A DNA stretch of 64,000 bases from Deltaproteobacteria bacterium. Lineage in GTDB: Bacteria > Desulfobacterota > Binatia > DP-6. Every line of letters starts with the position of its first letter. The first letter of the stretch is position 1. The position numbers and the translations under genes were made by a program. The stretch covers positions 1-64,000 of the forward strand of contig VBKF01000098.1 in NCBI GenBank assembly GCA_005888095.1, written 5' to 3'. The notes beneath the pieces are model-generated. The model worked only from the letters and a program-made list of their open reading frames with translations, was not told the origin of the DNA and ran no database searches. This document shows, piece by piece, positions 1-64,000 of the stretch.

Positions 1-699
1 GACTGCCCGAGCGGCAGCTGCAGCACGTTCATCCAGTCGTGCCCGATCTGCGACCCGACCAGCAGCAAGTGCAACGCCGGCCCCAACGACGGGCTCGCGT
101 GCACGCCGGGGGACGGCGCCCTCGGCGGCGAGTATCCGACCAGCCACGACTGCCCGCCGCCGCCGGCCAACAACCTGGGCGCGCTGCCGATCGCCTTCGT
201 GCTCGACTCGGGCACGGTGAGCAAGACCTCGGTCGACCTGCCCGATCAGGCGAACGTGTTCTGCGGCTTCTGCAAGAACAAGAGCCTCAACACCTTCGCC
301 CGGCGGTGCAACGGCCTGGCGTCGGGCGCGGCCTGCACGTGCGCCGTCGGCGTGCCGTGTGCGGCGTGCAGCGGGGCGCCGTGCCTGCCCGTGGCGTGCA
401 CGGCGAACACGGACTGCGCGGCGGTGACCGGCTTCGTGAGCTGCGGGCAGCGGACCTCGGGCGCCTTCTGCAGCGGCGACCCGACCAGCGCGGTGAACCC
501 ATGCAGCGATCTGGCCCGGACCATCGTCGAGACGGGCGCGCCGGCGGGCGCGCTCACGACCGGGGGCGCGGCCAAGCCGGCCAAGCTGGTCAGCATCTTC
601 TGCATCCCGTTGACCTTCAGCTCGCTGGTCGACTCGGCGGCCGACCTGCCAGGTCCGGGCGCCGTCGCCCTCCAGGGCACGACGCAGGCGCTCCCGTAA
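1..699 (+). CDS. Cysteine-rich (probably secreted) protein, 3' end only
   Basis: The frame is open from the first base and stops at TAA 697-699, so the gene begins upstream of the window. The visible 232 residues contain many cysteines in short spacings (CxxC and CxxxxC clusters such as CGFCKNKS and CTCAVGVPCAACSGAPC), with Asn, Gly and Pro but no membrane helix and no catalytic motif I recognise. Such composition is typical of disulfide-rich extracellular proteins of large-genome Deltaproteobacteria-like bacteria. The N-terminus and any signal peptide are outside the window. A strong hairpin follows the stop. No function can be assigned from the sequence. Confidence 0.7.
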   Translation, partial: DCPSGSCSTFIQSCPICDPTSSKCNAGPNDGLACTPGDGALGGEYPTSHDCPPPPANNLGALPIAFVLDSGTVSKTSVDLPDQANVFCGFCKNKSLNTFARRCNGLASGAACTCAVGVPCAACSGAPCLPVACTANTDCAAVTGFVSCGQRTSGAFCSGDPTSAVNPCSDLARTIVETGAPAGALTTGGAAKPAKLVSIFCIPLTFSSLVDSAADLPGPGAVALQGTTQALP

Positions 700-753
700 T
701 TCGTCCGAAGCGGGGAGCCCGCACGGCGATGCGGACTCCCCTCGCTGCACCGA

Positions 754-785
754 GGCCCGGCCACACGGCCGGGCCGTTCTCATTT
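754..785 (+). terminator. Intrinsic terminator after the cysteine-rich gene
   Basis: A perfect 9-bp stem GGCCCGGCC (754-762) and GGCCGGGCC (767-775) with an ACAC loop is followed by GTTCTCATTT, a weak T-rich stretch. It lies about 55 bases after the stop codon and in the right orientation. The T tract is poor, so termination may be incomplete. Confidence 0.6.
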
Positions 786-790
786 GGTGC

Positions 791-862
791 GCGGCGACGC
801 CGGCGAAGCTGGTCAGCATCTACTCGCTGGTCGACGCGGCAGCCGACCCGCCTGGTCCGTGA
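791..862 (+). pseudogene. Fossil duplicate of the cysteine-rich gene's 3' end
   Basis: The stretch from 791 repeats the tail of the upstream gene (about 568-655). It encodes ATPAKLVSI then SLVDAAADPPGP, against AKPAKLVSI and SLVDSAADLPGP in the parent. The copy has a net 21-base in-frame deletion and a TGA at 860-862 in place of a glycine codon. DNA similarity continues to about 903 (GACGCAGGCGCT shared). There is no start codon or upstream coding sequence, so it reads as the remnant of a tandem duplication. Confidence 0.6.
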
Positions 863-989
863 GCCGTGGCGCTCCCGCTCGCGACGCAGGCGCTGCCGGT
901 GAAGGTGAGAGATGCACGCCGCGGCGTCGCGCAACGGCCGCCGCCGCGTCGAGGATAGGTGTTAGATCGTTCGGTCCGAGAAGGACCGG

Positions 990-1187
990 CTACCCCTGCA
1001 TCTCCTTCAGGATCTCGTCCTCGCGCCCCTGCTCGATCAGGCGGTCGTTGCGCAGCGCCTGGCGAAAGCCGACCCACGTGAAGAAGAGCACCAGGAGCAG
1101 CATCCCGGCGATCGGAATGTTGTCGGGCTGGAGGAGGATGTGCAGAAACTGCCGGAGCGCCGCCATGCGGGTCCCGTACAGCGGCAT
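990..1187 (-). CDS. Small single-pass membrane protein beside the oxidase operon
   Basis: 65 residues with one hydrophobic segment (about residues 25-40, IPIAGMLLLVLFFTWVGF) followed by a charged cytoplasmic-looking tail rich in R, D and E. The start is ATG 1187; a second in-frame ATG at 1166 (MAALRQ) is also possible. It is divergent from coxB, with 168 bases between the two starts. Small one-helix proteins are common next to respiratory complexes, so an assembly or accessory role is plausible, but that is inference from position only. Confidence 0.55.
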   Translation of the reverse strand: MPLYGTRMAALRQFLHILLQPDNIPIAGMLLLVLFFTWVGFRQALRNDRLIEQGREDEILKEMQG

Positions 1188-1355
1188 TCCGGGAGTGTCA
1201 ACCGCGGGCTTCCGCTTGCTCCCCCCGAGCCTTCGCGATAAGAGCCTCGCGATTCTGGGTCAACAGTCGAGCGGATGAACGGTTTTCACTGGTCCGCCGG
1301 ATAATGGATAGGCGCGACGAGCGCCGGAGCGGCGGTCGCGACGGGTAGGAGAGTC
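1188..1355. promoter_or_regulatory. Divergent intergenic region, probable oxidase operon promoter
   Basis: Lies between the starts of the minus-strand small protein and coxB. A GATAAT hexamer at 1300-1305 is the best -10-like element for the plus strand, but I see no convincing -35 at normal spacing. AGGAG at 1347-1351 with the following AG is the coxB ribosome binding site. The promoter assignment rests mainly on position. Confidence 0.35.
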
Positions 1356-2039
1356 ATGCTGAGCTGGTGGCTTCCGGAAAGCGTCTCGACGTACGGGCCG
1401 GACATCGATCGCCTCTTCTACGCCATCTACTACGTCACCAACGCCGTGTTCCTTGCCGTCCAGGGGACGCTCATCGCCTTCCTCTTCCTCTACCGGCACC
1501 GCGAGGGCCGGCGCGCCACCTACACGCACGGCAACACCACCCTCGAGATCGTCTGGACGGTCATCCCGGCGATCATCCTGGTCGTGCTCGCGTTCGTCAG
1601 TCGGGAGACCTGGGCCAACATCAAGGGCCGCGTGCCACCGGGCGACGTGGTCCTGCAGGTGACGGCCAAGCAGTTCAACTGGGAGGTCGCCTACCCGGGG
1701 CCCGACGGGAAGCTCGGCACCGACGACGACTTCACGCAGGACAACGACGTGCACGTTCCCGTCAACAAGACCGTGCGCATCATCCTCAAGTCGAAGGACG
1801 TGATCCACAGCTTCTTCGTGCCGAGCCTGCGCTACAAGCAGGACGCCGTGCCGGGCCACGAGATCCCGATCTGGTTCAAGGCGACGAAGCCGGGCAAGTA
1901 CGAGGTGCCGTGTGCCGAGCTGTGCGGCTTCGGCCACTCGGGCATGCGCGGCTGGCTCTACGTCCACACGCCCGAGGAGTACGCGGCGTGGGCGCGGGAG
2001 CACCATGCGAGTCCGGCGGCGCCCACGCCCGGCTCGTAG
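1356..2039 (+). CDS. coxB: Cytochrome c oxidase subunit II
   Basis: 227 residues. Two N-terminal membrane helices (about 21-45 and 65-82) are followed by a periplasmic cupredoxin domain carrying the CuA ligands H151, C186, E188, C190, H194 and M197 (CAELCGFGHSGM). It receives electrons from cytochrome c and passes them to subunit I. There is no C-terminal cytochrome c domain, unlike many caa3 subunits II. An acidic insertion at about 115-131 (PGPDGKLGTDDDF) resembles a calcium-binding loop. ATG 1356 is preceded by a good AGGAG. It is the first gene of the plus-strand operon and lies 16 bases before coxA. Confidence 0.95.
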   Translation: MLSWWLPESVSTYGPDIDRLFYAIYYVTNAVFLAVQGTLIAFLFLYRHREGRRATYTHGNTTLEIVWTVIPAIILVVLAFVSRETWANIKGRVPPGDVVLQVTAKQFNWEVAYPGPDGKLGTDDDFTQDNDVHVPVNKTVRIILKSKDVIHSFFVPSLRYKQDAVPGHEIPIWFKATKPGKYEVPCAELCGFGHSGMRGWLYVHTPEEYAAWAREHHASPAAPTPGS

Positions 2040-2055
2040 AGGACGGGAGGACACG

Positions 2056-3813
2056 ATGAGCGAAGCGGTCATCCCCCACGCCGAACCCGGGGCGGTCATC
2101 GGGCACGAGGTCGGCTTCATCCGGCACTACGTCTTCTCGACCGATCACAAGATGATCGGCAAGCAGTTCCTGACCCTCGGCCTGTTCGGTCTCCTCATGG
2201 GCGGCGTGCTCGCCATGCTGGTGCGCTGGGAGCTCGCCTTCCCCGAGACCCCGGTGCCGGGCCTCAGCTGGGTGCCCGAGCCGTTGATGTTCGGCGGCGT
2301 GATCCCGCCCGACACCTACAACGCGTTCTTCACGATGCACGCCACCATCATGATCTTCTTCGCGGTCATGCCGATCATGGTGGGCTGCTTCGGCAACTTC
2401 CTGATCCCACTCATGATCGGCGCGCGCGACATGGCCTTTCCCGTGCTCAACATGCTGTCGTTCTGGGTGGGCGCCACCTCCGCCGTCATCATGTTCTCGA
2501 GCTTCTTCGTGCCCGGCGGCGCGGCGGCCTCGGGCTGGACGTCGTACGCGCCGCTCTCCGCGGTGCCGAGCTACACGGGCGTCATCTGGGGCCAGCACCT
2601 GTGGTGCATCAGCCTGATCGTGCTCGGCATCTCCTCGCTCATGGGCTCGATCAACTACATCACGACGATCATCAACATGCGGGCGCCGGGCATGAGCTGG
2701 TTCCGGCTGCCGCTCGTCATCTGGTCGCTCTTCATCACCGCCATCCTCCTGCTCCTGTCGCTGCCGGTGCTCACCTCGGCGCTCGGGATGCTGCTCTTCG
2801 ACCGGTTGGCCGGCACGCACTTCTTCCTGCCGGAGGGTGGCGGCGAGCCGCTCCTCTGGCAGCACCTGTTCTGGTTCTTCGGGCACCCCGAGGTCTACAT
2901 CCTGATCCTGCCCTCGATGGGCGTCGCCTCCGACGTCCTCTCGGTCTTCGCCCGCAAGCCGATCTTCGGCTACCGCGCGATGGCCTTCTCGATGATCGGG
3001 ATCGCCGGCCTCTCGTGGATCGTGTGGGGGCACCACATGTTCCAGAGCGGCATGAGCCCGGCACTCGGCACGAGCTTCATGATGTCGACGATGGTGATCG
3101 CGGTGCCCTCGGCCATCAAGACGTTCAACTGGCTCGGCACGCTCTGGCGCGGCAACATCCGCTTCACGACGCCGATGCTGTTCGCCATCGGCTTCGTGTC
3201 GATGTTCGTGATCGGCGGGCTGTCGGGCATCTACATGGCCTCGACACCGGTCGACATCTTCATCCACGACACCTATTACATCGTCGCCCACATCCACTAC
3301 GTCGTGTTCGGCGGCAGCCTCCTCGGCGCCTTCGCGGCCATCTACTACTGGTTCCCCAAGATGTTCGGCCGCATGATGAACGAGACGCTCGGCAAGATCC
3401 ACTTCGCGCTGACGCTCACCTTCTTCAACGGGACGTTCTTCCCGATGCACATCATCGGCGTCGGCGGACACATGCGGCGCATCTACAACCCCACTCAGTA
3501 CGATTTCCTGAAACCGCTCCAGCACTGGAACGTCTTCATGACGGTGAGCGCCCTCCTCCTCGGCGCGTCTCAGCTGATCTTCCTCGGCAACTTCTTCTGG
3601 AGCATGTTCGCGGGCGCTCGCGCGGGGAAGAACCCGTGGCAGGCAAACACGCTCGAGTGGGAGGCGCCCACGCCACCGCCCCACGGCAACTTCCCCGGCC
3701 CGATCCCGACGGTGTACCGCGGCCCGTACGAGTACAGCTCGCCGCTCGTCTCCGAGGACTTCCTGCCGCAGGCGCGGCGCCTCGACCCGCACATGACCGC
3801 CGCGGCGCACTGA
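2056..3813 (+). CDS. coxA: Cytochrome c oxidase subunit I
   Basis: 585 residues, the heme-copper catalytic core in the inner membrane that reduces O2 to water and pumps protons. It carries the family's key motifs: HPEVYILILP (CuB His and the cross-linked Tyr), WGHHMF (CuB His pair) and HDTYYIVAHIHYV (heme a and a3 ligands). About twelve membrane segments are visible. The start is ATG 2056, 8-9 bases after GACGGGAGG; the open frame extends upstream into coxB but that part is out-of-frame shadow. The A-type motifs together with heme A synthesis genes downstream indicate an aa3/caa3-family oxidase. Confidence 0.97.
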   Translation: MSEAVIPHAEPGAVIGHEVGFIRHYVFSTDHKMIGKQFLTLGLFGLLMGGVLAMLVRWELAFPETPVPGLSWVPEPLMFGGVIPPDTYNAFFTMHATIMIFFAVMPIMVGCFGNFLIPLMIGARDMAFPVLNMLSFWVGATSAVIMFSSFFVPGGAAASGWTSYAPLSAVPSYTGVIWGQHLWCISLIVLGISSLMGSINYITTIINMRAPGMSWFRLPLVIWSLFITAILLLLSLPVLTSALGMLLFDRLAGTHFFLPEGGGEPLLWQHLFWFFGHPEVYILILPSMGVASDVLSVFARKPIFGYRAMAFSMIGIAGLSWIVWGHHMFQSGMSPALGTSFMMSTMVIAVPSAIKTFNWLGTLWRGNIRFTTPMLFAIGFVSMFVIGGLSGIYMASTPVDIFIHDTYYIVAHIHYVVFGGSLLGAFAAIYYWFPKMFGRMMNETLGKIHFALTLTFFNGTFFPMHIIGVGGHMRRIYNPTQYDFLKPLQHWNVFMTVSALLLGASQLIFLGNFFWSMFAGARAGKNPWQANTLEWEAPTPPPHGNFPGPIPTVYRGPYEYSSPLVSEDFLPQARRLDPHMTAAAH

Positions 3814-3819
3814 CCGCGG

Positions 3820-4761
3820 ATGGCCCCGTCGCGCGGCATCCACCGTCTGGCCGCCGCCACGGCGGCGGCGACCTTCGTGCTGCTCTTCGTCGGCGGGCTG
3901 GTCACGAGCACGGGGTCGGGCCTCGCCGTCCCCGACTGGCCGCTCTCCTTCGGCCAGGTCTTTCCGCCCATGGTGGGCGGCGTCCTCTTCGAGCACGGCC
4001 ACCGGCTCGTGGCCGCCCTCGTCGGCTGCCTGACGCTCGTCCTGGCGCTGTGGATCGCCGTCGGCGAGCCACGGCCGATGGTCCGGGCCGCCGGGCTCCT
4101 GGCGCTCTTCGCCGTCGTCCTGCAGGGCGTCCTCGGCGGTGTCACCGTGCTCTACAAGCTGCCGCTCGCCGTCTCGGTGACCCACGCCTGTCTCGCCCAG
4201 GCGTTCTTCTGCCTGACCGTGGCGCTGACGATCGTGACCGGTCGCCGATGGGCCTCCCCGCCCGCACCCGCGTCGGTCGACGGGCCGCCGCTCGCGCTGC
4301 TCGCCGGGGCGACGACGGCCGCCGTCTTCGGTCAGCTCGTCCTCGGCGCGCTCATGCGACACATGGGGGCCGGGCTCGCCATTCCCGACTTCCCGCTCGC
4401 CTTCGGGCGCGTGTTCCCGCCCCTCGCGACCCCCTACATCGCGATTCACTTCGCGCACCGCGTCGGCGCGCTGGTCGTCGCCCTCGCGGTGGCGGCCACC
4501 GTCACCCACGTGCTCCGGACCCAGCGCACCGAGCTCGGGCGGCCCGCCCTCCTCGCGGCGACGCTGGTGATCGTCCAGGTCGGCCTCGGGGCTTCGGTCA
4601 TCTGGACGCGCCGGGCCGTGGTGCCGACGACCGCCCACCTGGCCGTCGGCGCCGCCCTCCTCGCCACGTGCGTCGCGCTCACGCTCCACGCCGTGCGGCT
4701 GGGCGTCCGGCGGAGCGTGCGCACAGTTCCCATCGGCTTCCGCCGCGAGGTGCCCGCATGA
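3820..4761 (+). CDS. ctaA: Heme A synthase (COX15/CtaA family)
   Basis: 313 residues with about eight membrane helices in two related halves. Each half has a conserved loop (GSGLAVPDWPLSFGQ and GAGLAIPDFPLAFGR) and a His-containing helix (FEHGHRLVAA and HFAHRVGALV), the heme-ligand histidines of COX15. It oxidises the C8 methyl of heme O to give heme A for subunit I. The ATG lies 6 bases after the coxA stop, and the stop overlaps the ctaB start as ATGA (4758-4761). Confidence 0.9.
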   Translation: MAPSRGIHRLAAATAAATFVLLFVGGLVTSTGSGLAVPDWPLSFGQVFPPMVGGVLFEHGHRLVAALVGCLTLVLALWIAVGEPRPMVRAAGLLALFAVVLQGVLGGVTVLYKLPLAVSVTHACLAQAFFCLTVALTIVTGRRWASPPAPASVDGPPLALLAGATTAAVFGQLVLGALMRHMGAGLAIPDFPLAFGRVFPPLATPYIAIHFAHRVGALVVALAVAATVTHVLRTQRTELGRPALLAATLVIVQVGLGASVIWTRRAVVPTTAHLAVGAALLATCVALTLHAVRLGVRRSVRTVPIGFRREVPA

Positions 4762-5657
4762 TCCCCGCCGCCGGGACGTGGCCGGTCACCGTGCTCTCGC
4801 GCCGGATCGGCGACTACCTGGCGCTCGCCAAGCCACGCGTCGTCCTGATGGTGCTGGTGACGACGCTCGTCGGCTACTACCTGGGCTCGGCGGGCACGCC
4901 ACGGCTCGGTCCGCTCCTCCAGACGCTGGTCGGGACCGCGCTCGCGGCCGCCGGGACGCTGGCGCTGAACCAGCTCGTGGAGCGCGACGTCGACGCACGC
5001 ATGGCGCGCACGCGCCACCGCCCACTGCCGGACGGGCGGCTCCAGCCCGGCGAGGCGCTCGTGTTCGGCGCTGCGCTCCTCGCGGCCGGGCTCACACACC
5101 TGGCGCTCCTCGTGGGACCTCTCCCCGCGGCGGTCACGGCGGCGATCGCGGTCGTCTACCTGCTCCTCTACACGCCGCTCAAGCGCGTGACGCCGCTCTG
5201 CTCGCTGGTGGGCGCCGTGCCCGGCGCGCTGCCGCCGGTGGCGGGCTGGGCGGCGGCGCGTGGTGCGCTCGGGCTCGAGCCATGGGTGCTCTTCGCGATC
5301 ATGTTCTTCTGGCAGATCCCGCACTCGCTCGCGATCGCCCGCCTGTACCGCGAGGACTACGCGCGCGCGGGCATCCGGCTGCTGCCCGTGATCGACCGCG
5401 ACGGGCCGAGCACCGGGACCCACGTGGTCGCTCACTGCCTCGCGCTCGTGCCGGTCGGGCTGCTGCCGACGCTGATCGGTCTCGCCGGACCGGCGTATTT
5501 CCTCGTCGCGCTGGCGGCCGGGCTCGCGTTCCTGTGGAGTGGCATCATGCTCGCCCGCGGCCGCTCGGCCGCCGACGCACGTCGCTTGATGGTCGCCTCG
5601 CTGGTCTACCTCCCCGTGCTGCTCGGTGTGATGGCGCTGGACAAGCTCCCGTTCTAG
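4758..5657 (+). CDS. ctaB: Protoheme IX farnesyltransferase (heme O synthase)
   Basis: 299 residues, a UbiA-superfamily membrane prenyltransferase that adds farnesyl to protoheme to make heme O, the substrate of CtaA. The first Asp-rich motif NQLVERDVDARMARTR (N71, D77, D79) and the conserved YTPLKR segment are present, with about nine helices. The start is set by the ATGA overlap with ctaA at 4758; the longer open frame upstream is shadow. It sits between the oxidase core genes and the first subunit III gene. Confidence 0.93.
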   Translation: MIPAAGTWPVTVLSRRIGDYLALAKPRVVLMVLVTTLVGYYLGSAGTPRLGPLLQTLVGTALAAAGTLALNQLVERDVDARMARTRHRPLPDGRLQPGEALVFGAALLAAGLTHLALLVGPLPAAVTAAIAVVYLLLYTPLKRVTPLCSLVGAVPGALPPVAGWAAARGALGLEPWVLFAIMFFWQIPHSLAIARLYREDYARAGIRLLPVIDRDGPSTGTHVVAHCLALVPVGLLPTLIGLAGPAYFLVALAAGLAFLWSGIMLARGRSAADARRLMVASLVYLPVLLGVMALDKLPF

Positions 5658-5659
5658 GC

Positions 5660-6274
5660 ATGCAGACGGGACTCCTCGCCATGCGCCGCCACGTCGTCCC
5701 GCTCCCCCCGGCGGACGCTCCGCCGGTCAGCAACACGCGCCTCGCCATGATCGTCCTGATCACCGGCGAATCGATGCTCTTCGCGGGGCTGATCGGCATG
5801 TACCTCGTGTTCCGGCTCTCGGCCCGCACCTGGCCGCCCCCCGATCAGCCGCGCCTGCCGCTCGGCCTGACGGCGCTCAACAGCGCGGTGCTCCTGGCGA
5901 GCGCCTTCCCCCTCACCCGCGCGCTCGGCGCGATGCGCCGGGGCGAGGCGGCGGACGGGGTAGCCCGGCGGGTGGAGCTGACCGCGCTCCTCGGCACGGT
6001 GTTCCTCGCCATTCAGGGCGCCGAGTGGGCGCGCCTCGTGCGCCACGGCCTGACGCTCGGGAGCGGGACGTACGGCGGGTCGTTCTACGTGCTGATCGGC
6101 TGCCACGCGCTCCACGTCCTCGCCGCGGTCACGTGGCTCGCCGTCGTCGCCGTCCTCGCGCGCCGCGGTGCCTTCACCAGGGTGCGCCATGCGGCGCTGG
6201 AGATGTGCGCGCTCTACTGGTATTTCGTGTGCGGACTGTGGGCGGTGCTATTTCCTCTCGTCTACCTCTATTGA
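5660..6274 (+). CDS. Cytochrome c oxidase subunit III-like protein, first copy
   Basis: 204 residues with five hydrophobic segments and COX3-family features: an early ESMLFAGLIGMY helix, QGAEW, and a C-terminal ALYWYFVCGLWAVLFPLVYLY. It starts two bases after ctaB ends. It is more divergent than the second copy at 6576 and may be the structural partner or a paralog for assembly. Family members stabilise subunit I and the proton path. Its stop overlaps the next start by one base (TGATG). Confidence 0.85.
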   Translation: MQTGLLAMRRHVVPLPPADAPPVSNTRLAMIVLITGESMLFAGLIGMYLVFRLSARTWPPPDQPRLPLGLTALNSAVLLASAFPLTRALGAMRRGEAADGVARRVELTALLGTVFLAIQGAEWARLVRHGLTLGSGTYGGSFYVLIGCHALHVLAAVTWLAVVAVLARRGAFTRVRHAALEMCALYWYFVCGLWAVLFPLVYLY

Positions 6275-6579
6275 TGATCGACATGAAGCGCACGCCGTTC
6301 ATGTTCGCCCTCGTCGCCGCCTGGCCGGCCGCGCGATCCTTCGCCCAGTCCTGCGCCATGTGCGGCAGCTCGTTCGGACCCGACGATCCGGTCCAGCGCG
6401 CGTTCAGCTGGAGCATCCTCTTCCTCATGGCGGCGCCCTACACGCTCTTCGGGGCCGTCGCCGGATGGCTCTTCTACGTCCATCGGCGAGCCGCCGGGCG
6501 CCGGCGCGCCGCCGTCGTCGAGCTCGCCTGGGGCCGCCGCAAGGCGCCCGCCGGGGAGACGGGAGGTCAACTGACGTGA
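6274..6579 (+). CDS. Small exported CAMC-motif membrane protein of the cox operon
   Basis: 101 residues from the TGATG-coupled ATG 6274; ATG 6283 (MKRTPF) would give a more typical signal peptide. A signal sequence ending near SFA is followed by SCAMCGSSFGPDD and then a membrane helix (about 46-66) and a basic tail. The CxxC pair on the outer face could bind metal or be redox-active, for example in copper delivery to the oxidase, but this is inference. Its position between two COX3 genes, with overlaps on both sides, argues for a dedicated role in oxidase assembly. Confidence 0.65.
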   Translation: MIDMKRTPFMFALVAAWPAARSFAQSCAMCGSSFGPDDPVQRAFSWSILFLMAAPYTLFGAVAGWLFYVHRRAAGRRRAAVVELAWGRRKAPAGETGGQLT

Positions 6580-7184
6580 GTCACGCCGCGGTCGCGCACG
6601 AGCACGTCCTCGAGCCCACCGAGACCCCGCTCACCCCCGAGAGCTGGGGCAAGCTCGGCATGTGGATCTTTCTCTGCGCCGACGCGATGTCGTTCGGCGG
6701 CCTGCTCGCCGGCTACGGGGCGCTGCGCTACGGCGACCCCACCTGGCCGCGGCCCTCGAGCATCCTCGGCATCCAGCTGACGGCCCTGATGACGTTTCTC
6801 CTCATCTGCAGCAGCGTGACGATGGTCGAGGCCCTGGCCTCGATCCGCCAGGGCGACCAGCGGGGCCTCCGGAAGTTCCTGATGCTCACCATCCTGGGCG
6901 GCATCATGTTCCTCAGCCTCCAGGCGTACGAGTGGAACAAGCTCATCTTCCACGAGGGCCAGTCGATCAGCCGCAACAACTTCGGCGCCACCTTCTTCAT
7001 CCTGACCGGCTTTCACGGCTGCCACGTGTTCTCCGGCGTCGTCTACCTGAGCGCCGTTCTCGCCCGCGCCCTCGCCGGCGCCTACTCGGTGCACCAGAAC
7101 AACGGCGTCGAGATCGCGGCGCTATACTGGCACTTCGTCGACCTCATCTGGATTCTGGTGTTCACCTTCGTCTACCTGCTGTAG
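6576..7184 (+). CDS. coxC: Cytochrome c oxidase subunit III
   Basis: 202 residues from GTG 6576, which overlaps the preceding stop (GTGA) and has GGGAGG nine bases upstream. It is a canonical short five-helix COX3 with LGMWIFLCADAMSFGG near the N-terminus, LQAYEWNKL in the middle, FHGCHVFSGV and a C-terminal ALYWHFVDLIWILVFTFVYLL. Part of the aa3/caa3 oxidase, associating with subunit I. It is much closer to textbook COX3 than the copy at 5660. Confidence 0.93.
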   Translation: MSHAAVAHEHVLEPTETPLTPESWGKLGMWIFLCADAMSFGGLLAGYGALRYGDPTWPRPSSILGIQLTALMTFLLICSSVTMVEALASIRQGDQRGLRKFLMLTILGGIMFLSLQAYEWNKLIFHEGQSISRNNFGATFFILTGFHGCHVFSGVVYLSAVLARALAGAYSVHQNNGVEIAALYWHFVDLIWILVFTFVYLL

Positions 7185-7192
7185 GGGGAGCG

Positions 7193-7540
7193 ATGGCGGC
7201 CCATTCACCCGAGCAACTCGCGCACGAGCAGCGCCGCTACCTGCAGGTGTTCGCCTGGCTGGCGATCCTGACCGCGGTGGAGCTGGCGGTGATCTACATG
7301 CCGATCCCTCATCTCGCGATCGGCTCGATGCTCGTCCTGCTGGCCGGGACCAAGGCGTCGCTGGTGGCGCTCTACTACATGCATCTCGCGGTCGAGCGGC
7401 GGACGCTCACCTACATCGCACTCACGCCGGCCGTCCTCTGCGTGCTCCTCGTGTTTGCGCTGCTCCCCGACCTCGGGGCCATCACCCGTGCCCTCACCCA
7501 CGCCCCGCCACCCGCCGCGGCGGTCGAAGCGCATCACTGA
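7193..7540 (+). CDS. coxD: Cytochrome c oxidase subunit IV (CoxD/prokaryotic type)
   Basis: 115 residues with three membrane helices, including AGTKASLVALYYMHLAVE, a signature of the caa3-type subunit IV family. ATG 7193 has GGGGGAG just upstream and follows the coxC stop by eight bases. It is a small accessory subunit that helps assemble or stabilise the CuB centre region in related oxidases. Confidence 0.88.
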   Translation: MAAHSPEQLAHEQRRYLQVFAWLAILTAVELAVIYMPIPHLAIGSMLVLLAGTKASLVALYYMHLAVERRTLTYIALTPAVLCVLLVFALLPDLGAITRALTHAPPPAAAVEAHH

Positions 7541-8180
7541 AGCGCCCCGCCGGCTGCCGGCAGCGCGGCCCGCGAGCTGCGGTTCGCGGCAGCCGAGCCG
7601 CACATCCTGGGTCGCGCTCCTGGCCGGCGCGTTGCTCGCCGTCGCGGCCGGGGGATGCGGGCGCGCGAGCTTGCCCGTTCTCGGCACGGTCCCGCCCTTT
7701 ACCTTGACGGAACGCGGCGGGGACGCTGTCCGCGCCGAGGACTTGGCCGGCCATGTCTGGATAGCGGACTTCGTCTTCACGCGCTGCCCGGACTTCTGCC
7801 CCGCGCTCACCGGCCGCTTCGCGCGCCTGCAGCATCAGTTCGCCGTGGCGACCGACGGCGTGCGGCTGGTCTCCTTCAGCGTCGACCCCACGCACGATAC
7901 GCCCGAGGTGCTGCGGGGCTACGCCGCCCGCGCGGGTGCGGAGCCCGGCTGGCTCTTCGTCACCGGACCGCGTGACACGGTGGCTGCGCTCCTGCGCGAG
8001 GGGTTCCACGTGGCCTACGCCGACGACGGCCCCCCGTCGGCGCCGATCACGCACAGCGATCGGTTCGTCCTGGTCGACCGCGCGCTGCACATCCGCGGCT
8101 ACTACCACGGCACCGACGACGCGGACGTTGCCCGCCTGGTCCGCGACGCGGCGGCCCTCCGCGACGGGCGGGCCTCGTGA
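7488..8180 (+). CDS. SCO1/SenC-family copper chaperone, probable lipoprotein
   Basis: The thioredoxin-fold copper chaperone that matures CuA of subunit II. Visible features are the copper-binding FTRCPDFCP (CxxxC), the distal His in ITHSDRFVLVD, and an N-terminal hydrophobic stretch ending in a lipobox-like AAGGC. The start is not resolved: GTG 7488 (used here) and TTG 7455 both lie inside coxD, and no canonical start occurs between coxD and the hydrophobic segment. The stop overlaps the next GTG (8177-8180). Confidence 0.85.
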   Translation: MPSPTPRHPPRRSKRITEAPRRLPAARPASCGSRQPSRTSWVALLAGALLAVAAGGCGRASLPVLGTVPPFTLTERGGDAVRAEDLAGHVWIADFVFTRCPDFCPALTGRFARLQHQFAVATDGVRLVSFSVDPTHDTPEVLRGYAARAGAEPGWLFVTGPRDTVAALLREGFHVAYADDGPPSAPITHSDRFVLVDRALHIRGYYHGTDDADVARLVRDAAALRDGRAS

Positions 8181-8728
8181 TCCCGCTCGCCGCCCTGCCG
8201 ACGGTGAACGCGGTCCTGAACGCGACGAGCGCCGTGCTCCTGTTCCTCGGCTACGCCGCGATCCGCCGCCGAGCGGTGCGGCTCCACCGCGCCTGCATGC
8301 TGGGGGCCTTCGTCGCCTCGACCGTCTTCCTCGTGTCCTACGTCACCTACCACGTGCAGGCGGGCACGACGCGCTTTCCCGGGGAGGGCTGGGTCCGTGC
8401 CGTGTACTTCTCCATCCTCGGGACGCACACGCTCCTCGCGGCTTGCATCCCACCGCTGGCGCTGACGACGCTCGGCCTCGCCCTCCGCGGCCGTTTCGAG
8501 CGCCATGCCCGTCTGGCGCGCTGGACGCTCCCCACCTGGCTCTACGTGTCGGTGACGGGCGTCGTGATCTACGTGCTGCTGTACCACCCGCCCTTCGGGA
8601 TTTACGCGGTCGTCCGCCGGGCGAGCGCGGTGGTTCCGGCGAGCATGGCGAGCGCGAAGCCGCCGAGCACGGCGAGCGAGAGCCCGAGGCCCGGCAGCCC
8701 GGCCGCCGGCGCCGCGTCGCCCAGGTAG
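8177..8728 (+). CDS. DUF420 membrane protein of the oxidase cluster
   Basis: 183 residues starting at GTG 8177 inside the SCO stop. Four hydrophobic segments and conserved His (VSYVTYHVQAG, LGTHTLLAA, HARLARWTLPTWLYVSVTGVVIYV) match the DUF420 family, found in cox operons and linked to oxidase assembly. The family-like part ends near YHPPFG (about residue 141); the last 40 residues are Ser/Ala/Pro-rich and are encoded antisense to the permease at 8602. That tail may be an incidental extension. Confidence 0.8.
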   Translation: MIPLAALPTVNAVLNATSAVLLFLGYAAIRRRAVRLHRACMLGAFVASTVFLVSYVTYHVQAGTTRFPGEGWVRAVYFSILGTHTLLAACIPPLALTTLGLALRGRFERHARLARWTLPTWLYVSVTGVVIYVLLYHPPFGIYAVVRRASAVVPASMASAKPPSTASESPRPGSPAAGAASPR

Positions 8729-9375
8729 AGGCAACGGCGAAGCGCGGCCATCCCGTAGGTGAGCGGGTCGATGCGCATGAGCCACCGGAGCGCCCGCGGC
8801 GCCCCGGTGGCCGGAAAGAAGGCGCCCGAGAGGAGCCACAGCGGGATGAGCAGCAGGTTCATGATGGCATGGAACCCCTGCGTCGACTCCATGCGCCAGG
8901 CGATGAAGAGCCCGAGGTTGACCAGGGCGAAAGCGAGGAGCGCCATCACACCGGCGGCGGCGACCACGCGGGCCACGTCGAGCCGCACGCCGGCGAGCGG
9001 GGCCAGCGCCAGGAAGAGCAGGCCCTGCAACACGGCGAGCGTCGAGCCGCCGAGCGCCTGACCGAGGACGATCGCCGTGCGCGCCACCGGCGCGACCAGC
9101 ACCCCTTGCAGAAACCCCGTCCGCCGATCCTCGACGGTCGAGATGGTCGCGAAGATGGCGGTGAAGAGGAGGACGAGCGCCAGCACGCCCGGGTAGAAGT
9201 ACTCGAGGTAGCCGACGCCCGCGGCCGCGCCGGCCGGCCGGAAGGAAGCGGAGAGGCCTCCGCCGAGGAGCAGCCAGAAGACGACCGGCTGCACGAGGGC
9301 GCCCACCAGACGGCTGCGCTGCCGGATGAAGCGCATCACCTCCCGCTGCCAGAGCGTGGCGACCGCCAGCATCAT
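8602..9375 (-). CDS. ABC-2 type transporter permease (DrrB/NodJ-like)
   Basis: 257 residues with six membrane helices in the ABC-2 arrangement (LVGALVQPVVFWLLLGGGL, then PGVLALVLLFTAIFATIS, with a late LLLIPLWLLSGAFFP). The ATG at 9375 overlaps the ATPase stop as ATGA, so the two are translationally coupled. Together they form an exporter whose substrate is unknown. It ends convergently with DUF420, overlapping by 127 bases. Similar ATPase/permease pairs occur beside oxidase genes in Deltaproteobacteria-like genomes, so a role in oxidase maturation is as likely as glycan or drug export. Confidence 0.85.
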   Translation of the reverse strand: MMLAVATLWQREVMRFIRQRSRLVGALVQPVVFWLLLGGGLSASFRPAGAAAGVGYLEYFYPGVLALVLLFTAIFATISTVEDRRTGFLQGVLVAPVARTAIVLGQALGGSTLAVLQGLLFLALAPLAGVRLDVARVVAAAGVMALLAFALVNLGLFIAWRMESTQGFHAIMNLLLIPLWLLSGAFFPATGAPRALRWLMRIDPLTYGMAALRRCLYLGDAAPAAGLPGLGLSLAVLGGFALAMLAGTTALARRTTA

Positions 9376-10409
9376 GCCTCCGCGCCCGCGACGAAGCGGC
9401 GTCCCGTGGCGTGCACGAAGACGTCCTCGAGCGTCGGCCTCCCGTAGGTGATCGCCCGCACCGCGTCGGGGAAGGTCTCGACGAGGTCTCGCACCAGCTC
9501 GTGCGCGCGCGCGTGCTCGAGGCGCAGCGTCCCGTCGACCAGCGTGCCCACGATGCCGAATCGTGCCTGCACCCCGTCGCGCAGCATCTCGGCGGCGGGC
9601 GTCTCGACGACCAGGACGTCCCCTCCGACCGACGCCTTGAGGGCGTCGGGTGCGCCGAGGGCCACCACGCGGCCGCGGTCGAGGATCGCGACCCGCTCGC
9701 ACCGCTCTGCCTCCTCCAGGTGGTGCGTGGTCAGCACGACGGTGACGCCGTCCGCGTCGCGCAGCGCGCGCAGCTCCGCCAGGAAGTCGCGCCGGGCGGC
9801 GGGGTCGAGCCCCGTGCTCGGCTCGTCGAGGAGCAGGACCGCGGGCCGGGGGAGGAGACCCTTGGCGAGCTCGACGCGGCGGCGGAGTCCCCCCGAGAGC
9901 CGATCGACGAGATCCCGCCGGCGCTCGGCGATCCCGAGGCGGTGCAGGAGGGCGTCGATGCGCCGGGTGAGCTCGGGACCGCGCAGGCCGTAGAGCCGAC
10001 CGTGATGGCGGAGGTTCTCCTCGACGGTGAGCCTGCCGTCGACGCTCGCATGCTGGAAGACGACGCCCAGCCGGCGGCGCACGGCGTCGGGCGCGCCGCG
10101 CACGTCGTCGCCGAGGATGCGCGCGACGCCTCCGTCCGCGGGCAGGAGGGTCGCGAGGATCCGGAAGAGCGTGCTCTTGCCGCCGCCGTTCGGCCCGAGG
10201 AGGCCGAAGAGCTCGCCACGCGCGACGGTGAACGACACCCCGGCGAGCGCCTGGCGCGTGCCGAAGCGACGGCGCAGGTCGATGACCTCGACCGCCGGCG
10301 TGCCGGCGGCGGGAACTTCGATCGCCGGGACGCCTGCGGCCGGCGCCGTCAGCGCGGCGGCGCCGGCCGCCGCTCCAGGCGCGTCACGAGATGGTCGAGC
10401 GCGAGCCAT
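9372..10409 (-). CDS. ABC transporter ATP-binding protein (DrrA/NatA-like)
   Basis: 345 residues. An Ala/Pro-rich N-terminal stretch of about 45 residues precedes a nucleotide-binding domain with Walker A GLLGPNGGGKST, Q-loop VVFQHAS, signature LSGGLRRRVELAKGL, Walker B AVLLLDEPSTGLDP and switch TTHHLEE. The LSGGL signature deviates slightly from LSGGQ. A C-terminal accessory domain follows, as in the DrrA family. ATG 10409 overlaps the DUF983 gene by 61 bases; a later start within the Ala/Pro stretch is possible. It powers the permease at 8602. Confidence 0.9.
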   Translation of the reverse strand: MARARPSRDAPGAAAGAAALTAPAAGVPAIEVPAAGTPAVEVIDLRRRFGTRQALAGVSFTVARGELFGLLGPNGGGKSTLFRILATLLPADGGVARILGDDVRGAPDAVRRRLGVVFQHASVDGRLTVEENLRHHGRLYGLRGPELTRRIDALLHRLGIAERRRDLVDRLSGGLRRRVELAKGLLPRPAVLLLDEPSTGLDPAARRDFLAELRALRDADGVTVVLTTHHLEEAERCERVAILDRGRVVALGAPDALKASVGGDVLVVETPAAEMLRDGVQARFGIVGTLVDGTLRLEHARAHELVRDLVETFPDAVRAITYGRPTLEDVFVHATGRRFVAGAEA

Positions 10410-10720
10410 AGGCTCCGGGAATAGCGGAAGAAGAGGAGTGGGACCAGCGTGACCAGCGTGATCCCCAGCGCGAGCTGCTCGCGGAGCGTCAACCCGACCG
10501 TCCAGTCGAGCAGGAGGACCGTGCCGAAGGCGACCGTCACCGTGGCGGCGTAGTTCAGGTAGATCGCACCCACGAAGTAGCCCGGCTCGCGCTCGTAGAC
10601 GAGCCCGCACACCGCGCACCGCTCGAGCATCGTGAACCAGCCTGCGAACAGCGCCGAGCGGCCGCAGCGCGGGCAGCGAAGCCGCACCGCACGCCCGAGG
10701 ACGCGCCAGAGGCGGCTCAC
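10349..10720 (-). CDS. DUF983 zinc-ribbon membrane protein
   Basis: 123 residues from GTG 10720, overlapping the asnB stop as GTGA. An N-terminal zinc-ribbon-like motif (RCPRCGRSALFAGWF, then CAVCG) is followed by two membrane helices and a basic tail, the standard layout of DUF983. Members often sit in cytochrome oxidase clusters, which here lie just downstream in the same neighbourhood. Its function is not established. Confidence 0.8.
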   Translation of the reverse strand: MSRLWRVLGRAVRLRCPRCGRSALFAGWFTMLERCAVCGLVYEREPGYFVGAIYLNYAATVTVAFGTVLLLDWTVGLTLREQLALGITLVTLVPLLFFRYSRSLWLALDHLVTRLERRPAPPR

Positions 10721-12597
10721 GCGGCGCCGACGCCCTCCCCGTCGAGGAAGACCCGCGACCAGACCTCGAAGTTGAGGAGCACCCAGACCTGCATGAAGGC
10801 ACCGTGGCGGCCGGCCAGGTAGGCCTGCCAGATGCGCGCGACGGCCCTGGCGTCGAACAGACCCCGCGCGCGCGCCCGCGTGCCGAGCAGCAGCTCCTCG
10901 GCGAACGGCCGGCACTCGGCGCGGAACCAGCGGTCGAGCGGCAGCGTGAAGCCGTGCTTCGGGCGGTGGAGGACCACGTCGGGCACCAGCCCGGCAGCGG
11001 CGCGCCGGAGGAGATGCTTCGGCTCGCGCCCCCACTTCAGCTGCGAGGGCATGCCCGCCACGAGCTCCACGAGGCGATGATCGAGGAACGGCACACGCGC
11101 TTCGAGCCCGACGCTCATGCTCATCTTGTCGACCTTCATGAGGAGGTCCTCGGGCAGCCAGGTCGAGAGGTCGGCGAGCAGGTAGCGATTGAGCGGGTCG
11201 AGGCGCTGCCCGCGACGGAAGAGCGTGCGGAAGAGCTCGAGGCCGTCGTGCCCGTTCGGCGCCGCGCCGGCTGCGGGGGCGAGCAGCCGCTCCATCTCCT
11301 CGGGCCGGAACACGGCCTTCATGCGACGGTAGCCCGCCACCGGGTCGAAGCCGCCCGCCTCGAGCGCCTTCGCCATCTTCGGCGGGGCCAGCCGCCCGCC
11401 GAGCGCGCCGAGCAGCCGGCGCGCTCCGCGCGGCAGCCGCTCGTAATGCCGCAGCAGGCTCGCGAACCGGTAGTGCGGGTAGCCCGCAAACAGCTCGTCG
11501 GCGCCCTCCCCGGTGAGCACGACCTTCACGTGGCGGCGAGCGAACTCGGAGAGCAGGAAGGTCGGGATCGCGGCGTAATCGGCGATCGGCTCGTCGAGGT
11601 GATAGACCGTCCTCGGCAAGAGGTGCTCGACGTCCATCGACCCGACGACGAGCGTCCGGTGATCCGCTCCGAAGTGACGCGCGACACGCTCGGCGTGCGC
11701 GCTCTCGTCGTACGCGCCCGGCACGCGGAAGCCCACGGCGAAGGTCTGGACCGGCCGGTCGGTGATCCCCGTCATGAGCGCCGTCACGGTGCTCGAGTCG
11801 ACGCCGCCCGAGAGGAAGGCGCCGAGCGGCACGTCGCTCAACAGCCGGCGGCGGACGGAGTCGCGGAGGAGCTCCCGCAGCGCCTCCACGTAGCGCTCCT
11901 CCGGCCACGCCGGTCCCGGCTCCGCGGGCACCTCCCAGTAGACCCGCTCCACGACCCCGGCGGCGGTCGCCTCGAGCACGGTGCCGGGCCGCAGCCGCAC
12001 GACGTCGCGGAAGATCGTCTGCCGGTCCGGGTTGTACTGGAAGGTGAGGTAGGCGCGGAGCGCCTCGGGGCTGATGGCACGGCCGACGGACGGATCCTGG
12101 AGGAGAGCCTTCAGCTCCGAGGCGAAGACGAGCCGGCCGCGGGTGACCGTGTAGTAGAGCGGCTTCTCACCGAGCCGGTCACGGTAGAGGAGGAGGCGGC
12201 GGCGGCGGTCGTCCCACAGCGCGATGGCGAACATCCCGTTCAGCCGCTCGACGAAGTCGGCGCCGTGCTCCTCGTACGCGTGGACGATCACCTCGGTGTC
12301 GGTGGACGTCCGGAAGCGGTGGCCCTTCTGCTCGAGCGCCGCGCGCAGCTCGGGGTAGTTGTAGATCTCGCCGTTGTAGACGGTCCACACCGTGCCGTCC
12401 TCGTTGGCGATGGGCTGGCGGCCGTCGGCGAGGCCGATGATGCTGAGCCGCCGGTTCGCCAGGCCCACGGGACCGTTCACGTAAAAGCCGTCGTCGTCCG
12501 GGCCGCGGTGCGCGATCGCGGCGTTCAGACGGTGGAGCAGGAGCTCGTCGATCCGCGCGCGGGGGTCGAGATGGAAGATGCCGGTGATGCCGCACAT
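10717..12597 (-). CDS. asnB: Asparagine synthase-type amidotransferase (AsnB family)
   Basis: 626 residues. Class II glutamine amidotransferase domain first, with the catalytic Cys2 (MCGITGIFH), RGPDDDGF and NGEIYNYPELR. The synthetase domain follows, with the pyrophosphate loop FLSGGVDSSTV and GEGADELFAGYPHY. The gene sits between glycosyltransferases and an exporter, and such AsnB homologs in EPS loci probably convert a carboxylated sugar or related acid to an amide rather than make asparagine. It begins 7 bases after the glycosyltransferase stop. The activity is family knowledge; the glycan substrate is inference. Confidence 0.9.
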   Translation of the reverse strand: MCGITGIFHLDPRARIDELLLHRLNAAIAHRGPDDDGFYVNGPVGLANRRLSIIGLADGRQPIANEDGTVWTVYNGEIYNYPELRAALEQKGHRFRTSTDTEVIVHAYEEHGADFVERLNGMFAIALWDDRRRRLLLYRDRLGEKPLYYTVTRGRLVFASELKALLQDPSVGRAISPEALRAYLTFQYNPDRQTIFRDVVRLRPGTVLEATAAGVVERVYWEVPAEPGPAWPEERYVEALRELLRDSVRRRLLSDVPLGAFLSGGVDSSTVTALMTGITDRPVQTFAVGFRVPGAYDESAHAERVARHFGADHRTLVVGSMDVEHLLPRTVYHLDEPIADYAAIPTFLLSEFARRHVKVVLTGEGADELFAGYPHYRFASLLRHYERLPRGARRLLGALGGRLAPPKMAKALEAGGFDPVAGYRRMKAVFRPEEMERLLAPAAGAAPNGHDGLELFRTLFRRGQRLDPLNRYLLADLSTWLPEDLLMKVDKMSMSVGLEARVPFLDHRLVELVAGMPSQLKWGREPKHLLRRAAAGLVPDVVLHRPKHGFTLPLDRWFRAECRPFAEELLLGTRARARGLFDARAVARIWQAYLAGRHGAFMQVWVLLNFEVWSRVFLDGEGVGAA

Positions 12598-12604
12598 GGC
12601 TCAG

Positions 12605-13708
12605 TCACGCGGCGAGCACATCGTCGAACATCCTTTCCCACGCCCGCACCACGGTCGGCACCGCGAACGGTGCCAGCGTCGGCGCGATCTGCGCGCGCAG
12701 GCGCGTGCGCTCCTCGGGCGCGCCGAGCAGGCGGCCGAGCGCGCGCGCCAGCGCGTCCCGGTCCGCGGGCGGCACGAGGAGCCCGTTCACCCCGTCGCGG
12801 ACGACCTCGCGCACGCCGTCGGAGCAGGCATAGGCGACGACGGGGCAGCCCGCGGCGAGGGCCTCCAGGACGACGTTGGGCAGCCCCTCGTAGCGTGAGG
12901 AGAGCACGAAGACGTCCGCGGCAGCGAAGTAGCGATACGGGTGCGGCTGGAAGCCGGCGAAGCGGACCGCGTCGCCGAGACCCAGCCGATGCGTCCGGGC
13001 CGCGAGCACCTCGCGGTCCGGTCCGTCGCCGAGGATCGTCAGCATCGCGCCGAGGCCGTCGGCGCGCACGCGCGCGAAGGCGTCGAGCAGGAGATCGAAG
13101 CCCTTCTGCGGCCCGAGGCGGCCCGCCGCCACGACGTGCGGGCCCGGTCCCCCGTACGGCCGCTCGCCGGTCTGAGCCTCCTCCGTGACGCGCGCCACGT
13201 CGACCGGGTTGTAGATGCGGGCCACCTGCCCCGGCCGCGTGCGGACGCGGGCTGCGATCTCGCGCGCCGCGCCGTCGGACTGGGTGACGATCCGGTCGGC
13301 GGCGCGGACCTGCCGGAGGTAGCAGCGGTAGAGGAGGTCCTGATGGCGGCTGTGCTCGAAATAGATCTCCCCGATCACCTCGCGGACGACGAGTCGGGTC
13401 GGCGGGAGCAGGGGCCGGACGAGGAGAAGCGCGAAGTTCATGTAGCCCTGCGTCGAGGCGACGACCGCGGGTCGGAGCCGCCGGACCGTGCGCACCAGCG
13501 CCGGCAGCGCATGGCGGAGCCGCGACGCGCCGAGCGTATGCACGGGGACGTCGGCCGGTACCTCGCCGAGATAGGGTCCGACCCCGTCGGCCAGCACCAG
13601 ATGGGGCTCGAAGCGCCGCCGGTCGAGGTGGCGGAGCAGCGTCACCACCACGCGCTCGGCCCCGCCGCCGTGTAGGCCGGGAAGCGCGAACAGGATGCGC
13701 GCCGCCAC
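12605..13708 (-). CDS. Glycosyltransferase family 4
   Basis: 367 residues from GTG 13708. A GT-B fold with the N-terminal LPGLHGGGAERVVVTLLRHL motif, a second Rossmann domain starting near VVAAGRLGPQKGFDLLLDAF and the donor-binding EGLPNVVLEALAAGCPVVA. It transfers a sugar from a nucleotide donor, probably in repeat-unit assembly at the inner face of the membrane. Four bases separate it from the upstream glycosyltransferase, and it belongs to the same minus-strand operon as AsnB. Donor and acceptor cannot be read from the sequence. Confidence 0.88.
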   Translation of the reverse strand: MAARILFALPGLHGGGAERVVVTLLRHLDRRRFEPHLVLADGVGPYLGEVPADVPVHTLGASRLRHALPALVRTVRRLRPAVVASTQGYMNFALLLVRPLLPPTRLVVREVIGEIYFEHSRHQDLLYRCYLRQVRAADRIVTQSDGAAREIAARVRTRPGQVARIYNPVDVARVTEEAQTGERPYGGPGPHVVAAGRLGPQKGFDLLLDAFARVRADGLGAMLTILGDGPDREVLAARTHRLGLGDAVRFAGFQPHPYRYFAAADVFVLSSRYEGLPNVVLEALAAGCPVVAYACSDGVREVVRDGVNGLLVPPADRDALARALGRLLGAPEERTRLRAQIAPTLAPFAVPTVVRAWERMFDDVLAA

Positions 13709-13712
13709 GATG

Positions 13713-14969
13713 CTAGGGTCCCCCGAGCAGGCGCGCCAGCCGCTCGACGTTGCGGCCGAGGTCGAAGCGCTCGAGGACGAGGGCCCGTCCTGCGGCGCCC
13801 AGCCGCCGGCCGAGGCCCGGGTCGAGGAGGATGCGGGCCAGCGCGTCGGTGAGGCCGCCGACGTCCCCCGGCTCGACGAGCAACCCGGTGTGCTCGGGCA
13901 GGACGACCTCGGGGATGCCCGAGAGCCGCGTCGCCACCACAGGCGTCTCCACGGCGAGGGCCTCCAGGATGGTGTTCGGAATCCCGTCCATCGACCCGCG
14001 GCGGTCGACGACGCTCGGATGCGCCAGCACGGCCGCCCGGCGCAGCAGCGCCACGAGCTCGCGGTGGGGGAGCCGGCCGGCGAGCTCGATGCGGCCGGCG
14101 AGGCCGAGCCCCCGGATCTGCCGCTCGAGACGCGTCCGCTCGGGCCCGTCACCCACCAGCACGCAGCGGAAGGGCACCCCGCGCGCGGCGAGCCGTGCGC
14201 ACGCGCCCACCAGACGATCGAGGCCCTTCTTCGGATGCAGGCTGGCACCGCCCACGATCAGCTCGGAGGCGCGCCCCCGGCCCGGCAGGTAGGCCGCGAG
14301 CTCGAGGCCGTGATGGCAGAGCACGATCTTCTCGGCGTCCGCGCGGTCGCGTGCGAGCGAGGCCAGGAGCCCGCGGTTGTACGCCGTGCACGTCACCACG
14401 CGATCGGCGCCCGCGATGCGCGCCGGGAGCTGGCGCCGATTGGCGCGCGCGTGGATGTCGTAGGCGTGGGCGGTGAAGCTGTAGGAGGTGCCGCGGAACG
14501 CGGCGAGCACGCGCACGACGGCCGTCGGCAGCGACGCGAAGTGTGCATGCAGGCGGCAGGGCGGTGCCGGCAGGCGTCGGCCGTAGGCGAGCGCCAGCGG
14601 CAGGACCGCAAGCTGCTTGACCGCCAGCCGCGGCGTCCGGAGCGCCGCCGCCACGTCGCGGAGACCGCGACCGAGCGCCCGGAGGGCCGGCCCCGGTGCC
14701 CTTCGCACCGTCTGGCACGCCTCGACGAGCAGGCGCCCGGGGCGCGGCGGGTAGACAGCGACCGGCACGAGCGCCCGCGCTTCCGGATCGGGAATGACGC
14801 TCGGCGGCGGGAGGAGGGAGAAGACGGTCACGTCGACGCCGCGCCGCACCAGCTCGCCGACCTCGCGGACGATGAATGTCTCGTTCGGCTCCGGGAACTG
14901 GCCGGTCACGAGCACCAGCGCGCCCGGCCCGGCCGCGGAGGCGGGCGCCGCCCGGGGCGCGCCGCTCAC
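13713..14969 (-). CDS. Glycosyltransferase family 4 (WcaL/colanic-acid type)
   Basis: 418 residues from GTG 14969. It has the features of WcaL-like enzymes: VTGQFPEPNETFIVREV near the N-terminus, LHAHFASLPT, SFTAHAYDI, GGASLHPKKGLDRLVGA and DGIPNTILEALAVETPVVA. GT-B fold, cytoplasmic. It is the first gene of the operon that runs down to the ABC permease at 8602. The 172 bases upstream, to 15141, contain no clear gene and presumably hold its promoter. Confidence 0.88.
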   Translation of the reverse strand: MSGAPRAAPASAAGPGALVLVTGQFPEPNETFIVREVGELVRRGVDVTVFSLLPPPSVIPDPEARALVPVAVYPPRPGRLLVEACQTVRRAPGPALRALGRGLRDVAAALRTPRLAVKQLAVLPLALAYGRRLPAPPCRLHAHFASLPTAVVRVLAAFRGTSYSFTAHAYDIHARANRRQLPARIAGADRVVTCTAYNRGLLASLARDRADAEKIVLCHHGLELAAYLPGRGRASELIVGGASLHPKKGLDRLVGACARLAARGVPFRCVLVGDGPERTRLERQIRGLGLAGRIELAGRLPHRELVALLRRAAVLAHPSVVDRRGSMDGIPNTILEALAVETPVVATRLSGIPEVVLPEHTGLLVEPGDVGGLTDALARILLDPGLGRRLGAAGRALVLERFDLGRNVERLARLLGGP

Positions 14970-15141
14970 GTCGCCCCGACCGGAGGCGCCCCGTTGTCGA
15001 TCGAGCGCTCCCCGGCCGCCGTCATGGGTCGGCTTCGAGGCAGCAAGCCGTATGCCCCCTGGGGCGTGGCCGTCAGCCCCGGCAGCCGTGGCCGCGACGC
15101 AAGGACCTTGCAGCGCTGCACGACACCGTCCGCCCCCCGCG

Positions 15142-15441
15142 TCAGCCTGGCGGGCGGGCGTTCGCGTCGCGCGGCGCGGAGGCCTCCGAGAAGACGAGCT
15201 TCAGGCGGCGCAGCGCCTGGAGGTTCGAGTCCATGGTGACCAGCTGCCTGATCAGCGCTTGCACCTGGTCGCACGCCCACGAGATCTCCTGAGGGGTCAG
15301 GGCCGAGACGGCGCGTTCCAACTGCTCATACAGCGCCAGCAGCTCGGCGACGTCGCGGACGCCGTTCTGGGTGAGCCGGCGCATGAGTTCGCCGTAGTAG
15401 CGCATGAGCTGATCTGCATCCCGGCGGATATCGGTGGCCAT
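15142..15441 (-). CDS. Small helical protein of unknown function
   Basis: 99 residues starting at ATG 15441 and followed by 86 bases to the divergent histidine kinase. The sequence is mostly amphipathic helix with Leu, Arg and Glu (MRYYGELMRRL, LLALYEQLERAV, VQALIRQLVTMDSNLQALRRL), likely a coiled coil or helical bundle. There is no signal peptide or membrane segment. I do not recognise a family. Its divergence from the kinase could mean shared regulation. Confidence 0.55.
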   Translation of the reverse strand: MATDIRRDADQLMRYYGELMRRLTQNGVRDVAELLALYEQLERAVSALTPQEISWACDQVQALIRQLVTMDSNLQALRRLKLVFSEASAPRDANARPPG

Positions 15442-15527
15442 GCGGTCTCCCTCGGGCTGCCCCGCCCAGGTGCGGGTCTTCCCCCATTGACGCCCGGAGC
15501 CAGCGAGGTCTACATCCAGCGCTCACC

Positions 15528-16757
15528 GTGAAGCAACAGAAAAGTGTCGGGGCGCCGGTTCTCGCCGCACCCCACGCTCCCCCGCTCGACGTCCTCCGGC
15601 TGGAGCAGTTCCTCGACCTGCAGCAGACCCTCCTCGCGGTTGCCGGCGACGCCGACGCGCTCCCCGAGCGCCTCGTGCACGCCGTCGCCGTCTTTCTCGG
15701 CGTCGAAGGGACGGCGGTCGGGATCGTCGAGGACGGCCGCTACCGCCTGCTGGCGACGCACGGCCTCGACCCCGCGTACCGGGCGCGCTTCGACGGACTC
15801 GCCGCCCACGACGAGGCCGTCGGCGCCGCGCTGGCCGAAAGCCGGCCGGTCGTGCTTCCCGCCGCCGGTGACACGGACCCCGGCCCCACCCTCCTGCTGC
15901 CGTTCGGCACGCTCGCGCCGCCCGGTGACCCGAGCGGCGCGCTCGCCGGCGCGCTGCACGTGATACCGCCGGCGGCTGGTCTCCCGGACGAGGACGTCAA
16001 CCTGGCGCAGGCGATCGCCGTGCTGGCGGGTGTGGCGCTCGCGAACGCGCGGCAAGCCGGGCGCCTCGCGCGTATCGCGCGCCTGAAGGGCGACGCGCTG
16101 AGCACCATGGCGCACGACCTGCGCGCGCCGCTGAACGCGCTCATCGGCTACACGAGCCTGCTCGGCGAAGGGGCGTTCGGCGCGCTCACCGAGGAGCAAC
16201 GCGAGGTGGCGGCGACGCTCGAGCGACAGGCAATCGAGCTCGTCGACCTGCTCGGCGCGACGCTCGACGTGGCACGGCTCGAGACCGGTCGGCTCCCGCT
16301 GCGCATCGAGACGTTCGGGCTGCCGGACGTCCTCGCGGCGCTCGGGGCGGGCACCTTCGCCCGCGCGAGCCAGGACGGGCTGATCGTGTGGCGCGCCGCG
16401 CCCGACCTCCCCCCGCTCCGCAGCGACCGGGTGAAGGTCAAGGAGATCGTGCAGAACCTGGTCGACAACGCGCTCAAGTACCACGCGGGGCGCGGCGTGG
16501 AGGTCGACGTCGGGCTCGCCCCGGATGCGGGACGAGTGCGGATCACGGTCCGCGACCGGGGCCCTGGCATCGCCGCCGAGGTGCTGCCGCGCCTCTTCGA
16601 GCCCTTCAGCCCGGGCGACGGCCGCAGCACCGGCTTCGGGCTCTACATCGTGCGCTGCCTCGCCGAAGCGCTCGGCGGGCGCGTCGCCGCCCGCAGCGAG
16701 CCCGGCGAGGGCACGGCGGTCACGGTCGAGCTGCCGCTCGCCGCCCCGGTTCGCTAG
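15528..16757 (+). CDS. Soluble GAF-type sensor histidine kinase
   Basis: 409 residues from GTG 15528. A GAF-like sensor region (about 20-180) is followed by a dimerisation/phosphoacceptor H-box MAHDLRAPLNALIGYTSLL (His about 196) and an HATPase domain with N-box VQNLVDNALKYH, G1 DRGPGI and G2 STGFGLYIV. No membrane helices are visible, so it should sense a cytoplasmic signal. No response regulator is adjacent, making it an orphan in this window. Its 3' end overlaps the convergent epimerase by 38 bases. Confidence 0.9.
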   Translation: MKQQKSVGAPVLAAPHAPPLDVLRLEQFLDLQQTLLAVAGDADALPERLVHAVAVFLGVEGTAVGIVEDGRYRLLATHGLDPAYRARFDGLAAHDEAVGAALAESRPVVLPAAGDTDPGPTLLLPFGTLAPPGDPSGALAGALHVIPPAAGLPDEDVNLAQAIAVLAGVALANARQAGRLARIARLKGDALSTMAHDLRAPLNALIGYTSLLGEGAFGALTEEQREVAATLERQAIELVDLLGATLDVARLETGRLPLRIETFGLPDVLAALGAGTFARASQDGLIVWRAAPDLPPLRSDRVKVKEIVQNLVDNALKYHAGRGVEVDVGLAPDAGRVRITVRDRGPGIAAEVLPRLFEPFSPGDGRSTGFGLYIVRCLAEALGGRVAARSEPGEGTAVTVELPLAAPVR

Positions 16758-17703
16758 CCGCGCCGAAGCGCGCCACGAAGTACTCGCACGTCCGGCGCAT
16801 GCCGTCGGCGAACCCGACGGTCGGCCGGTAGCCGAGGAGCTGCTCGGCCTTCGTGATGTCGGCGAGCGTATGGCGCACGTCGCCGGGACGCGAGGGCACG
16901 TGCTCGCGCACCAGGGGCCGCCCGAGGAAGTCGCCGATCGCCTCGGCGATGGCGATGAGCGAGTGGCGCGTGCCGCAGGCGACGTTGAACACCTCGCCCG
17001 ACACACCGGGCGTCTCCATCGCGCGCAGGTTCCCCTGCACGACGTTGTCGATGTAGGTGAAGTCGCGCGACTGCTCGCCGTCCCCGTGCACCTCGAGCGC
17101 GCGGCCCTGGAGAGCGAGCTCCAGGAAGCGCGGGATCACCGCCGAGTACTTCGACTCGGGATTCTGCCGCGGCCCGAAGACGTTGAAGTATCGGAGGCTG
17201 ACGGTCTCGAGGCCGTACAGACGCGCGAACGTCTGGCAGTAGTGCTCGGCGGCGAGCTTGGACACCGCGTAGGGCGAGATGGGATGCGCCGCCTGCGTCT
17301 CGACCTTGGGGAGCCCGGGGTCGTCGCCGTATACCGACGACGACGAGGCATAGACGACGCGCCGCACGTTCGCGGCCCGGCAGGCCATCAGGAGGACGAG
17401 CGTGCCCGTGACGTTGACGTCGTTCGAGCTCAGCGGGTCGTCCACCGACCGCGGCACCGAGCGCAGCGCGGCCTGATGAAAGACGCCGTCGGCCCCGGTG
17501 ACCGCGCGCCGCACCGCCTGCGGGTCGCGCAGGTCGCCCTCGATCAGCTCGACGTCGCCGAGCGTCTCGACGTTCTCGCGCCGGCCGGTCGAGAAGTTGT
17601 CGAGGATGCGGACCCGGTCGCCGCGGCGCCGGAGCGCCTCGGCGATGTTCGAACCGATGAAGCCGGCTCCGCCGGTCACCACGTAGGTCTTTCCCTGGCT
17701 CAC
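16720..17703 (-). CDS. NAD-dependent sugar nucleotide epimerase/dehydratase (extended SDR)
   Basis: 327 residues from GTG 17703. The Rossmann motif TGGAGFIGSNIAEAL (GxxGxxG), the SDR triad YASSSSVYG and YAVSK, and RYFNVFGPRQNP are typical of the GalE/WbpP-type UDP-hexose epimerase group. It probably interconverts UDP-GlcNAc or UDP-Glc and their C4 epimers as donors for surface polysaccharide. The GTG has only a weak ribosome binding site directly against it. It is divergent from the secreted protein at 17856. Confidence 0.87.
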   Translation of the reverse strand: MSQGKTYVVTGGAGFIGSNIAEALRRRGDRVRILDNFSTGRRENVETLGDVELIEGDLRDPQAVRRAVTGADGVFHQAALRSVPRSVDDPLSSNDVNVTGTLVLLMACRAANVRRVVYASSSSVYGDDPGLPKVETQAAHPISPYAVSKLAAEHYCQTFARLYGLETVSLRYFNVFGPRQNPESKYSAVIPRFLELALQGRALEVHGDGEQSRDFTYIDNVVQGNLRAMETPGVSGEVFNVACGTRHSLIAIAEAIGDFLGRPLVREHVPSRPGDVRHTLADITKAEQLLGYRPTVGFADGMRRTCEYFVARFGAASEPGRRAAARP

Positions 17704-17734
17704 CCTGAGGACTCTACGTAGCGGGGCCCCGAGT

Positions 17735-17771
17735 CGCAAGCCAAGGCGGGGACGCTGCTGTGCGGCTTGCG
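17735..17771. promoter_or_regulatory. Inverted repeat in the divergent promoter region
   Basis: CGCAAGCC (17735-17742) and GGCTTGCG (17764-17771) form 8-bp arms around a 21-base spacer, and a direct repeat GCGGGGCCC occurs at 17721-17729 and 17769-17777. This sits between the divergent starts at 17703 and 17856, so an operator is possible. In such GC-rich DNA chance occurrence is not negligible. Confidence 0.25.
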
Positions 17772-17855
17772 GGGCCCTCGGGCCGATGTTAGCACGTCCC
17801 GTCCATCCGACGGGGCACGCAGAGGGGCGTACGGGCGCTCGCCCAGGCACTGCTG

Positions 17856-20075
17856 GTGCTGGCGTTGGCGCGCACCACCCACGCCGCCCCGGCGCGGCTC
17901 GCCGTGCCGCTCGCCCTCGAAGAGGCCGCGGGCGTGGCCCGCCAGGCGTGGCCCGCGGCCGCCAGCGTGCCCATGCCGCGGGGGCGCCTGCGCGACCCGG
18001 ACGTCTGGATCGCAGCGCCGGGAGGCCGTGCCACGCTCGCGCAGGCGCGCGCCCTCGAGCGCTGGCCCGACGGCTCGATCCGCTGGCTGCTCGTCGACTT
18101 CCTGGCCGACGTCGCGGCCGGTGGGCAGGCGACCTACACGCTGCACGACGGGCCGCCCCCAAATACGCCCGGCGGCGGCATCCGCCGGGAAGCGCGCGCG
18201 GAGACCCGCGTGCTCGACACGGGCCCGCTCCGGGTGACCGTGCCGGGAGGCGTGGCGACGCTCGCCGAGCTCGCCGCCGGCCCCCATCGGGCCCAGCCGA
18301 TCCCGCCCCCTACCCTGCATGTCGAGGGCGCCGCACCGGCGACGCCCACCATCGCGCGCGTCGCCGTCGAGACCGCCGGACCCGTCCGCACCGAGCTTCT
18401 CGTCAGCGGCCGATATCCGCAGGGGATCGACTACGAGGCTCGTCTCGCGGTGTTCGCGGGCCAGCCGTGGCTCCGCCTGCAGCTCACCGTGACCGACATG
18501 GCCGATGCCGAGTTCGCGCCGGTCAGATCACTCGCGCTGGCCCTCGGGGGCCCGTTCACCCGCGCCGCGCTCGGCGTCGACGGCGCCGCGCGGGCGTTCA
18601 ACCCACTTGGCGCGGACCATCACGAGCTCGTGCAGGCCGACGCCGAGCCCGCCCAGCTCGACGGCGAGCGTGCCGGACGCCACGGCGACGGCTGGGCGCG
18701 CGCCATTGGCGACGAGACGGCGCTGACGGTCGTCGCGCGCTACTTCTGGCAGGAGTACCCCAAGGCGATCGAGGTGGCGGCCGACCGTCTGCGGGTGGAC
18801 CTGTTCGCCGGGCGCGATGCTCCCGTGCTGCTCGGCACCGGCGCCGCCAAGACCCACGAGCTCTGGCTCGTCCTCGAGCCACTCGATCGCTCGACCGCCC
18901 CCGCCGCGCTCGCTGCCGCGCTCCGGGCCCCGCTGCTGGCGCTCCCGCCCGCCGACTGGATCGTCGCGAGCCACGCCTTCCCGCAGGCCCTCACTCCCGC
19001 GGCTCGCGGCGCGCGCGACTTCCTCGCACGGCTCGCCGCCGCAGTGACCCGGTACCAGGCAAATGCCCGCACCGAGCGCTGGGACGACGGGCCGCCGGTG
19101 CCTTGCACGGCCCGCACGACGGAGCATCCGCGCCGGGGATTCTACGGGGCGCTCAACTGGGGCGACTGGAACTTCCCGGGCTACCGCGACCACGCCGACG
19201 GGTGCGACGCCTGGGGCAACCTCGAGTACGACCTGCCGCAGGTGCTCGGGCTCGCGTGGGCAGCTACCGGCAGCCGGCTCTTCCTGGAGGCGCTCGTGCC
19301 CGCGGCCCGCCATTACCGCGACGTGGACGTGATCCACCACGCGCCCGGCCATCCCCAGTGGGTCGGCTTGAACCATCCCCACACGGCGCTGCACTTCACG
19401 TTCGGCAAGCCCGCCTACGTCGACCTCGGCCACACCTGGACCGAGGGGCTCCTCACCTACTACCGGCTCACCGGCGAGACGCGGGCTCTCGAGGCCGCCT
19501 GCGGGATCGCCGACGCGCTCCGGCCGCTCGCCGCTCGCGCCAACAACCCGCGCCAGCTCGGCTGGCCGATGATCGCGCTCGTCGCGGTCTACGACGCGAC
19601 GGGCGAGCGCCGCCACCTGGAGGCAGCGCGCGCGTACGCCGACACGGCGCTCGGGGCCTACAAGCCCTCGCCGGCCGGCGGCGACTGGAAGATGGGCATC
19701 CTCGCCGACGGGCTCGCCGCCGTCCACGCGGCCACCGGTGACGAGCGCATCCGGCGGTGGCTGGTCGCTTACGCGGACGCGCTGCTGGCGAGCCCCGGCC
19801 GCTGGTCCGACCCACGCTACTCGCTGCCGCTCGGCTACCTCGCCGCCGTGACCGGCGATCGGCGCTACGAGACGGCCGCCTTGACGGTCGCGAGCCGGCT
19901 GAAGATCCCCGCCCTGGGGAAGCAGCTCGCCATCGCGGGCCGGACCGGCTTCCGGCTGCTCGCGCCCCTCGCCGCCGCTACACCCGTCCCCGCCGCTCCT
20001 CCTCGGCCGTCGGCGGCCGCACGGCGACGACCGTCACCGTCGCGTGCAGCTCCTGGCCGGCCCCGCGGGGGTTGA
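17856..20075 (+). CDS. Secreted PcRGLX/YetA-like protein (possible polysaccharide lyase)
   Basis: 739 residues from GTG 17856, with an N-terminal hydrophobic stretch and Ala-rich cleavage region suggesting export. The segment VPMPRGRLRDPD, followed by ALERWPDGSIRWLLVDF, matches the N-terminal RIFT-barrel of PcRGLX/YetA-like exo-rhamnogalacturonan lyase relatives; the second half is helical and toroid-like (HPHTALHFTFGKPAYVDLGHTW). It may act on a secreted polysaccharide, its own or another's. The upstream frame is open with no canonical start to 17793, so the true signal peptide may be longer. The last 33 residues are antisense to the FKBP gene and low complexity. Confidence 0.7.
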   Translation: MLALARTTHAAPARLAVPLALEEAAGVARQAWPAAASVPMPRGRLRDPDVWIAAPGGRATLAQARALERWPDGSIRWLLVDFLADVAAGGQATYTLHDGPPPNTPGGGIRREARAETRVLDTGPLRVTVPGGVATLAELAAGPHRAQPIPPPTLHVEGAAPATPTIARVAVETAGPVRTELLVSGRYPQGIDYEARLAVFAGQPWLRLQLTVTDMADAEFAPVRSLALALGGPFTRAALGVDGAARAFNPLGADHHELVQADAEPAQLDGERAGRHGDGWARAIGDETALTVVARYFWQEYPKAIEVAADRLRVDLFAGRDAPVLLGTGAAKTHELWLVLEPLDRSTAPAALAAALRAPLLALPPADWIVASHAFPQALTPAARGARDFLARLAAAVTRYQANARTERWDDGPPVPCTARTTEHPRRGFYGALNWGDWNFPGYRDHADGCDAWGNLEYDLPQVLGLAWAATGSRLFLEALVPAARHYRDVDVIHHAPGHPQWVGLNHPHTALHFTFGKPAYVDLGHTWTEGLLTYYRLTGETRALEAACGIADALRPLAARANNPRQLGWPMIALVAVYDATGERRHLEAARAYADTALGAYKPSPAGGDWKMGILADGLAAVHAATGDERIRRWLVAYADALLASPGRWSDPRYSLPLGYLAAVTGDRRYETAALTVASRLKIPALGKQLAIAGRTGFRLLAPLAAATPVPAAPPRPSAAARRRPSPSRAAPGRPRGG

Positions 20076-20439
20076 AGTCTGCCTCGACCGTACGCTCACC
20101 GATGCTGCGCACGCGGAAGCGAAGGGCGCGGCCGTCGTCCGTCCGCAGGAGGTACTCGCGTCCCACCTCGAGCACGAGATCGGGAGGCAGGCGGTCGCGC
20201 GGCATCGTACGCACGAGCCCGGGCTGCTGCTCGCCCCAGGCCTCGTCCGCCGGGATGCGCAGCTCGCGCGTCTCGCCCGTGCGCATGCCCGCGAGCCGCG
20301 CCTCGAGCGGCGGAAAGAGCTGTCCCGCGCCGCACAGGATCGACAACGGTCCGCAGTCGCCCGTCGAGTCGACCAGCTCCCCGCTCGCCAGCCGGACCGT
20401 GTACTCGAGCGTCACCACGCGGCCGGCCGCCACCTCCAT
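19978..20439 (-). CDS. FKBP-type peptidyl-prolyl isomerase (SlyD-like)
   Basis: 153 residues from ATG 20439, sharing one base with the kinase stop (TGATG). The N-terminus GRVVTLEYTVRLASGELVDST, a flap/insert domain around DEAWGEQQPGL and the late VEADFNPRGAGQELHATVTV are typical of SlyD-type FKBPs, where the insert-in-flap domain has chaperone activity. It is cytoplasmic. It lacks the His-rich metal-binding tail of E. coli SlyD. Its coupling to a sugar-acid kinase is unusual; its 3' end overlaps the PcRGLX-like gene by 98 bases. Confidence 0.88.
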   Translation of the reverse strand: MEVAAGRVVTLEYTVRLASGELVDSTGDCGPLSILCGAGQLFPPLEARLAGMRTGETRELRIPADEAWGEQQPGLVRTMPRDRLPPDLVLEVGREYLLRTDDGRALRFRVRSIGERTVEADFNPRGAGQELHATVTVVAVRPPTAEEERRGRV

Positions 20440-21662
20440 CAGCGGGCCCCGCGCCCGAGCTGCCGCACGATGGCGCCGAGCAGATCCGGGGCGCCGGCCG
20501 AGCCACCCTTGGTGACCAGCGGGAGCCCCGCGTAGGGGCCGGTCATGAGCCGCGTGCGCACGACCAGCGGACAGAGGCGTGACTCGACGGCGAGCATCGG
20601 GTGACCGAGCCCGTCGAGGACGTGGTAGGCGGTCTCGCCGCCGATGAGCACCAGGCCGCCCGGCCGCGTCCGCGCCAGCGCGGCGAGTGCGCCTGCGCGG
20701 AGCGCCGCCAGCACGCCGGTGCTGCCGGCCGGCACCGCCTCCGCCGGCGCCACCAGCGCAACCGCGCGACCGGCCTGGAGCAGGCCGGCGGCGGCAAGCC
20801 CCGTCGTCTCCGCCGCCCCCGGGTCGTCGACGAAGAGGGGTTCGATCGACCCACGCGCCGCGGCGCACTCGACCTGGGCGCGGGTGGTGGGGTGCGCACT
20901 TCCCGCGACGATGAGCACGCCGCGCCCTGCCGGGAAGGACGCGCCGCCCCTCGCGCGGCCGCCGTTCTCGGGGCCGAGCACGCGGCGAAGGGCTCGGGCG
21001 AGCCCCGTGGAGCCGACGAGCAGGAGCGGACGCGGCCGCGACAGGAGGCGGCGCACCGCACGCTCCAGATCGGCGTCCGTCTCGGCATCGCACACGATGA
21101 TGTCGGCGCCGGCGGCGCGCGCCTCCTCGAGGGCGTGGTCGAAGTCGTCACGTCCACGGATCGCGCCCAGGCCGATCACCCCGGCCCGCCGGCGGCCCGT
21201 CGCCTGGACGGCCGCGGCCACGCTCGCATCGCGGATCGGGTTCTGCGGGTCGCGCGCGAACGCCGTCCGGTGCACCGGCACGCCGCCGATCATCTGGCGC
21301 CCCTGCTCGGTCGTCCGTCCGACCTCGGGAATGGCGGGCAGGACGAAGGCCTCACCGACGCCGAGGACATCCATCGCGGCGTCGATCTCGGCACCGAGGG
21401 GTCCGCGGAGCCCCGTGTCGATCTTCTTGAGGACGATGCCCGACCACCCTGCGCGCAGGTCCGCGAGCGCCCCGCCGACCCGGCCCGCCGCCTCGGGCGG
21501 CGGCAGCGTCCGGCTCTGCGTGTTGCGCACGCCGAGCGCGCCGGCGGGGCCGGCGCCGCCCGCCGCCGGCTGCACGACGACGCCGGCCGACCACGGCAGC
21601 ATCTCGGCGCCCACGTCGCAGGCGCCGGTCAGATCGTCAGCAATGATGCGCAGCGCATGCAT
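20439..21662 (-). CDS. Four-carbon acid sugar kinase (DUF1537, DtnK/OtnK family)
   Basis: 407 residues. N-terminal substrate domain with RIIADDLTGACDVGAEML and KKIDTGLRGPLGAEI; C-terminal nucleotide domain with VAGSAHPTTRAQVE and GGETAYHVLDGLG. Known members phosphorylate threonate, erythronate or 2-keto-tetronate at C4. A PdxA2-like dehydrogenase and an aldolase domain lie upstream in the same direction, completing the usual trio that leads to dihydroxyacetone phosphate. ATG 21662 has no visible ribosome binding site and a TATATT lies just upstream (21670-21675), so a leaderless transcript is possible. Confidence 0.88.
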   Translation of the reverse strand: MHALRIIADDLTGACDVGAEMLPWSAGVVVQPAAGGAGPAGALGVRNTQSRTLPPPEAAGRVGGALADLRAGWSGIVLKKIDTGLRGPLGAEIDAAMDVLGVGEAFVLPAIPEVGRTTEQGRQMIGGVPVHRTAFARDPQNPIRDASVAAAVQATGRRRAGVIGLGAIRGRDDFDHALEEARAAGADIIVCDAETDADLERAVRRLLSRPRPLLLVGSTGLARALRRVLGPENGGRARGGASFPAGRGVLIVAGSAHPTTRAQVECAAARGSIEPLFVDDPGAAETTGLAAAGLLQAGRAVALVAPAEAVPAGSTGVLAALRAGALAALARTRPGGLVLIGGETAYHVLDGLGHPMLAVESRLCPLVVRTRLMTGPYAGLPLVTKGGSAGAPDLLGAIVRQLGRGAR

Positions 21663-21685
21663 GAACGATAATATAGCCCCCGTGC

Positions 21686-21758
21686 GCCCGGCCGCGGACG
21701 GCCGGGCTCCGATGGGCGTCGGCGCACGGACAAAGTCCGTGCGCCTCCCACCTTTTTT
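21686..21758 (+). terminator. Double hairpin with T6 tract, antisense to flanking genes
   Basis: Two perfect hairpins: a 9-bp stem 21686-21694/21699-21707 with CGGA loop, and a 10-bp stem GCGCACGGAC (21722-21731) with AAA loop and GTCCGTGCGC (21735-21744). A T6 run follows at 21753-21758. On the plus strand this looks like an intrinsic terminator, yet both flanking genes run on the minus strand. It may block antisense transcription or be an extragenic repeat. No such T run follows the hairpins on the minus strand. Confidence 0.45.
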
Positions 21759-21805
21759 CTTATGGCTGTGGCGTAAGACTGCGCGAGCTGGGTTCGTCGG
21801 CCCGC

Positions 21806-23053
21806 TCAGGCGAGTAGGATGGCGCGGGCGGGGGCGCCGTCGAGGTCGGGGAAGTTGAGGGGCAGGCAGACGAGCGTGTAGCGGCCGGGCGCGGCCGCGC
21901 GGAGGTCGAGGCCCTCGATCACGAAGACGCCGGCGCCGAGGAGGATGCGGTGCACCGGAAAGTCCGCGCTGCCGAAGCGTTCGATCGACAGGTAGTCCAT
22001 GCCCACGGCACCCACGCCGCGCGCCACGAGGAGGCGGGCAGCGTCCTCGGTGAGGTAGACGAAGTCGCGCTGGAACTCCGGCGCCTCCCAGCGCCAGGAG
22101 TTGTCCGTGCGACAGAGCAGGATGTCGCCGGGCCGGAGGTCGATGTCGGCCAGCGCCGCCGCGTCGAGGACCGGCCGGCCGCGGAGATCGGCCACCAGCG
22201 CTTCGCCGACCATCCGGTCGAGCGGAACGTCGCCCAGGCGAGGGCCATCGGCGAGGAAATGATACGGGGCATCCACGTGTGTGCCGGTGTGGGATCCCAT
22301 GGTGAGCAGGGAGAGATTGCAGACGTCCCCGGACTGGAGCCGGCGGACCGCCTCGACGCGCGGCACGGGATCGCCCGGGTAGACGTGCATGCCGGGCACG
22401 TTCGGGACCGAGATGTCGAGGACCCGCCGCCGCCCCGGCAGGGCCGCATGAGCGATTGCGATCTTCGCCGTGTACTCGGCGAGGTCGGCGATGTCGCAGG
22501 CCTGTTGCACCGAGGCGCCCCAGGCGAGCACGCCGTGGCGCGCGAGGAGCAGGACCTGCGTGTCGGCGGGCGCGGCCTCGAGCGCCCGAGCCACCCCCTC
22601 GGCGAGCGCGCGCGAGCCCGAGGACGCCGGCGGAACGACCGGTGTCAGGTGGAGCCGCTCCTCTGACGTGACGGTCACGAGCGGGATCGGCTCGCCGCGG
22701 ATGCCGAAGGCGATCGCGTGCGGCGGATGAAGATGCGCGACCGCGCGCGCCGCGGGCCGGGCCGCATACACGGCGGTGTGCATCAGGGACTCCTTGGAGG
22801 GGACGTACCGCTCCGGCCCGGCGACCTTGTGGCCCGCGAGATCGATGGTCACGAGGTCCTCGGGCTCCGTGTCGCGCAGCGCCACGCCGCTCGGCGTGAT
22901 GAGGAAGGTGTCGCTCGCTCCGACGCGCGCCGAGATGTTGCCGCCCGCGGCCGACACCAGGCCGCGGTCCCAGGTGACCCGGCAGAAGCGGGCGACGTCT
23001 TCGCGCAGGCGCCGCTCCTCCGCGCCCGCCACCGGCACGCCGGCCGTCGCCAT
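21806..23053 (-). CDS. Class II aldolase fused to a cyclase-family hydrolase
   Basis: 415 residues from ATG 23053. Residues 1-205 are a class II aldolase/decarboxylase (AraD/FucA fold): GLVSAAGGNISAR, SKESLMH, zinc histidines H107 and H109 (HLHPPH) and H173 (ARHG). Residues 210-415 are a cyclase/KynB-like metal hydrolase: LDISVP, GSHTGTHVDAPYHF (H255, H259, D261, H265), DNSW and FPVHRILLGAGV. The frame is continuous with a short PGRRR linker. Alone, the aldolase half would suit OtnC-type 2-keto-4-phosphotetronate decarboxylation; the cyclase half could open a lactone or amide. It shares one base with the pdxA stop. I do not know this fusion as a described enzyme. Confidence 0.85.
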   Translation of the reverse strand: MATAGVPVAGAEERRLREDVARFCRVTWDRGLVSAAGGNISARVGASDTFLITPSGVALRDTEPEDLVTIDLAGHKVAGPERYVPSKESLMHTAVYAARPAARAVAHLHPPHAIAFGIRGEPIPLVTVTSEERLHLTPVVPPASSGSRALAEGVARALEAAPADTQVLLLARHGVLAWGASVQQACDIADLAEYTAKIAIAHAALPGRRRVLDISVPNVPGMHVYPGDPVPRVEAVRRLQSGDVCNLSLLTMGSHTGTHVDAPYHFLADGPRLGDVPLDRMVGEALVADLRGRPVLDAAALADIDLRPGDILLCRTDNSWRWEAPEFQRDFVYLTEDAARLLVARGVGAVGMDYLSIERFGSADFPVHRILLGAGVFVIEGLDLRAAAPGRYTLVCLPLNFPDLDGAPARAILLA

Positions 23054-24102
23054 CAGGCCGCCCTCCCGTACGCCGCCGCGAGGCCGCGCTCGGGCGAGCC
23101 GCGCGTGCCGCGCGCCACCTCGGCGGCGACGCGAATCGCCTCCAGCAGGTTCTTGTGGTCGGCGAGGTTCCTGCCCGCGATGTCGAAAGCCGTGCCGTGG
23201 CCCGTCGACGTGCGGATGAGCGGGATCCCGATGAGCAGCGTCACCACCCGGCCGAAGCCGACGAGCTTGACGGCCATGAGTCCCTGGTCGTGGTAGAGCG
23301 CGAGCGTCAGGTCGTAGACGCCGTCGCGGGCCTTCAGGAACACCGTGTCCGCCGGAAACGGCCCTTCGGCATCGATGCCGCGCTCCCGCGCCGCGGCGAT
23401 CGCCGGGACGATCTCCTCCTGCTCCTCGCGACCGAAGGCGCCGCTCTCCCCGGCGTGCGGATTGAGGCCGGCCACGACGAGGCGCGGGCGCGCGATCCCC
23501 ATGTCGCGCAGTGCCGCGTCGGCGAGCACGAGCCGATCGAGCACGCGGTCCTTGCGCACGTAGTCGCAGACGGCCCGGAGCGCCATGTGGTTCGTGAACA
23601 GCATCACCCGCATGCGGTCGACGACCATCACCATCGCGGGTCTGGAGCCGGTCAGCTCCCCCAGGATCTCCGTCTGGCCCTCGTAGGGGTAGCCGGCGGC
23701 GTGCATCGCCTCCTTGTTGAGCGGCGCGGACACCATGGCGTCGACGTCGCCGGCGAGCGCGAACCGGCCGGCCTCCCTGGTGTAGTGGACGGCCGCGGCG
23801 CCGTTGGACGCTCGCACCTCGCCCCAGCGGTGGGCGGCCAGATCGATGTTCGCGTAGTCGACGACGTCGAGGGTGCCGGGCCGTCCTTCCGCCTCCCCCG
23901 GCCGCGAGATCCTGCGCAGGGAGAGCCGGACGCCGGCCACGTCCATCGCGCGCTCGAGCACCCGGGCGTCTCCCAGGACCACCGGGACCGCCCAGGTGGC
24001 GGCCACCGGATCCGCCAGCGACCTGACGATGATCTCGGGCCCGATGCCCGCCGCATCGCCCATCGTGATCGCGACCCGTGGACGCGGCTCCATGCCGATC
24101 AT
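23053..24102 (-). CDS. pdxA2: PdxA-family 4-phosphate sugar-acid dehydrogenase (PdxA2-like)
   Basis: 349 residues. PdxA signatures are complete: TMGDAAGIGPEI, AGLNPHAGESGAFGREE, LYHDQGLMAVK and TSTGHGTAFDIAG with metal-binding His and Asp. PdxA oxidises 4-phosphohydroxythreonine for pyridoxal phosphate, whereas PdxA2 acts on 4-phospho-threonate or -erythronate and sits with DUF1537 kinases, as here, so PdxA2 is the better call. The start is ATG 24102, overlapping the glycosyltransferase stop as ATGA; ATG 24093 is the alternative. Next in the operon is the aldolase-cyclase fusion. Confidence 0.88.
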   Translation of the reverse strand: MIGMEPRPRVAITMGDAAGIGPEIIVRSLADPVAATWAVPVVLGDARVLERAMDVAGVRLSLRRISRPGEAEGRPGTLDVVDYANIDLAAHRWGEVRASNGAAAVHYTREAGRFALAGDVDAMVSAPLNKEAMHAAGYPYEGQTEILGELTGSRPAMVMVVDRMRVMLFTNHMALRAVCDYVRKDRVLDRLVLADAALRDMGIARPRLVVAGLNPHAGESGAFGREEQEEIVPAIAAARERGIDAEGPFPADTVFLKARDGVYDLTLALYHDQGLMAVKLVGFGRVVTLLIGIPLIRTSTGHGTAFDIAGRNLADHKNLLEAIRVAAEVARGTRGSPERGLAAAYGRAA

Positions 24103-25217
24103 TCCGGACACGCAACGGGCACGAGCCGGGGCTCGCCCTGTGCCGTCACGTGACGATAGATCGCCTCGATGCGGTCGAGCACGGCATCCCAGGCGTCGCG
24201 GCTCTCGGCCGCCCGGCGGGCGGCCAGCCCCAGGCGCTCGCGCTCGCGCGCGTCGCCGAGCAGCGCGACGATCGCGTCGGCGAACGCCGCCTCGTCCCCG
24301 TCGGGGACGACGCGGCCCGTGACGCCGTCCTCGAGGCCCTTCGCGGACCCCGCCGAGGCGACGATGGCCTTGCCGGCCGCCATGTAGTTGAGCAGCTTCA
24401 TCGGGAACCCGGAGCGTTCGGCCCGGGGGCACACCGCGATCGCCGCCGCCGCGAGCCGCGCCCGGACCTCATCGTACGACCCGGCGCGGATCACCTCCAC
24501 CCCCCGAACATGCCCCACGAGGCGCGCGGCCGCGCGGCCGTCGGCGTGAGTGACGAGGACGAGCCGGGCGCCCGGGACCCGAGCTTGCACCCGGGCGAAC
24601 GCGCGCAGCAGGAATCCGAGGTTCTGGTACCCATCGAGGTTGCCGGCGTAGCACACGAGGCCGCCGTCGCCTCCCGGCGCGGGCGGCGGCCCGAGCTCCT
24701 CGGGGGTGCCGGCCGGGCCGATACAGGCGAGCCCCGCGGCCGTGACGCCACGCCGGCGAAGGAGCGCGCCCAGCTCGTCCGTCACCGCGATGCAGAAATC
24801 GGCCCGGCGCGGCACCTGGGCGTCGAGCGAGCGGCCGAGGCGGGCGGCCAGCCGGCGCACGAGCGGGTTCGTGAAGTAGAGCGGCAGCTCCTCGGCGAGC
24901 GCGCTGTGACCGTGGTACACGAGCGGGCGGCCGGTGAGGCGGGCCACCACGAGTCCCGCGATCGCCGCCTCGTAGTTATGAGCATGGACGACGTCGATCG
25001 GCTCGCGCGCGACGAGCCGCCAGAGGCGGCCCGTGAGCCAGAGGTCGCTGAGCAGACGGCCGACCCGCGGGCCGGGCGGCCCCGCTCGCCGGCCGCCGTA
25101 GGTCACGAGACGCACCACGTGCCCGCGCTCGGCGAGCCCGAGGGCCAGCTGGCGGACCAGCACCTGCGACCCGCGCGGGGCCGTCGCCGGCCCGGCCAGC
25201 AGGAGCGCGACGCGCAT
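24099..25217 (-). CDS. Glycosyltransferase family 4
   Basis: 372 residues. N-terminal LLLAGPATAPRGSQVLVRQLALGL resembles the GTs that start with a GxS/GxP loop; HAHNYEAA, VYHGHSALAEELP and the C-terminal PRAERSGFPMKLLNYMAAGK are GT-B family landmarks, the ERSGFPxKLLNYMA form being common in one GT4 clade. ATG 25217 shares one base with the phosphatase stop and its own stop overlaps pdxA. Donor and acceptor are unknown. Confidence 0.88.
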   Translation of the reverse strand: MRVALLLAGPATAPRGSQVLVRQLALGLAERGHVVRLVTYGGRRAGPPGPRVGRLLSDLWLTGRLWRLVAREPIDVVHAHNYEAAIAGLVVARLTGRPLVYHGHSALAEELPLYFTNPLVRRLAARLGRSLDAQVPRRADFCIAVTDELGALLRRRGVTAAGLACIGPAGTPEELGPPPAPGGDGGLVCYAGNLDGYQNLGFLLRAFARVQARVPGARLVLVTHADGRAAARLVGHVRGVEVIRAGSYDEVRARLAAAAIAVCPRAERSGFPMKLLNYMAAGKAIVASAGSAKGLEDGVTGRVVPDGDEAAFADAIVALLGDARERERLGLAARRAAESRDAWDAVLDRIEAIYRHVTAQGEPRLVPVACPE

Positions 25218-26890
25218 CAGGCGCCGGGCTCCAGGTAGCCGAGCGCCGTGAGGCGGTCGCGCACGTCGCGTTCGTCGGCTCGGTCGTACCCGAGGGGACG
25301 GCCGGCCGGCACCGGCACCGGGTCGGGGCCGAGCCGCGCCGGCGCCTCCAGGGCCGCACCGATCGGCCGTCCGTCGAGCGCCTCGGGCACCGGCACGCCG
25401 CCGAGCGCGAGCAGCGTGGGCAGGACGTCGACGATGTCCGCGGCCGGGAGCTCGCCGGCGGCACGCACGCCAGGTCCGGCCAGCACGAAGAGGCCATGGC
25501 GGCGGTGCGACCCGTTCATGCCGCTCCCCTTGCCGCCGCCGTGCTCGTGGGGTGCGAGCCGGCGGATGGCGGGCCCGGGCCCGCCGCTGCGCAGGCACGA
25601 CGGCGTGTAGCCGTCGACGCGCGCGAGCTCGAGGAGGAGATCGGGTGCCGAGGAGACGAACGGACCTCGGTAGAGCTCCTCGCGCCGCCAGACGCGCCGC
25701 ACGACCGCCCGCCCCGCCTCGTCGCGCCATGCGAGGAGCCCGCGCGCGATGTCGTCGCGCGCGCGGTCGTAGTCCGTCGGCTCGACCGTCCCCTCCGGCT
25801 CGCGGCCGCGCAGGTTGAGCCAGACGCTCGGGTGATAGTCGAGCTCTTCCGAGAACGCGACGGTGCGCCGCCAGTCGATGCCGCCGAGGCGATGGAGGCT
25901 TTCGAGCCGGCTCGCCGCAGCCGGCAGGCGGCGCACGAGCCCGCCGAGCAGCTGATGCGGGACCGCGCGGAGCACGATCCCGCGCCCCGCCCCCGCCAGA
26001 CGCGCGACCGGCCCCGGCCGCGCGAAGGCGAGGAGGCCGCACTCGGCGAGGCCGCGGTTCAGGTGAACGACCCGGTCGCCGGCGCCGCCGCTGCCGTGGT
26101 CCGACACGACGGCCACCGCCGCGTCCACGGGCGCCGCGGCGAGCAGCTCGCCGAGCGCCGCGTCGAGCGCCTCGTAGACGCGCCGGACGGCGTCCGCGAA
26201 CGGCCCGGGCGCATGGCGCGGCGAGTGCGGGTCGTGGAAGCGCCAGAAGTGGTGGGCCACGGTGTCCGACTCGCCGAAGACCACCATGAACCCGTCCCAG
26301 CGCTCGCGGCCGAGGAGCGTCCGGGCGAGCGTCGTACGCCGTGCGATGCCGTCGAGCAGGCGCCCGAGGGCGGTCGCGTGCCAGCCGGGCCCGGTCGCGA
26401 TCTCCTGGAAATCGGCGAACGGCAGGCGGCCGACCAGGCGCGCGATCTCCGGGTAGAGGGCGCGCGGATGGACGAAGGAGCCGTCGATGGCCGTCGCGAG
26501 CGGGCTGTCGAACCCGCTCACCATCACGCCGGCCACGGGCTCGGGCGGATAGGTCGCCGGCACGGTGAGGACGGCGACGCGCCGGCCGGCGGCCGAGAGC
26601 CGCGTCCAGAGCGCCGGGGCGCGGCGATGGCTGCCGTTGACGAACCGGACGCGGTAGGTGCCGGGGACGCGCGCGCTGAAGTCGAAGATGCCGTGCCGTC
26701 CCGGGTTGACGCCCGTCACGAGCGACGTCCAGGCCGGGAACGTCGCCGGCGGGACGGTCGAGCGGAGCCGGCCCCACGCGCCACGCTTCATCAGCGCGGC
26801 GAGCACCGGCAGCCGTCCCTCGTCCGCCCATGGACGGACGAGATCCAGGCTGGCGCCGTCGAGCCCGATGACGAGGAGCGGCGCCGGCAC
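25217..26890 (-). CDS. Alkaline phosphatase superfamily phosphodiesterase/phosphotransferase
   Basis: 557 residues without obvious signal peptide. The N-terminal LLVIGLDGASLD gives the first metal ligand, T50 in PPATFPAWTSLVTG is the nucleophile position of the NPP-type branch, and VSDHGSGGAGD and EHGGGKGSGMNG carry the other metal ligands. The C-terminus ends RLTALGYLEPGA, the LGYL tail seen in many members. In a glycan locus it may remove or transfer a phosphorylated group. It couples by one base to the next gene and follows the membrane-anchored relative at 26894. Confidence 0.85.
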   Translation of the reverse strand: MPAPLLVIGLDGASLDLVRPWADEGRLPVLAALMKRGAWGRLRSTVPPATFPAWTSLVTGVNPGRHGIFDFSARVPGTYRVRFVNGSHRRAPALWTRLSAAGRRVAVLTVPATYPPEPVAGVMVSGFDSPLATAIDGSFVHPRALYPEIARLVGRLPFADFQEIATGPGWHATALGRLLDGIARRTTLARTLLGRERWDGFMVVFGESDTVAHHFWRFHDPHSPRHAPGPFADAVRRVYEALDAALGELLAAAPVDAAVAVVSDHGSGGAGDRVVHLNRGLAECGLLAFARPGPVARLAGAGRGIVLRAVPHQLLGGLVRRLPAAASRLESLHRLGGIDWRRTVAFSEELDYHPSVWLNLRGREPEGTVEPTDYDRARDDIARGLLAWRDEAGRAVVRRVWRREELYRGPFVSSAPDLLLELARVDGYTPSCLRSGGPGPAIRRLAPHEHGGGKGSGMNGSHRRHGLFVLAGPGVRAAGELPAADIVDVLPTLLALGGVPVPEALDGRPIGAALEAPARLGPDPVPVPAGRPLGYDRADERDVRDRLTALGYLEPGA

Positions 26891-26893
26891 CGG

Positions 26894-28756
26894 TCAGTTC
26901 ACGTAGCCGAGCGCCCGCAAGCGTTCCGTCGTCGCGGCGTCGACGCCACGCTGCTCGCTCGCCCCTGCATGCGCCCGCGCCTCGAGCACCGAGCGGCCGA
27001 GCTCGGCGCGCATGGTCTCCTTCTGGGCCGGCTGAGAGGCCTCCAGGTTGGCGTGCTCGCCGGGGTCGCGGCCGACGTCGAACAGCGCCTCGGGCGGGAG
27101 CCCGCGCGGGTTCCCGGGATTCGCGCTGATGAACTTCCACTCGCGCGTGCGAACGGCCTGCAACACGTTGCCCTCGAGGTCCTCCTCCGCGAACACGCTC
27201 GCGCGGGCGGGGGGCGCGCCGCCGTCGAGCGGCAGCGGATGGCCCGGGAGCGCGGCCGGCACGGTGAGGCGGGCCGCGGTCAGGACCGTCGGGGCGATGT
27301 CGAGGCTGGTGGCGAACTCGTCGACCACCCGGCCCGCCCCGCCCGCGACCGGCGGCTTCACGATGATCGGCACGTGGATCTGCTCGTCGTAGAGCGTCGT
27401 ACCGTGCCACCAGCCGCCGTGCTCCTGGAACTCCTCGCCGTGGTCGGCGGTGAGCACGATGAGCGTGCGGTCGTAGAGGCCGCGGGCGCGGAGGTCGTCG
27501 AGGAGCACGCCGAGCTGCTCGTCGAAATACGCGATCTCGCCGTCGTAGAGCTTGCGGTAGAGCCCGACCACCGACGCGGGGGGATTCGGATTCGCGACCC
27601 GCGCGTAGCCTTCGCCGTTGAACGGGTGGACGAAGTACGGGTCGTGCGGGTCCATGTAGTGGGCAAAGACGAAGAAGGGCTCCTGGCGCGCCGCGGGCGA
27701 TGCGAGCCAGGCCTTCACGGCGGCGGTCACGACCTCGGCCGGCTGATAGTAGTGGTGCACGTCGACGGCGTGCGCGAAGAAGCGCTCGCGTACCAGGCGG
27801 AGCCCGTTGTAGAGCGTCAGCTGCGCCGCGGCCTCGCTCGCGCCGAAGAAGAAGCTCGGGGCGAGGTAGCGGAACTCGTCGAAGCCCTGCTGGAAGTTGA
27901 ACGCCGCCGAGACGTTCACGTTGTCGGCGAAGCCGACCGTGTGGTAGCCGCCGCGCGCCAGCATCTCGGCGAGCGTGTCGACGCGGTCGGGCAGGATGTC
28001 GGCCTTGTGCACGGCACCGTGCGAGGCCGGGTAGAGGCCGGTCAGGATCGTCGCCACCGACGGACGCGTCCACGACGCCTGTGAAAACGCGTTCGCGAAC
28101 CGGAGCCCCGCGGCCGCCAGCGCGTCGATGTGCGGCGCGCGCCCGCCGGTGTAGCCGTAGCAGGAGAGGTGGTCGGCGCGCAGCGTGTCCACCATGATCA
28201 GGAGCACGTTCGGCGCGCCGGCCGGCGCGGGCGTGCGCGCGGGCGCCGCCGGCGGGACCGGCGCAGGCACGAGACGGGCGGCACCCGCGGCGATCGCCGC
28301 GAGGAGGCCGGCGGCGAGGGCCGCGGCGCCCGGCCGTGTCACCAGCCGCCGGCGCGTCGCCATGCCGGACAGCGCCCGCCAGAGGGCGGCCGCGATGCCG
28401 ACGAGTGCGAGGGCCGCGGCACCCTGAACGGCGAGCGGCACGAGGCCGGAAGGCACCTGCTCGAGGAACACGTCGCGGATCACCCGGAAGCGTCCGACGA
28501 CGCCCGCAAGCCCGACGCCCACCAGGGCGAACGCCAGCGCGAAGCCGTCCGTGCCGACCACCGCCGCGAGAATCCCGAGCCCGAGTCCCCCCGCGCCGCC
28601 GACGAGCCCGTAGGCCAGGAGCGCCCAGGCGAGCGCGGGCGTCTCGCCGGCGCCGTGCGCGTGAAACCAGACGGCGAGCGCCTCGGCCCCGCCCACCGCC
28701 GCCCCTGCCACGAGCCCGCCGGCGAGCCCGGCGCCGACCATGCGTCCTCTGTCCAT
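26894..28756 (-). CDS. Membrane-anchored sulfatase-like protein with Thr at the nucleophile site
   Basis: 620 residues. Four or five N-terminal helices (to about residue 160) anchor a periplasmic sulfatase-fold domain starting at NVLLIMVDTLRADHLS (metal ligand D190). At the position of the formylglycine Cys/Ser it has Thr230 (SWTRPSVATILTG), so it should not be a true formylglycine sulfatase; phosphoethanolamine- and phosphoglycerol-type transferases use Thr here. LTADHGEEFQEHG supplies further metal ligands and the end is RLRALGYVN. ATG 28756 shares one base with the lipoprotein stop. Confidence 0.87.
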   Translation of the reverse strand: MDRGRMVGAGLAGGLVAGAAVGGAEALAVWFHAHGAGETPALAWALLAYGLVGGAGGLGLGILAAVVGTDGFALAFALVGVGLAGVVGRFRVIRDVFLEQVPSGLVPLAVQGAAALALVGIAAALWRALSGMATRRRLVTRPGAAALAAGLLAAIAAGAARLVPAPVPPAAPARTPAPAGAPNVLLIMVDTLRADHLSCYGYTGGRAPHIDALAAAGLRFANAFSQASWTRPSVATILTGLYPASHGAVHKADILPDRVDTLAEMLARGGYHTVGFADNVNVSAAFNFQQGFDEFRYLAPSFFFGASEAAAQLTLYNGLRLVRERFFAHAVDVHHYYQPAEVVTAAVKAWLASPAARQEPFFVFAHYMDPHDPYFVHPFNGEGYARVANPNPPASVVGLYRKLYDGEIAYFDEQLGVLLDDLRARGLYDRTLIVLTADHGEEFQEHGGWWHGTTLYDEQIHVPIIVKPPVAGGAGRVVDEFATSLDIAPTVLTAARLTVPAALPGHPLPLDGGAPPARASVFAEEDLEGNVLQAVRTREWKFISANPGNPRGLPPEALFDVGRDPGEHANLEASQPAQKETMRAELGRSVLEARAHAGASEQRGVDAATTERLRALGYVN

Positions 28757-30729
28757 CACCGCGTCCCCTCCAGCAGCGCGTGGCCCTCCATCTCGGGCGG
28801 CACCGCCACGCCGAAGTAAGCGAGCGCGGTCGGTGCGAGGTCGACGATCGCCGCATCCACCCCCGCCCGCAGCGCGCGGTTCGAGAGGATGATGCCCGGC
28901 GTGTCGGCCACGTCGGACGCCGCGTGGTCGCCGCTCCACTTCTTGTCGTTCGGCTCGAGGAGCGCCGCCGGGATGCCGCCGAGCGGCGTACGCCACGAGG
29001 TCCGGTAGCCCTCGCGGAAGGCGACCTGCAGGTCGGGCCGGCGCGCGGGCGGCGCGCCCGGGAAGATGTCGGGGCCCTTGTAGACCTTCTGCACGATGTG
29101 GTCGCCGGTCGCGGGGTCGACCTCGGCCTCTAGGCCGCGCGCGATCGCGTCGAGCAGCGCGTCGTAGTCCGCTCCGGGAGCCACGATCCCTTTTCCCTCC
29201 CGGCCGCGCAGGTTCACGTAGATCTGCCCGGTCCCGAGGGCGTAGGCGCGGCTGCGGCTCCAGTCGACGCCCGGGAAGAAGTCGGCCTCGCGCTCGGCCG
29301 CCCGGACGTTGCCCTGCACGAGGAAGCCGTGGTCCCGCAGCCAGCTGTTGAGGTTGAGACCCGTGCGGTAGCTGTGGAACCCGTGGTCCGAGATGACGAG
29401 CAGGGTCGCGTCGGTGCCGAGCCGCTCCGTGACCTCGCCGATGATCGCATCCATGCGCTCGTAGACGCGCAGCACGGCGTCGCCGTAGCGCGCGGCGAGC
29501 ACCGGGTCGTAGCGGGGGTGTGTCGGGTCGAGCAGGCGGTAGAACATGTGCGCCACCCGATCCGTCTGCGTGAAGGCCGACACGAAGAGATCCCAGTCGG
29601 GACGCTCGAGCTCGTGCAGGGTGCTGGCGCGCACTTCGTCCATCGTCCGATGGAGGTCGGTGAGGAAGGCTTCCTCGTCGACCCGCTCGGCGTTGAGCGA
29701 CGCGGTGTCCTCGGACCAGCCGACCGTCTTGTAGGGACCGAGCGCCGCCGCCAGCTCGCCCGCGTACCCGGGGGGCGCGCTGATCGGCACGAAGGGTGCC
29801 GAGGGGGCGTAGTTGAGCGGCGAGAGGTAGATGCGCAGCGGCTCGGCCGAGACGACGTGGAAGCGGCAGAGCCCGGCGACCGACACGAGCGGCAGGCCGA
29901 GCGGTGCCACCACGGGAAGCCGAAAGGCGTACCAGGCGCTCCAGCCGCCGCGCGGCACGCGCTCCTCGCGGCCCGCGAAGCGCACGGTCACCGTCCCGGC
30001 GGCACGGTCGACGTGGAAGCCGAGATGAAGAGGAAGCGGCGGCCGGCCGTCGCCGCGCGGATCGGGCGGGCCAGGGATATCGGCCTCGGCGTCGTCACCG
30101 CGGAGCAGGAGCGAGAAGAGGCGCCCGCCGCCGGGATCCGCGTGCGTGCCGGGCTCGAGGTCGCTGGCAAGATACGTGAACGTGCTGTTCGTGCCGAGGA
30201 GGTCGGGGACCCCCAGGCCCGAGAGCATCCGCCCGCCGGGCACACGGTCCGGCGGAAAGGCGTACGGCACGCGCAGCACGGTGACCCGCACGCCGTGCGC
30301 CGCCGCGACCTCCCAGAAGGGCGTGCCTTGGCGGCGGCTGTACGCCTCGGCGTGCGCCGTCCGGAAGAGACCCCACAGGAAGCGCGGCGGCCGCACCCCC
30401 CCCGTGCCGACGTCGGGCAGGTAGGTGGCGGGATCGCGCTCCACGAAGTCGAAGATGCCGTGGCGCGCGGGCCCGGTCCCCGTGGCGAAGGTGGTCCAGG
30501 CGACGGGCGACTGGGGCGGGTTCGTGGATGCGAGCGGCCGGAACTCGCCGCGCTCGGCGAGGGCTTTGAGGTGCGGCAGGTGTCCCTCCTCCACCCAGCG
30601 CGAGAGGAGGCGCGGATCGACGCCGTCGAAGCCGAGGATCACGAGGCGCCGCCCCGCGTGCCGACTCGCCTCCCGCTCCCCACCGCAGCCGCTCGCGACC
30701 AGCAGGATCGCGAGCAGCGCACCCACCAT
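28756..30729 (-). CDS. Alkaline phosphatase superfamily lipoprotein
   Basis: 657 residues. An N-terminal lipoprotein signal ends LLVASGC (Cys15), then LVILGFDGVDPRLLSRW (metal ligand D35). The nucleophile position is Ser74 (NPPQSPVAWTTFATG) where relatives have Thr, and VISDHGFHSYRTGLNLN carries the next ligands. A large insertion of about 150 residues before the second half holds a beta-rich cap. Close in layout to the NPP-like AlkP proteins of EPS clusters. It starts at ATG 30729, 14 bases after the winged-helix gene. Confidence 0.85.
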   Translation of the reverse strand: MVGALLAILLVASGCGGEREASRHAGRRLVILGFDGVDPRLLSRWVEEGHLPHLKALAERGEFRPLASTNPPQSPVAWTTFATGTGPARHGIFDFVERDPATYLPDVGTGGVRPPRFLWGLFRTAHAEAYSRRQGTPFWEVAAAHGVRVTVLRVPYAFPPDRVPGGRMLSGLGVPDLLGTNSTFTYLASDLEPGTHADPGGGRLFSLLLRGDDAEADIPGPPDPRGDGRPPLPLHLGFHVDRAAGTVTVRFAGREERVPRGGWSAWYAFRLPVVAPLGLPLVSVAGLCRFHVVSAEPLRIYLSPLNYAPSAPFVPISAPPGYAGELAAALGPYKTVGWSEDTASLNAERVDEEAFLTDLHRTMDEVRASTLHELERPDWDLFVSAFTQTDRVAHMFYRLLDPTHPRYDPVLAARYGDAVLRVYERMDAIIGEVTERLGTDATLLVISDHGFHSYRTGLNLNSWLRDHGFLVQGNVRAAEREADFFPGVDWSRSRAYALGTGQIYVNLRGREGKGIVAPGADYDALLDAIARGLEAEVDPATGDHIVQKVYKGPDIFPGAPPARRPDLQVAFREGYRTSWRTPLGGIPAALLEPNDKKWSGDHAASDVADTPGIILSNRALRAGVDAAIVDLAPTALAYFGVAVPPEMEGHALLEGTR

Positions 30730-30743
30730 GGCGCGCAGACCGC

Positions 30744-31001
30744 CTACTCCTCCGGAAACTCCCGGTCGAGCTCCGCCGCATCGCCGGTCACCCGGATGCC
30801 ACGCGGCGAGAGCTTGTAGAGGTCCTGCGCTTTCCAGTGGAGGAACCGCTGCTGCTCGAGCTCCTTCACGTGCGGCGCCAGGGTCTCGTAATCCAGTCCG
30901 AGCCGTCCCGGCAGGGCGTCGCGCACGTGCAGGTACGGCGTCTCGGGGGCGGCGTCGTGGACCTGGCGATACGCGAGAAGGATCCGGCGCTTCAGATTCA
31001 C
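30744..31001 (-). CDS. Small winged-helix-like protein
   Basis: 85 residues from GTG 31001, with GGGAGGGG just upstream as ribosome binding site. Three predicted helices followed by a basic wing (LGLDYETLAPHVKELEQQRFLHW, then DLYKLSPRGIRVTGDA) look like a small winged-helix/MarR-like fold. It lies 12 bases after the UDP-sugar dehydrogenase stop in the same operon. It may be an autoregulator of the operon or a partner protein; no DNA-binding site could be identified. Confidence 0.55.
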   Translation of the reverse strand: MNLKRRILLAYRQVHDAAPETPYLHVRDALPGRLGLDYETLAPHVKELEQQRFLHWKAQDLYKLSPRGIRVTGDAAELDREFPEE

Positions 31002-31013
31002 CCCACCCCTCCC

Positions 31014-32312
31014 CTAGAGGCGGACAATATTCTCCCCGCCGTAGCCTTGCAAGGCGTTGCGGGTGTCGACGACGAGCGGCGCGGTCTCGGCCACGCTGCG
31101 GTAGTCGAACTCACGATGATCGGTCAGGACGACGACGCAGTCGACGTTCGCCAGGTACCCGTTCCCGAGCGGCAGCGCGTCGAGGCAGAGCCCCTCCTCG
31201 CGGATCGCGGGGATGTAGGGATCGCTGTACGACAGCACCGCCCCCTTCTCGGTCAGGACCTTCATGACGTTCAGCGCCGGCGACTCGCGGAGGTCGTTCA
31301 CGCCGGCCTTGTAGGCCACCCCGAGAACGTGGACGCGCGAGCCGCGCACGCTCTTCTGGTGGCGGTTGAGCGCATCGGTGATCTTCTCCACCACGAAGCG
31401 CGGCATGCTCTCGTTGATGTGCCCGGCGAGCTCGATGAAGCGCGGCTCGAAGCCGTTCATCTTGGCCTTCCAGGAGAGGTAGAAGGGGTCGATCGGGATG
31501 CAGTGGCCGCCGAGGCCCGGGCCCGGGTAGAAGGCCATGAAGCCGAAGGGCTTCGTCTTGGCGGCGTTGATGACCTCCCAGACGTCGATGCCGAGCGCGT
31601 TCGACATGAGGGCCATCTCGTTCACCAGCCCGATGTTGACGCTGCGGAACGTGTTCTCGAGGAGCTTGACCATCTCGGCGACGCGGGTCGAGGACACCGG
31701 GACCACCCGCTCGACGCACTCGGCGTAGAGCGCCGCCGCCGCCTCCGTGCACGCGGGCGTGACGCCCCCCACGACCTTCGGGATGTTGCGCGTGTTGAAG
31801 TGCGGGTTCCCCGGGTCGATCCGCTCGGGCGAGAAGGCGAGGCAGAAGTCGCGGCCCACCCGCAGCCCGGAGGCCTCGAGCGCCGGCTGGACCACCTCCT
31901 CGGTGGTGCCCGGGTAGGTCGTGCTCTCCAGGATGACGAGCTGCCCCCGGCGCAGGTACCGCCGGATCTCGTTGACCGCCGCCACCACGAACGTGAGGTC
32001 CGGGTCCTTCGTCTTGCGCAGGGGAGTCGGCACGCAGATGTTGACGGTATCGACGTCCGCGATCGCGCCGAACTCGCTGGTCGCGACCAGACGACCCGCC
32101 GCGACCTGCTCCGCGACCTCGGCGTCGCCCACGTCGACGACGTACGAGCGGCCGGCCCTGATCCGCTCGACCTTGCTTCGGTCCACGTCGATGCCGGTCA
32201 CGTGCAAGCCCGCGCGCGCGAACTCGACCGCGAGCGGCAGGCCGACGTAGCCGAGGCCGATGATTCCACAGTGCGCCTCGTGGCGGCGAATCTTGTCGAT
32301 GAGCGTCTGCAT
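31014..32312 (-). CDS. UDP-N-acetylhexosamine 6-dehydrogenase (WbpA/WecC/TviB family)
   Basis: 432 residues. N-terminal Rossmann GIIGLGYVGLPLAVEFA, central helix, catalytic Cys271 in GPGLGGHCIPIDPFYLSW and C-terminal VLGVAYKAGVNDLRESPAL match the nucleotide sugar dehydrogenases that oxidise C6 of UDP-GlcNAc or UDP-ManNAc to a uronic acid. The product could be the carboxylate that the AsnB amidotransferases amidate. AGGAGG (32320-32325) lies 7 bases before the ATG. It opens an operon running to 21806. Confidence 0.93.
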   Translation of the reverse strand: MQTLIDKIRRHEAHCGIIGLGYVGLPLAVEFARAGLHVTGIDVDRSKVERIRAGRSYVVDVGDAEVAEQVAAGRLVATSEFGAIADVDTVNICVPTPLRKTKDPDLTFVVAAVNEIRRYLRRGQLVILESTTYPGTTEEVVQPALEASGLRVGRDFCLAFSPERIDPGNPHFNTRNIPKVVGGVTPACTEAAAALYAECVERVVPVSSTRVAEMVKLLENTFRSVNIGLVNEMALMSNALGIDVWEVINAAKTKPFGFMAFYPGPGLGGHCIPIDPFYLSWKAKMNGFEPRFIELAGHINESMPRFVVEKITDALNRHQKSVRGSRVHVLGVAYKAGVNDLRESPALNVMKVLTEKGAVLSYSDPYIPAIREEGLCLDALPLGNGYLANVDCVVVLTDHREFDYRSVAETAPLVVDTRNALQGYGGENIVRL

Positions 32313-32470
32313 CTCGTGTCCTCCTGTCAGCGATCGGTGCGCGGCGGGGAGGCGGAAGGGGCACCGCCTCGGCTCCCGGTCCTCGCGGCGGCGCCCCTTC
32401 CCCCCTGGACGGCGACGGCACCGTGCGCGCCGACGCCCGCAAGTGCTCGCGCGCTGGTGCAGCCGCGGAG

Positions 32471-34336
32471 CTAGCCGGCGACCGAAGCGGCGAGCGCGGG
32501 GGCGGAGCGCACCATCAGGTCGACGGTGTAGATCCGCATCAGCTGGAACGACAGCCGGTGCACGGAGCCGCCGTTCTCCAGCCGCGTGACGTCGGAGATC
32601 CGCTGCCGGATCGCGCGCCGGTCCCAGAGCTCCGCGCGCAAGTCGTCCGCGATCGCGTTCAGCACCCTGCCGGAGCGGAGGAACTCGAAGTTCCCCCAGC
32701 CGAACCGCGGCGGTCCGACGCGACCTCGGGTCGCGAAGTAGAGCCGCCAGCGGTAATCATCCATCTGCCTTCTGACCAGCCGCGAGAGCTCCTGCGCGAT
32801 GACCGGCGCGCCGGCGGGCACCAGCGTCGCGGCGCAGCGAAAACGGAGCAATGCCGGGACGTGCCGGCCGAGCATCGCGCGGTTGAGGGTGTTGTGGATC
32901 TTCGTCTTGACGGGGATCCGGGTCGAGAGGGCGAGCAGCTCGCGATCGGTATACGGCAGCGCGACGTCGACGTCGGCGCGGCAGCTCAGGAGCTGCGCGT
33001 TGATGTACTGCGTGCCCCGCTGCTCGGTCACGAACGCCTCGACGAGCTCGTCGCCGGTGGCGACGCCGCGGTGCTCCAGTCGCCGGAGCGCCGCCTCGAT
33101 GTCGGCGTTGACCGATGCGGCCGGGTCCGGCACCCCGTCCCAGGCTGCCGGCGCGAGATACCACGGCTTCGCCGCACGCCGGGTGAAGAGGAAGTCCCGC
33201 GCGGCGTGATGCCCGTTGGCGGATCCGACGGAGCGGCCCAGCAGTCCGGCGGCCACGGCCGCCATCTTCCGGGTGCCGCCCAGGACCATCGACGGCCCAT
33301 AGTGGCCACCCAGCACCTCGCCGTACACGCCGGCGGAGACCGAGCTGACCCCCGCCTCCCCCAGCACCGCGCCCGCCCGATGCCAGTGGGGAAACAGGAC
33401 GTTCTCGACACGGGCGAAGCCCCGCTCGAGCGCGCCGAGGTCGTAGATCGCCTCGCCGAGCGGCTCCCGATGCAGCGCTACCTCGGCCCACCGGCAGATG
33501 CGCTCGACGAGCCCGAGCTCCCGACTCCCCAGGTCCCCGTGGGTGTACGCCAGGAGCCGGTCCGGTCCCACCTGCTCGAGCATCGCCGCGAAGAGGGTGC
33601 GGGAGTCCCACCCGCCCGACATCATCACGGCATGGCGCCCGGGTGCGGGCAGGCTTCGCCGCACCGCACCGCCGAGGGTGCTCCACGCCTGCTCGACGAC
33701 GTCCCGATTCCCGTCGGTCTCGCCCGGGCTCGCGCTCGCCCAGAGACCGCTCGTCTCGCGCACGGACAGCCGGCCGCCGGCCGGCTCGTAGCGCAGGACC
33801 TGTCCGGGGAGGAGCCGGCGCACGTCCTTGAAGTGGGTCCGACCCTCGAGCGTCCAGTACCGCTCGAGGACCTCGAGGATGCCGATCAGGTCGACGGAGG
33901 CGCCGGTGATGCGCGCCAGCGGGCGCAGACGGCTGCTGAAGAGGAGTCCACCGTCGACGACGCAGTAGTACAGCGGGAAGGAGCCGGTCCACTCCGTCGC
34001 CAGGTGCCAGGCGCCCGATCGCGGGTCGATCGCGGCGACGTTGCCCTTGCACGTCGGCTCCAGATCGAGCTCACCGGAGCGCAACCGATAGAAGCAAGGG
34101 GCGTCGCCACGGGCGAAGTCCTCGGCCAGCCGGTAGATCGACAGCTCGCCGTCGACGGCGAAGTGACCGCCCCCGGGTGCGACGTGCAGCGCCGACCTCG
34201 ACCCGAAGGCGTGCCCCCCGAGCATCCCGCCCGCCGTGTGCACCGCCTCGCTCTTCCCGTACGTGGCCGCAAAGTCCGCGCGCAGCGCCTCGTAGAGGGC
34301 AGGCGGGCACCCGACGCCGCCGAATATCCCAGGCAT
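32471..34336 (-). CDS. AsnB-like protein lacking the glutaminase cysteine
   Basis: 621 residues. The fold is asparagine synthase-like, but the protein begins MPGIFGG, with Pro where class II amidotransferases have the catalytic Cys2, so it cannot hydrolyse glutamine. The synthetase site is present in modified form: MSGGWDSRTLF (residues 239-249), a Trp variant of SGGxDS. Beta-lactam synthetases and lasso cyclases share this loss of Cys and use adenylation to close an amide within their substrate. Here it may form an amide using ammonia or another amine. It starts 37 bases after the small tail peptide gene. Confidence 0.75.
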   Translation of the reverse strand: MPGIFGGVGCPPALYEALRADFAATYGKSEAVHTAGGMLGGHAFGSRSALHVAPGGGHFAVDGELSIYRLAEDFARGDAPCFYRLRSGELDLEPTCKGNVAAIDPRSGAWHLATEWTGSFPLYYCVVDGGLLFSSRLRPLARITGASVDLIGILEVLERYWTLEGRTHFKDVRRLLPGQVLRYEPAGGRLSVRETSGLWASASPGETDGNRDVVEQAWSTLGGAVRRSLPAPGRHAVMMSGGWDSRTLFAAMLEQVGPDRLLAYTHGDLGSRELGLVERICRWAEVALHREPLGEAIYDLGALERGFARVENVLFPHWHRAGAVLGEAGVSSVSAGVYGEVLGGHYGPSMVLGGTRKMAAVAAGLLGRSVGSANGHHAARDFLFTRRAAKPWYLAPAAWDGVPDPAASVNADIEAALRRLEHRGVATGDELVEAFVTEQRGTQYINAQLLSCRADVDVALPYTDRELLALSTRIPVKTKIHNTLNRAMLGRHVPALLRFRCAATLVPAGAPVIAQELSRLVRRQMDDYRWRLYFATRGRVGPPRFGWGNFEFLRSGRVLNAIADDLRAELWDRRAIRQRISDVTRLENGGSVHRLSFQLMRIYTVDLMVRSAPALAASVAG

Positions 34337-34373
34337 GTGTTTCTACCGTTCCTCGGAGTAAGCGAGACCGGCT

Positions 34374-34499
34374 CTACTCGACGTAGCCCAGGTCCTCGAG
34401 ACGCTTGCGGACCTCGGCCTCCTCCTCCTCGGTGTAACCGGCATCGTCGTGCGGCTCGGCCGGCTCCTTCTTGGGCTCCTCCGGGCGCCGCTCAGGCAT
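34374..34499 (-). CDS. 41-residue acidic peptide resembling an AlkP C-terminal tail
   Basis: Starts at ATG 34499, overlapping the CobW-gene stop by 8 bases, ends TAG 34374. The N-terminal half is charged and proline-rich (PERRPEEPKKEPAEP); the C-terminal half is EEEEAEVRKRLEDLGYVE. That end closely resembles the last residues of the phosphatase-family proteins in this window (RLTALGYLE at 26890 and RLRALGYVN at 28756). It may be a detached C-terminal tail of the enzyme at 35439, which lacks one. Whether it is translated is supported by the overlap but not proven. Confidence 0.5.
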   Translation of the reverse strand: MPERRPEEPKKEPAEPHDDAGYTEEEEAEVRKRLEDLGYVE

Positions 34500-35439
34500 G
34501 ACCCGTTCTCCTCTCCTCGTCGACCTCGCAGGCAGCCAGCCCGGCCTCGATCCGCTCGCGCAGGCCCTCGAGCCCCCGTCCGATGAAGACCGCCTGGCTC
34601 TCTCCGCCCGCCTCATCCAGCCGGATCCAGGTGATCTCGTGCCGGCCGCACGTGAAGTTGAAGAGCGCGTGCCAGTCGCGCCCGGCGAAACGCACGATGC
34701 CCTTCGCCCGGAGCACGCCGCGCGGCAGCCGCGTGAGGAACCGCTCGAACGCCTCCTGACGGAGGGGACGCGCGGAGCGGTAGACGAAGCTGCCGATGCC
34801 GTCGGCCTCGAGATGATTCGCCGGCTGCCGGGCGAGCGCGCGGTAGGTCGCCACGCCGGTGGCGAAGAGCACGTCGCTGTCGAGCGCCCCGCGCACCGTC
34901 GGGAAGCGCTCGGCCCGCGGGTTGAGCTTCGCGAGCCGCCGCTCGACGGCGGCGAGCGCGGCGCCGTCGACCAGGTCCGTCTTGTTCACGACCAGGAAGT
35001 CGGCCGCCTCGATCTGGGCGCGCGCGACGGCGGCCTCGGCGAGCTGGCGGCCCACGTTGGCCGCGTCGACGACGGTGATGATGCCGTCGAGCCCGAGGCC
35101 CGCGTTCTTCACGCGGTAGGCGAGCGGCTCGGGGTCGGCGAGGCCGGTCGATTCGATGATCACGAGGTGCGGCCGCGTGGTTTCGATGATCTCCTGGATG
35201 GCGAGGTCGAAGCGGTAGTCGTCGATCGAGCAACAGATGCAGCCGCTGGAGAGCTCGACCATCTTCTCGACGTTCGCGAGTCCGGTGATCACCTTGCCGT
35301 CGATCCCGACCTCGCCGATCTCGTTCATGATCACGGCGACGGGCTTGCCCCGAAGGCCGTGCGCCAGCACGTGCCCGAGGAGCGTCGTCTTCCCGCTGCC
35401 GAGGAAGCCGGTGAGGATGTCGACGGCAACCGTCCGCAT
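34492..35439 (-). CDS. CobW/CobN-type G3E GTPase, probable metal chaperone
   Basis: 315 residues. P-loop TGFLGSGKTTLL (residues 10-21), CICC metal-binding motif at C67/C69/C70 (SSGCICCSI), STGLADP and the G4 motif VVNKTDLVDG, then the CobW_C domain (RFAGRDWHALFNFTCGRHEI). Family members deliver zinc or other metals to metalloenzymes. Its start shares one base with the stop of an AlkP-superfamily enzyme and its stop overlaps a tail-like peptide, so a metal-delivery role for that enzyme is attractive, as inference. No Zur-like site was seen. Confidence 0.88.
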   Translation of the reverse strand: MRTVAVDILTGFLGSGKTTLLGHVLAHGLRGKPVAVIMNEIGEVGIDGKVITGLANVEKMVELSSGCICCSIDDYRFDLAIQEIIETTRPHLVIIESTGLADPEPLAYRVKNAGLGLDGIITVVDAANVGRQLAEAAVARAQIEAADFLVVNKTDLVDGAALAAVERRLAKLNPRAERFPTVRGALDSDVLFATGVATYRALARQPANHLEADGIGSFVYRSARPLRQEAFERFLTRLPRGVLRAKGIVRFAGRDWHALFNFTCGRHEITWIRLDEAGGESQAVFIGRGLEGLRERIEAGLAACEVDEERRTGHA

Positions 35440-36827
35440 CAGACCAGCGGGCGGCCCGCGAGCCCCTCGGGCACGGGCTGCCCGAGCAGGTGGAGCAGCG
35501 TCGGAGCGACGTCGTAGATCGAAACGTCCGGGAGCGCGCCGCGGAGCGGCGCCGGCGCCCCGGCCGTGGAGAGCACGAAGATGCCGTACCAGTCGTGGTT
35601 CGCCTCGTCGGGGCCGGTGTCGTTCTCGAAGGTGTGGATCCCGCCCGTGCCGACCGCGCCGACCGAGCGCCAGTCGAGGTCACCGAAGTAGACGATCAGG
35701 TCGGGCGCGACGCCGGTCACGCGGCGGTAGATGTCCTCGGGCCGGTAGGCCTTCGAGCCGATGTTGCGCCCCGCCGGGTCGGCGATCGCCTCGATGCCGG
35801 CGATGAGATCGGACCGCACCCGCTCGTAGTCCCCCGGGTCGATCGTCCCCGCCGGCTCGCGCCCGCGCACGTTCATGAAGAGCCGCCCGTAGTAGCCGCC
35901 GTCGCCCCAGGCGCGGGTGCGCGACCAGTCGATCGGCACGCGGGCGATGGGCGTCGGCTTGGTGGGCGTGGTCGAAAGCGTGAGATGGCCCTCGCGCATG
36001 AGCCACTCGTTGAAGCAGATGCCGCCGTCCATCTTCTTGGCACCGTGGTCCGAGACGACCGCGACCAGCGTCCCGGCCGGGCAGGCCGCGAGCAGCTCGG
36101 CGAGCTCGCGGTCGACGTACCGGTAGTAGTCGAGGATCGCCGACTCGAAGGGGTTGCCCGGCTCGTAGCGGTGGTGCGCTCGGTCCATGTAGCTCCAGAA
36201 GCCATGGTGGATGCGGTCGACCCCCATCTCGACCAGCATGCAGAAGTCCCACGCTCGCGTGCGCAGCAGGTGCTTGGCGAGCCCGAGATGCTTCGCGGTC
36301 TTCTCGTACACGCGCCGGAGGAGCCCCGACTTGTCCGTGGTGCGGAAGTCCTCGACGTCCAGGACATAGCCGTCGGTGACGCGCTCGACCTCGGCCTTCA
36401 GCCCCGGCGGGTAGGTGTACGCGCTCGCGCTCGACGGGGTGAGGAAGCAGCTCACCATCTCGCCGTTGAGCGGCGAGGGCGGATACGTCTGCGGCACGCC
36501 GAGCACGAGGCACCGGAGTCCCGCGCTACCGAGCCAGTCCCACAGGCGCGGCACCTTGACGAGCGCCGAGTTGGCGAACGCGTAGCCGTCGTAGGAGTGA
36601 TCCTTTCGATTGCGGAAGCCGTAGAAGCCGAGCTCGCCCGGGTCGTGGCTGGAGACCATCGCGGTCCAGGCCGGCACCGTGATGGGAGGGTTGGTCGAGA
36701 CGAGCCTCGCGTGTGCGCCGCGCGCGATCAGGTCCGCGATCGTCGGCAGCTCGTTCCGCCAGCGCTCGAACACGAGGGCCGGCGCCGCGGAGTCGAGCCC
36801 CACGACCAGCAGCTTCGAAAACGACAT
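35439..36827 (-). CDS. Alkaline phosphatase superfamily enzyme without its usual C-terminal tail
   Basis: 462 residues, no signal peptide visible. LLVVGLDSAAPALVF has the first metal ligand (D12), T50 in NPPITVPAWTAMVSS is the nucleophile position, VVSDHGAKKMDGGICFN and DEANHDWYGIFVLS carry further ligands. Phospholipid/glycan phosphotransfer or phosphodiester cleavage are possible roles. It ends at GRPLV, where relatives run on to an LGYL-type tail. The stop overlaps CobW, and a tail-like peptide follows CobW. The 222 bases upstream hold a repeat. Confidence 0.85.
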   Translation of the reverse strand: MSFSKLLVVGLDSAAPALVFERWRNELPTIADLIARGAHARLVSTNPPITVPAWTAMVSSHDPGELGFYGFRNRKDHSYDGYAFANSALVKVPRLWDWLGSAGLRCLVLGVPQTYPPSPLNGEMVSCFLTPSSASAYTYPPGLKAEVERVTDGYVLDVEDFRTTDKSGLLRRVYEKTAKHLGLAKHLLRTRAWDFCMLVEMGVDRIHHGFWSYMDRAHHRYEPGNPFESAILDYYRYVDRELAELLAACPAGTLVAVVSDHGAKKMDGGICFNEWLMREGHLTLSTTPTKPTPIARVPIDWSRTRAWGDGGYYGRLFMNVRGREPAGTIDPGDYERVRSDLIAGIEAIADPAGRNIGSKAYRPEDIYRRVTGVAPDLIVYFGDLDWRSVGAVGTGGIHTFENDTGPDEANHDWYGIFVLSTAGAPAPLRGALPDVSIYDVAPTLLHLLGQPVPEGLAGRPLV

Positions 36828-36944
36828 GAGAGCGCGGCCCGACGTCTAGCCAAGATCATCCGCGGTCGCAAATCGGGCCGCCAGCCGAGCCGGGCGCCCC
36901 CGCTCCCGCGCACGAGGCCTCGGGTTGTAGAAGCTCGACTCGAG

Positions 36945-37049
36945 ATGGAATCTCCGCGCGCGCCGCGCGCGCGGCCGAGCGCAGCGAGCGGGGAGTGAGG
37001 ACCCGGCGGGCTTTGCCCGCCGGGGCGAGGGGCGGAGCCCCTCGCTGAT
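36945..37049. repeat. 105-bp hairpin-rich repeat, copy A
   Basis: Matches 59304-59408 at 101 of 105 positions in the same orientation. It contains a perfect 10-bp hairpin CCCGGCGGGC (37002-37011) with TTT loop and GCCCGCCGGG (37015-37024), and CGAGGGGC (37026-37033) with GGA loop and GCCCCTCG (37037-37044), plus an alternating GC stretch. It ends one base before the flippase stop codon. Similarity fades over another 13 bases upstream of 36945. Confidence 0.85.
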
Positions 37050-38384
37050 CTAATCCGCCGGCGCAGGCGCGAGGCCGCGCATGCGCGCCGCGAGCTGCCG
37101 ATAGCCGTCGAGGTCGGCGCGGCCGATGAAGAGCGTCTTGGCGATGCCGTACCCGGACTCGCGGGCGAACACGACGAGCAGGATGAGCGCGGCGGTGCTG
37201 TACGAGACCGCGGTGGAGACGGCGGCGCCCGCGATGCCCCAGCGGGGAATCAGGACCCAGTTGAGCCCGACGTTGATGGCGAGCGCGGCCCCGGCGGCGA
37301 CGATGTTGACCTCCTGGCGGTTCCGGCTCGTGAAGTTCCGCGTGAGGATCAGGTAGAGCGAGATCATGACGATGCCCGGCAGCATGAGCCGCATCGGCAG
37401 GACCGCGGCGGCGTACCGCTCGCCGAACAGCAGCCGGATGGCGAGGCCGCCGAAGAGCTCGTAGCCGAGCGCGACGAGCACCGTGATGAAGAGCGTGTGC
37501 CGGCAGACGGCGGAGGTCTGCGCGTGCGCGTCGCGCTCGCCCGCGGCCGCGAGCCGCGGATAGAGCACGGTGCCGGTGGCGTCCGAGATGCGGAGCAGCA
37601 GCAGCGCCAGGTTGGTGGCGACGGCGTAGAAGCCCACCTGCACCGGGTCGAGCAGGAAGCCGATCATGTACTGATCGATCCGGAAGTGCAGCGTCGAGGC
37701 GAGCGTCTGGAGATACGACTTGCTGCCGAACGTCATCATGTCGCGCGCCAGCTCCGGGCGCCACGTGAGTCTGAGCGGCGCCGTGCGGTGGACGCGCAGG
37801 GCGAGCCACACGGTCACGCCGACGACGACGAGCGTCTGGATGACGATCGCGCCGGCGAGGCCGGTGCGCAGCCAGACCAGCGCGATCGCCATGCCGACCA
37901 GGCCCAGCACCGTCGGCGCCACCTGCTGGAAGTTGTACTCCCGGAAGCGCTCCTCGGCCTGCAGCACGGCGGAGAAGAAGCCCTGCAGCAGCACGAAGGG
38001 CAGCAGCACCAGCACGGGGATCACGGTGATCGGCGGCGCCCCCTTGAGGAAGTGCGCGAGGAGCCATCCGCGGGCGAGATAGCACGCCAGCGCGAGGCCG
38101 CCGCCGAGTCCGAACGCCAGCCAGAGCGAGTGCGAGGCGACGTCGGACCCTGACGCGCCGCGCCGCCGCATGAAGTACACGTTGGCCTGCGGGATGCCGA
38201 GCTTCACGAAGTTCGAGAGCGTGATCGGCAGCAGGGTCAAGAGCTGATAGAGCCCGCGGTCGTGCGGACCGAGCATGCGGGCCGTGATGACGCTCGTGCC
38301 GACGCCGAGACCGGTCGCCAGCATCTGCGCGCCGAAGACCCCGGCCGAGTCGCGAACGAATCGCCCGACGCGCGGCTCAGCCAT
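37050..38384 (-). CDS. Oligosaccharide flippase (Wzx/MATE-like)
   Basis: 444 residues with about twelve to fourteen membrane helices of the polysaccharide_synt family. The N-terminus GVFGAQMLATGLGVGTSVITARML and the middle YMIGFLLDPVQVGFYAVATNLA are typical of Wzx. It would flip lipid-linked repeat units outwards for polymerisation. The stop abuts the 105-bp repeat and the start overlaps the membrane glycosyltransferase by 8 bases. Confidence 0.9.
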   Translation of the reverse strand: MAEPRVGRFVRDSAGVFGAQMLATGLGVGTSVITARMLGPHDRGLYQLLTLLPITLSNFVKLGIPQANVYFMRRRGASGSDVASHSLWLAFGLGGGLALACYLARGWLLAHFLKGAPPITVIPVLVLLPFVLLQGFFSAVLQAEERFREYNFQQVAPTVLGLVGMAIALVWLRTGLAGAIVIQTLVVVGVTVWLALRVHRTAPLRLTWRPELARDMMTFGSKSYLQTLASTLHFRIDQYMIGFLLDPVQVGFYAVATNLALLLLRISDATGTVLYPRLAAAGERDAHAQTSAVCRHTLFITVLVALGYELFGGLAIRLLFGERYAAAVLPMRLMLPGIVMISLYLILTRNFTSRNRQEVNIVAAGAALAINVGLNWVLIPRWGIAGAAVSTAVSYSTAALILLVVFARESGYGIAKTLFIGRADLDGYRQLAARMRGLAPAPAD

Positions 38385-40272
38385 CGATCTGCTCGCCGAG
38401 CGGTGCGGAGGCGCGAGCCGCCCGCAGCGCGTAGAGACCGTACTCGCCCTCGCGCAGCACCGGCTCGCACTCGCCGCTGATGAAGGCCTGCCACAGCCGC
38501 CCGACGGCCGCCTCGAACGGGTCGCCGGCAGCGGCGAACGCCGAGAGGTCGACCGCCACGTGGCTCACGCCGAGCCCGCGGGCCGTGTCGGCGAGCGCCG
38601 CCGCCGAGTCGATGGTGCGGTAGTCGATGAGACCCTGCTCCAGGTAGCTCGCGAGGACGAACGGCCGCTCGATGTAGTAGGGATGGGGAATCTTCTCGAG
38701 CACGAGCACCCGTCCCGCCGGCGGCACGGCGACGTTGGCCCGCTCCCAGAAGGCGTAGCGCGGCGAGTAGCGGCGGAGGAACTCCTCGGGCGCGAGGCGG
38801 CCGACGGCCACGCGCAGCTGATCGGGCCAGAGCGTGCCCAGGTAGCGGCCGATGAGCGTCAGGTTGCCGGCGATCGTGAGCGCGACGACGGCCGCCGCCA
38901 GCCGGCGCCCGAGCAGCGTCGAGGCCGCCGGGACGGCGGCGGCCAGCACGAGGGCGATGCCCGGCAGCACGTACCGGGGATGTGCCCAGGCGCCGGTGGA
39001 GACGATCGCGGCGTACGCGAACCCGATGCCGGCCACGGCGAGCGCCTGCGCGCGCCGCCGCCGCACGAGCAGCAGGGCCGGGACGAAGGCCAGCATGAAG
39101 GGGCTGACGTCGAGCGTGGCGCGCGCCGCGTTCTCGAACGAGTCGGGGTGCATGGTGAGGTCCCAGGGGAAGCGCGCCACGGCGAGGCCGGCATACGGCT
39201 CGCCGTCGCGGCGCGCCGCGTAGATCGACTGGTACTGGCGGTAGTAGTCGGCGAGGTACTCGCCCGCCGCCGGGCTCCAATGGCGCCCGCCGAGGAGCCG
39301 GTAGCCGAAGGGGTAGATCGGGTTGCCGGTGTCGACCGCGTTGCGCACGTAGCAGGGGCTGGCGGCGAGGAGTGCGGGCAGGCCGAAGCCGATCACCAGG
39401 GCGGCCGCGCGCCCGGGCGGGACGGTCCGGCGGAGCAGGAGACCCGCGAGGGCGAGGCCCAGGAGCGCGGGCACGAGGAGGCCCATCACCTTGCTCGCGC
39501 CGGCGAGCCCCGCCATGAGGCCCGCGCGGCGCACGTCGGCGGCGCGGCCGCTGGCCGTCCAGTCGAAGAGGGCCGCCATGGCGAGGGCGGCGTAGAGCAC
39601 GACCGGCAAGTCCGAGCCGGCGTGCGTCATCATCGACCAGGTGATGGGCAGCGTGAAGAACAGGGCGCCCGCGGCCGGCCCGCACTCCGCACCGAGGTGA
39701 CGGCGGGCGAGCGTGCCGAGCGCGATCCCGGTGAGCACGCCGAAGGCACCGTTCAGGAAGCGCGCGAGCGCGCCGCCGGAGAGCGCAAAGCCGATCGCGA
39801 AGACGAAGTTCTGCAGGAACTGCATCTGGCCCCAGAAGCTCCAGGGCGTCGGCACGAGCCCTCCCGCGGCGGCGTAGAGCCGGGGGTAGGCGAGCTGGTA
39901 CTTCGTCTGATCGCCGCCCACCGGCGGCGCCACCATGGCGAGCGATTCGGCGAGCAGGAGGGCGCCGCACACGGCGAGGAACGGCCACGCCGCCCGCACC
40001 CGCGTCCGGTCGACGGCGCGGAGCGCCCGGGCCAGGTCCTTGCGGCCGAGGACGACGGCCGCCAGGCCCACGAGCGCGATCGGCACCGGGCGGAGCACGT
40101 CGAGCTCGGCGAGGCCGAGCCCGACCGTCGCCACCATGCCGAGACCCACCGCCACGCCGGGGACGAGCCACTCCGCCTCCTCGGCGGGCAGCGCCGCGAG
40201 CGCCCGCAGGCAGACGAGCCCGCCAGCGGCGGCGGCGACCAGGACGAGCGCGAGGAGCCCGAGGTCGATCAT
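38377..40272 (-). CDS. Integral membrane glycosyltransferase/protein (GT39/ArnT-like)
   Basis: 631 residues with about twelve membrane helices. The first loop contains GGDQTKYQLAYPRLY with an acidic residue expected for a GT-C acceptor site, and SPCYVRNAVDTGNPIYPFGY is a conserved dolichol-phosphate-mannose mannosyltransferase-like loop. GT-C enzymes use lipid-linked sugar donors at the periplasmic face. The soluble C-terminus from about 530 is periplasmic. The GT2 enzyme at 41513 could make its polyprenyl-phosphate donor. ATG 40272 overlaps the tiny ORF before it as ATGA. Confidence 0.8.
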   Translation of the reverse strand: MIDLGLLALVLVAAAAGGLVCLRALAALPAEEAEWLVPGVAVGLGMVATVGLGLAELDVLRPVPIALVGLAAVVLGRKDLARALRAVDRTRVRAAWPFLAVCGALLLAESLAMVAPPVGGDQTKYQLAYPRLYAAAGGLVPTPWSFWGQMQFLQNFVFAIGFALSGGALARFLNGAFGVLTGIALGTLARRHLGAECGPAAGALFFTLPITWSMMTHAGSDLPVVLYAALAMAALFDWTASGRAADVRRAGLMAGLAGASKVMGLLVPALLGLALAGLLLRRTVPPGRAAALVIGFGLPALLAASPCYVRNAVDTGNPIYPFGYRLLGGRHWSPAAGEYLADYYRQYQSIYAARRDGEPYAGLAVARFPWDLTMHPDSFENAARATLDVSPFMLAFVPALLLVRRRRAQALAVAGIGFAYAAIVSTGAWAHPRYVLPGIALVLAAAVPAASTLLGRRLAAAVVALTIAGNLTLIGRYLGTLWPDQLRVAVGRLAPEEFLRRYSPRYAFWERANVAVPPAGRVLVLEKIPHPYYIERPFVLASYLEQGLIDYRTIDSAAALADTARGLGVSHVAVDLSAFAAAGDPFEAAVGRLWQAFISGECEPVLREGEYGLYALRAARASAPLGEQIDG

Positions 40273-40430
40273 CGGGTGCTCAGGACGCCGAGGTAGCCGA
40301 GCCAGTAGACGAGGTAGACGAGGCCCGCCCAGGCGCCGAGGACGAGGCGCAGCGTGTGCCGCGCCGAGGCGGGCGCCGCCGCCCGGGCCTCAAAAGACGA
40401 AGGGAACGATACGCTTGGTTCGAGCTGCAT
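40269..40430 (-). CDS. 53-residue one-helix membrane protein, tentative
   Basis: Starts at ATG 40430, inside the 3' end of the methyltransferase gene (41-base overlap), and ends TGA overlapping the next ATG by 4 bases. The product begins MQLEPSVSFPSSF and has one hydrophobic helix (LRLVLGAWAGLVYLVYWLGY) before ending VLSTR. The exact ATGA junction and the helix favour a real gene, while the long overlap with the preceding gene counts against it. No family recognised. Confidence 0.45.
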   Translation of the reverse strand: MQLEPSVSFPSSFEARAAAPASARHTLRLVLGAWAGLVYLVYWLGYLGVLSTR

Positions 40431-40938
40431 AGCGCCAATACTCGGGAAAGGTGCGCGCCAGCGCGTCGTCTTCGAGCTTCACCCGGAGGGCGAGCACGAG
40501 GACGGCGAGCGGGACGAGTACGAGGATCCACCGGCAACCGAGCGTGAGCGGGGCGCCCACGGCGATCGCCGCCTGCGCGAGGTACATGGGGTGCCGGAGG
40601 CAGCGGTACGGGCCCTGGGTGACGAGCGGGACGCCGGCGCGCGGTTCGATGAAGGGTGAGAGCGCGTCGCCGAGCGCGCGCCCCGCCAGCCGATAGCCGA
40701 GCACCCCGAGCGCGAAGCAGACGGCGCCGGGTGCCCGCCCGGTCTCCGCGCCGCCCGCGAGCGCGCGCTCGAGCGGCGCGCCGGCGAGGAGGGCGTAGAA
40801 GAGCAGGTGGTGCAGGTTGACGAGCCAGATCGGCTCCCCGGGCGTCGCCCGCGCGGGCTCGACCGGCGGCGCTCCGGGGTGACGCACCCGCACCAGGAGC
40901 GCGCCCAGCAGGCCCGCATATACGGCACCCCAGATCAC
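40390..40938 (-). CDS. Isoprenylcysteine carboxyl methyltransferase-family membrane protein
   Basis: 182 residues from GTG 40938, overlapping the hydrolase stop as GTGA. Five membrane segments, then the cofactor-binding QGPYRCLRHPMYLAQAAIAVG and the C-terminal EDDALARTFPEYWRYAARTKRIVP, typical of the ICMT/PEMT-like membrane methyltransferases found in many EPS loci. It probably methylates a lipid or glycan carrier; the target is unknown. Confidence 0.85.
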   Translation of the reverse strand: MIWGAVYAGLLGALLVRVRHPGAPPVEPARATPGEPIWLVNLHHLLFYALLAGAPLERALAGGAETGRAPGAVCFALGVLGYRLAGRALGDALSPFIEPRAGVPLVTQGPYRCLRHPMYLAQAAIAVGAPLTLGCRWILVLVPLAVLVLALRVKLEDDALARTFPEYWRYAARTKRIVPFVF

Positions 40939-41507
40939 GACGCCTCGCGCACCTCCCCGGCCGCCTCGCGCCGGAGGCCGTGCACGAGGGCGACGGTCGC
41001 CGCCAGGCACGCGAGCTGCCGCCCCCACACCCCGAGCGCCTGCGGCGTCAGCAGGCTCGCGACGAATGCGGCGCGCCCCGAGGAATCGATGATCACCCCG
41101 TCGAGCACCGGGGTCGGAGCGAGGTAGTACGCACCGGAGAGCGGCCAGAGGAACCGCCCCCCGTAGGGCGGGACGGCGTCGACGGTGAGGTAGTCGAGCA
41201 GGAGGTGCGAGGCGTAGAGCAGCGCGGCCCAGGCGGCGGCGCGCACCACGACCGCCCGCCGGCGGCCGCCGAACCCGGCCGCGAGCGCCACCGCCGCGCC
41301 CACCGCCCCCACCGCCGCCAGCGTGTGGGTCACGCCGCGATGATAGGCGCCGGCGTGGCCCATGACGAGGCCGGGCAGGAAGTCGAGGTCGGGCCCGTTG
41401 GCGAGGGCCACCGCCGCGAGGAGCAGCGCCGGGCGGTGCGGGCCCGGCGACCGGACGACCTCGTAGCCGAGGTAGCCGGCGGTGGTGTGGGCGAAGGTGA
41501 GCGCCAT
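40935..41507 (-). CDS. Membrane-bound metal-dependent hydrolase (YdjM/DUF457 family)
   Basis: 190 residues with an N-terminal MALTFAHTTAGYLGYE, HRGVTHTLAAVGAV and LLYASHLLLDYLTVDAVPPYGGRFLWPLS, the His/Asp pattern of the YdjM/DUF457 family with four helices. These proteins are common in EPS and envelope operons but their reaction is unproven. The ATG at 41507 lies 5 bases after the GT2 stop. Confidence 0.83.
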   Translation of the reverse strand: MALTFAHTTAGYLGYEVVRSPGPHRPALLLAAVALANGPDLDFLPGLVMGHAGAYHRGVTHTLAAVGAVGAAVALAAGFGGRRRAVVVRAAAWAALLYASHLLLDYLTVDAVPPYGGRFLWPLSGAYYLAPTPVLDGVIIDSSGRAAFVASLLTPQALGVWGRQLACLAATVALVHGLRREAAGEVREAS

Positions 41508-41512
41508 GCGCC

Positions 41513-42283
41513 TCAGGACGCGCCTTCGGCGGGCGCGCGCGCGATGGGCGCCTCGGCGCCCTCGGCGGGCCGCGGCAGCGCCGTGACCACGGCCGCGCGC
41601 CGGCGGCGGCCGAGGACCAGGCGCATGCGGACGAGGAAGAAGAGGTTGCCGAACCCGTCCCGCCAGATGTTCAGCTTGCTCGTGCCGATCCGCTCCCCGT
41701 AGTAGATCGGCATCTCGAGACAGCGCAGCTCCGGATGTGTGAAGGCGAGGATCTTGAGCTCCTCGGAGAGCGCCATGCTGTCGCTTCGCGGCCCGATCTT
41801 GCGCAGGACCTCGCGGCGGAAGACCCACATCCCCGACTGCGAGTCGATGATGAACTTGAAGAAGAGGCACATCATCGCCCCGGAGAGGATGGCGTTGCCG
41901 AGCAGGCGGATCGGGCTCTTCGCCTGCCCGCTGCGCGAGTACCAGCGCCGGGCGGTGATGAAGTCGAGCTTCTCCTCGACCAGCACGTAGAGGAGCAGCG
42001 GGATCGAGTCGGGCGGGTAGGTGCCGTCTCCGTCCATGGTGACGACGATGTCGCCGCGCGCCGCCGCGAAGCCGGTCTTGTAGGCCCGCCCGTAGCCCTT
42101 CCGTCCCTCGAAGACGACGCGCGCCCCGAGCTCGCGCGCGACCGCCGCCGTGCGGTCGGTCGAGGCGTTGTCCACCACGAGGACCTCGTCGACGAGGGCC
42201 GGCATCTGCGCCAGCACGGCGCGGATGCCTTCCTCCTCGTTGTGGCACGGGATGACGACCGAGATGCGATTGCCGCGATACAT
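41513..42283 (-). CDS. Glycosyltransferase family 2 (DPM1-like)
   Basis: 256 residues. SVVIPCHNEEEGIRAVL, DEVLVVDNASTDRTAAVA, VTMDGDGTYPPDSI (the DxD metal site) and a late SGMWVFRREVLRKI are GT-A fold, dolichyl-phosphate-mannose synthase-like features. It could load a sugar onto a polyprenyl phosphate for the GT-C enzyme at 38377. No C-terminal membrane segment is present, unlike many bacterial relatives. A strong AGGAGG lies a few bases upstream. Confidence 0.9.
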   Translation of the reverse strand: MYRGNRISVVIPCHNEEEGIRAVLAQMPALVDEVLVVDNASTDRTAAVARELGARVVFEGRKGYGRAYKTGFAAARGDIVVTMDGDGTYPPDSIPLLLYVLVEEKLDFITARRWYSRSGQAKSPIRLLGNAILSGAMMCLFFKFIIDSQSGMWVFRREVLRKIGPRSDSMALSEELKILAFTHPELRCLEMPIYYGERIGTSKLNIWRDGFGNLFFLVRMRLVLGRRRRAAVVTALPRPAEGAEAPIARAPAEGAS

Positions 42284-42288
42284 GCGGA

Positions 42289-42310
42289 CCTCCTCCGTCG
42301 AGACCGACGG
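42289..42310 (-). promoter_or_regulatory. Hairpin immediately upstream of a strong ribosome binding site
   Basis: CCGTCG (42295-42300) and CGACGG (42305-42310) form a short stem with a 4-base loop, directly followed on the minus strand by AGGAGG (42289-42294) and the GT2 start at 42283. A hairpin touching the ribosome binding site could tune translation, but it is small and of uncertain significance. Confidence 0.3.
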
Positions 42311-42370
42311 GAAAAGGGTTGCGGGAATGCCGGCGGCCGGGGGCGCGCGGGTGCCGGAGGCGAGCGCGCG

Positions 42371-43597
42371 TCAGCGGGCGAGCGCGGGACGCTCCGCGGG
42401 CTTCTCGCTCGCGCAGGCCGCGAGCGTGGCGGGTCGGGGCTGCCGCCCGGTGACCCGGCGCCACGCCTTGCGGAGCTTGAGGCTCGACCACTCCTTCAGG
42501 ACGGCGGGCATCATGCGCGGGTTGAACAGGATGTTGATGGTGAGGAAGCACTCGTAGGTGCAGAAGCACTTCGACTCGCGGATGAACCGGCGTGACGCCT
42601 CGGCTTCCCGGCTGAACCAGATCTTCCGGAAGTCGTAGCCGGCGTCGCGGACGTTGCCGAGCTTGCGGTCGATCAACAGCTCGCACGGGTAGACGTCGCC
42701 GTTCGCGAACATCGCGCCGCCGAGGTTCCCGCCGTAGCAGGGGATCTGGTACTCGTTCGTGCGCACGATCTTGGCGATCAGCTGGTGGCGCACGATCCGC
42801 TTGGCGTTGATGAAGTCGGCGAACGGGAAGTGGTCGTAGCCGGAGAGCGATCCCGACTTGTACTCGCGCTCCATGTGGTCGGCGTAGCGCTCGTACTTCT
42901 CGACGTTGAAGAACTTGGCCGCGGGTTCCTTCGGGCTGCCGCGGGTGAGCAGCGTGAAGACGGTGTCGACGTCGAGGTTCTTCCGGAACCACTCGTAGTT
43001 CTCGAGCAGCACGTCCTCGTTGTGCTTGGACACCGTCGTCTCCACCTGCACGCTGAAGTTCTTGTAGTGCTTCTCGATGTCGCGCAGCGCCTTGTAGGTC
43101 TCGACCGACCGCTTGAAGAGGCCGGGGAAGACCCGGATCTCGTCGTGCAACGCGCCGACGCCGTCGAGCGACACGTCGATGTGGAGGTCGAGCTCAGGAC
43201 AGGATTCGCACAGATCCTTGACGATGGAGATCGTCCGCGCCGTCGTGCTGCCGTTGGTCGGGATGCCGACGTTCCGCACCCCGGTGTTCTTGTGGAAGAT
43301 CTTGACGATCTCCCCGATGTCCTTCCGGAGGAAGGGTTCCCCGCCCGTGGGGAGGAGGAACATGAGACTCCCCTTCCCCATGCTCGCCGTCACCTTGTCG
43401 ATCTCCTCGAGCGACAGCTCCTGCTTGCGGTACGTCATCGAGGGCTCTTCCCAGCCGGGGTGCGCGCCGTCGGCGAGCAGGCAGTGCTTGCACTTGGCGT
43501 TGCACGCGTCGGTGATGAAGTAGACGAGGTACACGGGAAGCTGGCCGCGTTTCACGAACATCTTCCGGCCGTGCTTCAAGTAATCGAGGTATCCCAT
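42371..43597 (-). CDS. Radical SAM enzyme with C-terminal cysteine cluster
   Basis: 408 residues. Iron-sulfur motif C32xxxC36xxC39 (DACNAKCKHCL), GGEPFLR, THGST-type GIPTNGSTTA, and DVSLDGV; the C-terminal region has ANGDVYPCELLIDRKLGN and CFCTYECF, like the SPASM/twitch auxiliary cluster of MoaA/anaerobic sulfatase-maturase relatives. It begins 33 bases after the GT2 gene at 43631. It could modify a glycan, a lipid or a nearby protein; true anSME is less likely because the sulfatase-like proteins here have Thr rather than Cys/Ser at the target site. Confidence 0.87.
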   Translation of the reverse strand: MGYLDYLKHGRKMFVKRGQLPVYLVYFITDACNAKCKHCLLADGAHPGWEEPSMTYRKQELSLEEIDKVTASMGKGSLMFLLPTGGEPFLRKDIGEIVKIFHKNTGVRNVGIPTNGSTTARTISIVKDLCESCPELDLHIDVSLDGVGALHDEIRVFPGLFKRSVETYKALRDIEKHYKNFSVQVETTVSKHNEDVLLENYEWFRKNLDVDTVFTLLTRGSPKEPAAKFFNVEKYERYADHMEREYKSGSLSGYDHFPFADFINAKRIVRHQLIAKIVRTNEYQIPCYGGNLGGAMFANGDVYPCELLIDRKLGNVRDAGYDFRKIWFSREAEASRRFIRESKCFCTYECFLTINILFNPRMMPAVLKEWSSLKLRKAWRRVTGRQPRPATLAACASEKPAERPALAR

Positions 43598-43630
43598 CGC
43601 CCTGCTCCTTGCCCGCTCCGGCGGCTGCGG

Positions 43631-44725
43631 TCAGTACCGCCGGCCGAGCGCGTAGGTCAACATGCCGACGCCGCTCCCGATGCCGACCACGACCAGCTCC
43701 AGCCAGAGGAGCGGCGCCACCGCCACCGCCCTCCCCCAGCCGTCGCTGGTGCGGATCGCGTCGAGGAAGCTTGCGTTGAGAACGATCGCCGCGGCGAGCG
43801 CGACGAGCCCGACCGCCCCGAGCGCCGGCGCCCCGAGCGCCGCCGCCGCGCCGAGCGCAGCCGTGGCGGCGAGCGCCACGGGTACGCTCGCCATGTAGCT
43901 CGCGGGGACCGAGGTGTTGTTGCGCGCGAGCTCCGCGCGATGCCGGAGCTTCAAGCGCGTCAGCGCAACCGCGCGCAGGAAGTCCGTCCGCAGCAGCCCC
44001 GCCAGCGAGTACCGCTTGACGTGCTCCACCTCGAGCTCGGGCTGGACACGGATGCGGATGCCGAGCCGGGCGAGCTTCTGGCCGAAGGCCGTGTCCTCGA
44101 CGTTCGGGTTCCCGTAGCCCTCGTCGAAGCCGCCGGCGCGCACGAAGGCATCGCGACGGATGGCCGCGGCCGTGGTGTAGAAGAGCGGGACGTCGCCGGT
44201 CTGGCGCGCGTAGGTCCACCGCATCCACAGGTTCTTGTACTGGCTCACGAGGTCGCGATGCCGCATGACGGCCGCCTGCACGCCGATGAGCCCGTCGACG
44301 TCCCCCCGGGCGTAGCGCTCGGCCAGGCGGGCGAGCGTGTCGGGTGCGACCATGACGTCCGAGTCGATGAAGAAGAGGAGCGCGCCGCACGCGGCGCGCG
44401 CACCCACGTTGCGCGCGGCCGCGGGACCCACCCGCCCCGGCGTCGGCACGACGTGGACCGGGAAGTTCGCGGCGATGGCCGCCGACTGGTCGGTCGAGCC
44501 GTCGTCCACGACCACCACCTCGAAGTCGACGAACGTCGACTGGAAGAGGCGGGTCAGGCACTCCGCGAGCGTGGCGGCGGCGTTGTAGACGGGGATCACC
44601 ACCGAGACCGCGGGGGCGCCATGGGCCGCGGGCCGACGGCGCGCGAGCCAGCGTGCCATCGAGGTGACGCGGCTCCAGCCGTGCTCGGAGTCTTCTGGTC
44701 GGGGATCGGTTCCGTTCGGACGCAT
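43631..44725 (-). CDS. Glycosyltransferase family 2 with C-terminal membrane helices
   Basis: 364 residues. GT-A fold with VSVVIPVYNAAATLAECL, VVVVDDGSTDQSAAIA, FFIDSDVMVAP and GYGNPNVEDTAFGQKLARLG (the ED motif of the catalytic base region). Three helices follow (from about 275) and probably anchor it at the inner membrane. The stop of the sulfatase-like gene at 44728 is two bases before its ATG. It is a typical repeat-unit or chain glycosyltransferase. Confidence 0.88.
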   Translation of the reverse strand: MRPNGTDPRPEDSEHGWSRVTSMARWLARRRPAAHGAPAVSVVIPVYNAAATLAECLTRLFQSTFVDFEVVVVDDGSTDQSAAIAANFPVHVVPTPGRVGPAAARNVGARAACGALLFFIDSDVMVAPDTLARLAERYARGDVDGLIGVQAAVMRHRDLVSQYKNLWMRWTYARQTGDVPLFYTTAAAIRRDAFVRAGGFDEGYGNPNVEDTAFGQKLARLGIRIRVQPELEVEHVKRYSLAGLLRTDFLRAVALTRLKLRHRAELARNNTSVPASYMASVPVALAATAALGAAAALGAPALGAVGLVALAAAIVLNASFLDAIRTSDGWGRAVAVAPLLWLELVVVGIGSGVGMLTYALGRRY

Positions 44726-44727
44726 GG

Positions 44728-46701
44728 TCAGTTCTTCCCGGCCGCGGCGAGGAGCATCCCGCTCATCGCGCTGTCGAGCCTTCGGGCCAGCGCCTCCGTG
44801 CGCGCGGGGTCCCGGGCGGCGAGATCCTCGGTCTCATCGGGGTCGCGCGCCAGGTCGAAGAGCAGCCGTTCGCCGCGCGACGTGGTGATCAGCTTGTAGC
44901 TCCCCTCGTAGAGGACGCGCATGGCGCGGTCGTACGCCCCGCCGTACTGCGCGACGAGCCACGGGTTGATGTCCTCCTCGGCGACGCTCGCGTGCGTCAC
45001 GTCGAGCAGCGGCTCGCCCTGCACGCCAGCCGGCACCTGGGCGCCGGCGGCGGCGAGCGCCGTCGGCAGCACGTCGATCAGCTGCACCGGGCGGTCGGTG
45101 CGGCCGCGCGGCCGGCCGGCGCCCGGGAACTTGACGACGAGCGGCACGTGGAGGAGCGGCTCGTAGAGCATGCGGCCGATGTGGCCCACCTGCCCGTGCT
45201 CGCCGAGGCACTCGCCGTGGTCGGCGGTGACGACGACGAGCGCCGTCTCGTAGCGGCCGCGGGCGCGCAGCGCCGCGAGGAGCTCGCCGAGCGCCGCGTC
45301 CATCTGGAGCAGCTGCCCGTCGTAGTTGGCCGCGATGAAGGCGCGCTCGGCGTCGGTGAAGTCGCGGACGGCATGCGTGTAGAGGTTGGTGTGGGCGAGC
45401 CGGGCCGCGCCCGCGAGCCCGCGGCTCCAGCGGTCGTACGGCGCCGGCGCGAGCCATGGCTCGTGCGGCTCCATGTAGTTGAGGAAGAGGAAGACCGGGC
45501 GGCCGGCGGGCGCGCGGTCGAGCCACGAGAGCGCCGCGGCGTTGATCTCGTGCGCGCTGCGGAAGGACTTGAGGCAGAAGCCCGGGGCGAACTGCTGCGC
45601 GAAGTGGACCACGTGCGGGCGGACGTGGAAGAGGAGGCCCGGGGCGTCGTCGTAGTGCCCGAAGCCCTGCGCCACGCCGAAGCTGCGGTAGAGGTAGGAG
45701 AAGTTGGCGGCGAAGGCGGCGGTGCGGTAGCCGCGGTCGCGCAGCGCCTCGGCCAGCGTCACCCGCTCCTCGGGAAGCGGAAAGGCGACCCGCCGATGGC
45801 CGTCGATCGACCGGCCGGGCAGGAAGCCGCCGGCGAGATGGGCGCCGTGGCGGCTCGGGTACATGCCGGTGAACAGCGACGCGTGGGCCGGCAAGGTCCA
45901 GGCGGCCGGCGAGTGCGCCTGCGTGAACAGGAGCGCGTCGGCGGCGAAGGCCGTCAGGTGGGGCGACGTCTCGCGCCCGTAGCCGTAGGTCGAGAGGTGA
46001 TCGGCCCGCGTGGTGTCGAGGGACACGAGGATCACGTCGGGCGCCCCGGCCGGCGGCGGGAGCGCGGTCGTGATCGGATCTTCGAGCGGTGCGCTGGCGA
46101 GCGGGTGGCCGAGGAGCGCCGCCGCGAGCGCGCCGCCCGCGACTTCGAGCCCCAGCCGCACGCCGCGACGCGCGACCAGGAGGCCGAGGGCCCGGTCGGC
46201 GGCGACGCCGAGCAGCGGCAGGACGGCCAGCAGGACCGGCAGGCTCCGCTCGCCGAGGAGCGCGCCGTGCCGCACGTCGAGCCCGAGCTCGCCGAGGGCG
46301 ACGGCCGCCGTCGCCACCAGCGCCAGGTGGACGAGGACGAGGCTCGGGCGCTCCTGCTGCCCGGCGGTGCCGGACAGCCGCACGCCCAGGGCCGCCGCGG
46401 GAGCCGCGAGGACGACGAAGAGGGCCTCGGCCCCGAAGCCCGGCGGCTGATAGACGCGGAGGAGGCCGTAGACCGCCGTGAGGGCGAGCGCGAGCGGCGC
46501 GCCGTCGCCGATCGCCGCGCCGAGCCCCATCCCGGCGAGCCCGGCGATCGCGACGTCCAGCGCCGCGATCCGCAGGCTCACCGCTCCCGCCACGAGGCCG
46601 CCGGTCGTCCAGTTGAGCACCGCCTCGACCGCCCACCAGATCGCGCCGACGGCGGCGCCCGAGGCGAGGCCGCGGCCGGCGGCTCCGAGCACGCCGCGCA
46701 T
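44728..46701 (-). CDS. Membrane-anchored sulfatase-like protein, second copy
   Basis: 657 residues. N-terminal region of several helices (to about 200), then the catalytic fold from DVILVSLDTTRADHLSTYG (metal ligand D229). Thr269 (AAWTLPAHASLFTG) stands at the formylglycine position, as in the paralog at 26894, so a phosphotransferase-type reaction is more likely than sulfate ester cleavage. VVTADHGECLGEHGQVGHIG supplies ligands. It is probably a periplasmic modifier of the glycan or of membrane lipid head groups. Two bases separate it from its neighbours on both sides. Confidence 0.87.
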   Translation of the reverse strand: MRGVLGAAGRGLASGAAVGAIWWAVEAVLNWTTGGLVAGAVSLRIAALDVAIAGLAGMGLGAAIGDGAPLALALTAVYGLLRVYQPPGFGAEALFVVLAAPAAALGVRLSGTAGQQERPSLVLVHLALVATAAVALGELGLDVRHGALLGERSLPVLLAVLPLLGVAADRALGLLVARRGVRLGLEVAGGALAAALLGHPLASAPLEDPITTALPPPAGAPDVILVSLDTTRADHLSTYGYGRETSPHLTAFAADALLFTQAHSPAAWTLPAHASLFTGMYPSRHGAHLAGGFLPGRSIDGHRRVAFPLPEERVTLAEALRDRGYRTAAFAANFSYLYRSFGVAQGFGHYDDAPGLLFHVRPHVVHFAQQFAPGFCLKSFRSAHEINAAALSWLDRAPAGRPVFLFLNYMEPHEPWLAPAPYDRWSRGLAGAARLAHTNLYTHAVRDFTDAERAFIAANYDGQLLQMDAALGELLAALRARGRYETALVVVTADHGECLGEHGQVGHIGRMLYEPLLHVPLVVKFPGAGRPRGRTDRPVQLIDVLPTALAAAGAQVPAGVQGEPLLDVTHASVAEEDINPWLVAQYGGAYDRAMRVLYEGSYKLITTSRGERLLFDLARDPDETEDLAARDPARTEALARRLDSAMSGMLLAAAGKN

Positions 46702-46703
46702 TC

Positions 46704-48605
46704 CTACTCTCCCTGCCCGAAGCGGTAGATGACGTTGAAGGTGGGGCGCTTGCCGTTCAGATGCGTCACGATCGCCATCCCGATGCCGAGGAGGCCCCAG
46801 AAGAGGATCTGGACGGGCGGGTTGTAGAAGGCGTTGAAGTTCGCCATCGAGACGAGGAAGCCGAGGCCGGAGGAGAAGATGGCCCACAGCACGAGCGCGA
46901 GCCGGTGGTCCTGGACGCGCCGGCTGCCGTCGTAGATCGCGGCCAGCGCGGCGCCGATGACCCACATCATCAGCGCCCAGCCGACGAACCCGGCGCGCAG
47001 CATGAGGGTCAGGTGCATGTTGGCGCTCTGCGCGCGGTGAGGCGCCACCTCGCCGGGGCCCTCCACCTGCACGATGCTCACCGCGCCCTTCCCCGGCTCG
47101 GGCCCGGCCAGGGCCCGGTGGCTGCGGACCTCGGAGGAGATCGTCGCGCCGGTGAGCGACACGCGGCGCGCCCACTCGGCGCGGATCGCGCCCGGTGAGA
47201 GCCGGAGCGATCCGGTCAGCATCAGCAGCCCCACCACCAGGACACAGCCACCGGCGAACACCCTGAACGTCCGCCGCGACGCCCGCCAGGTGAACACCGA
47301 GCCCGTGATCCACAGCGCCAGCAGGCCGGTGCGGCTCTGGGTGAGGACGATCGCGACGATGACCAGCGTCGTGCAGATCAGCCAGAAGTCCCGCTCCTCG
47401 CGCCGCTCCGCGCCGGCGAGCTCGACCAGCACGAGCGGCACCCCGAGGACGAGGTAGGCGGCGAGGACGATCGGGCTGCCGAGGGTGGAGGCGATGCGCG
47501 GCGTGCCCGGGTGCGCGAGCAGCGCCCCGCCCGTGGTCGGGTGGGTCTCGAGCGCGATCTCGAGGATGCCGAGCAGCGACACCGCCACCGCCGCCAGCGC
47601 GACGACGCGCGTCGCGCGCACCACGAAGCGATCGTTCACCTCCCCGCTCACGACGAGGAAGACGAGGAGGAAGCCCGAGGCGCTGAAGTAGGCGACGTCG
47701 CGCAGCCGCGGCAGGAGATCGCCCCCGAAGAGTCCTGCGAGGGCCGAGAACAGCACGAAGCAGACCATCGGCCGGTTGGTGGGTGTCCGGTACAGGTAGA
47801 GGCGGTGGGCCGGGATCTGGCGCACGAGCGTCGTCACCGCGAGCAGGAGCCCCACGGCCTCGAAGGGCGACAGGTTGAACCCGCCCAGCGGGACCTCGAA
47901 CGGCTCCTTGAAGAGCGCCGGCGCGAACGATGCGCACAGGAAGATCAGGCCGAGCACGACACCGAGCGTGAGCCAGCGGTTGAGCAGCTTCACGAAGGTG
48001 GCGGCCACCAGCCGGAAGTCCAGCCAGAAGCTGCGGTTGCGGATGTAGAGCAGGTCGTAGCGCAGCTTGTCGCGCGGGTGCGTGAAGTAGCCCCCGCGGA
48101 GCTGGGCAAGCCCCGTCATGCCCGGCCGGACGATGAAGCGTGCGGTGTAGTGCGCGATCTCCCGCGTGGAGGTGGCGAGGAAGACGGGACGGATCGGCCG
48201 CGGCCCGACCAGGTTCATGTCGCCACGCAACACGTTCAGGAGCTGCGGGATCTCGTCGAGCTTGCTGCGCTTGAGGAACCGCCCGACCGGCGTGTAGAGG
48301 GGCTCGTCGGGTGAGAGGAGCCGCGCGCCGATCCGGCGCTCCGCGTCGGCCAGCAGGGTCCGGAACTTGTAGATGGTGAAGGGCCGGAGGTCGCGCCCGA
48401 TGCGCGTGCCGCGGTAGAGGATCGGTCCCCGGCTGGTGAGCTTGATGGCCAGGGCGACGAGGAGCGACACGGGCAGCAGCACGAGCAGCCCGGCGGCCGC
48501 GATCGCCACCTGCCACCAGCGGCCCCAGCGGCCGTCGGGCTGGAGGCCGAGGTCGCGGGCCGGCGCCTCGACCCGCTCCGGCCGCTGCGCACGCAGGCTG
48601 ATCAC
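46704..48605 (-). CDS. Initiating sugar transferase fused to an O-antigen ligase/polymerase domain
   Basis: 633 residues from GTG 48605, which overlaps the AsnB stop as GTGA. Residues about 30-215 are a bacterial sugar transferase (PssY/WbaP-type): a membrane helix, KFRTLLADAE, RSKLDEIPQLLNVLRGDMNLVGPRP. From about 225 about ten helices follow with the character of O-antigen ligase/Wzy (LGILEIALETHPTTGG, LTQSRTGLLALWITG, periplasmic loop to SANMHLTLMLRAGF). One chain would therefore start repeat synthesis and finish polymerisation or ligation. Such fusions are rare to my knowledge. Confidence 0.85.
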   Translation of the reverse strand: MISLRAQRPERVEAPARDLGLQPDGRWGRWWQVAIAAAGLLVLLPVSLLVALAIKLTSRGPILYRGTRIGRDLRPFTIYKFRTLLADAERRIGARLLSPDEPLYTPVGRFLKRSKLDEIPQLLNVLRGDMNLVGPRPIRPVFLATSTREIAHYTARFIVRPGMTGLAQLRGGYFTHPRDKLRYDLLYIRNRSFWLDFRLVAATFVKLLNRWLTLGVVLGLIFLCASFAPALFKEPFEVPLGGFNLSPFEAVGLLLAVTTLVRQIPAHRLYLYRTPTNRPMVCFVLFSALAGLFGGDLLPRLRDVAYFSASGFLLVFLVVSGEVNDRFVVRATRVVALAAVAVSLLGILEIALETHPTTGGALLAHPGTPRIASTLGSPIVLAAYLVLGVPLVLVELAGAERREERDFWLICTTLVIVAIVLTQSRTGLLALWITGSVFTWRASRRTFRVFAGGCVLVVGLLMLTGSLRLSPGAIRAEWARRVSLTGATISSEVRSHRALAGPEPGKGAVSIVQVEGPGEVAPHRAQSANMHLTLMLRAGFVGWALMMWVIGAALAAIYDGSRRVQDHRLALVLWAIFSSGLGFLVSMANFNAFYNPPVQILFWGLLGIGMAIVTHLNGKRPTFNVIYRFGQGE

Positions 48606-50554
48606 GTCGCCTCCCTTCCGGCGTCCGCGGCGAGCGTGCGGCACCGGTCGCCGTACCCGGCGGCCGCGCGCACCTCGGCGCGGACGGCGTCATGCCACAC
48701 CACGAGGACGAGGAGCGCCCAGATGGCGCGGCTGTGGTCCGCCCGCCGCGTCATGTGCTCCGCCACCAGCCGGCCGACGGCGTCGGGATCGAGGAGTCCC
48801 TGGCGGCGGAGGCGGGTCGGCGCGAGCACGTCGTGCGTGAAGTCGCGCAGCTCGCCCACCAGCCAGCTCGGGATGGGCACGTTGAACCCGCGCTTGCGGC
48901 CATCCACGATCGCGGCGGGCAACCGCCCGGCCATCGCGCGGCGCAGCGCGTACTTCGTCGTGAGGCCGCGGAGCCGGAGCCGGGCCGGCAGGCGCCGCGC
49001 GAGCTCCATCACGGCGCGATCGAGAAAGGGCACGCGCGCCTCGAGCGAGTGCGCCATGCTCATGCGGTCGACCTTCACCAGGATGTCGGCGGGCAGGAAG
49101 AGCGTTGCATCGACGTACTGCAGACGGTCGAGCTCCTCGCCGTCCGACTCCGCGTACAGCCGTTCGAAGAGCCGCACGGTCGCTTCCACCTCGGCCGCCG
49201 TCCCGTTCGCGTAGAGGGCCGCCTTCACGTCCTCGGCGAGGACGGTCTTCCACCAGAGATGACCGGCGGCCGGCGGCAGATACGCGCCGGCGACGAAGCG
49301 CTTCGCCTTGTAATCGAAGCTCACGCGCGCATGCGACACCGGCAGTCGCCGCACCAGCTCCGGCAGCGCCCGGCCGCCGATCAAGCGCGGCAGCCGGGCG
49401 TAGAGCGCGGCCAGGCGCCGGGCGCGGTAGGTCTCGTACCCGGCGAGCATCTCGTCGCCCCCCTCGCCGGAGAGGACGACCTTCACGTGCCGGCGCGCGA
49501 GCTCCGAGAGGTGCCAGACGGGAATCGCCGAGGAGTCGGCGAACGGCTCGTCGAAGTGGCGCACGAGCCGCGGCAGGAGGGTGGCGGCATCGGGCCGCAC
49601 GACGAGCTCGTGGTGCTCGGTCCCGAAGCGAGTCGCGACCTGCCGGGCACCGTCGATCTCGCTGAAGCTGCGCTCCGCGAAGCCGATCGTGAAGGTGCGG
49701 ATCGGGTGCACGCCGAGCTCGTGCATGAGCGCGACGATCGTGCTCGAGTCGAGCCCGCCGGAGAGGAAGACGCCGAGCGGCACGTCGCTCATCAGGTGGC
49801 TCTCGACCGCCGCCCGCAGGGCGGCGAGGAGCTCGGCCTCCCACTCGCCGTCGGTGCGCCGCGCGCCGCGGCCGGCATGGCCGCGCAGGTCCCAGTAGCG
49901 TTCGGTGCGCACCCGGCCCCCCGGCTCGGCGACCAGCAGGTGCCCCGGGGGCAGCTGCCGGACCCCCCTGAAGATCGACGCGGGGCCCGGCACGTAGCCG
50001 AGGGTCAGGTAGTCGTGGAGCGCCTGGAGGTCGAGGTCGGGGTCGAGCCCGGCCGCGAGCAGGCACTTCGCCTCCGAGCCGAACAGCAGCCGTCCGCCGG
50101 TCTCGGCGACGTAGAGCGGCTTGATGCCGACGCGGTCGCGGCCGAGCACCAGGCGGTGCCCGCGGCGGTCCCACAGGGCGAAGGCGAACATCCCGTCGAG
50201 GCCGGCGAGCGCGTCCGTCCCGCCCTCCTCGTAGAGATGCGCGATCACCTCGACGTCACTCGACGTGCGGAAGTGATGGCCCCGGGCGAGCAGCCCGGAG
50301 CGGAGCGCAGGGCTGTTATAAATCTCGCCGTTGCACACCACCTGGACGGAGCCGTCCTCGTTGGCGATCGGCTGGTGGCCGCCCGCCACGTCGACGATCG
50401 ACAGCCGGCGCATCCCGAGCGCCACCTCGGCGTCGGCGAACTCGCCGAAGTCGTCCGGGCCGCGGTGCGCCATGACGTCGCACATGGCCCACACGCGCGC
50501 CGCGCTGGCGCGCGCTCCGAGTCGGAGCCTCAGCTCTCCTGCGATGCCGCACAT
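48602..50554 (-). CDS. asnB: Asparagine synthase-type amidotransferase (AsnB family), second copy
   Basis: 650 residues from ATG 50554. Cys2 (MCGIAGELRL), RGPDDFGEF and NGEIYNSPALR give an intact glutaminase; FLSGGLDSSTI and GEGGDEMLAGYETYRARR give the synthetase. It resembles the AsnB homologs regularly found in XrtA-type EPS loci. It probably amidates a uronic-acid residue. It overlaps the sugar transferase fusion downstream and lies 16 bases after the deacetylase stop. Confidence 0.9.
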   Translation of the reverse strand: MCGIAGELRLRLGARASAARVWAMCDVMAHRGPDDFGEFADAEVALGMRRLSIVDVAGGHQPIANEDGSVQVVCNGEIYNSPALRSGLLARGHHFRTSSDVEVIAHLYEEGGTDALAGLDGMFAFALWDRRGHRLVLGRDRVGIKPLYVAETGGRLLFGSEAKCLLAAGLDPDLDLQALHDYLTLGYVPGPASIFRGVRQLPPGHLLVAEPGGRVRTERYWDLRGHAGRGARRTDGEWEAELLAALRAAVESHLMSDVPLGVFLSGGLDSSTIVALMHELGVHPIRTFTIGFAERSFSEIDGARQVATRFGTEHHELVVRPDAATLLPRLVRHFDEPFADSSAIPVWHLSELARRHVKVVLSGEGGDEMLAGYETYRARRLAALYARLPRLIGGRALPELVRRLPVSHARVSFDYKAKRFVAGAYLPPAAGHLWWKTVLAEDVKAALYANGTAAEVEATVRLFERLYAESDGEELDRLQYVDATLFLPADILVKVDRMSMAHSLEARVPFLDRAVMELARRLPARLRLRGLTTKYALRRAMAGRLPAAIVDGRKRGFNVPIPSWLVGELRDFTHDVLAPTRLRRQGLLDPDAVGRLVAEHMTRRADHSRAIWALLVLVVWHDAVRAEVRAAAGYGDRCRTLAADAGREAT

Positions 50555-50570
50555 GGTCGATGTGGTCGAT

Positions 50571-51608
50571 TCAGGCCGCGAGCCGCTGCCGCTCGAGCGC
50601 CGCCGCCAGCTCGCCGACGGGAGCCAGCCGCGGGCCGATGCCGAGACGCGGCAGCGTGAAGAGGTCCGCCCCCGGGCGCAGCGCCCCGGCGCGCGAGACG
50701 ACCGCCGAGCGGAAGCCGAGCCGGCGGAGCAGCGCGGCCGTGTCGGGCCCGAAATAGCGATGGGCGCCGCCGGTGTTGGGATAGGCGAAGTGCAGGGCGG
50801 GAGCGCCCACCGCGGCGGCAATCGCGTCGCGCGAGGCGACGATCTCGGCCTCGGCCTCGGCGGGCGAGGCGAGCGCCACGTTCAAGTGCGTCACCGTGTG
50901 GGCGCCGATCGTCCAGCCCGCCCGCGCCAGCTCGCGGACCTCGGCCCAGGTGAGCATGACACCGGCGAGCCGATGCTCGAGGTCCACGCCCGCGGCCTCC
51001 GCCGCCCGCGCGAGGCGCTCGGCGCGGTCGGCCGGCGCGAGCGGCACCAGCGCGCGCGTCAAGATGCGCGCCGCGCCGTCGCGCTCGGCGACCGTGCCGA
51101 GCGCCAGCGCCGGGAGGCCGGCAACCGAGAGCTCGCGGCCGGGCGCGCCCCGCACGAGCGCCCGCACCACCGACATCCACAGCGGCGGGCCGCCGTCGAG
51201 CGCTCCGGTCGTCACGTAGAGCGTGGCCGGGAAGCCGAGGCCCTGGAGCACGGGGAACGCCAGCCGATGGTTGTCCGCGTAGCCGTCGTCGAACGTGATC
51301 GCCAGCGCGCGCGGCGGCAGCTTGCCGCCGCGGGCGACCGCGGCCACCAGCTCGTCGAGCGGCACGACCGTGTAGGCGCGGCGGACGAACGCCATCTGGA
51401 GGCGGAACGCCTCGACCGGCAGGCAGACGCCCGGCGCGGCGTAGAGCACGTCGCTCGGGCCGTCGGTGAGCACATGGTAGCGGAGCACGAGAGCCCGCAC
51501 CCGGCTGCGGGCGTGGCGCGCGAGCGCGAGCAGCCCCGAGTAGTGCAGCATGCGCTTGGCGGCCCAGGCGCCGAGCCGGGGAAGGTTCGAGGGATGTCTG
51601 TCGTTCAT
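50571..51608 (-). CDS. Polysaccharide deacetylase (NodB-type, CE4)
   Basis: 345 residues, with no clear signal peptide. Motif 1 AITFDDGYADNH, motif 2 GAHTVTHLN (metal His pair), and FAYPNTGGAHRYF in the region of motif 3. CE4 enzymes remove N- or O-acetyl groups from polysaccharide, and similar proteins occur in XrtA loci. The N-terminal YHVLTDGPSDVLYAAPGVCLPV places it among deacetylases that act on polymers in the envelope. ATG 51608 overlaps the GNAT stop as ATGA. Confidence 0.87.
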   Translation of the reverse strand: MNDRHPSNLPRLGAWAAKRMLHYSGLLALARHARSRVRALVLRYHVLTDGPSDVLYAAPGVCLPVEAFRLQMAFVRRAYTVVPLDELVAAVARGGKLPPRALAITFDDGYADNHRLAFPVLQGLGFPATLYVTTGALDGGPPLWMSVVRALVRGAPGRELSVAGLPALALGTVAERDGAARILTRALVPLAPADRAERLARAAEAAGVDLEHRLAGVMLTWAEVRELARAGWTIGAHTVTHLNVALASPAEAEAEIVASRDAIAAAVGAPALHFAYPNTGGAHRYFGPDTAALLRRLGFRSAVVSRAGALRPGADLFTLPRLGIGPRLAPVGELAAALERQRLAA

Positions 51609-52639
51609 GCGGCGTCCTGATCCAGAAACGGCGGCCGCAGCCCGTTGTCCGTCCAGTCGAAGTTGACGAGCCAGCTGGACGTGTCGCGCCCGAGCATCAC
51701 GGGGCCGCGGGCAGAGCCCAGCGCGAACGGCCGCTCGACGCGGGCCGGGCGGAATCCGAATCCCTCGTAGACCCGCCGCATCCGCGCGTGGGACGAGGCG
51801 AGCACCACTTCGGGCTGCCGGCTGCCGTCCCCCGCCACCCGGGCGACGGCCGCCAGCACCCCGGCCGCGAGCGTCTCGGGGTCCGGTCCGTCGGCCTGCG
51901 CCACCACCAGGCTCCCGGGGTGCTCGTTGAGGACGACGTAGCCGCACGGCTCGCCGCGCACCAGCCGGAAGAGACGGTAGCGCACGAAGGAGAGGGCCCG
52001 GCTGTAGCGCCAGTCGAGGTACGCGACGCCGGGCGCGAGCCGGAGCGCGAACCCGCCCGCGCGCGGCAGCATGTCCTCGCTGAACCCGCTCACCTCCTCC
52101 GCGCCGACCGCCGGCAGCGCGCCGCGCGCGATCGCGTGCCGCAGCCGCCCGCCGACGTCGACCGGCGGCGTCGCGGCCCGCAGCAGCGACTTCGCCACCC
52201 CGCGCCAGAGCGGCTCGGCGTGCCGGCTCACGTAGCGGCCGTTCAGGCGGTAGATGCGCACGCCCGGGAAATAGGTCCAGTGCTGGTGCTCGAGGATGCG
52301 GTGCGTGTCGGGGCTGCCGCCGTAGATGCAGGCCAGCTCGCTCGAGCGGACCCAGCGCAGGAAGAGGACGCCGCCTGCACCGCGGCGGAAGGCGACGAAG
52401 TTGGAGGCGCAGCCGATGGTGAGGGGCCGGCCCTCGTATTCGAAGCGGAGCTGCTCGATACCGATCGCGCCGGCAACGGCGCCATCGTCCGCGAGTGCCA
52501 GATACAGCCGGCACCACGGCGCCGTCGCGTAGTAGTGGTCGACGAACGGACGGTGCGCCAGGCTGTGGCCGGCGGCGGCGTCCCGCGCCGCGGCGGCGAG
52601 CGCCGGAAAGAGCGCCGGTTCGTAGGTGACGATGCGCAT
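51605..52639 (-). CDS. GNAT-fold acyltransferase
   Basis: 344 residues. Acetyl-CoA/ACP-binding GNAT features: ALADDGAVAGAIGIEQL, GCASNFVAFR and LEHQHWTYFPGV in the first half, and a second half with RLVRGEPCGYVVLNEHPGSLVV and SHARMRRVYEGFGFRPA (the pyrophosphate-binding region). The double-domain layout recalls FemAB-type or GNAT glycan acyltransferases. It is directly coupled to the MaoC-SDR fusion and the ACP, so an acyl-ACP donor is possible. It is probably the acylating enzyme of the cassette. Confidence 0.75.
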   Translation of the reverse strand: MRIVTYEPALFPALAAAARDAAAGHSLAHRPFVDHYYATAPWCRLYLALADDGAVAGAIGIEQLRFEYEGRPLTIGCASNFVAFRRGAGGVLFLRWVRSSELACIYGGSPDTHRILEHQHWTYFPGVRIYRLNGRYVSRHAEPLWRGVAKSLLRAATPPVDVGGRLRHAIARGALPAVGAEEVSGFSEDMLPRAGGFALRLAPGVAYLDWRYSRALSFVRYRLFRLVRGEPCGYVVLNEHPGSLVVAQADGPDPETLAAGVLAAVARVAGDGSRQPEVVLASSHARMRRVYEGFGFRPARVERPFALGSARGPVMLGRDTSSWLVNFDWTDNGLRPPFLDQDAA

Positions 52640-53832
52640 CAGAGCTGGCCGCCGCTCAGCTCGATGAGCTCGCCCGAGAGGAACGACGCGCCGGGCGAAA
52701 GCAGGAAGCGCACGACGTCGCTCACGTCTTCGGGCCGGCAGAGCCGCCCGAGCGGCACGAGCGAGGCCTTCATCCGGATCCACCGCTCGCTCTGGTTCTT
52801 GTTCATGCCGACGGGGACGAGGGCCGGGCAGACGGCGTTCACCGCGATCGCGCGCCGCGCCATCTCGGGCGCGAGGAGCTTCACGGTGCTCTCGAGCGCG
52901 GCCTTGCCGAGCGAATAGGCCGCCAGCGAGAGATTCGGCTGACGACTCCCCCAGATCGAGCTCACCACCACCAGGCGCCCGCCTTCGGGGCCGACGCGGC
53001 CGAAGAGAAAGCGGGCGAGTCGCACCGCGTGGACGGTGCCGAAGCGCACCTGCTCCTCGATCGTCTCGTCGGGAGCGGCGAGGAGCCCGCCCCGCGGCGC
53101 ACCCGGCCAGGCGGCATGGACGACGGCGAACAGCGGCCGGTCGCCGAGGGCGGCCTCGAGCGACTCACGCCAGTCGGCCGCCGCGAGGTCGACGCGCAAC
53201 GGGGTCACCCGTGGGTGCGCCGCGAGCGTCTCGGGCAGCGGCCGCGTGTGAGCGAGGGCGAGGATCCCGTGGTCGCCGGCGAGGCGGGCCGCGATCGCCG
53301 CCCCCAGGCCGCCCGAGGCGCCGGTCACCACGACGAGCGGGGCGTCGGCGGCGGCCGCGGGCCCCACGGGCGCGGCCGGCGCGGCGACGGCCGGGCGGCG
53401 CGACTCGTGCCGCGTGAAGCCCATGAAGATCTCCGCGGTGGGGAGGTGGCGCCCGGCGTCCTGCACGACGACCTTCACGGTCCCCGTGCGCAGCGCGGAA
53501 TCCCACGCGACGATCTCGCCGCGCACCAGCACCCGGCACGGGAAGTAGAGCGGCACGGGGAAACGGGCCTGCACGGACCCGAGCAGGACGTGCGGGCCCG
53601 GGAGGTACATGCCGACGAGGGCGGAGGCGAGCCCGACCTGCATGGCACCGTGCACGAGCCGGCCCTCGAGCTTCGTGGCGCCGGCGTACACCGGATCGAC
53701 GTGCAACGGATTCCAGTCGCCGGAGCTCTCCGCGAAACGGAGCACGTCCTCCTCGCAGATCTCCCGCTCGAACTCGGCCGCGAGCCCGACCGCGATCCCG
53801 CCCGCCTCGAGCGCCTGCATGGCCCGGCTCAC
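52639..53832 (-). CDS. MaoC-type hydratase fused to an SDR ketoreductase
   Basis: 397 residues from GTG 53832. Residues 1-145 are a MaoC hot-dog hydratase with catalytic D39, N41 and H44 (GDWNPLHVDPVYA). After an Ala/Pro linker (147-165) comes an SDR: VVVTGASGGLGAAIAARL, catalytic S291/S292, Y306 and K310 (SSIWGS, YSLGKAA), ending GELIELSGGQL. MaoC hydrates or dehydrates the acyl thioester; the SDR reduces the 3-keto group. Coupled to an ACP and FkbH, it would process a carrier-bound acid. GTGA overlap with the ACP stop. Confidence 0.87.
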   Translation of the reverse strand: MSRAMQALEAGGIAVGLAAEFEREICEEDVLRFAESSGDWNPLHVDPVYAGATKLEGRLVHGAMQVGLASALVGMYLPGPHVLLGSVQARFPVPLYFPCRVLVRGEIVAWDSALRTGTVKVVVQDAGRHLPTAEIFMGFTRHESRRPAVAAPAAPVGPAAAADAPLVVVTGASGGLGAAIAARLAGDHGILALAHTRPLPETLAAHPRVTPLRVDLAAADWRESLEAALGDRPLFAVVHAAWPGAPRGGLLAAPDETIEEQVRFGTVHAVRLARFLFGRVGPEGGRLVVVSSIWGSRQPNLSLAAYSLGKAALESTVKLLAPEMARRAIAVNAVCPALVPVGMNKNQSERWIRMKASLVPLGRLCRPEDVSDVVRFLLSPGASFLSGELIELSGGQL

Positions 53833-54083
53833 CGGCCGTTCCGCCGTTCGACCAGATCGAGGATGGTCGCGAAGGACATCATCTCCTCGAGCTCCTCGAG
53901 CTCCACCTGGATGCCGAACTCCTCCTCGATCACCGCCACCAGGTTGATCGACGCGAGCGAATCCCAGGTGCCGACCGACGCGGGGCTGGCGAGCGGGATC
54001 TCGTCGGGGCCGAGCTCGGGGAAGACCAGCCCGAAGCAGCGCGCGAGCCGGCTCTGCACGCGATCGGTCGGACCTCCGCTCAT
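53829..54083 (-). CDS. Acyl carrier protein
   Basis: 84 residues. Small acidic helical protein with the phosphopantetheine Ser42 in the motif SVGTWDSLASINLVA, expected for a stand-alone ACP. ATG 54083 overlaps the FkbH stop as ATGA, and its own stop overlaps the MaoC-SDR GTG. In FkbH cassettes the ACP carries the glyceryl or related unit loaded from bisphosphoglycerate. No dedicated phosphopantetheinyl transferase is in the window. Confidence 0.85.
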   Translation of the reverse strand: MSGGPTDRVQSRLARCFGLVFPELGPDEIPLASPASVGTWDSLASINLVAVIEEEFGIQVELEELEEMMSFATILDLVERRNGR

Positions 54084-55822
54084 GCGGACTCCCCGGTGTG
54101 ACAGCGGACGAAGAGTCGCGGCTTGCGCGCCGCGAAGCGTTCCGCCGTGACGCACGCCTCCGTGCCCGGCTCCTCGTCGGCCAGCGAGCGGAGGAAGTCG
54201 GCGACCAGATGGTTCTTCGGAGTCGGCGCGTAGGCGAACGCGATGTCGAGGATCTTCAGCCGGTCGAACAGGAAATCGAGCGTCGCCCACTCGATGCGGC
54301 GGCTGAACGCCCGGCAGCTGAGCACCCACGTGTCGACCCGGAGGCGCCGCCCGGCGAGCCGCCCGGCCAGCACCGAGACCTTGCCGAGCGGGCCGTATCG
54401 GTCGCGATACGCCAGCAGGACTGCGAAGGCGCCCTCGCGCCCGAGCAACGCGCGCCACTCGCCCTCCGTGTAACGGCGGCCGTTCAGGTTGAACTGGTTC
54501 GTCTTGTTCACCAGCTCGAGCGGACGCGGGTCGCCCACCACCGGCGCCGGGAGCACCACGAGCTCCTGCTCGGCGCGTGCGAGGAAGGCGTCCTGCCGCT
54601 CCGCCCCGGACGTGACCGGCGGAAGGTCGGGCGGCACCCCTCCGACGGTCCGGGCGCGGAGCGCGTCCTCCTCCGAGAGGATCGGCTTGCCGAAGAGGTC
54701 GCGCAGCTCCTCGAGGACGGCGTAGACGGCCCCGTCGTCGCCGGTGGGGAAGCGGAGGCACGCGACGTCGGGATGGACGGCCGCGACCTCGGCCAGCTCG
54801 GCGGCGCTGTCGTCGACGAAGACGACGCCATCGGCACCGAGGTTCCAGGCGCGCAGGATGCGCTCGACGGAAACCGACTTGGGCTCCCAGTGCGCCTCGA
54901 CCGGGAACAGCCGCTCGCGTGGCACGAGCAGGCCCGGCGCCGCGAGGCCGGCTTCCACCGTCTCCGGGTCGGCCTTGCACACCACCCCGATCAGCACGCC
55001 CGCCTCGGCGAGCGCGGCGAGGAGCTGCTGGTAGAGCGCGTGCCCGTGGCTCTTCTGATCGAGGTCCCACGAGACGCCGGTCGATTCGCCCAGGACGCCG
55101 CGCCAGAGCGTGTCGTCGAGGTCCGTGATGAGCGCCTTCTTGGGCGCCGGCGGCGCGAGCAGCCGGACGAGCAGCTCGGCCAGGGCGGCGGCGTGCGCCC
55201 GGCGGTAGGGAAAGCCGAGCGTCAGGTACGACCGGACGTCGAGCCGCGTGCCGGGCGGCGAGAGGCCGTCCAGGCGCTGCGCGTCGACCAGGCGGACGCC
55301 CGGCAGGCGGACGAGTCCGGCGGCGAGCTCGGCCACGAGGCGACGGAGGTCGGTTGCGAGCTCGCTCGCCACCCAGCCCGGCGTGAACGACGCCGGCGGC
55401 AGCGGCAGCGTCGGCGCCGCGACCGCCACCGGCATCCGAGCCGCGAGCCGGCCGACGCCGGCGAGGATCGCGTCGCGCGCCCAGGCGGCCTGCGTCACCA
55501 TGTCGGCCAGGTCGGCGGGCCGCCATCCCGCCGCCTCGCGCAGGCCGAGGCGCCGGTCGAGATCGGCCCACTCGAGGACGACGGCGGCGCCCTCGGCCTC
55601 CGCCCGGCCGCACCGCTCCAGGCCGCTCAGCAGATCGCCGGACGGGGCGGTCGCGAGCTCGACTCGATCCCCGGGCAGACGGCGCTGGAGCTCGGCGGCG
55701 ACGAAGGTGCCGAGGTGCAGCGGGGTCGAGCCGCAGACGAGCACGTACCGCGCCACCCGTCCGGGGGCGGCGCGGGCGGCGTTGAGGACGGCGAGGGCCT
55801 CGGAGACGGTGCGGGCGCTCAT
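54080..55822 (-). CDS. FkbH-like HAD-IIIC protein
   Basis: 580 residues. An N-terminal SGNH-like region (to about 225) is followed by the HAD domain with KKALITDLDDTLWRG (D234 and D236), GVLIGVVCKADPETV and VFVDDSAAELAEVAA, then a C-terminal GNAT-like domain (ELVNKTNQFNLNGRRYT, about 430-580). FkbH proteins activate a glyceryl group from 1,3-bisphosphoglycerate onto an ACP. It is next to an ACP and a hydratase/reductase, so it probably begins a short acyl-ACP pathway here. The N-terminal open frame to 56047 is shadow; ATG 55822 overlaps the deacetylase stop. Confidence 0.88.
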   Translation of the reverse strand: MSARTVSEALAVLNAARAAPGRVARYVLVCGSTPLHLGTFVAAELQRRLPGDRVELATAPSGDLLSGLERCGRAEAEGAAVVLEWADLDRRLGLREAAGWRPADLADMVTQAAWARDAILAGVGRLAARMPVAVAAPTLPLPPASFTPGWVASELATDLRRLVAELAAGLVRLPGVRLVDAQRLDGLSPPGTRLDVRSYLTLGFPYRRAHAAALAELLVRLLAPPAPKKALITDLDDTLWRGVLGESTGVSWDLDQKSHGHALYQQLLAALAEAGVLIGVVCKADPETVEAGLAAPGLLVPRERLFPVEAHWEPKSVSVERILRAWNLGADGVVFVDDSAAELAEVAAVHPDVACLRFPTGDDGAVYAVLEELRDLFGKPILSEEDALRARTVGGVPPDLPPVTSGAERQDAFLARAEQELVVLPAPVVGDPRPLELVNKTNQFNLNGRRYTEGEWRALLGREGAFAVLLAYRDRYGPLGKVSVLAGRLAGRRLRVDTWVLSCRAFSRRIEWATLDFLFDRLKILDIAFAYAPTPKNHLVADFLRSLADEEPGTEACVTAERFAARKPRLFVRCHTGESA

Positions 55823-56619
55823 CGCCCGTTCCCGTCGCGATACCAGAGCGCCAGGACCGGCGCGCGCAGCCGGCTCCAGCGGCGCCGGCCAAGGCAGGCC
55901 TTGGCGGCGTTCTTGGCCGCGTCCACCGTCCGCAGCCGCCAGAGCGCGCCGCGCTGGGCGTCGACGATCGCGGCGAACTCCTCGACCGGCATGCCGCGCC
56001 GGACGCCGACGCGCGGCATCGAGAGCGGCGGGTCCCCCGGGTGCCACCAGCCGACGCGGCTCGTGCAGAAGACGCGATAGCCGAGCTCGGCGAGGAGGGG
56101 CGCGAGCGCCGGCCGCTCCCAGCCGTGCGGCAGGGAGGCGGCGTGCACCGGCGCGCCGAGGCGATCCTCGAGGAGGCGCTTCGAATCGCCGAACTCCCGG
56201 CGCACCGCCTGCTCGTCGAGGGCGTCGAGGAAGGGGTGGGTCATCGAGTGGCTGCCGATCTCCATGCCGGCGGCGAGCATCTCGCGCACCTGCGCCCAGG
56301 TGACCTGACCGGGCCGGTCGATGCGGGTCGGGACGACGAAGAAGGTGGCGCGGAGGCCGAGCTCGACGAGCGCCGGAAAGGCGTACTCGTAGTCGCTCGC
56401 CGCGCCGTCGTCGAAGGTGAGGCTGAAGAAACCGCCGCCCAGCTCGCCGGGCACGCGGCTGACCGCCACGGCGCGCCGCGGCGAGTCGGCCGCCGCCAGC
56501 AGGTGGGCGCGGAACTCCCGGGGATCGAGCGCGTAGGGGCGGTGCGCCGGCGGCACGTCAGCGAGCCGGGAGGCGGGCACGACGTCGTGAAAGGCGAAGA
56601 CCGCCGCGCGGGGTCTCAT
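55819..56619 (-). CDS. Polysaccharide deacetylase, second copy
   Basis: 266 residues from ATG 56619. NodB motifs SLTFDDGAASDYE and GSHSMTHPFLDAL, then SLPHGWERPALAPLLAELGY in the motif 3 region. There is no signal peptide. It is shorter than the copy at 50571 and probably acts on a different residue or step. It overlaps FkbH on one side and the glycosyltransferase on the other by the ATGA type. Confidence 0.87.
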   Translation of the reverse strand: MRPRAAVFAFHDVVPASRLADVPPAHRPYALDPREFRAHLLAAADSPRRAVAVSRVPGELGGGFFSLTFDDGAASDYEYAFPALVELGLRATFFVVPTRIDRPGQVTWAQVREMLAAGMEIGSHSMTHPFLDALDEQAVRREFGDSKRLLEDRLGAPVHAASLPHGWERPALAPLLAELGYRVFCTSRVGWWHPGDPPLSMPRVGVRRGMPVEEFAAIVDAQRGALWRLRTVDAAKNAAKACLGRRRWSRLRAPVLALWYRDGNGR

Positions 56620-57737
56620 GCGGCCGCCTCCAGGCGCTCGGCGTACAGCCGCTCGAGGCGCGCCACCATCTGCTGCGCGCTGAACCCCTCCTCGACCGAC
56701 CGCTGGGCCGCACGCCCGACGGCCGCCGCCCGCGCCGGGTCGGCAAGCAACCCGAGCACCGCAGCCGCGAGCGCCGCCGGGTCTCCCGGCGGCACGAGGA
56801 TCCCGGTGCGCTCCGCGTCGACGGCCTCGCGCGTGCCGCCGACCGCGGTCGCCACCACCGGCCGCCCCGCGGCCATCGCCTCGAGGAGCGCGTTCGACAT
56901 CCCCTCGGCGCGCGACGGCAGCAGGAAGACGTCCATCGCCGCGAGCGGCGTGCGCACGTCGGCCACCGCCCCCATGAAGTGCACGGTCTCGCCCAGGCCG
57001 AGGTCGGCAGCCTGCCGCTCGAGGCGGGCGCGCAGCGGGCCGTCGCCGACGATCAGCCCCTGCGGCCCGAGACCGTCCGCCAGCCCGCGCATCGCGCGCA
57101 CCGCGAGGAGGAAGTCGCCGTGACCCTTGCGCTCCTCGAGGCGGCCGACCGTCCCGACCACCGGCCGCCGCGGGTCGAGCCCGAGCGCCGCCTTGGCGGC
57201 GGGCGGCCTCGGGCCGCCGCGCACGCGGTCGACGTCGATGCCGCTCGGGATGACCGCCCAGCGCCCGCGCACGCCGTGCGCCTGGGCCTCGCGGCGCAGC
57301 GCGTCCGCGTTGGCGACCACCGTGTCGACCAGACCCGCGATCACCCGCCAGGCGAGCCGAGCCTGCCGGTCGTCGCCCGTGAGGCTCCGCTTGCTCGCAA
57401 GGACGAGGCTCGCCCCGGCCAGCCGCCCGGCGACGGCGCCGACCAGCGCGGGACGCCACTGGTAGCCGTGCACGATGTCGGTGCGGGCGGCGCGCAGGAG
57501 GCGAGCCGCGCGCACCAGACCGCGGAGGGCCTGCGGCGTGGCCAGGCGGTGGCCGAGGTCGAGCGAGGTGACGGGGACGCCGGCGTCCCGGAACTCGGCG
57601 GCCAGCTCGCCGCCCGGGCGCAGCGTGTAGACGTGGGCGACGAACCGGCGCGGGTCGAGATGGCGCAGCACCTGCTGGAGGTGCCGCTGCGTGCCCCCCG
57701 TGTAGAGCAGCGGGGCGAAGTAGGCGACGCGCGTCAT
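56616..57737 (-). CDS. Glycosyltransferase family 4
   Basis: 373 residues from ATG 57737. GT-B fold with RVAYFAPLLYTGGTQRHLQQV, a central NADALRREAQAHGV region, VGTVGRLEERKGHGDFL and RAEGMSNALLEAMAAGRPVVA at the donor site, a WsaF/ExpE-like GT4 type. It is joined to the ligase gene by an ATGA overlap and to the deacetylase by another. It is a cytoplasmic sugar transferase in repeat-unit assembly. Confidence 0.88.
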   Translation of the reverse strand: MTRVAYFAPLLYTGGTQRHLQQVLRHLDPRRFVAHVYTLRPGGELAAEFRDAGVPVTSLDLGHRLATPQALRGLVRAARLLRAARTDIVHGYQWRPALVGAVAGRLAGASLVLASKRSLTGDDRQARLAWRVIAGLVDTVVANADALRREAQAHGVRGRWAVIPSGIDVDRVRGGPRPPAAKAALGLDPRRPVVGTVGRLEERKGHGDFLLAVRAMRGLADGLGPQGLIVGDGPLRARLERQAADLGLGETVHFMGAVADVRTPLAAMDVFLLPSRAEGMSNALLEAMAAGRPVVATAVGGTREAVDAERTGILVPPGDPAALAAAVLGLLADPARAAAVGRAAQRSVEEGFSAQQMVARLERLYAERLEAAA

Positions 57738-59242
57738 GCCGGAGCCGCCAGGGCGTAGCGGCGCCCGCGGGTCACGCGGACGACGACGCCCGCCGGCTCC
57801 GGCAAGCGCTCGACGTAACGCCGCATCGCGACGATCTGACCGATCAGGATGTAGGTGAACGGGGACTGCCAGAGATCCGCGAAGAGGGCGAAAAAGCAGA
57901 ACAGCAGGTACACGATGCGCATCGCCGCCGCGATGTAGCCGACCCCGAGGTCGCGGTGTGCGAGTCGCGTCACCACCTGCAGGTCGCGCCACGTGATCCA
58001 CAACAGGAGCAGGTAGAGCCCGAGTACGAAGACCCCCCCTTCGGACGCGGCCCAGAGGTAGGAGTTGTGCGGCGGGCGGTAGAAAGCATCGTTGTATACC
58101 TGGCGGGACACCTCGCGGAAGTTCCCCAGCCCGACGCCGAGCCATGGATGGTCCTTGATCATGTGCAGGCCGGCAAAGATCGTGTCCTCGCGCATCACGT
58201 TCGACGACGCCGCGCCACGGTCTTCCGCCTTGGTGGGCATCAGGTGCGTCATCCGCGCCCAGTCCCCCGCCGGGATCACCGTCGTAACCAGCAGAACGCT
58301 GGCCGCGACCCCCATGCCGACGTACCTCGCGGGGACCCGGAAGGCGCGCGGACCGGTCTGGATCAACACACCGAGTACCACGGCGCCGAGCAGGCCGCTG
58401 CGCGAGCCGGTGGCCAGGAGGACGGGCAGACAGGCGGCGATCGCGCCGCCCGCGATCAGGCGCCGGGAACGGCCCGGGTCGGACAACGCCCAGAACCACC
58501 AGCACGCCATCTCCATGAGGCAGATCATGGAGAGCTTGTTCGCGTTGCCGCCTGCGCCGAACGATGCCGCCGCCCGGAAGCCGAGCACCAGGTTGCCCTG
58601 CATCCAGTTGACCAGCGCCGACGGGACCGCGCCGTAGAGCGCCAGCATGTAGGCCAGGAAGGTCGCGCGGACGTCGCGCCGCGAGCGGACGAAGACGAGG
58701 AAGAAGAGGAGGAACGCGAGCCGCGTCACGAAGTCGTGCGTCAGGTTTTCCGTCTTGTCGAGGATGAAGACTTTGCCGCGGCTCGGACGCAGGAGGGGAA
58801 AGGCATCCGGGGCGTGGCTGGTGGCAGCCAGGAACACGAGCCCGATGGCGGCGAGGACGATGACCTGCGGGACCTTCAGGAACGAGAGGTCGCGCGTGTT
58901 CAGGACGTACACGGCGAGCGAGACGACGAAGCCGACGCCGAGCAGGTTCTGGACCGTGAGGAAGCCGAACGCCTGCAGGACGGTCGGATAGGCGCTCAGC
59001 AGGTAGAGCGACACCATCACGACGATCCCCATGACGGGGTTGGCGAGGAGCACGCCCACCATGGCCAACGCCACCCAGGCCGCGCCGACGATGATCTCGA
59101 GCCCGAGATACGTCCCGGCCACGGTGAGGGCGGCGACCAGCGGGAGCGCGAGCGCCACCACGATCCGGATCGCGAGCGGCATCGCCGCCGCGCGGCGGGT
59201 GGCCCTGAAGCGAGCCGGCAGGTGTGCAATCGGTACGACCAA
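57734..59242 (-). CDS. O-antigen ligase/polymerase-family membrane protein
   Basis: 502 residues from TTG 59242; the alternative ATG 59182 has no ribosome binding site. About twelve membrane segments, a large periplasmic loop with MIKDHPWLGVGLGNFREVSR and FYRPPHNSYLWAASEGGVFVLG, the Wzy_C/WaaL pattern. It joins or polymerises the glycan at the periplasmic face. It is the second such domain in the locus, the other being fused to the sugar transferase at 46704. The TTG follows GAGAGAGG by seven bases. The stop overlaps the GT4 gene. Confidence 0.87.
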   Translation of the reverse strand: MVVPIAHLPARFRATRRAAAMPLAIRIVVALALPLVAALTVAGTYLGLEIIVGAAWVALAMVGVLLANPVMGIVVMVSLYLLSAYPTVLQAFGFLTVQNLLGVGFVVSLAVYVLNTRDLSFLKVPQVIVLAAIGLVFLAATSHAPDAFPLLRPSRGKVFILDKTENLTHDFVTRLAFLLFFLVFVRSRRDVRATFLAYMLALYGAVPSALVNWMQGNLVLGFRAAASFGAGGNANKLSMICLMEMACWWFWALSDPGRSRRLIAGGAIAACLPVLLATGSRSGLLGAVVLGVLIQTGPRAFRVPARYVGMGVAASVLLVTTVIPAGDWARMTHLMPTKAEDRGAASSNVMREDTIFAGLHMIKDHPWLGVGLGNFREVSRQVYNDAFYRPPHNSYLWAASEGGVFVLGLYLLLLWITWRDLQVVTRLAHRDLGVGYIAAAMRIVYLLFCFFALFADLWQSPFTYILIGQIVAMRRYVERLPEPAGVVVRVTRGRRYALAAPA

Positions 59243-59249
59243 GCGTATA

Positions 59250-59257
59250 CCTCTCTC
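59250..59257 (-). promoter_or_regulatory. Ribosome binding site choosing the TTG start
   Basis: On the minus strand GAGAGAGG ends seven bases before TTG 59242, whereas the ATG sixty bases further in has no Shine-Dalgarno match. It is the main reason for calling the longer form. Confidence 0.5.
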
Positions 59258-59303
59258 TGACCAGCGGGCGGGCCGCGCGAGCGGCCGAGGAGCCCGACGC
59301 GAA

Positions 59304-59408
59304 ATGGAATCTCCGCGCGCGCCGCGCGCGCGGCCGAGCGAAGCGAGCGGGGAGTGAGGACCCGGCGGGCTCCGCCCGACGGGGCGAGGGGCGGAGCCCC
59401 TCGCTGAT
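59304..59408. repeat. 105-bp hairpin-rich repeat, copy B
   Basis: The second copy of the element at 36945-37049, with four substitutions. The larger hairpin is CCCGGCGGGC (59361-59370), TCC loop, GCCCGACGGG (59374-59383) with one mispair; the second GAGGGGC-type hairpin is unchanged. It lies between the ligase start and the methyltransferase stop, again in the 3' flank of a minus-strand gene. Confidence 0.85.
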
Positions 59409-59410
59409 TA

Positions 59411-59445
59411 GGCCCGCGGCCTGCCGCGGGCCGGGGCGTCGCCCC
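59411..59445 (-). terminator. Paired GC hairpins after the methyltransferase gene
   Basis: A perfect 10-bp arm pair GGCCCGCGGC (59411-59420) and GCCGCGGGCC (59423-59432), then GGGGC (59433-59437) with GTC and GCCCC (59441-59445). No T run follows on either strand, so it may attenuate or stabilise transcript ends rather than be a classical terminator. It extends the hairpin array of repeat copy B. Confidence 0.4.
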
Positions 59446-59452
59446 CGCTCGC

Positions 59453-60712
59453 TCACCGAGCCGTCGTCACGGTCGAGCAGGTCGATGCGGGTGCGAGGGC
59501 GACCTCCGCCGCGGCCTTCGGACACCCGGCGCGCCGCCAGGCGTGTGCCCGCCATCCGCGCCGCTCGGTATCCTCGACACACACATCGGTCATCTCCCCG
59601 TTCCGGAACCACTCGCGCAGTTCCTCCCGCTCGTGAAAATGGGTGATCGGCGTCGACAGGCGGTCGTGCACGGCGGCCGTGCGAGCCGACCAGCCATATT
59701 CGACGTACGCCCCGAGGGGCACGATTCCGAGGTACCGACGGAGGCCCAGACGGGCGGCGACCTTCAGCGGTTCGAAATAGAGGACGGACAGCACCGCGGC
59801 GATCGCCCTCGAGACCCGCACGCGGGCGGTACTCGACATTCCCCGGACGAGCCGGTGCAGGGAGCGCATGTGCGACCAGCGATAGGTCAGCGCCATGCCG
59901 CGGTAGCCGTACACCCAGATCGCCACGAGCCCTCCGCTGGGCCGCGCGAAGCGGACGATGGTCCGGAACGCCGCCCGGGGAGATGGCATGTGATGGAGAA
60001 CCCCGAACGACCAGACGACGTCGAAGCGGCCTCCCTGCACCGGCGCCTCGAGCACGTCGGCCTGGATGATATGGCAACGCGCGTGCTCCCGGTTGTTTCG
60101 CCGAGCCACGTCGACGCCCCCCGAGAGGTCGATGCCCACCGCTTCCGCGCCTGCCCGGCTCGCGATGTACAGATGGCGACCGAAACCGCAGCCCACGTCG
60201 AGGATCAGCTTGTCCCGGAGGTCGGCGAGCGTTGCCGCCCGACCGAGGTTGCGGCAGAGGTTCGCCTGCCACTGGTGCCTCAGCTCCGGCCCCGGGAGCC
60301 TCAGGTCGAGCCGTTGGCGCGTGAAGCTGTCGAGCGTTTCGGCCAAGGGATCGGACGGCGAGGAGGTCTCGGCGAGAAATTCCGGATGGCGAGAGAAGAA
60401 GTCCGGATAGCGCGACCGCATACGCGCCAACAGGGCCGGGCTCAGCAGACGCGGAATCCCGTTGATGATCGGGAAGTCGGCCCGACAGCCCGTGCAGCGC
60501 AACCGGCCTTCCACGACGTCGGACCGGTAGCAGCGAGCGCAATCGGCGGGGCTCACGCCGCGGTCCACCGTCGACTGGCGCCACGCGCAGACGGTGCTGC
60601 ACGCGACGCGGCTCGGTGTCCAGCCGGGCACGGCCTCCTCGGCGTGGGACTCGAGCGCGAAGCGGCCGCCGCATCGAGGACAGACGATCAGATCGACAAG
60701 TCGTCGCTTCAT
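59453..60712 (-). CDS. Methyltransferase with N-terminal zinc-ribbon domain
   Basis: 419 residues from ATG 60712. The N-terminus RRLVDLIVCPRCGGRFALES, with further Cys pairs to CTGCRADFPIINGIPRLL, is a Trm112-like zinc domain common in front of glycan methyltransferases. Then comes a class I SAM domain: LILDVGCGFGRHLYIASRAGAE, VVWSFGVLHHMPSP. It probably methylates a sugar hydroxyl or carboxyl in the polymer. The ATG lies 52 bases before the CpsD-like gene's stop and is not coupled to it. Confidence 0.85.
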   Translation of the reverse strand: MKRRLVDLIVCPRCGGRFALESHAEEAVPGWTPSRVACSTVCAWRQSTVDRGVSPADCARCYRSDVVEGRLRCTGCRADFPIINGIPRLLSPALLARMRSRYPDFFSRHPEFLAETSSPSDPLAETLDSFTRQRLDLRLPGPELRHQWQANLCRNLGRAATLADLRDKLILDVGCGFGRHLYIASRAGAEAVGIDLSGGVDVARRNNREHARCHIIQADVLEAPVQGGRFDVVWSFGVLHHMPSPRAAFRTIVRFARPSGGLVAIWVYGYRGMALTYRWSHMRSLHRLVRGMSSTARVRVSRAIAAVLSVLYFEPLKVAARLGLRRYLGIVPLGAYVEYGWSARTAAVHDRLSTPITHFHEREELREWFRNGEMTDVCVEDTERRGWRAHAWRRAGCPKAAAEVALAPASTCSTVTTAR

Positions 60713-60764
60713 GGCTCGCGCCTCGGCGTCCGCGTCGCGTGCCGGCCGCACGCGACCGCGTCGC

Positions 60765-61613
60765 CTACAGCAGCTCTTCGAGAAAGGCCGGGATGTAGTC
60801 CCGGCGGCGGTTCAGCACGGACCCGACCAGCCGGACACCCACCCGCTCGAGGCTGCGCCGGGTGCGCTCGACCTCGGGGATGCGGGTGCGATCCGCCTCG
60901 ATGACGATCAACGCCGCGTCGAGGCGCGGGCCGAGGATCGAGGCGTCGCTGTAGACGTTGGCCGGCGGCAGGTCGAAGAGGACGAAGTCGAACGCCTCGC
61001 GGAGCTTGGTGAGGGCGACCGCCACGCCCTCCGCGTCGAACAGACCCGAGGGACCGAGCGCCGTCTGTCCGCCGGTGACGACGAAGAGATTCGGGATGGG
61101 CGTCTTCTGCACCACCGCCGGAAGCTCTGCCCGGCCCTCGATCAGCTCCGCGAAGCCGCCGTTGCGGGCCACGCCGAAGACCGCATCGCAGCTCGGCGTG
61201 CGCAGGTTCGCCTCCACGACGGCGACGCGGCCGCTCCGCCGGCGGACCAGGATCGACGCGAAGACGGCCACCGTGGTGGTCGTGCCCTCGCCGTGGCGCG
61301 ACGCGGTCACGCCGAGCAGCCGGGGGACCGGCGCGGCATCGGGGCCCGGGGCAACGAGGAGATTCGTACCGAGCCGCTGGTAGGCCTCTTCGACCTCGGG
61401 GCCGAGCCGGAAGTCGAGCGTGACGCGCGGCTCCGCCTCGCGCCGCGGCGGACGCGCGAACAGCCAGCGCCAGCGCGAGCGGCCGTTGCCGTTGCGCTTC
61501 CCGTTGCCGCTCCCGTTGCCGCCGTTGCCGCCGTTGCCGCCCGGCGCGCCGTTGCCCTTCCCGCCGCGGCGCTCCGCCTCGAGCTTCTTCAAGGCGTCAT
61601 AGATGCGGCTCAT
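60765..61613 (-). CDS. CpsD/CapB-like P-loop protein with degenerate nucleotide site
   Basis: 282 residues. The N-terminus SRIYDALKKLEAERR is typical of the Wzc-partner kinases, followed by a Gly/Asn-rich linker (18-45). Walker A reads ASRHGEGTTTT (104-114) with Thr where the invariant Lys is expected, Walker A' has EAN instead of DAD (134-136), while Walker B FVLFDLPP (210-217) is intact. There is no C-terminal Tyr cluster. It probably controls chain length or export as a partner of the Wzc-like protein at 61631, perhaps without full kinase activity. Confidence 0.85.
   Translation of the reverse strand: MSRIYDALKKLEAERRGGKGNGAPGGNGGNGGNGSGNGKRNGNGRSRWRWLFARPPRREAEPRVTLDFRLGPEVEEAYQRLGTNLLVAPGPDAAPVPRLLGVTASRHGEGTTTTVAVFASILVRRRSGRVAVVEANLRTPSCDAVFGVARNGGFAELIEGRAELPAVVQKTPIPNLFVVTGGQTALGPSGLFDAEGVAVALTKLREAFDFVLFDLPPANVYSDASILGPRLDAALIVIEADRTRIPEVERTRRSLERVGVRLVGSVLNRRRDYIPAFLEELL
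61482..61557. repeat. 9-bp-type tandem repeat encoding a Gly/Asn linker
   Basis: Imperfect tandem GCCGTTGCC units lie within the CpsD-like gene and encode the GNGGNGG linker. The unit length of nine bases means changes in copy number would alter only linker length, not frame. It is a candidate for slippage. Confidence 0.6.
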
Positions 61614-61630
61614 GATCCCTCCGGTCCTGG

Positions 61631-63124
61631 CTAGCCGTGCACCACGTCGGGCGCGGTGTGGAGCTCGGGAATGACGGCGAGAACGGGCAGCTCGAGGTAG
61701 TACTCGACCTCCTCCTCGAAGCGGAGCCGGCGGTTCAAGTACTCGACCGCGATCGCCATACCGGCGCCGACGAGGAGGCCGCTCGCGAGACCCAGGAGCA
61801 GCGGGAGGAGCAGCCCGTTCTCGGGCTCCAGGGGCGCCGTGGCCCGCTCCACGACGGTCACGTTCACGATGCTCTGGGTCTTCATCGCCTCGCTGATGCG
61901 CGCCTCCTCCTGCTTTCGCCAGTACAGATCGAACGCGTACGCCTTCTCGTCCGCAACCTGCTTCAGGTTGTTGATCATGAACCGCTGGTCGCGCAGCTCG
62001 TGCACCCGCTTCCTGATGGCCGACACGTGCTCGGCCATGGGGGCTTCGCGCTCGCGGAGGTCGGCGAGCGCCGCCTCGATGGTCAGGCGGTTGCGCTGGA
62101 GCTCGCGGTAGATGGCGCTCTCCTGCACCGTCTCGACGTTCAGCACCCGGTCCTTCTCCCCGGCCAGGCGAGCCCGGACGTTGGCGATCTCCTCGTCCTT
62201 GTCCCGGATGTGGCGGTCGTCGGGAAGATAGCGCTGCAGCGCCTGGTAGCGTTCGATCTCGAGGCCCGCGAGGCGGTCCTTGAAGGTCTGGATCGTCGGG
62301 TTCGCCCGGTACTCCTCCGAGTACGGGACGTGCGCCGGGGTGCGCGCGAGCTGCGCCGTGATCTCGACGAGCTTGCGCTGGCCGCCGCGGATCTTCTGCC
62401 GGTGGCCCCGCAGACTCTTCTCCGCGTCCTGCAGGTCCTGGTTCAGGATGTGGATCTCCTGGTCGGCGTCGACCACCTTGGTCCGTCTGAGGTAGGCGCG
62501 GAGCCGGTGCTGCGCGACCTTCATCTCCGCCTCGAGGATGCGCAGCTGGTCGGCGTAGAAGGAGTGGATGCCCTCGTTGGCGTAGGCCCGGTTGTGGTGG
62601 TCGACGTAGACGTCGGTCAGGGTGTTCACGAGGCGGGCCGCGCGGTCCGGGTATCGCCCGAGATAGCTGATCTGGAGCACGTTGGAGCCCGGCGCCGGCG
62701 CGACCGTCAGCGCCATCTGCATCTTGCTGATCATCTCGCCGAGGCTGGTGCCGCTTTCGGGCTTGATGCCGACGCGGGCGACCGCCTCCTCGAGGACCTG
62801 GCGGCTCTTCACGATCTCGGCCTCACCCGCGATCACGTCGGGGTTGAGCGGCACGTTGATGCTCCGCGAGGGCGCCTCCGCGGGCGCGAGCTGCACGGCC
62901 TCACCGACCTTGACGAGCACCTTGGTGGTGGCCCGCCAGGTCCGCGGGCGGAGGAGCGCCATGGTGGCCGACGCGACGAAGACGAGCAGGAAGACGCCGA
63001 TCACGAGGCGGCGGTGCTTGAAGACGGAGTAGAAGAAGCTCCGTGCGGCGAGGGCCGGAGCGCCGGACGCGCTGGCGGCCGGGAGCAGCGTCGCCGCCTC
63101 GGGGAGGGTCTGGATGGTTGCCAT
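61631..63124 (-). CDS. Polysaccharide chain-length determinant (Wzz/GumC, Wzc-like)
   Basis: 497 residues. Two membrane helices (about 40-60 and 444-468) bracket a large periplasmic region rich in coiled coil (about 200-400: YADQLRILEAEMKVAQHRL, SLRGHRQKIRGGQRKLVEI). The Wzz domain has LVNTLTDVYVDHHN, and the conserved PLEPENG lies just before the second helix. It lacks the cytoplasmic kinase domain, which is supplied by the separate CpsD-like protein 17 bases downstream. It sets polymer length with Wza. Confidence 0.9.
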   Translation of the reverse strand: MATIQTLPEAATLLPAASASGAPALAARSFFYSVFKHRRLVIGVFLLVFVASATMALLRPRTWRATTKVLVKVGEAVQLAPAEAPSRSINVPLNPDVIAGEAEIVKSRQVLEEAVARVGIKPESGTSLGEMISKMQMALTVAPAPGSNVLQISYLGRYPDRAARLVNTLTDVYVDHHNRAYANEGIHSFYADQLRILEAEMKVAQHRLRAYLRRTKVVDADQEIHILNQDLQDAEKSLRGHRQKIRGGQRKLVEITAQLARTPAHVPYSEEYRANPTIQTFKDRLAGLEIERYQALQRYLPDDRHIRDKDEEIANVRARLAGEKDRVLNVETVQESAIYRELQRNRLTIEAALADLREREAPMAEHVSAIRKRVHELRDQRFMINNLKQVADEKAYAFDLYWRKQEEARISEAMKTQSIVNVTVVERATAPLEPENGLLLPLLLGLASGLLVGAGMAIAVEYLNRRLRFEEEVEYYLELPVLAVIPELHTAPDVVHG

Positions 63125-63134
63125 GTTGGACCTG

Positions 63135-63866
63135 CTACTGCGAGAGCGAGTACCCCACGCCCACGCGGGGTAACGCCGGAATCAGCCCCCGCACGTACTC
63201 GTCGACGACCTCGTCCATGTCGGCGATCCAGGTGGGCGGAACGTAGACGACGTCGTTCGGATGCAGCCGGACGCGCTCCGGCACTCCACGGTTGATGACC
63301 TGCCCCATGTCGACGCGGGCGGCGCTGAACGTGCCGTCCGTCCCCGGCGTGAGCAGGAGGACGCTCTCGAGCTTGGCGCTCTTCTTGAAGCCGCCGCACT
63401 GGAGCACGGCCTGCAGCGGCGTCATGTCGGCGGCCAGGGCGACGTAGCCGGGACGAGCCACCTCGCCGCCGATGTAGACCCGCTGCTCGCCGAGCTTGGT
63501 GACGATGACCGAGACCTCGGGATCGCGGAGGTGCGCCGAGGTCCGCTCGACCACCAGCCGCTCGAGGTCCGACGGCGTCATCCCGACCACCGCGATCTCG
63601 CCCGCCGCGGGCAGCGAGATGCGTCCGTCGGGGCGGACGGGCACGTGCTCGTTCATGTCGGGCTGGTAGAGGAACTTGACGTCGAGCTCGTCCCCCAGCT
63701 GGATGCGATAGGCCGGTCCCGGCTCGCGCACGGGCGGAGGCAAGAGCGCCGCCGGTGCCGTCGCGGCCGCGCGCCCGTGCGCGCAGCCTGCGGCCGCGGC
63801 GGCGAGCGCCAGGAGGAACAGCCGCGCGCGCCGTCGGTTGATCTGTCCGCTGCGGTTCGTTTCCAT
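63135..63866 (-). CDS. Polysaccharide export outer-membrane lipoprotein (Wza)
   Basis: 243 residues. The N-terminal lipoprotein signal ends AAAAGCAHG (Cys at about 28), then the poly_export domain YRIQLGDELDVKFLYQPDMN and VPVRPDGRISLPAAGEI, and a SLBB segment QRVYIGGEVARPGYVALA. It forms the outer-membrane channel for the polymer. It is shorter than E. coli Wza, with a single SLBB. It is the first gene of the EPS operon, with ten bases to the chain-length gene. Confidence 0.9.
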   Translation of the reverse strand: METNRSGQINRRRARLFLLALAAAAAGCAHGRAAATAPAALLPPPVREPGPAYRIQLGDELDVKFLYQPDMNEHVPVRPDGRISLPAAGEIAVVGMTPSDLERLVVERTSAHLRDPEVSVIVTKLGEQRVYIGGEVARPGYVALAADMTPLQAVLQCGGFKKSAKLESVLLLTPGTDGTFSAARVDMGQVINRGVPERVRLHPNDVVYVPPTWIADMDEVVDEYVRGLIPALPRVGVGYSLSQ

Positions 63867-64000
63867 CGTTTGTCGGCCGTAGCTCCGCCCCTACCCGCTC
63901 CGCGGGGTTCTCTCGTTCGCTCCGATCATCTCTGCCCGCCGAAGCCGTCGCGTGCGCGCCGGCCCCGGGGGGAGTTTCAGACTCGGTCTACCAGTCCAAC
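63867..64000. promoter_or_regulatory. Upstream region of the EPS operon
   Basis: 134 bases to the window edge, without a coding frame I can support. A small hairpin ACCCGC-TCC-GCGGGGT lies near 63892. It presumably holds the promoter of the wza operon, but I see no clear -10/-35. Confidence 0.3.

Follow-up and report, generated by a model that had tools for sequence, protein, structure and literature searches.

Here, we report that the genes for FkbH, ACP, MaoC and SDR proteins are coupled, as shown by comparative genomics, and that the core of the gene run in which they were found is conserved across many bacterial phyla and two archaea. The run lies in a Wzx/Wzy-type exopolysaccharide cluster in the window, i.e., the whole stretch of DNA that was analyzed (64,000 nucleotides from a Deltaproteobacteria bacterium). 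We consider it probable that the run supports the ACP-borne acylation of a glycan with a C3 acid, and we put the chances that the acyl group is specifically lactyl at about even. On balance, we lean toward a carrier-protein pathway that would make a short hydroxy acid and decorate the exopolysaccharide of the surrounding cluster in five steps via lactyl-ACP.

Organization of the gene run

The FkbH, ACP, MaoC-SDR and GNAT genes described in the first-pass annotation were all recovered in sequence on the minus strand (Table 1). The two polysaccharide deacetylases that it had placed as flanks both match PF01522 (NodB family, CE4) and keep the TFDDG and HxxxH motifs (HSMTH in PDA_up and HTVTH in PDA_dn). 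Neighboring genes overlap by 4 nt at the PDA_up/FkbH, FkbH/ACP and GNAT/PDA_dn junctions and by 1 nt at the MaoC-SDR/GNAT junction. Of the start/stop overlaps claimed earlier, those of FkbH/ACP and MaoC-SDR/GNAT were confirmed, whereas that of ACP/MaoC-SDR depends on GTG 53832 as the start; ATG 53820, which is favored by comparison with the congener, leaves an 8-nt gap, with GTG 53832 a possible start. The true translationally coupled run extends beyond positions 51605-55822, because PDA_up overlaps not only FkbH but also, by 4 nt, an upstream GT4 gene (56616-57752). Chance open reading frames in high-GC DNA were ruled out, since homologues across phyla keep the catalytic motifs, and a tRNA-Arg call (52141-52215) was dismissed because it falls within the GNAT coding sequence.

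Table 1. Genes of the run in the window
Product	Coordinates	Strand	Basis of assignment
PDA_up, NodB-type polysaccharide deacetylase	55819..56619	-	PF01522 E=3.7e-23; predicted cytoplasmic
FkbH, 580 aa	54080..55822	-	TIGR01686 177.1 bits; predicted glyceryl-ACP former
ACP, dedicated, 84 aa, WDSL motif	53829..54083	-	PF00550 above cut-off
MaoC dehydratase-SDR reductase fusion	52639..53820	-	PF01575 and PF13561
Putative tandem-GNAT/FemX-like acyltransferase, 344 aa	51605..52639	-	Modeled fold only
PDA_dn, second NodB-type polysaccharide deacetylase	50571..51608	-	PF01522 E=2.9e-20; predicted cytoplasmic

Protein families and conserved motifs

FkbH, which is present in a single copy in the genome, exceeds the cut-off of TIGR01686 (146.65 bits; HAD-IIIC and C-terminal acyltransferase region) and consists of an SGNH-like N-terminal domain, a HAD-IIIC phosphatase and a GNAT-like C-terminal domain. 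Consistently, its structure model (pLDDT 82) has 3slr BF1531 as the best PDB match, followed by MDP-1 HAD, GDSL esterases and GNATs. The DxD, TNQFN and SCR-Cys (C503) motifs are present in the FkbH of the window and retained across 23 aligned FkbHs, of which one or two read the conservative TNQLN, and the Ser of the DSL motif is retained in every module ACP aligned. In the fusion protein, the MaoC domain scores 54.5 bits against PF01575 (cut-off 27) and is nearest to 3-hydroxyacyl-thioester dehydratases, while the SDR domain has FabG-type 3-oxoacyl-ACP reductases as best matches and contains both the TGxxxGxG cofactor motif and YxxxK. Full-length relatives of the fusion occur in many phyla, and 13 of 13 aligned proteins retain SGDxNPLH (Asp and His) and YxxxK. 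Among plasmid records, the fusion was not found at E<=1e-20.

The GNAT protein had no match among Pfam and NCBIfam models, and a PDB sequence search gave nothing firm. Using Foldseek, its low-confidence model (mean pLDDT 58) gave 49 PDB matches at E<=1e-3, all of GNAT, tandem-GNAT or FemX type. Elsewhere, a GNAT homologue adjoins an ACP without FkbH (genome G003), and a weak one adjoins an ACP in genome G261. PDA_up is without an N-terminal hydrophobic segment (maximum 15-residue hydropathy, 1.04) and has a counterpart of 82% identity at the same position in the congener; for PDA_dn, identity to the congener is 81%. HfsH/PgaB-like matches of PDA_dn were weak and under cut-off (HfsH model NF050820, 35.3 bits versus 400).

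Conservation and distribution of the module

The six-gene order is shared with three other genomes from three lineages at 28-87% identity; in agreement with the gene order first noted in the window, PDA-FkbH-ACP-MaoC/SDR-GNAT was found in the congener, a Brocadiia planctomycete and a verrucomicrobium. The relatives compared are mostly MAGs; among the carriers of the module is the named strain Desertibaculum subflavum SYSU D60015 (locus L088). Of 33 MaoC/SDR loci, 31 have an FkbH gene no more than 6 kb away on the same strand and 31 have an ACP; one of several acyltransferase types is found in 22 and a deacetylase in nine (chiefly GNAT-type loci; two of the nine score marginally). The genes are arranged in three or more different orders, and four unrelated superfamilies (GNAT, hexapeptide, AAC3-like and MBOAT) are represented among the acyltransferases near the module. 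Mapped on the tree of FkbH proteins, partnership with MaoC/SDR takes 3 changes versus 8.3 expected on shuffling (0 of 500 shuffles that low), with the starred branches forcing only one. FkbH was also present in 2 of 28 SDR loci and 3 of 44 MaoC loci collected as controls; because all five pair FkbH with MaoC (three with ACP, two with MBOAT and two with SDR), these control sets enlarge the module set and are no measure of background. One locus (L089) has ACP, MaoC-SDR and AAC3 in a genome assembly without FkbH, and many FkbH genes of the phylum have no adjoining MaoC/SDR.

Glycosyltransferases and deacetylases repeatedly adjoin the module in several lineages, and NeuB is present in several loci; some module loci have no obvious glycan genes within the stretch examined. 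Two thaumarchaeal glycan loci contain FkbH-ACP-MaoC-PPTase operons in which MaoC is present with no adjoining SDR; both include RmlAB-like genes, and one also has NeuB. Neither of these two genomes had a match to a standard ACP (PF00550).

The window and 14 related locus stretches (the first 15 sequences tested) yielded no ketosynthase, and the loci examined showed neither PKS nor NRPS genes. The 20 later loci gave one divergent, fab-type operon and one marginal ketosynthase hit. The ketosynthase genes of the genome sit on other contigs. For the first 15 sequences, these results agree with the first-pass annotation in that no polyketide synthase was noted here, and they argue against a separate ACP pathway with its own ketosynthase. 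A housekeeping fab operon was ruled out by the lack of a ketosynthase together with the constant presence of FkbH.

A putative pathway and its alternatives

In the scheme that we lean toward, FkbH would dephosphorylate 1,3-bisphosphoglycerate and place D-glycerate on the ACP, a step established for the FkbH family. Because glyceryl-ACP is a beta-hydroxyacyl thioester, MaoC could then eliminate the C3 hydroxyl to give the enol of pyruvyl-ACP, and the SDR would reduce the labile 2-keto thioester to lactyl-ACP, with the fusion channeling the intermediate. A cytoplasmic NodB-type deacetylase, as judged from its family, may uncover an amine on a sugar or a lipid-linked repeat unit, to which the tandem-GNAT would shift the acyl group from the ACP ahead of Wzx/Wzy flipping and polymerization. 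The lactyl assignment is based on the chemistry of the MaoC and SDR families with beta-hydroxyacyl thioesters. Counting against the scheme are the thaumarchaeal loci, in which MaoC has no SDR next to it, the L089 assembly without FkbH, and the concentration of deacetylases in the GNAT-type loci. The GNAT donor could be an acyl-CoA instead, and in loci with adjoining MBOATs the linkage to the acceptor could be through O instead of N. The earlier proposal that a short hydroxy acid is made on the ACP and put on a glycan amine is supported by the conserved gene order and the absence of a ketosynthase from the first 15 sequences; we infer the acid, the use of acyl-ACP by the GNAT and the amine acceptor. 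In the literature, we found no paper on FkbH together with MaoC, and a search for a bryostatin-type lactate loading module yielded only a software paper, which notes the FkbH step as '1,3-bpg + ACP -> D-lactate-ACP' (PMC7901079) and which we treat as a hint only.

FkbH by itself yields glyceryl-ACP (PMC7489565, PMC4979870), and the product could be glyceryl, or a dehydrated or oxidized derivative of it, rather than lactyl, with MaoC-SDR performing another step or the reverse one and a glyceroyl group being placed on the glycan. Groups of this kind exist, as nonulosonic acids bear N-glyceroyl and di-O-methylglyceroyl (PMC6120980, PMC3068675), and the FkbH genes of the phylum that stand apart from MaoC/SDR fit a glyceryl product. 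It also fits that cj1302, an fkbH-domain gene, lies within the flagellin glycosylation region of Campylobacter jejuni (PMC7099621), a location that qualifies the earlier view of FkbH as normally serving polyketides. However, a glyceryl product leaves the near-constant pairing of MaoC and SDR with FkbH and the fully conserved catalytic residues unaccounted for, and we regard it as unlikely.

The families nearest to the MaoC and SDR domains would also suit fatty-acid-synthase intermediates as substrates, giving, for example, 3-hydroxybutyryl-ACP for transfer of a 3-hydroxyacyl group, with FkbH acting at another step; the 3,5-dihydroxyhexanoyl group of the Flavobacterium psychrophilum O-polysaccharide is proposed to be made with a KS, KR and ACP (PMC6519341). 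We find this improbable: in contrast to the F. psychrophilum locus, the first 15 sequences are without a ketosynthase, FkbH is the most constant partner, and the two thaumarchaea without a standard ACP still have FkbH-ACP-MaoC and a PPTase. Similarly low is the probability that the product of the ACP pathway goes into a lipid or a soluble secondary metabolite, with the location of the pathway in the exopolysaccharide cluster being incidental. FkbH roles are known mostly from polyketides and peptides (PMC4979870, PMC10143770), and the loci without obvious glycan genes would fit; against this stand the recurrence of glycosyltransferases and deacetylases by the module, NeuB in several loci and the lack of PKS and NRPS genes in the loci examined.

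Returning to the lactyl-ACP scheme, we tentatively suggest, at somewhat less than even confidence, that this previously undescribed module produces lactyl-ACP de novo, starting from 1,3-bisphosphoglycerate, solely for surface-glycan acylation in at least eight bacterial phyla, with acyltransferases of four superfamilies being interchangeable and with an FkbH-ACP-MaoC version in thaumarchaea. If so, FkbH-ACP-MaoC-SDR with exchangeable acyltransferases would serve as a genetic signature of decoration with C3 hydroxy acids, glycolysis would be linked directly to capsule/exopolysaccharide chemistry, and the role of FkbH would be widened from polyketides to glycans. The thaumarchaeal version would represent a rare use of ACP in organisms that lack fatty acid synthesis of the bacterial type.

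Comparison with known systems

FkbH/OzmB-type polyketide pathways (methoxymalonyl-ACP, tetronates; PMC7489565, PMC4979870) share with the window an FkbH and a standalone ACP, with 1,3-bisphosphoglycerate as the expected donor. In those pathways, glyceryl-ACP is oxidized and methylated, or condensed by KS/FabH-like enzymes, whereas the window has no KS and combines MaoC-SDR, a putative acyltransferase and deacetylases in a glycan locus. In the O-polysaccharide R-group genes wfpC-G of F. psychrophilum (PMC6519341), a polysaccharide-specific ACP carries an acyl group, and an acyltransferase of the locus is predicted to transfer this group to an amino sugar; the window likewise has an ACP and a putative GNAT-fold gene in an exopolysaccharide cluster. 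However, the F. psychrophilum chain is proposed to derive from two ketosynthases and a ketoreductase, the acyltransferase is PglD-like, and neither FkbH nor MaoC is reported. The holdfast proteins HfsH and HfsK of Caulobacter/Hirschia (PMC8449245) similarly combine, on one polysaccharide, a deacetylase of the NodB type and a putative acyltransferase; unlike in the window, hfsK lies outside the hfs locus, and neither an ACP nor genes for building an acyl group are reported. The XrtA (exosortase A) exopolysaccharide locus of G261 resembles the window in that a PDA, a GNAT-like protein and an ACP are adjacent; there, an AMP ligase (TIGR03098) and a decarboxylase (TIGR03099) accompany the ACP, loading is presumably by the AMP-forming ligase and not by FkbH, and the GNAT homology is weak. 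XrtA/PEP-CTERM markers in the window are related but under cut-off (amidotransferase TIGR03108, 575.7 versus 816.9; export protein TIGR03027, 108.7 versus 180).

The genes for many small acyl groups on bacterial surface glycans are mostly unknown, and the module is a plausible source of glyceroyl- or lactoyl-type groups. Writing about Tannerella forsythia, one group of authors notes that a gene candidate for its N-glyceroyl modification 'remains elusive' (PMC6120980). In C. jejuni, where pseudaminic acid occurs as di-O-methylglyceric acid derivatives (PMC3068675), a surface glycan carries a group derived from glycerate and the corresponding region contains the fkbH-domain gene cj1302; we infer that cj1302 may be tied to this di-O-methylglyceric group.

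Results

A search confirmed the positions of the four genes that the first-pass annotation had listed and placed them on the minus strand. They encode FkbH, an ACP, a MaoC-SDR fusion and a tandem-GNAT-fold protein (GNAT), and two NodB-type polysaccharide deacetylases (PDA_up and PDA_dn) flank them. The start/stop overlaps claimed for the four genes hold for FkbH/ACP and MaoC-SDR/GNAT, the latter with one base in common; however, that of ACP/MaoC-SDR exists only with GTG 53832 as the start. Overlaps of 4 nt of the ATGA type connect GT4/PDA_up, PDA_up/FkbH, FkbH/ACP and GNAT/PDA_dn. Based on a genome search, this FkbH is the only one of its genome. A tRNA-Arg (gcg) called by ARAGORN at 52141-52215 (minus strand) lies inside the GNAT coding sequence and is most likely a false positive.

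Genes of the coupled run in the window and the two thaumarchaeal gene sets
Feature	Position	Strand	Evidence or remark
GT4	56616-57752	minus	first gene of the run in transcription order
PDA_up	55819-56619	minus	passes PF01522
FkbH	54080-55822	minus	passes TIGR01686
ACP	53829-54083	minus	passes PF00550
MaoC-SDR	52639-53820	minus	passes PF01575 (MaoC) and PF13561 (SDR)
GNAT	51605-52639	minus	no match in Pfam and NCBIfam searches
PDA_dn	50571-51608	minus	passes PF01522
AsnB-like amidotransferase	48602-50554	minus	follows PDA_dn
FkbH-ACP-MaoC-AcpS-type PPTase, consecutive	L111:7979-10771		in Nitrosotenuis chungbukensis
FkbH-ACP-MaoC-AcpS-type PPTase, consecutive	L100:495-3274		in a marine group I MAG

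The neighbouring genes, from position ~35 kb to the window end and all on the minus strand, form an exopolysaccharide cluster for an export protein, Wzz-like and tyrosine-kinase-like proteins, Wzy, the Wzx flippase, glycosyltransferases, a radical-SAM protein, a sulfatase-like protein and a fusion of an initiating sugar transferase with a polymerase/ligase-like domain. The cluster is similar to exosortase A (XrtA)-type clusters, yet the XrtA marker models score below cut-off. As first described, the locus has no polyketide synthase: a ketosynthase (KS) search of the whole window gave no match, and the KS genes of this genome sit on other contigs. The 633-aa fusion (46704-48605; PF02397 initiating bacterial sugar transferase and O-antigen ligase/polymerase-like membrane domain) is 90% identical to its counterpart in a genome of the same genus, and the radical SAM/SPASM protein (42371-43597) is 95% identical there, versus 72-91% for most neighbours.

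In this congener, the run is syntenic at 72-96% identity between the genes for the export protein and GT2b. Scanning GTDB genomes with the MaoC-SDR alignment, we found the same order, PDA-FkbH-ACP-MaoC/SDR-GNAT, in two further genomes: that of a Brocadiia planctomycete (FkbH 49%, ACP 49%, MaoC 61%, SDR 55%, GNAT 47%) and, with identities of 41, 49, 54, 41 and 33%, respectively, that of a verrucomicrobium. Another genome of the same phylum keeps the FkbH-ACP-MaoC-SDR core (42, 46, 54 and 47%), and an upstream hexapeptide acyltransferase and deacetylase-like gene replace GNAT.

When three phyla were sampled by profile search, 2/289, 4/294 and 18/399 genomes gave matches. Among 33 tabulated MaoC/SDR loci, FkbH (same strand) and ACP each lie within 6 kb in 31. 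L207, the contig of which stops beside the gene, lacks both; L089 has ACP and AAC3, and FkbH is absent from its whole assembly; L197 lacks only ACP. An acyltransferase (tandem GNAT, RimJ-like GNAT, hexapeptide, AAC3-like or MBOAT) is present within 6 kb in 22 of the 33. By their record titles, the phyla sampled include Planctomycetota, Verrucomicrobiota, Pseudomonadota, Bacteroidota, Omnitrophota, Acidobacteriota, Campylobacterota and the window's own phylum; because many are MAGs, single assignments are open to binning error. The genes occur in at least three orders (FkbH-ACP-MaoC.SDR, ACP-MaoC.SDR-FkbH and MaoC.SDR-(AAC3)-FkbH-ACP) and, therefore, their association looks functional rather than a single inherited string. 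Related 376-aa proteins adjoining ACP (L092:1092-2222 and L195:7322-8452) with marginal XrtA-deacetylase scores (E 0.003-0.01) are possibly diverged deacetylases.

Nine of the ten FkbHs beside a fused MaoC-SDR then available form one clade (support 100/99); outside it are the FkbHs of Bryobacterales and Helicobacter, where MaoC and SDR are unfused and accompanied by MBOAT, and that of an omnitrophote, where they are fused. Partnership with MaoC/SDR requires 3 changes on the tree versus 8.3 on shuffling (0/500 shuffles as low), with the well-supported branches alone forcing just one change. The DxD, TNQFN (TNQLN in two) and SCR cysteine motifs are kept in all 23 aligned FkbHs, SGDxNPLH in 13/13 MaoC domains, YxxxK in 13/13 SDRs and the DSL serine in every module ACP aligned. 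FkbHs of the nine-member clade have NKTNQFNLNGRR (436-451 in the window FkbH; NLNGKR in one), and those outside have NLTTRR or similar; NKTNQFNLNGRR could be a diagnostic motif.

The FkbH model (pLDDT 82) consists of SGNH-like, HAD and GNAT-like parts; its best match is 3slr, which covers the N-terminal part of Bacteroides fragilis BF1531. For GNAT, the model of which is weak (pLDDT 58), the fold search nevertheless gave 49 PDB matches at E<=1e-3, and these are of the GNAT, tandem-GNAT or FemX type.

Discussion

Starting from conserved, coupled genes with intact motifs and no KS, we infer the chemical steps, product and acceptor at the window locus. FkbH enzymes convert 1,3-bisphosphoglycerate to glyceryl-ACP (PMC7489565, PMC4979870), and the module FkbH would do likewise. 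Because glyceryl-ACP is a 3-hydroxyacyl thioester, the substrate type of MaoC dehydratases, MaoC could act on it, removing the C3 hydroxyl to give the enol of pyruvyl-ACP; the FabG-like SDR would reduce the ketone to lactyl-ACP, and the fusion may shield the labile 2-keto thioester. The acyltransferase would then pass lactyl from ACP to a glycan, in the window probably to an amine uncovered by a deacetylase. PDA_up and PDA_dn have intact deacetylase motifs and no N-terminal hydrophobic stretch, which argues that they probably work in the cytoplasm.

GNAT is found beside ACP without FkbH nearby in two loci. In G003 (L166:11162-12857), a 48% ACP homologue is followed by a VOC-family (methylmalonyl-CoA-epimerase-like) gene and a 48% GNAT homologue; in G261 (L167:6340-11643), a weak GNAT homologue (E=1e-4) lies between a deacetylase and ACP. 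These arrangements support the idea that GNAT draws its acyl group from ACP and that the loading enzymes are interchangeable. In the XrtA-type locus of G261, the genes after ACP encode two XrtA-associated enzymes, an AMP ligase (TIGR03098) and a decarboxylase (TIGR03099), both over cut-off, so that deacetylase, GNAT-like protein, ACP, ligase and decarboxylase are consecutive; this suggests that the XrtA ligase/decarboxylase/ACP set also yields a glycan acyl group.

MaoC might alternatively serve fatty acid synthesis. Archaea are not known to have the bacterial-type pathway, making this role unlikely in the two thaumarchaeal loci, L111 (Nitrosotenuis chungbukensis) and L100 (marine group I MAG). 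Neither has an adjacent SDR; RmlA/RmlB-like genes are present at both, joined at L111 by a deacetylase, a hexapeptide transferase and NeuB. Their ACPs are divergent (WTSF/WDSF), and PF00550 has zero matches in both genomes, the module ACP itself being too divergent to score. Possibly, these operons, which lie within glycan loci, hold a dedicated archaeal pair of ACP and phosphopantetheinyl transferase (PPTase).

The nearest precedent is the O-polysaccharide of F. psychrophilum, in which a specific ACP is predicted to pass 3,5-dihydroxyhexanoyl to Qui2NAc4N; however, that chain is built by ketosynthases (PMC6519341), which the window lacks. In C. jejuni, pseudaminic acid bears di-O-methylglyceric acid (PMC3068675), and cj1302, an fkbH-domain gene, is part of the same region, that of flagellin glycosylation (PMC7099621). 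In T. forsythia, the gene that provides the glyceroyl group was called elusive (PMC6120980), and in the holdfast the HfsH deacetylase is paired with the putative acetyltransferase HfsK (PMC8449245). Given these precedents, and because our literature search found no paper combining FkbH and MaoC, we call the module a new pairing of two known parts, glyceryl-ACP chemistry and ACP-dependent glycan acylation.
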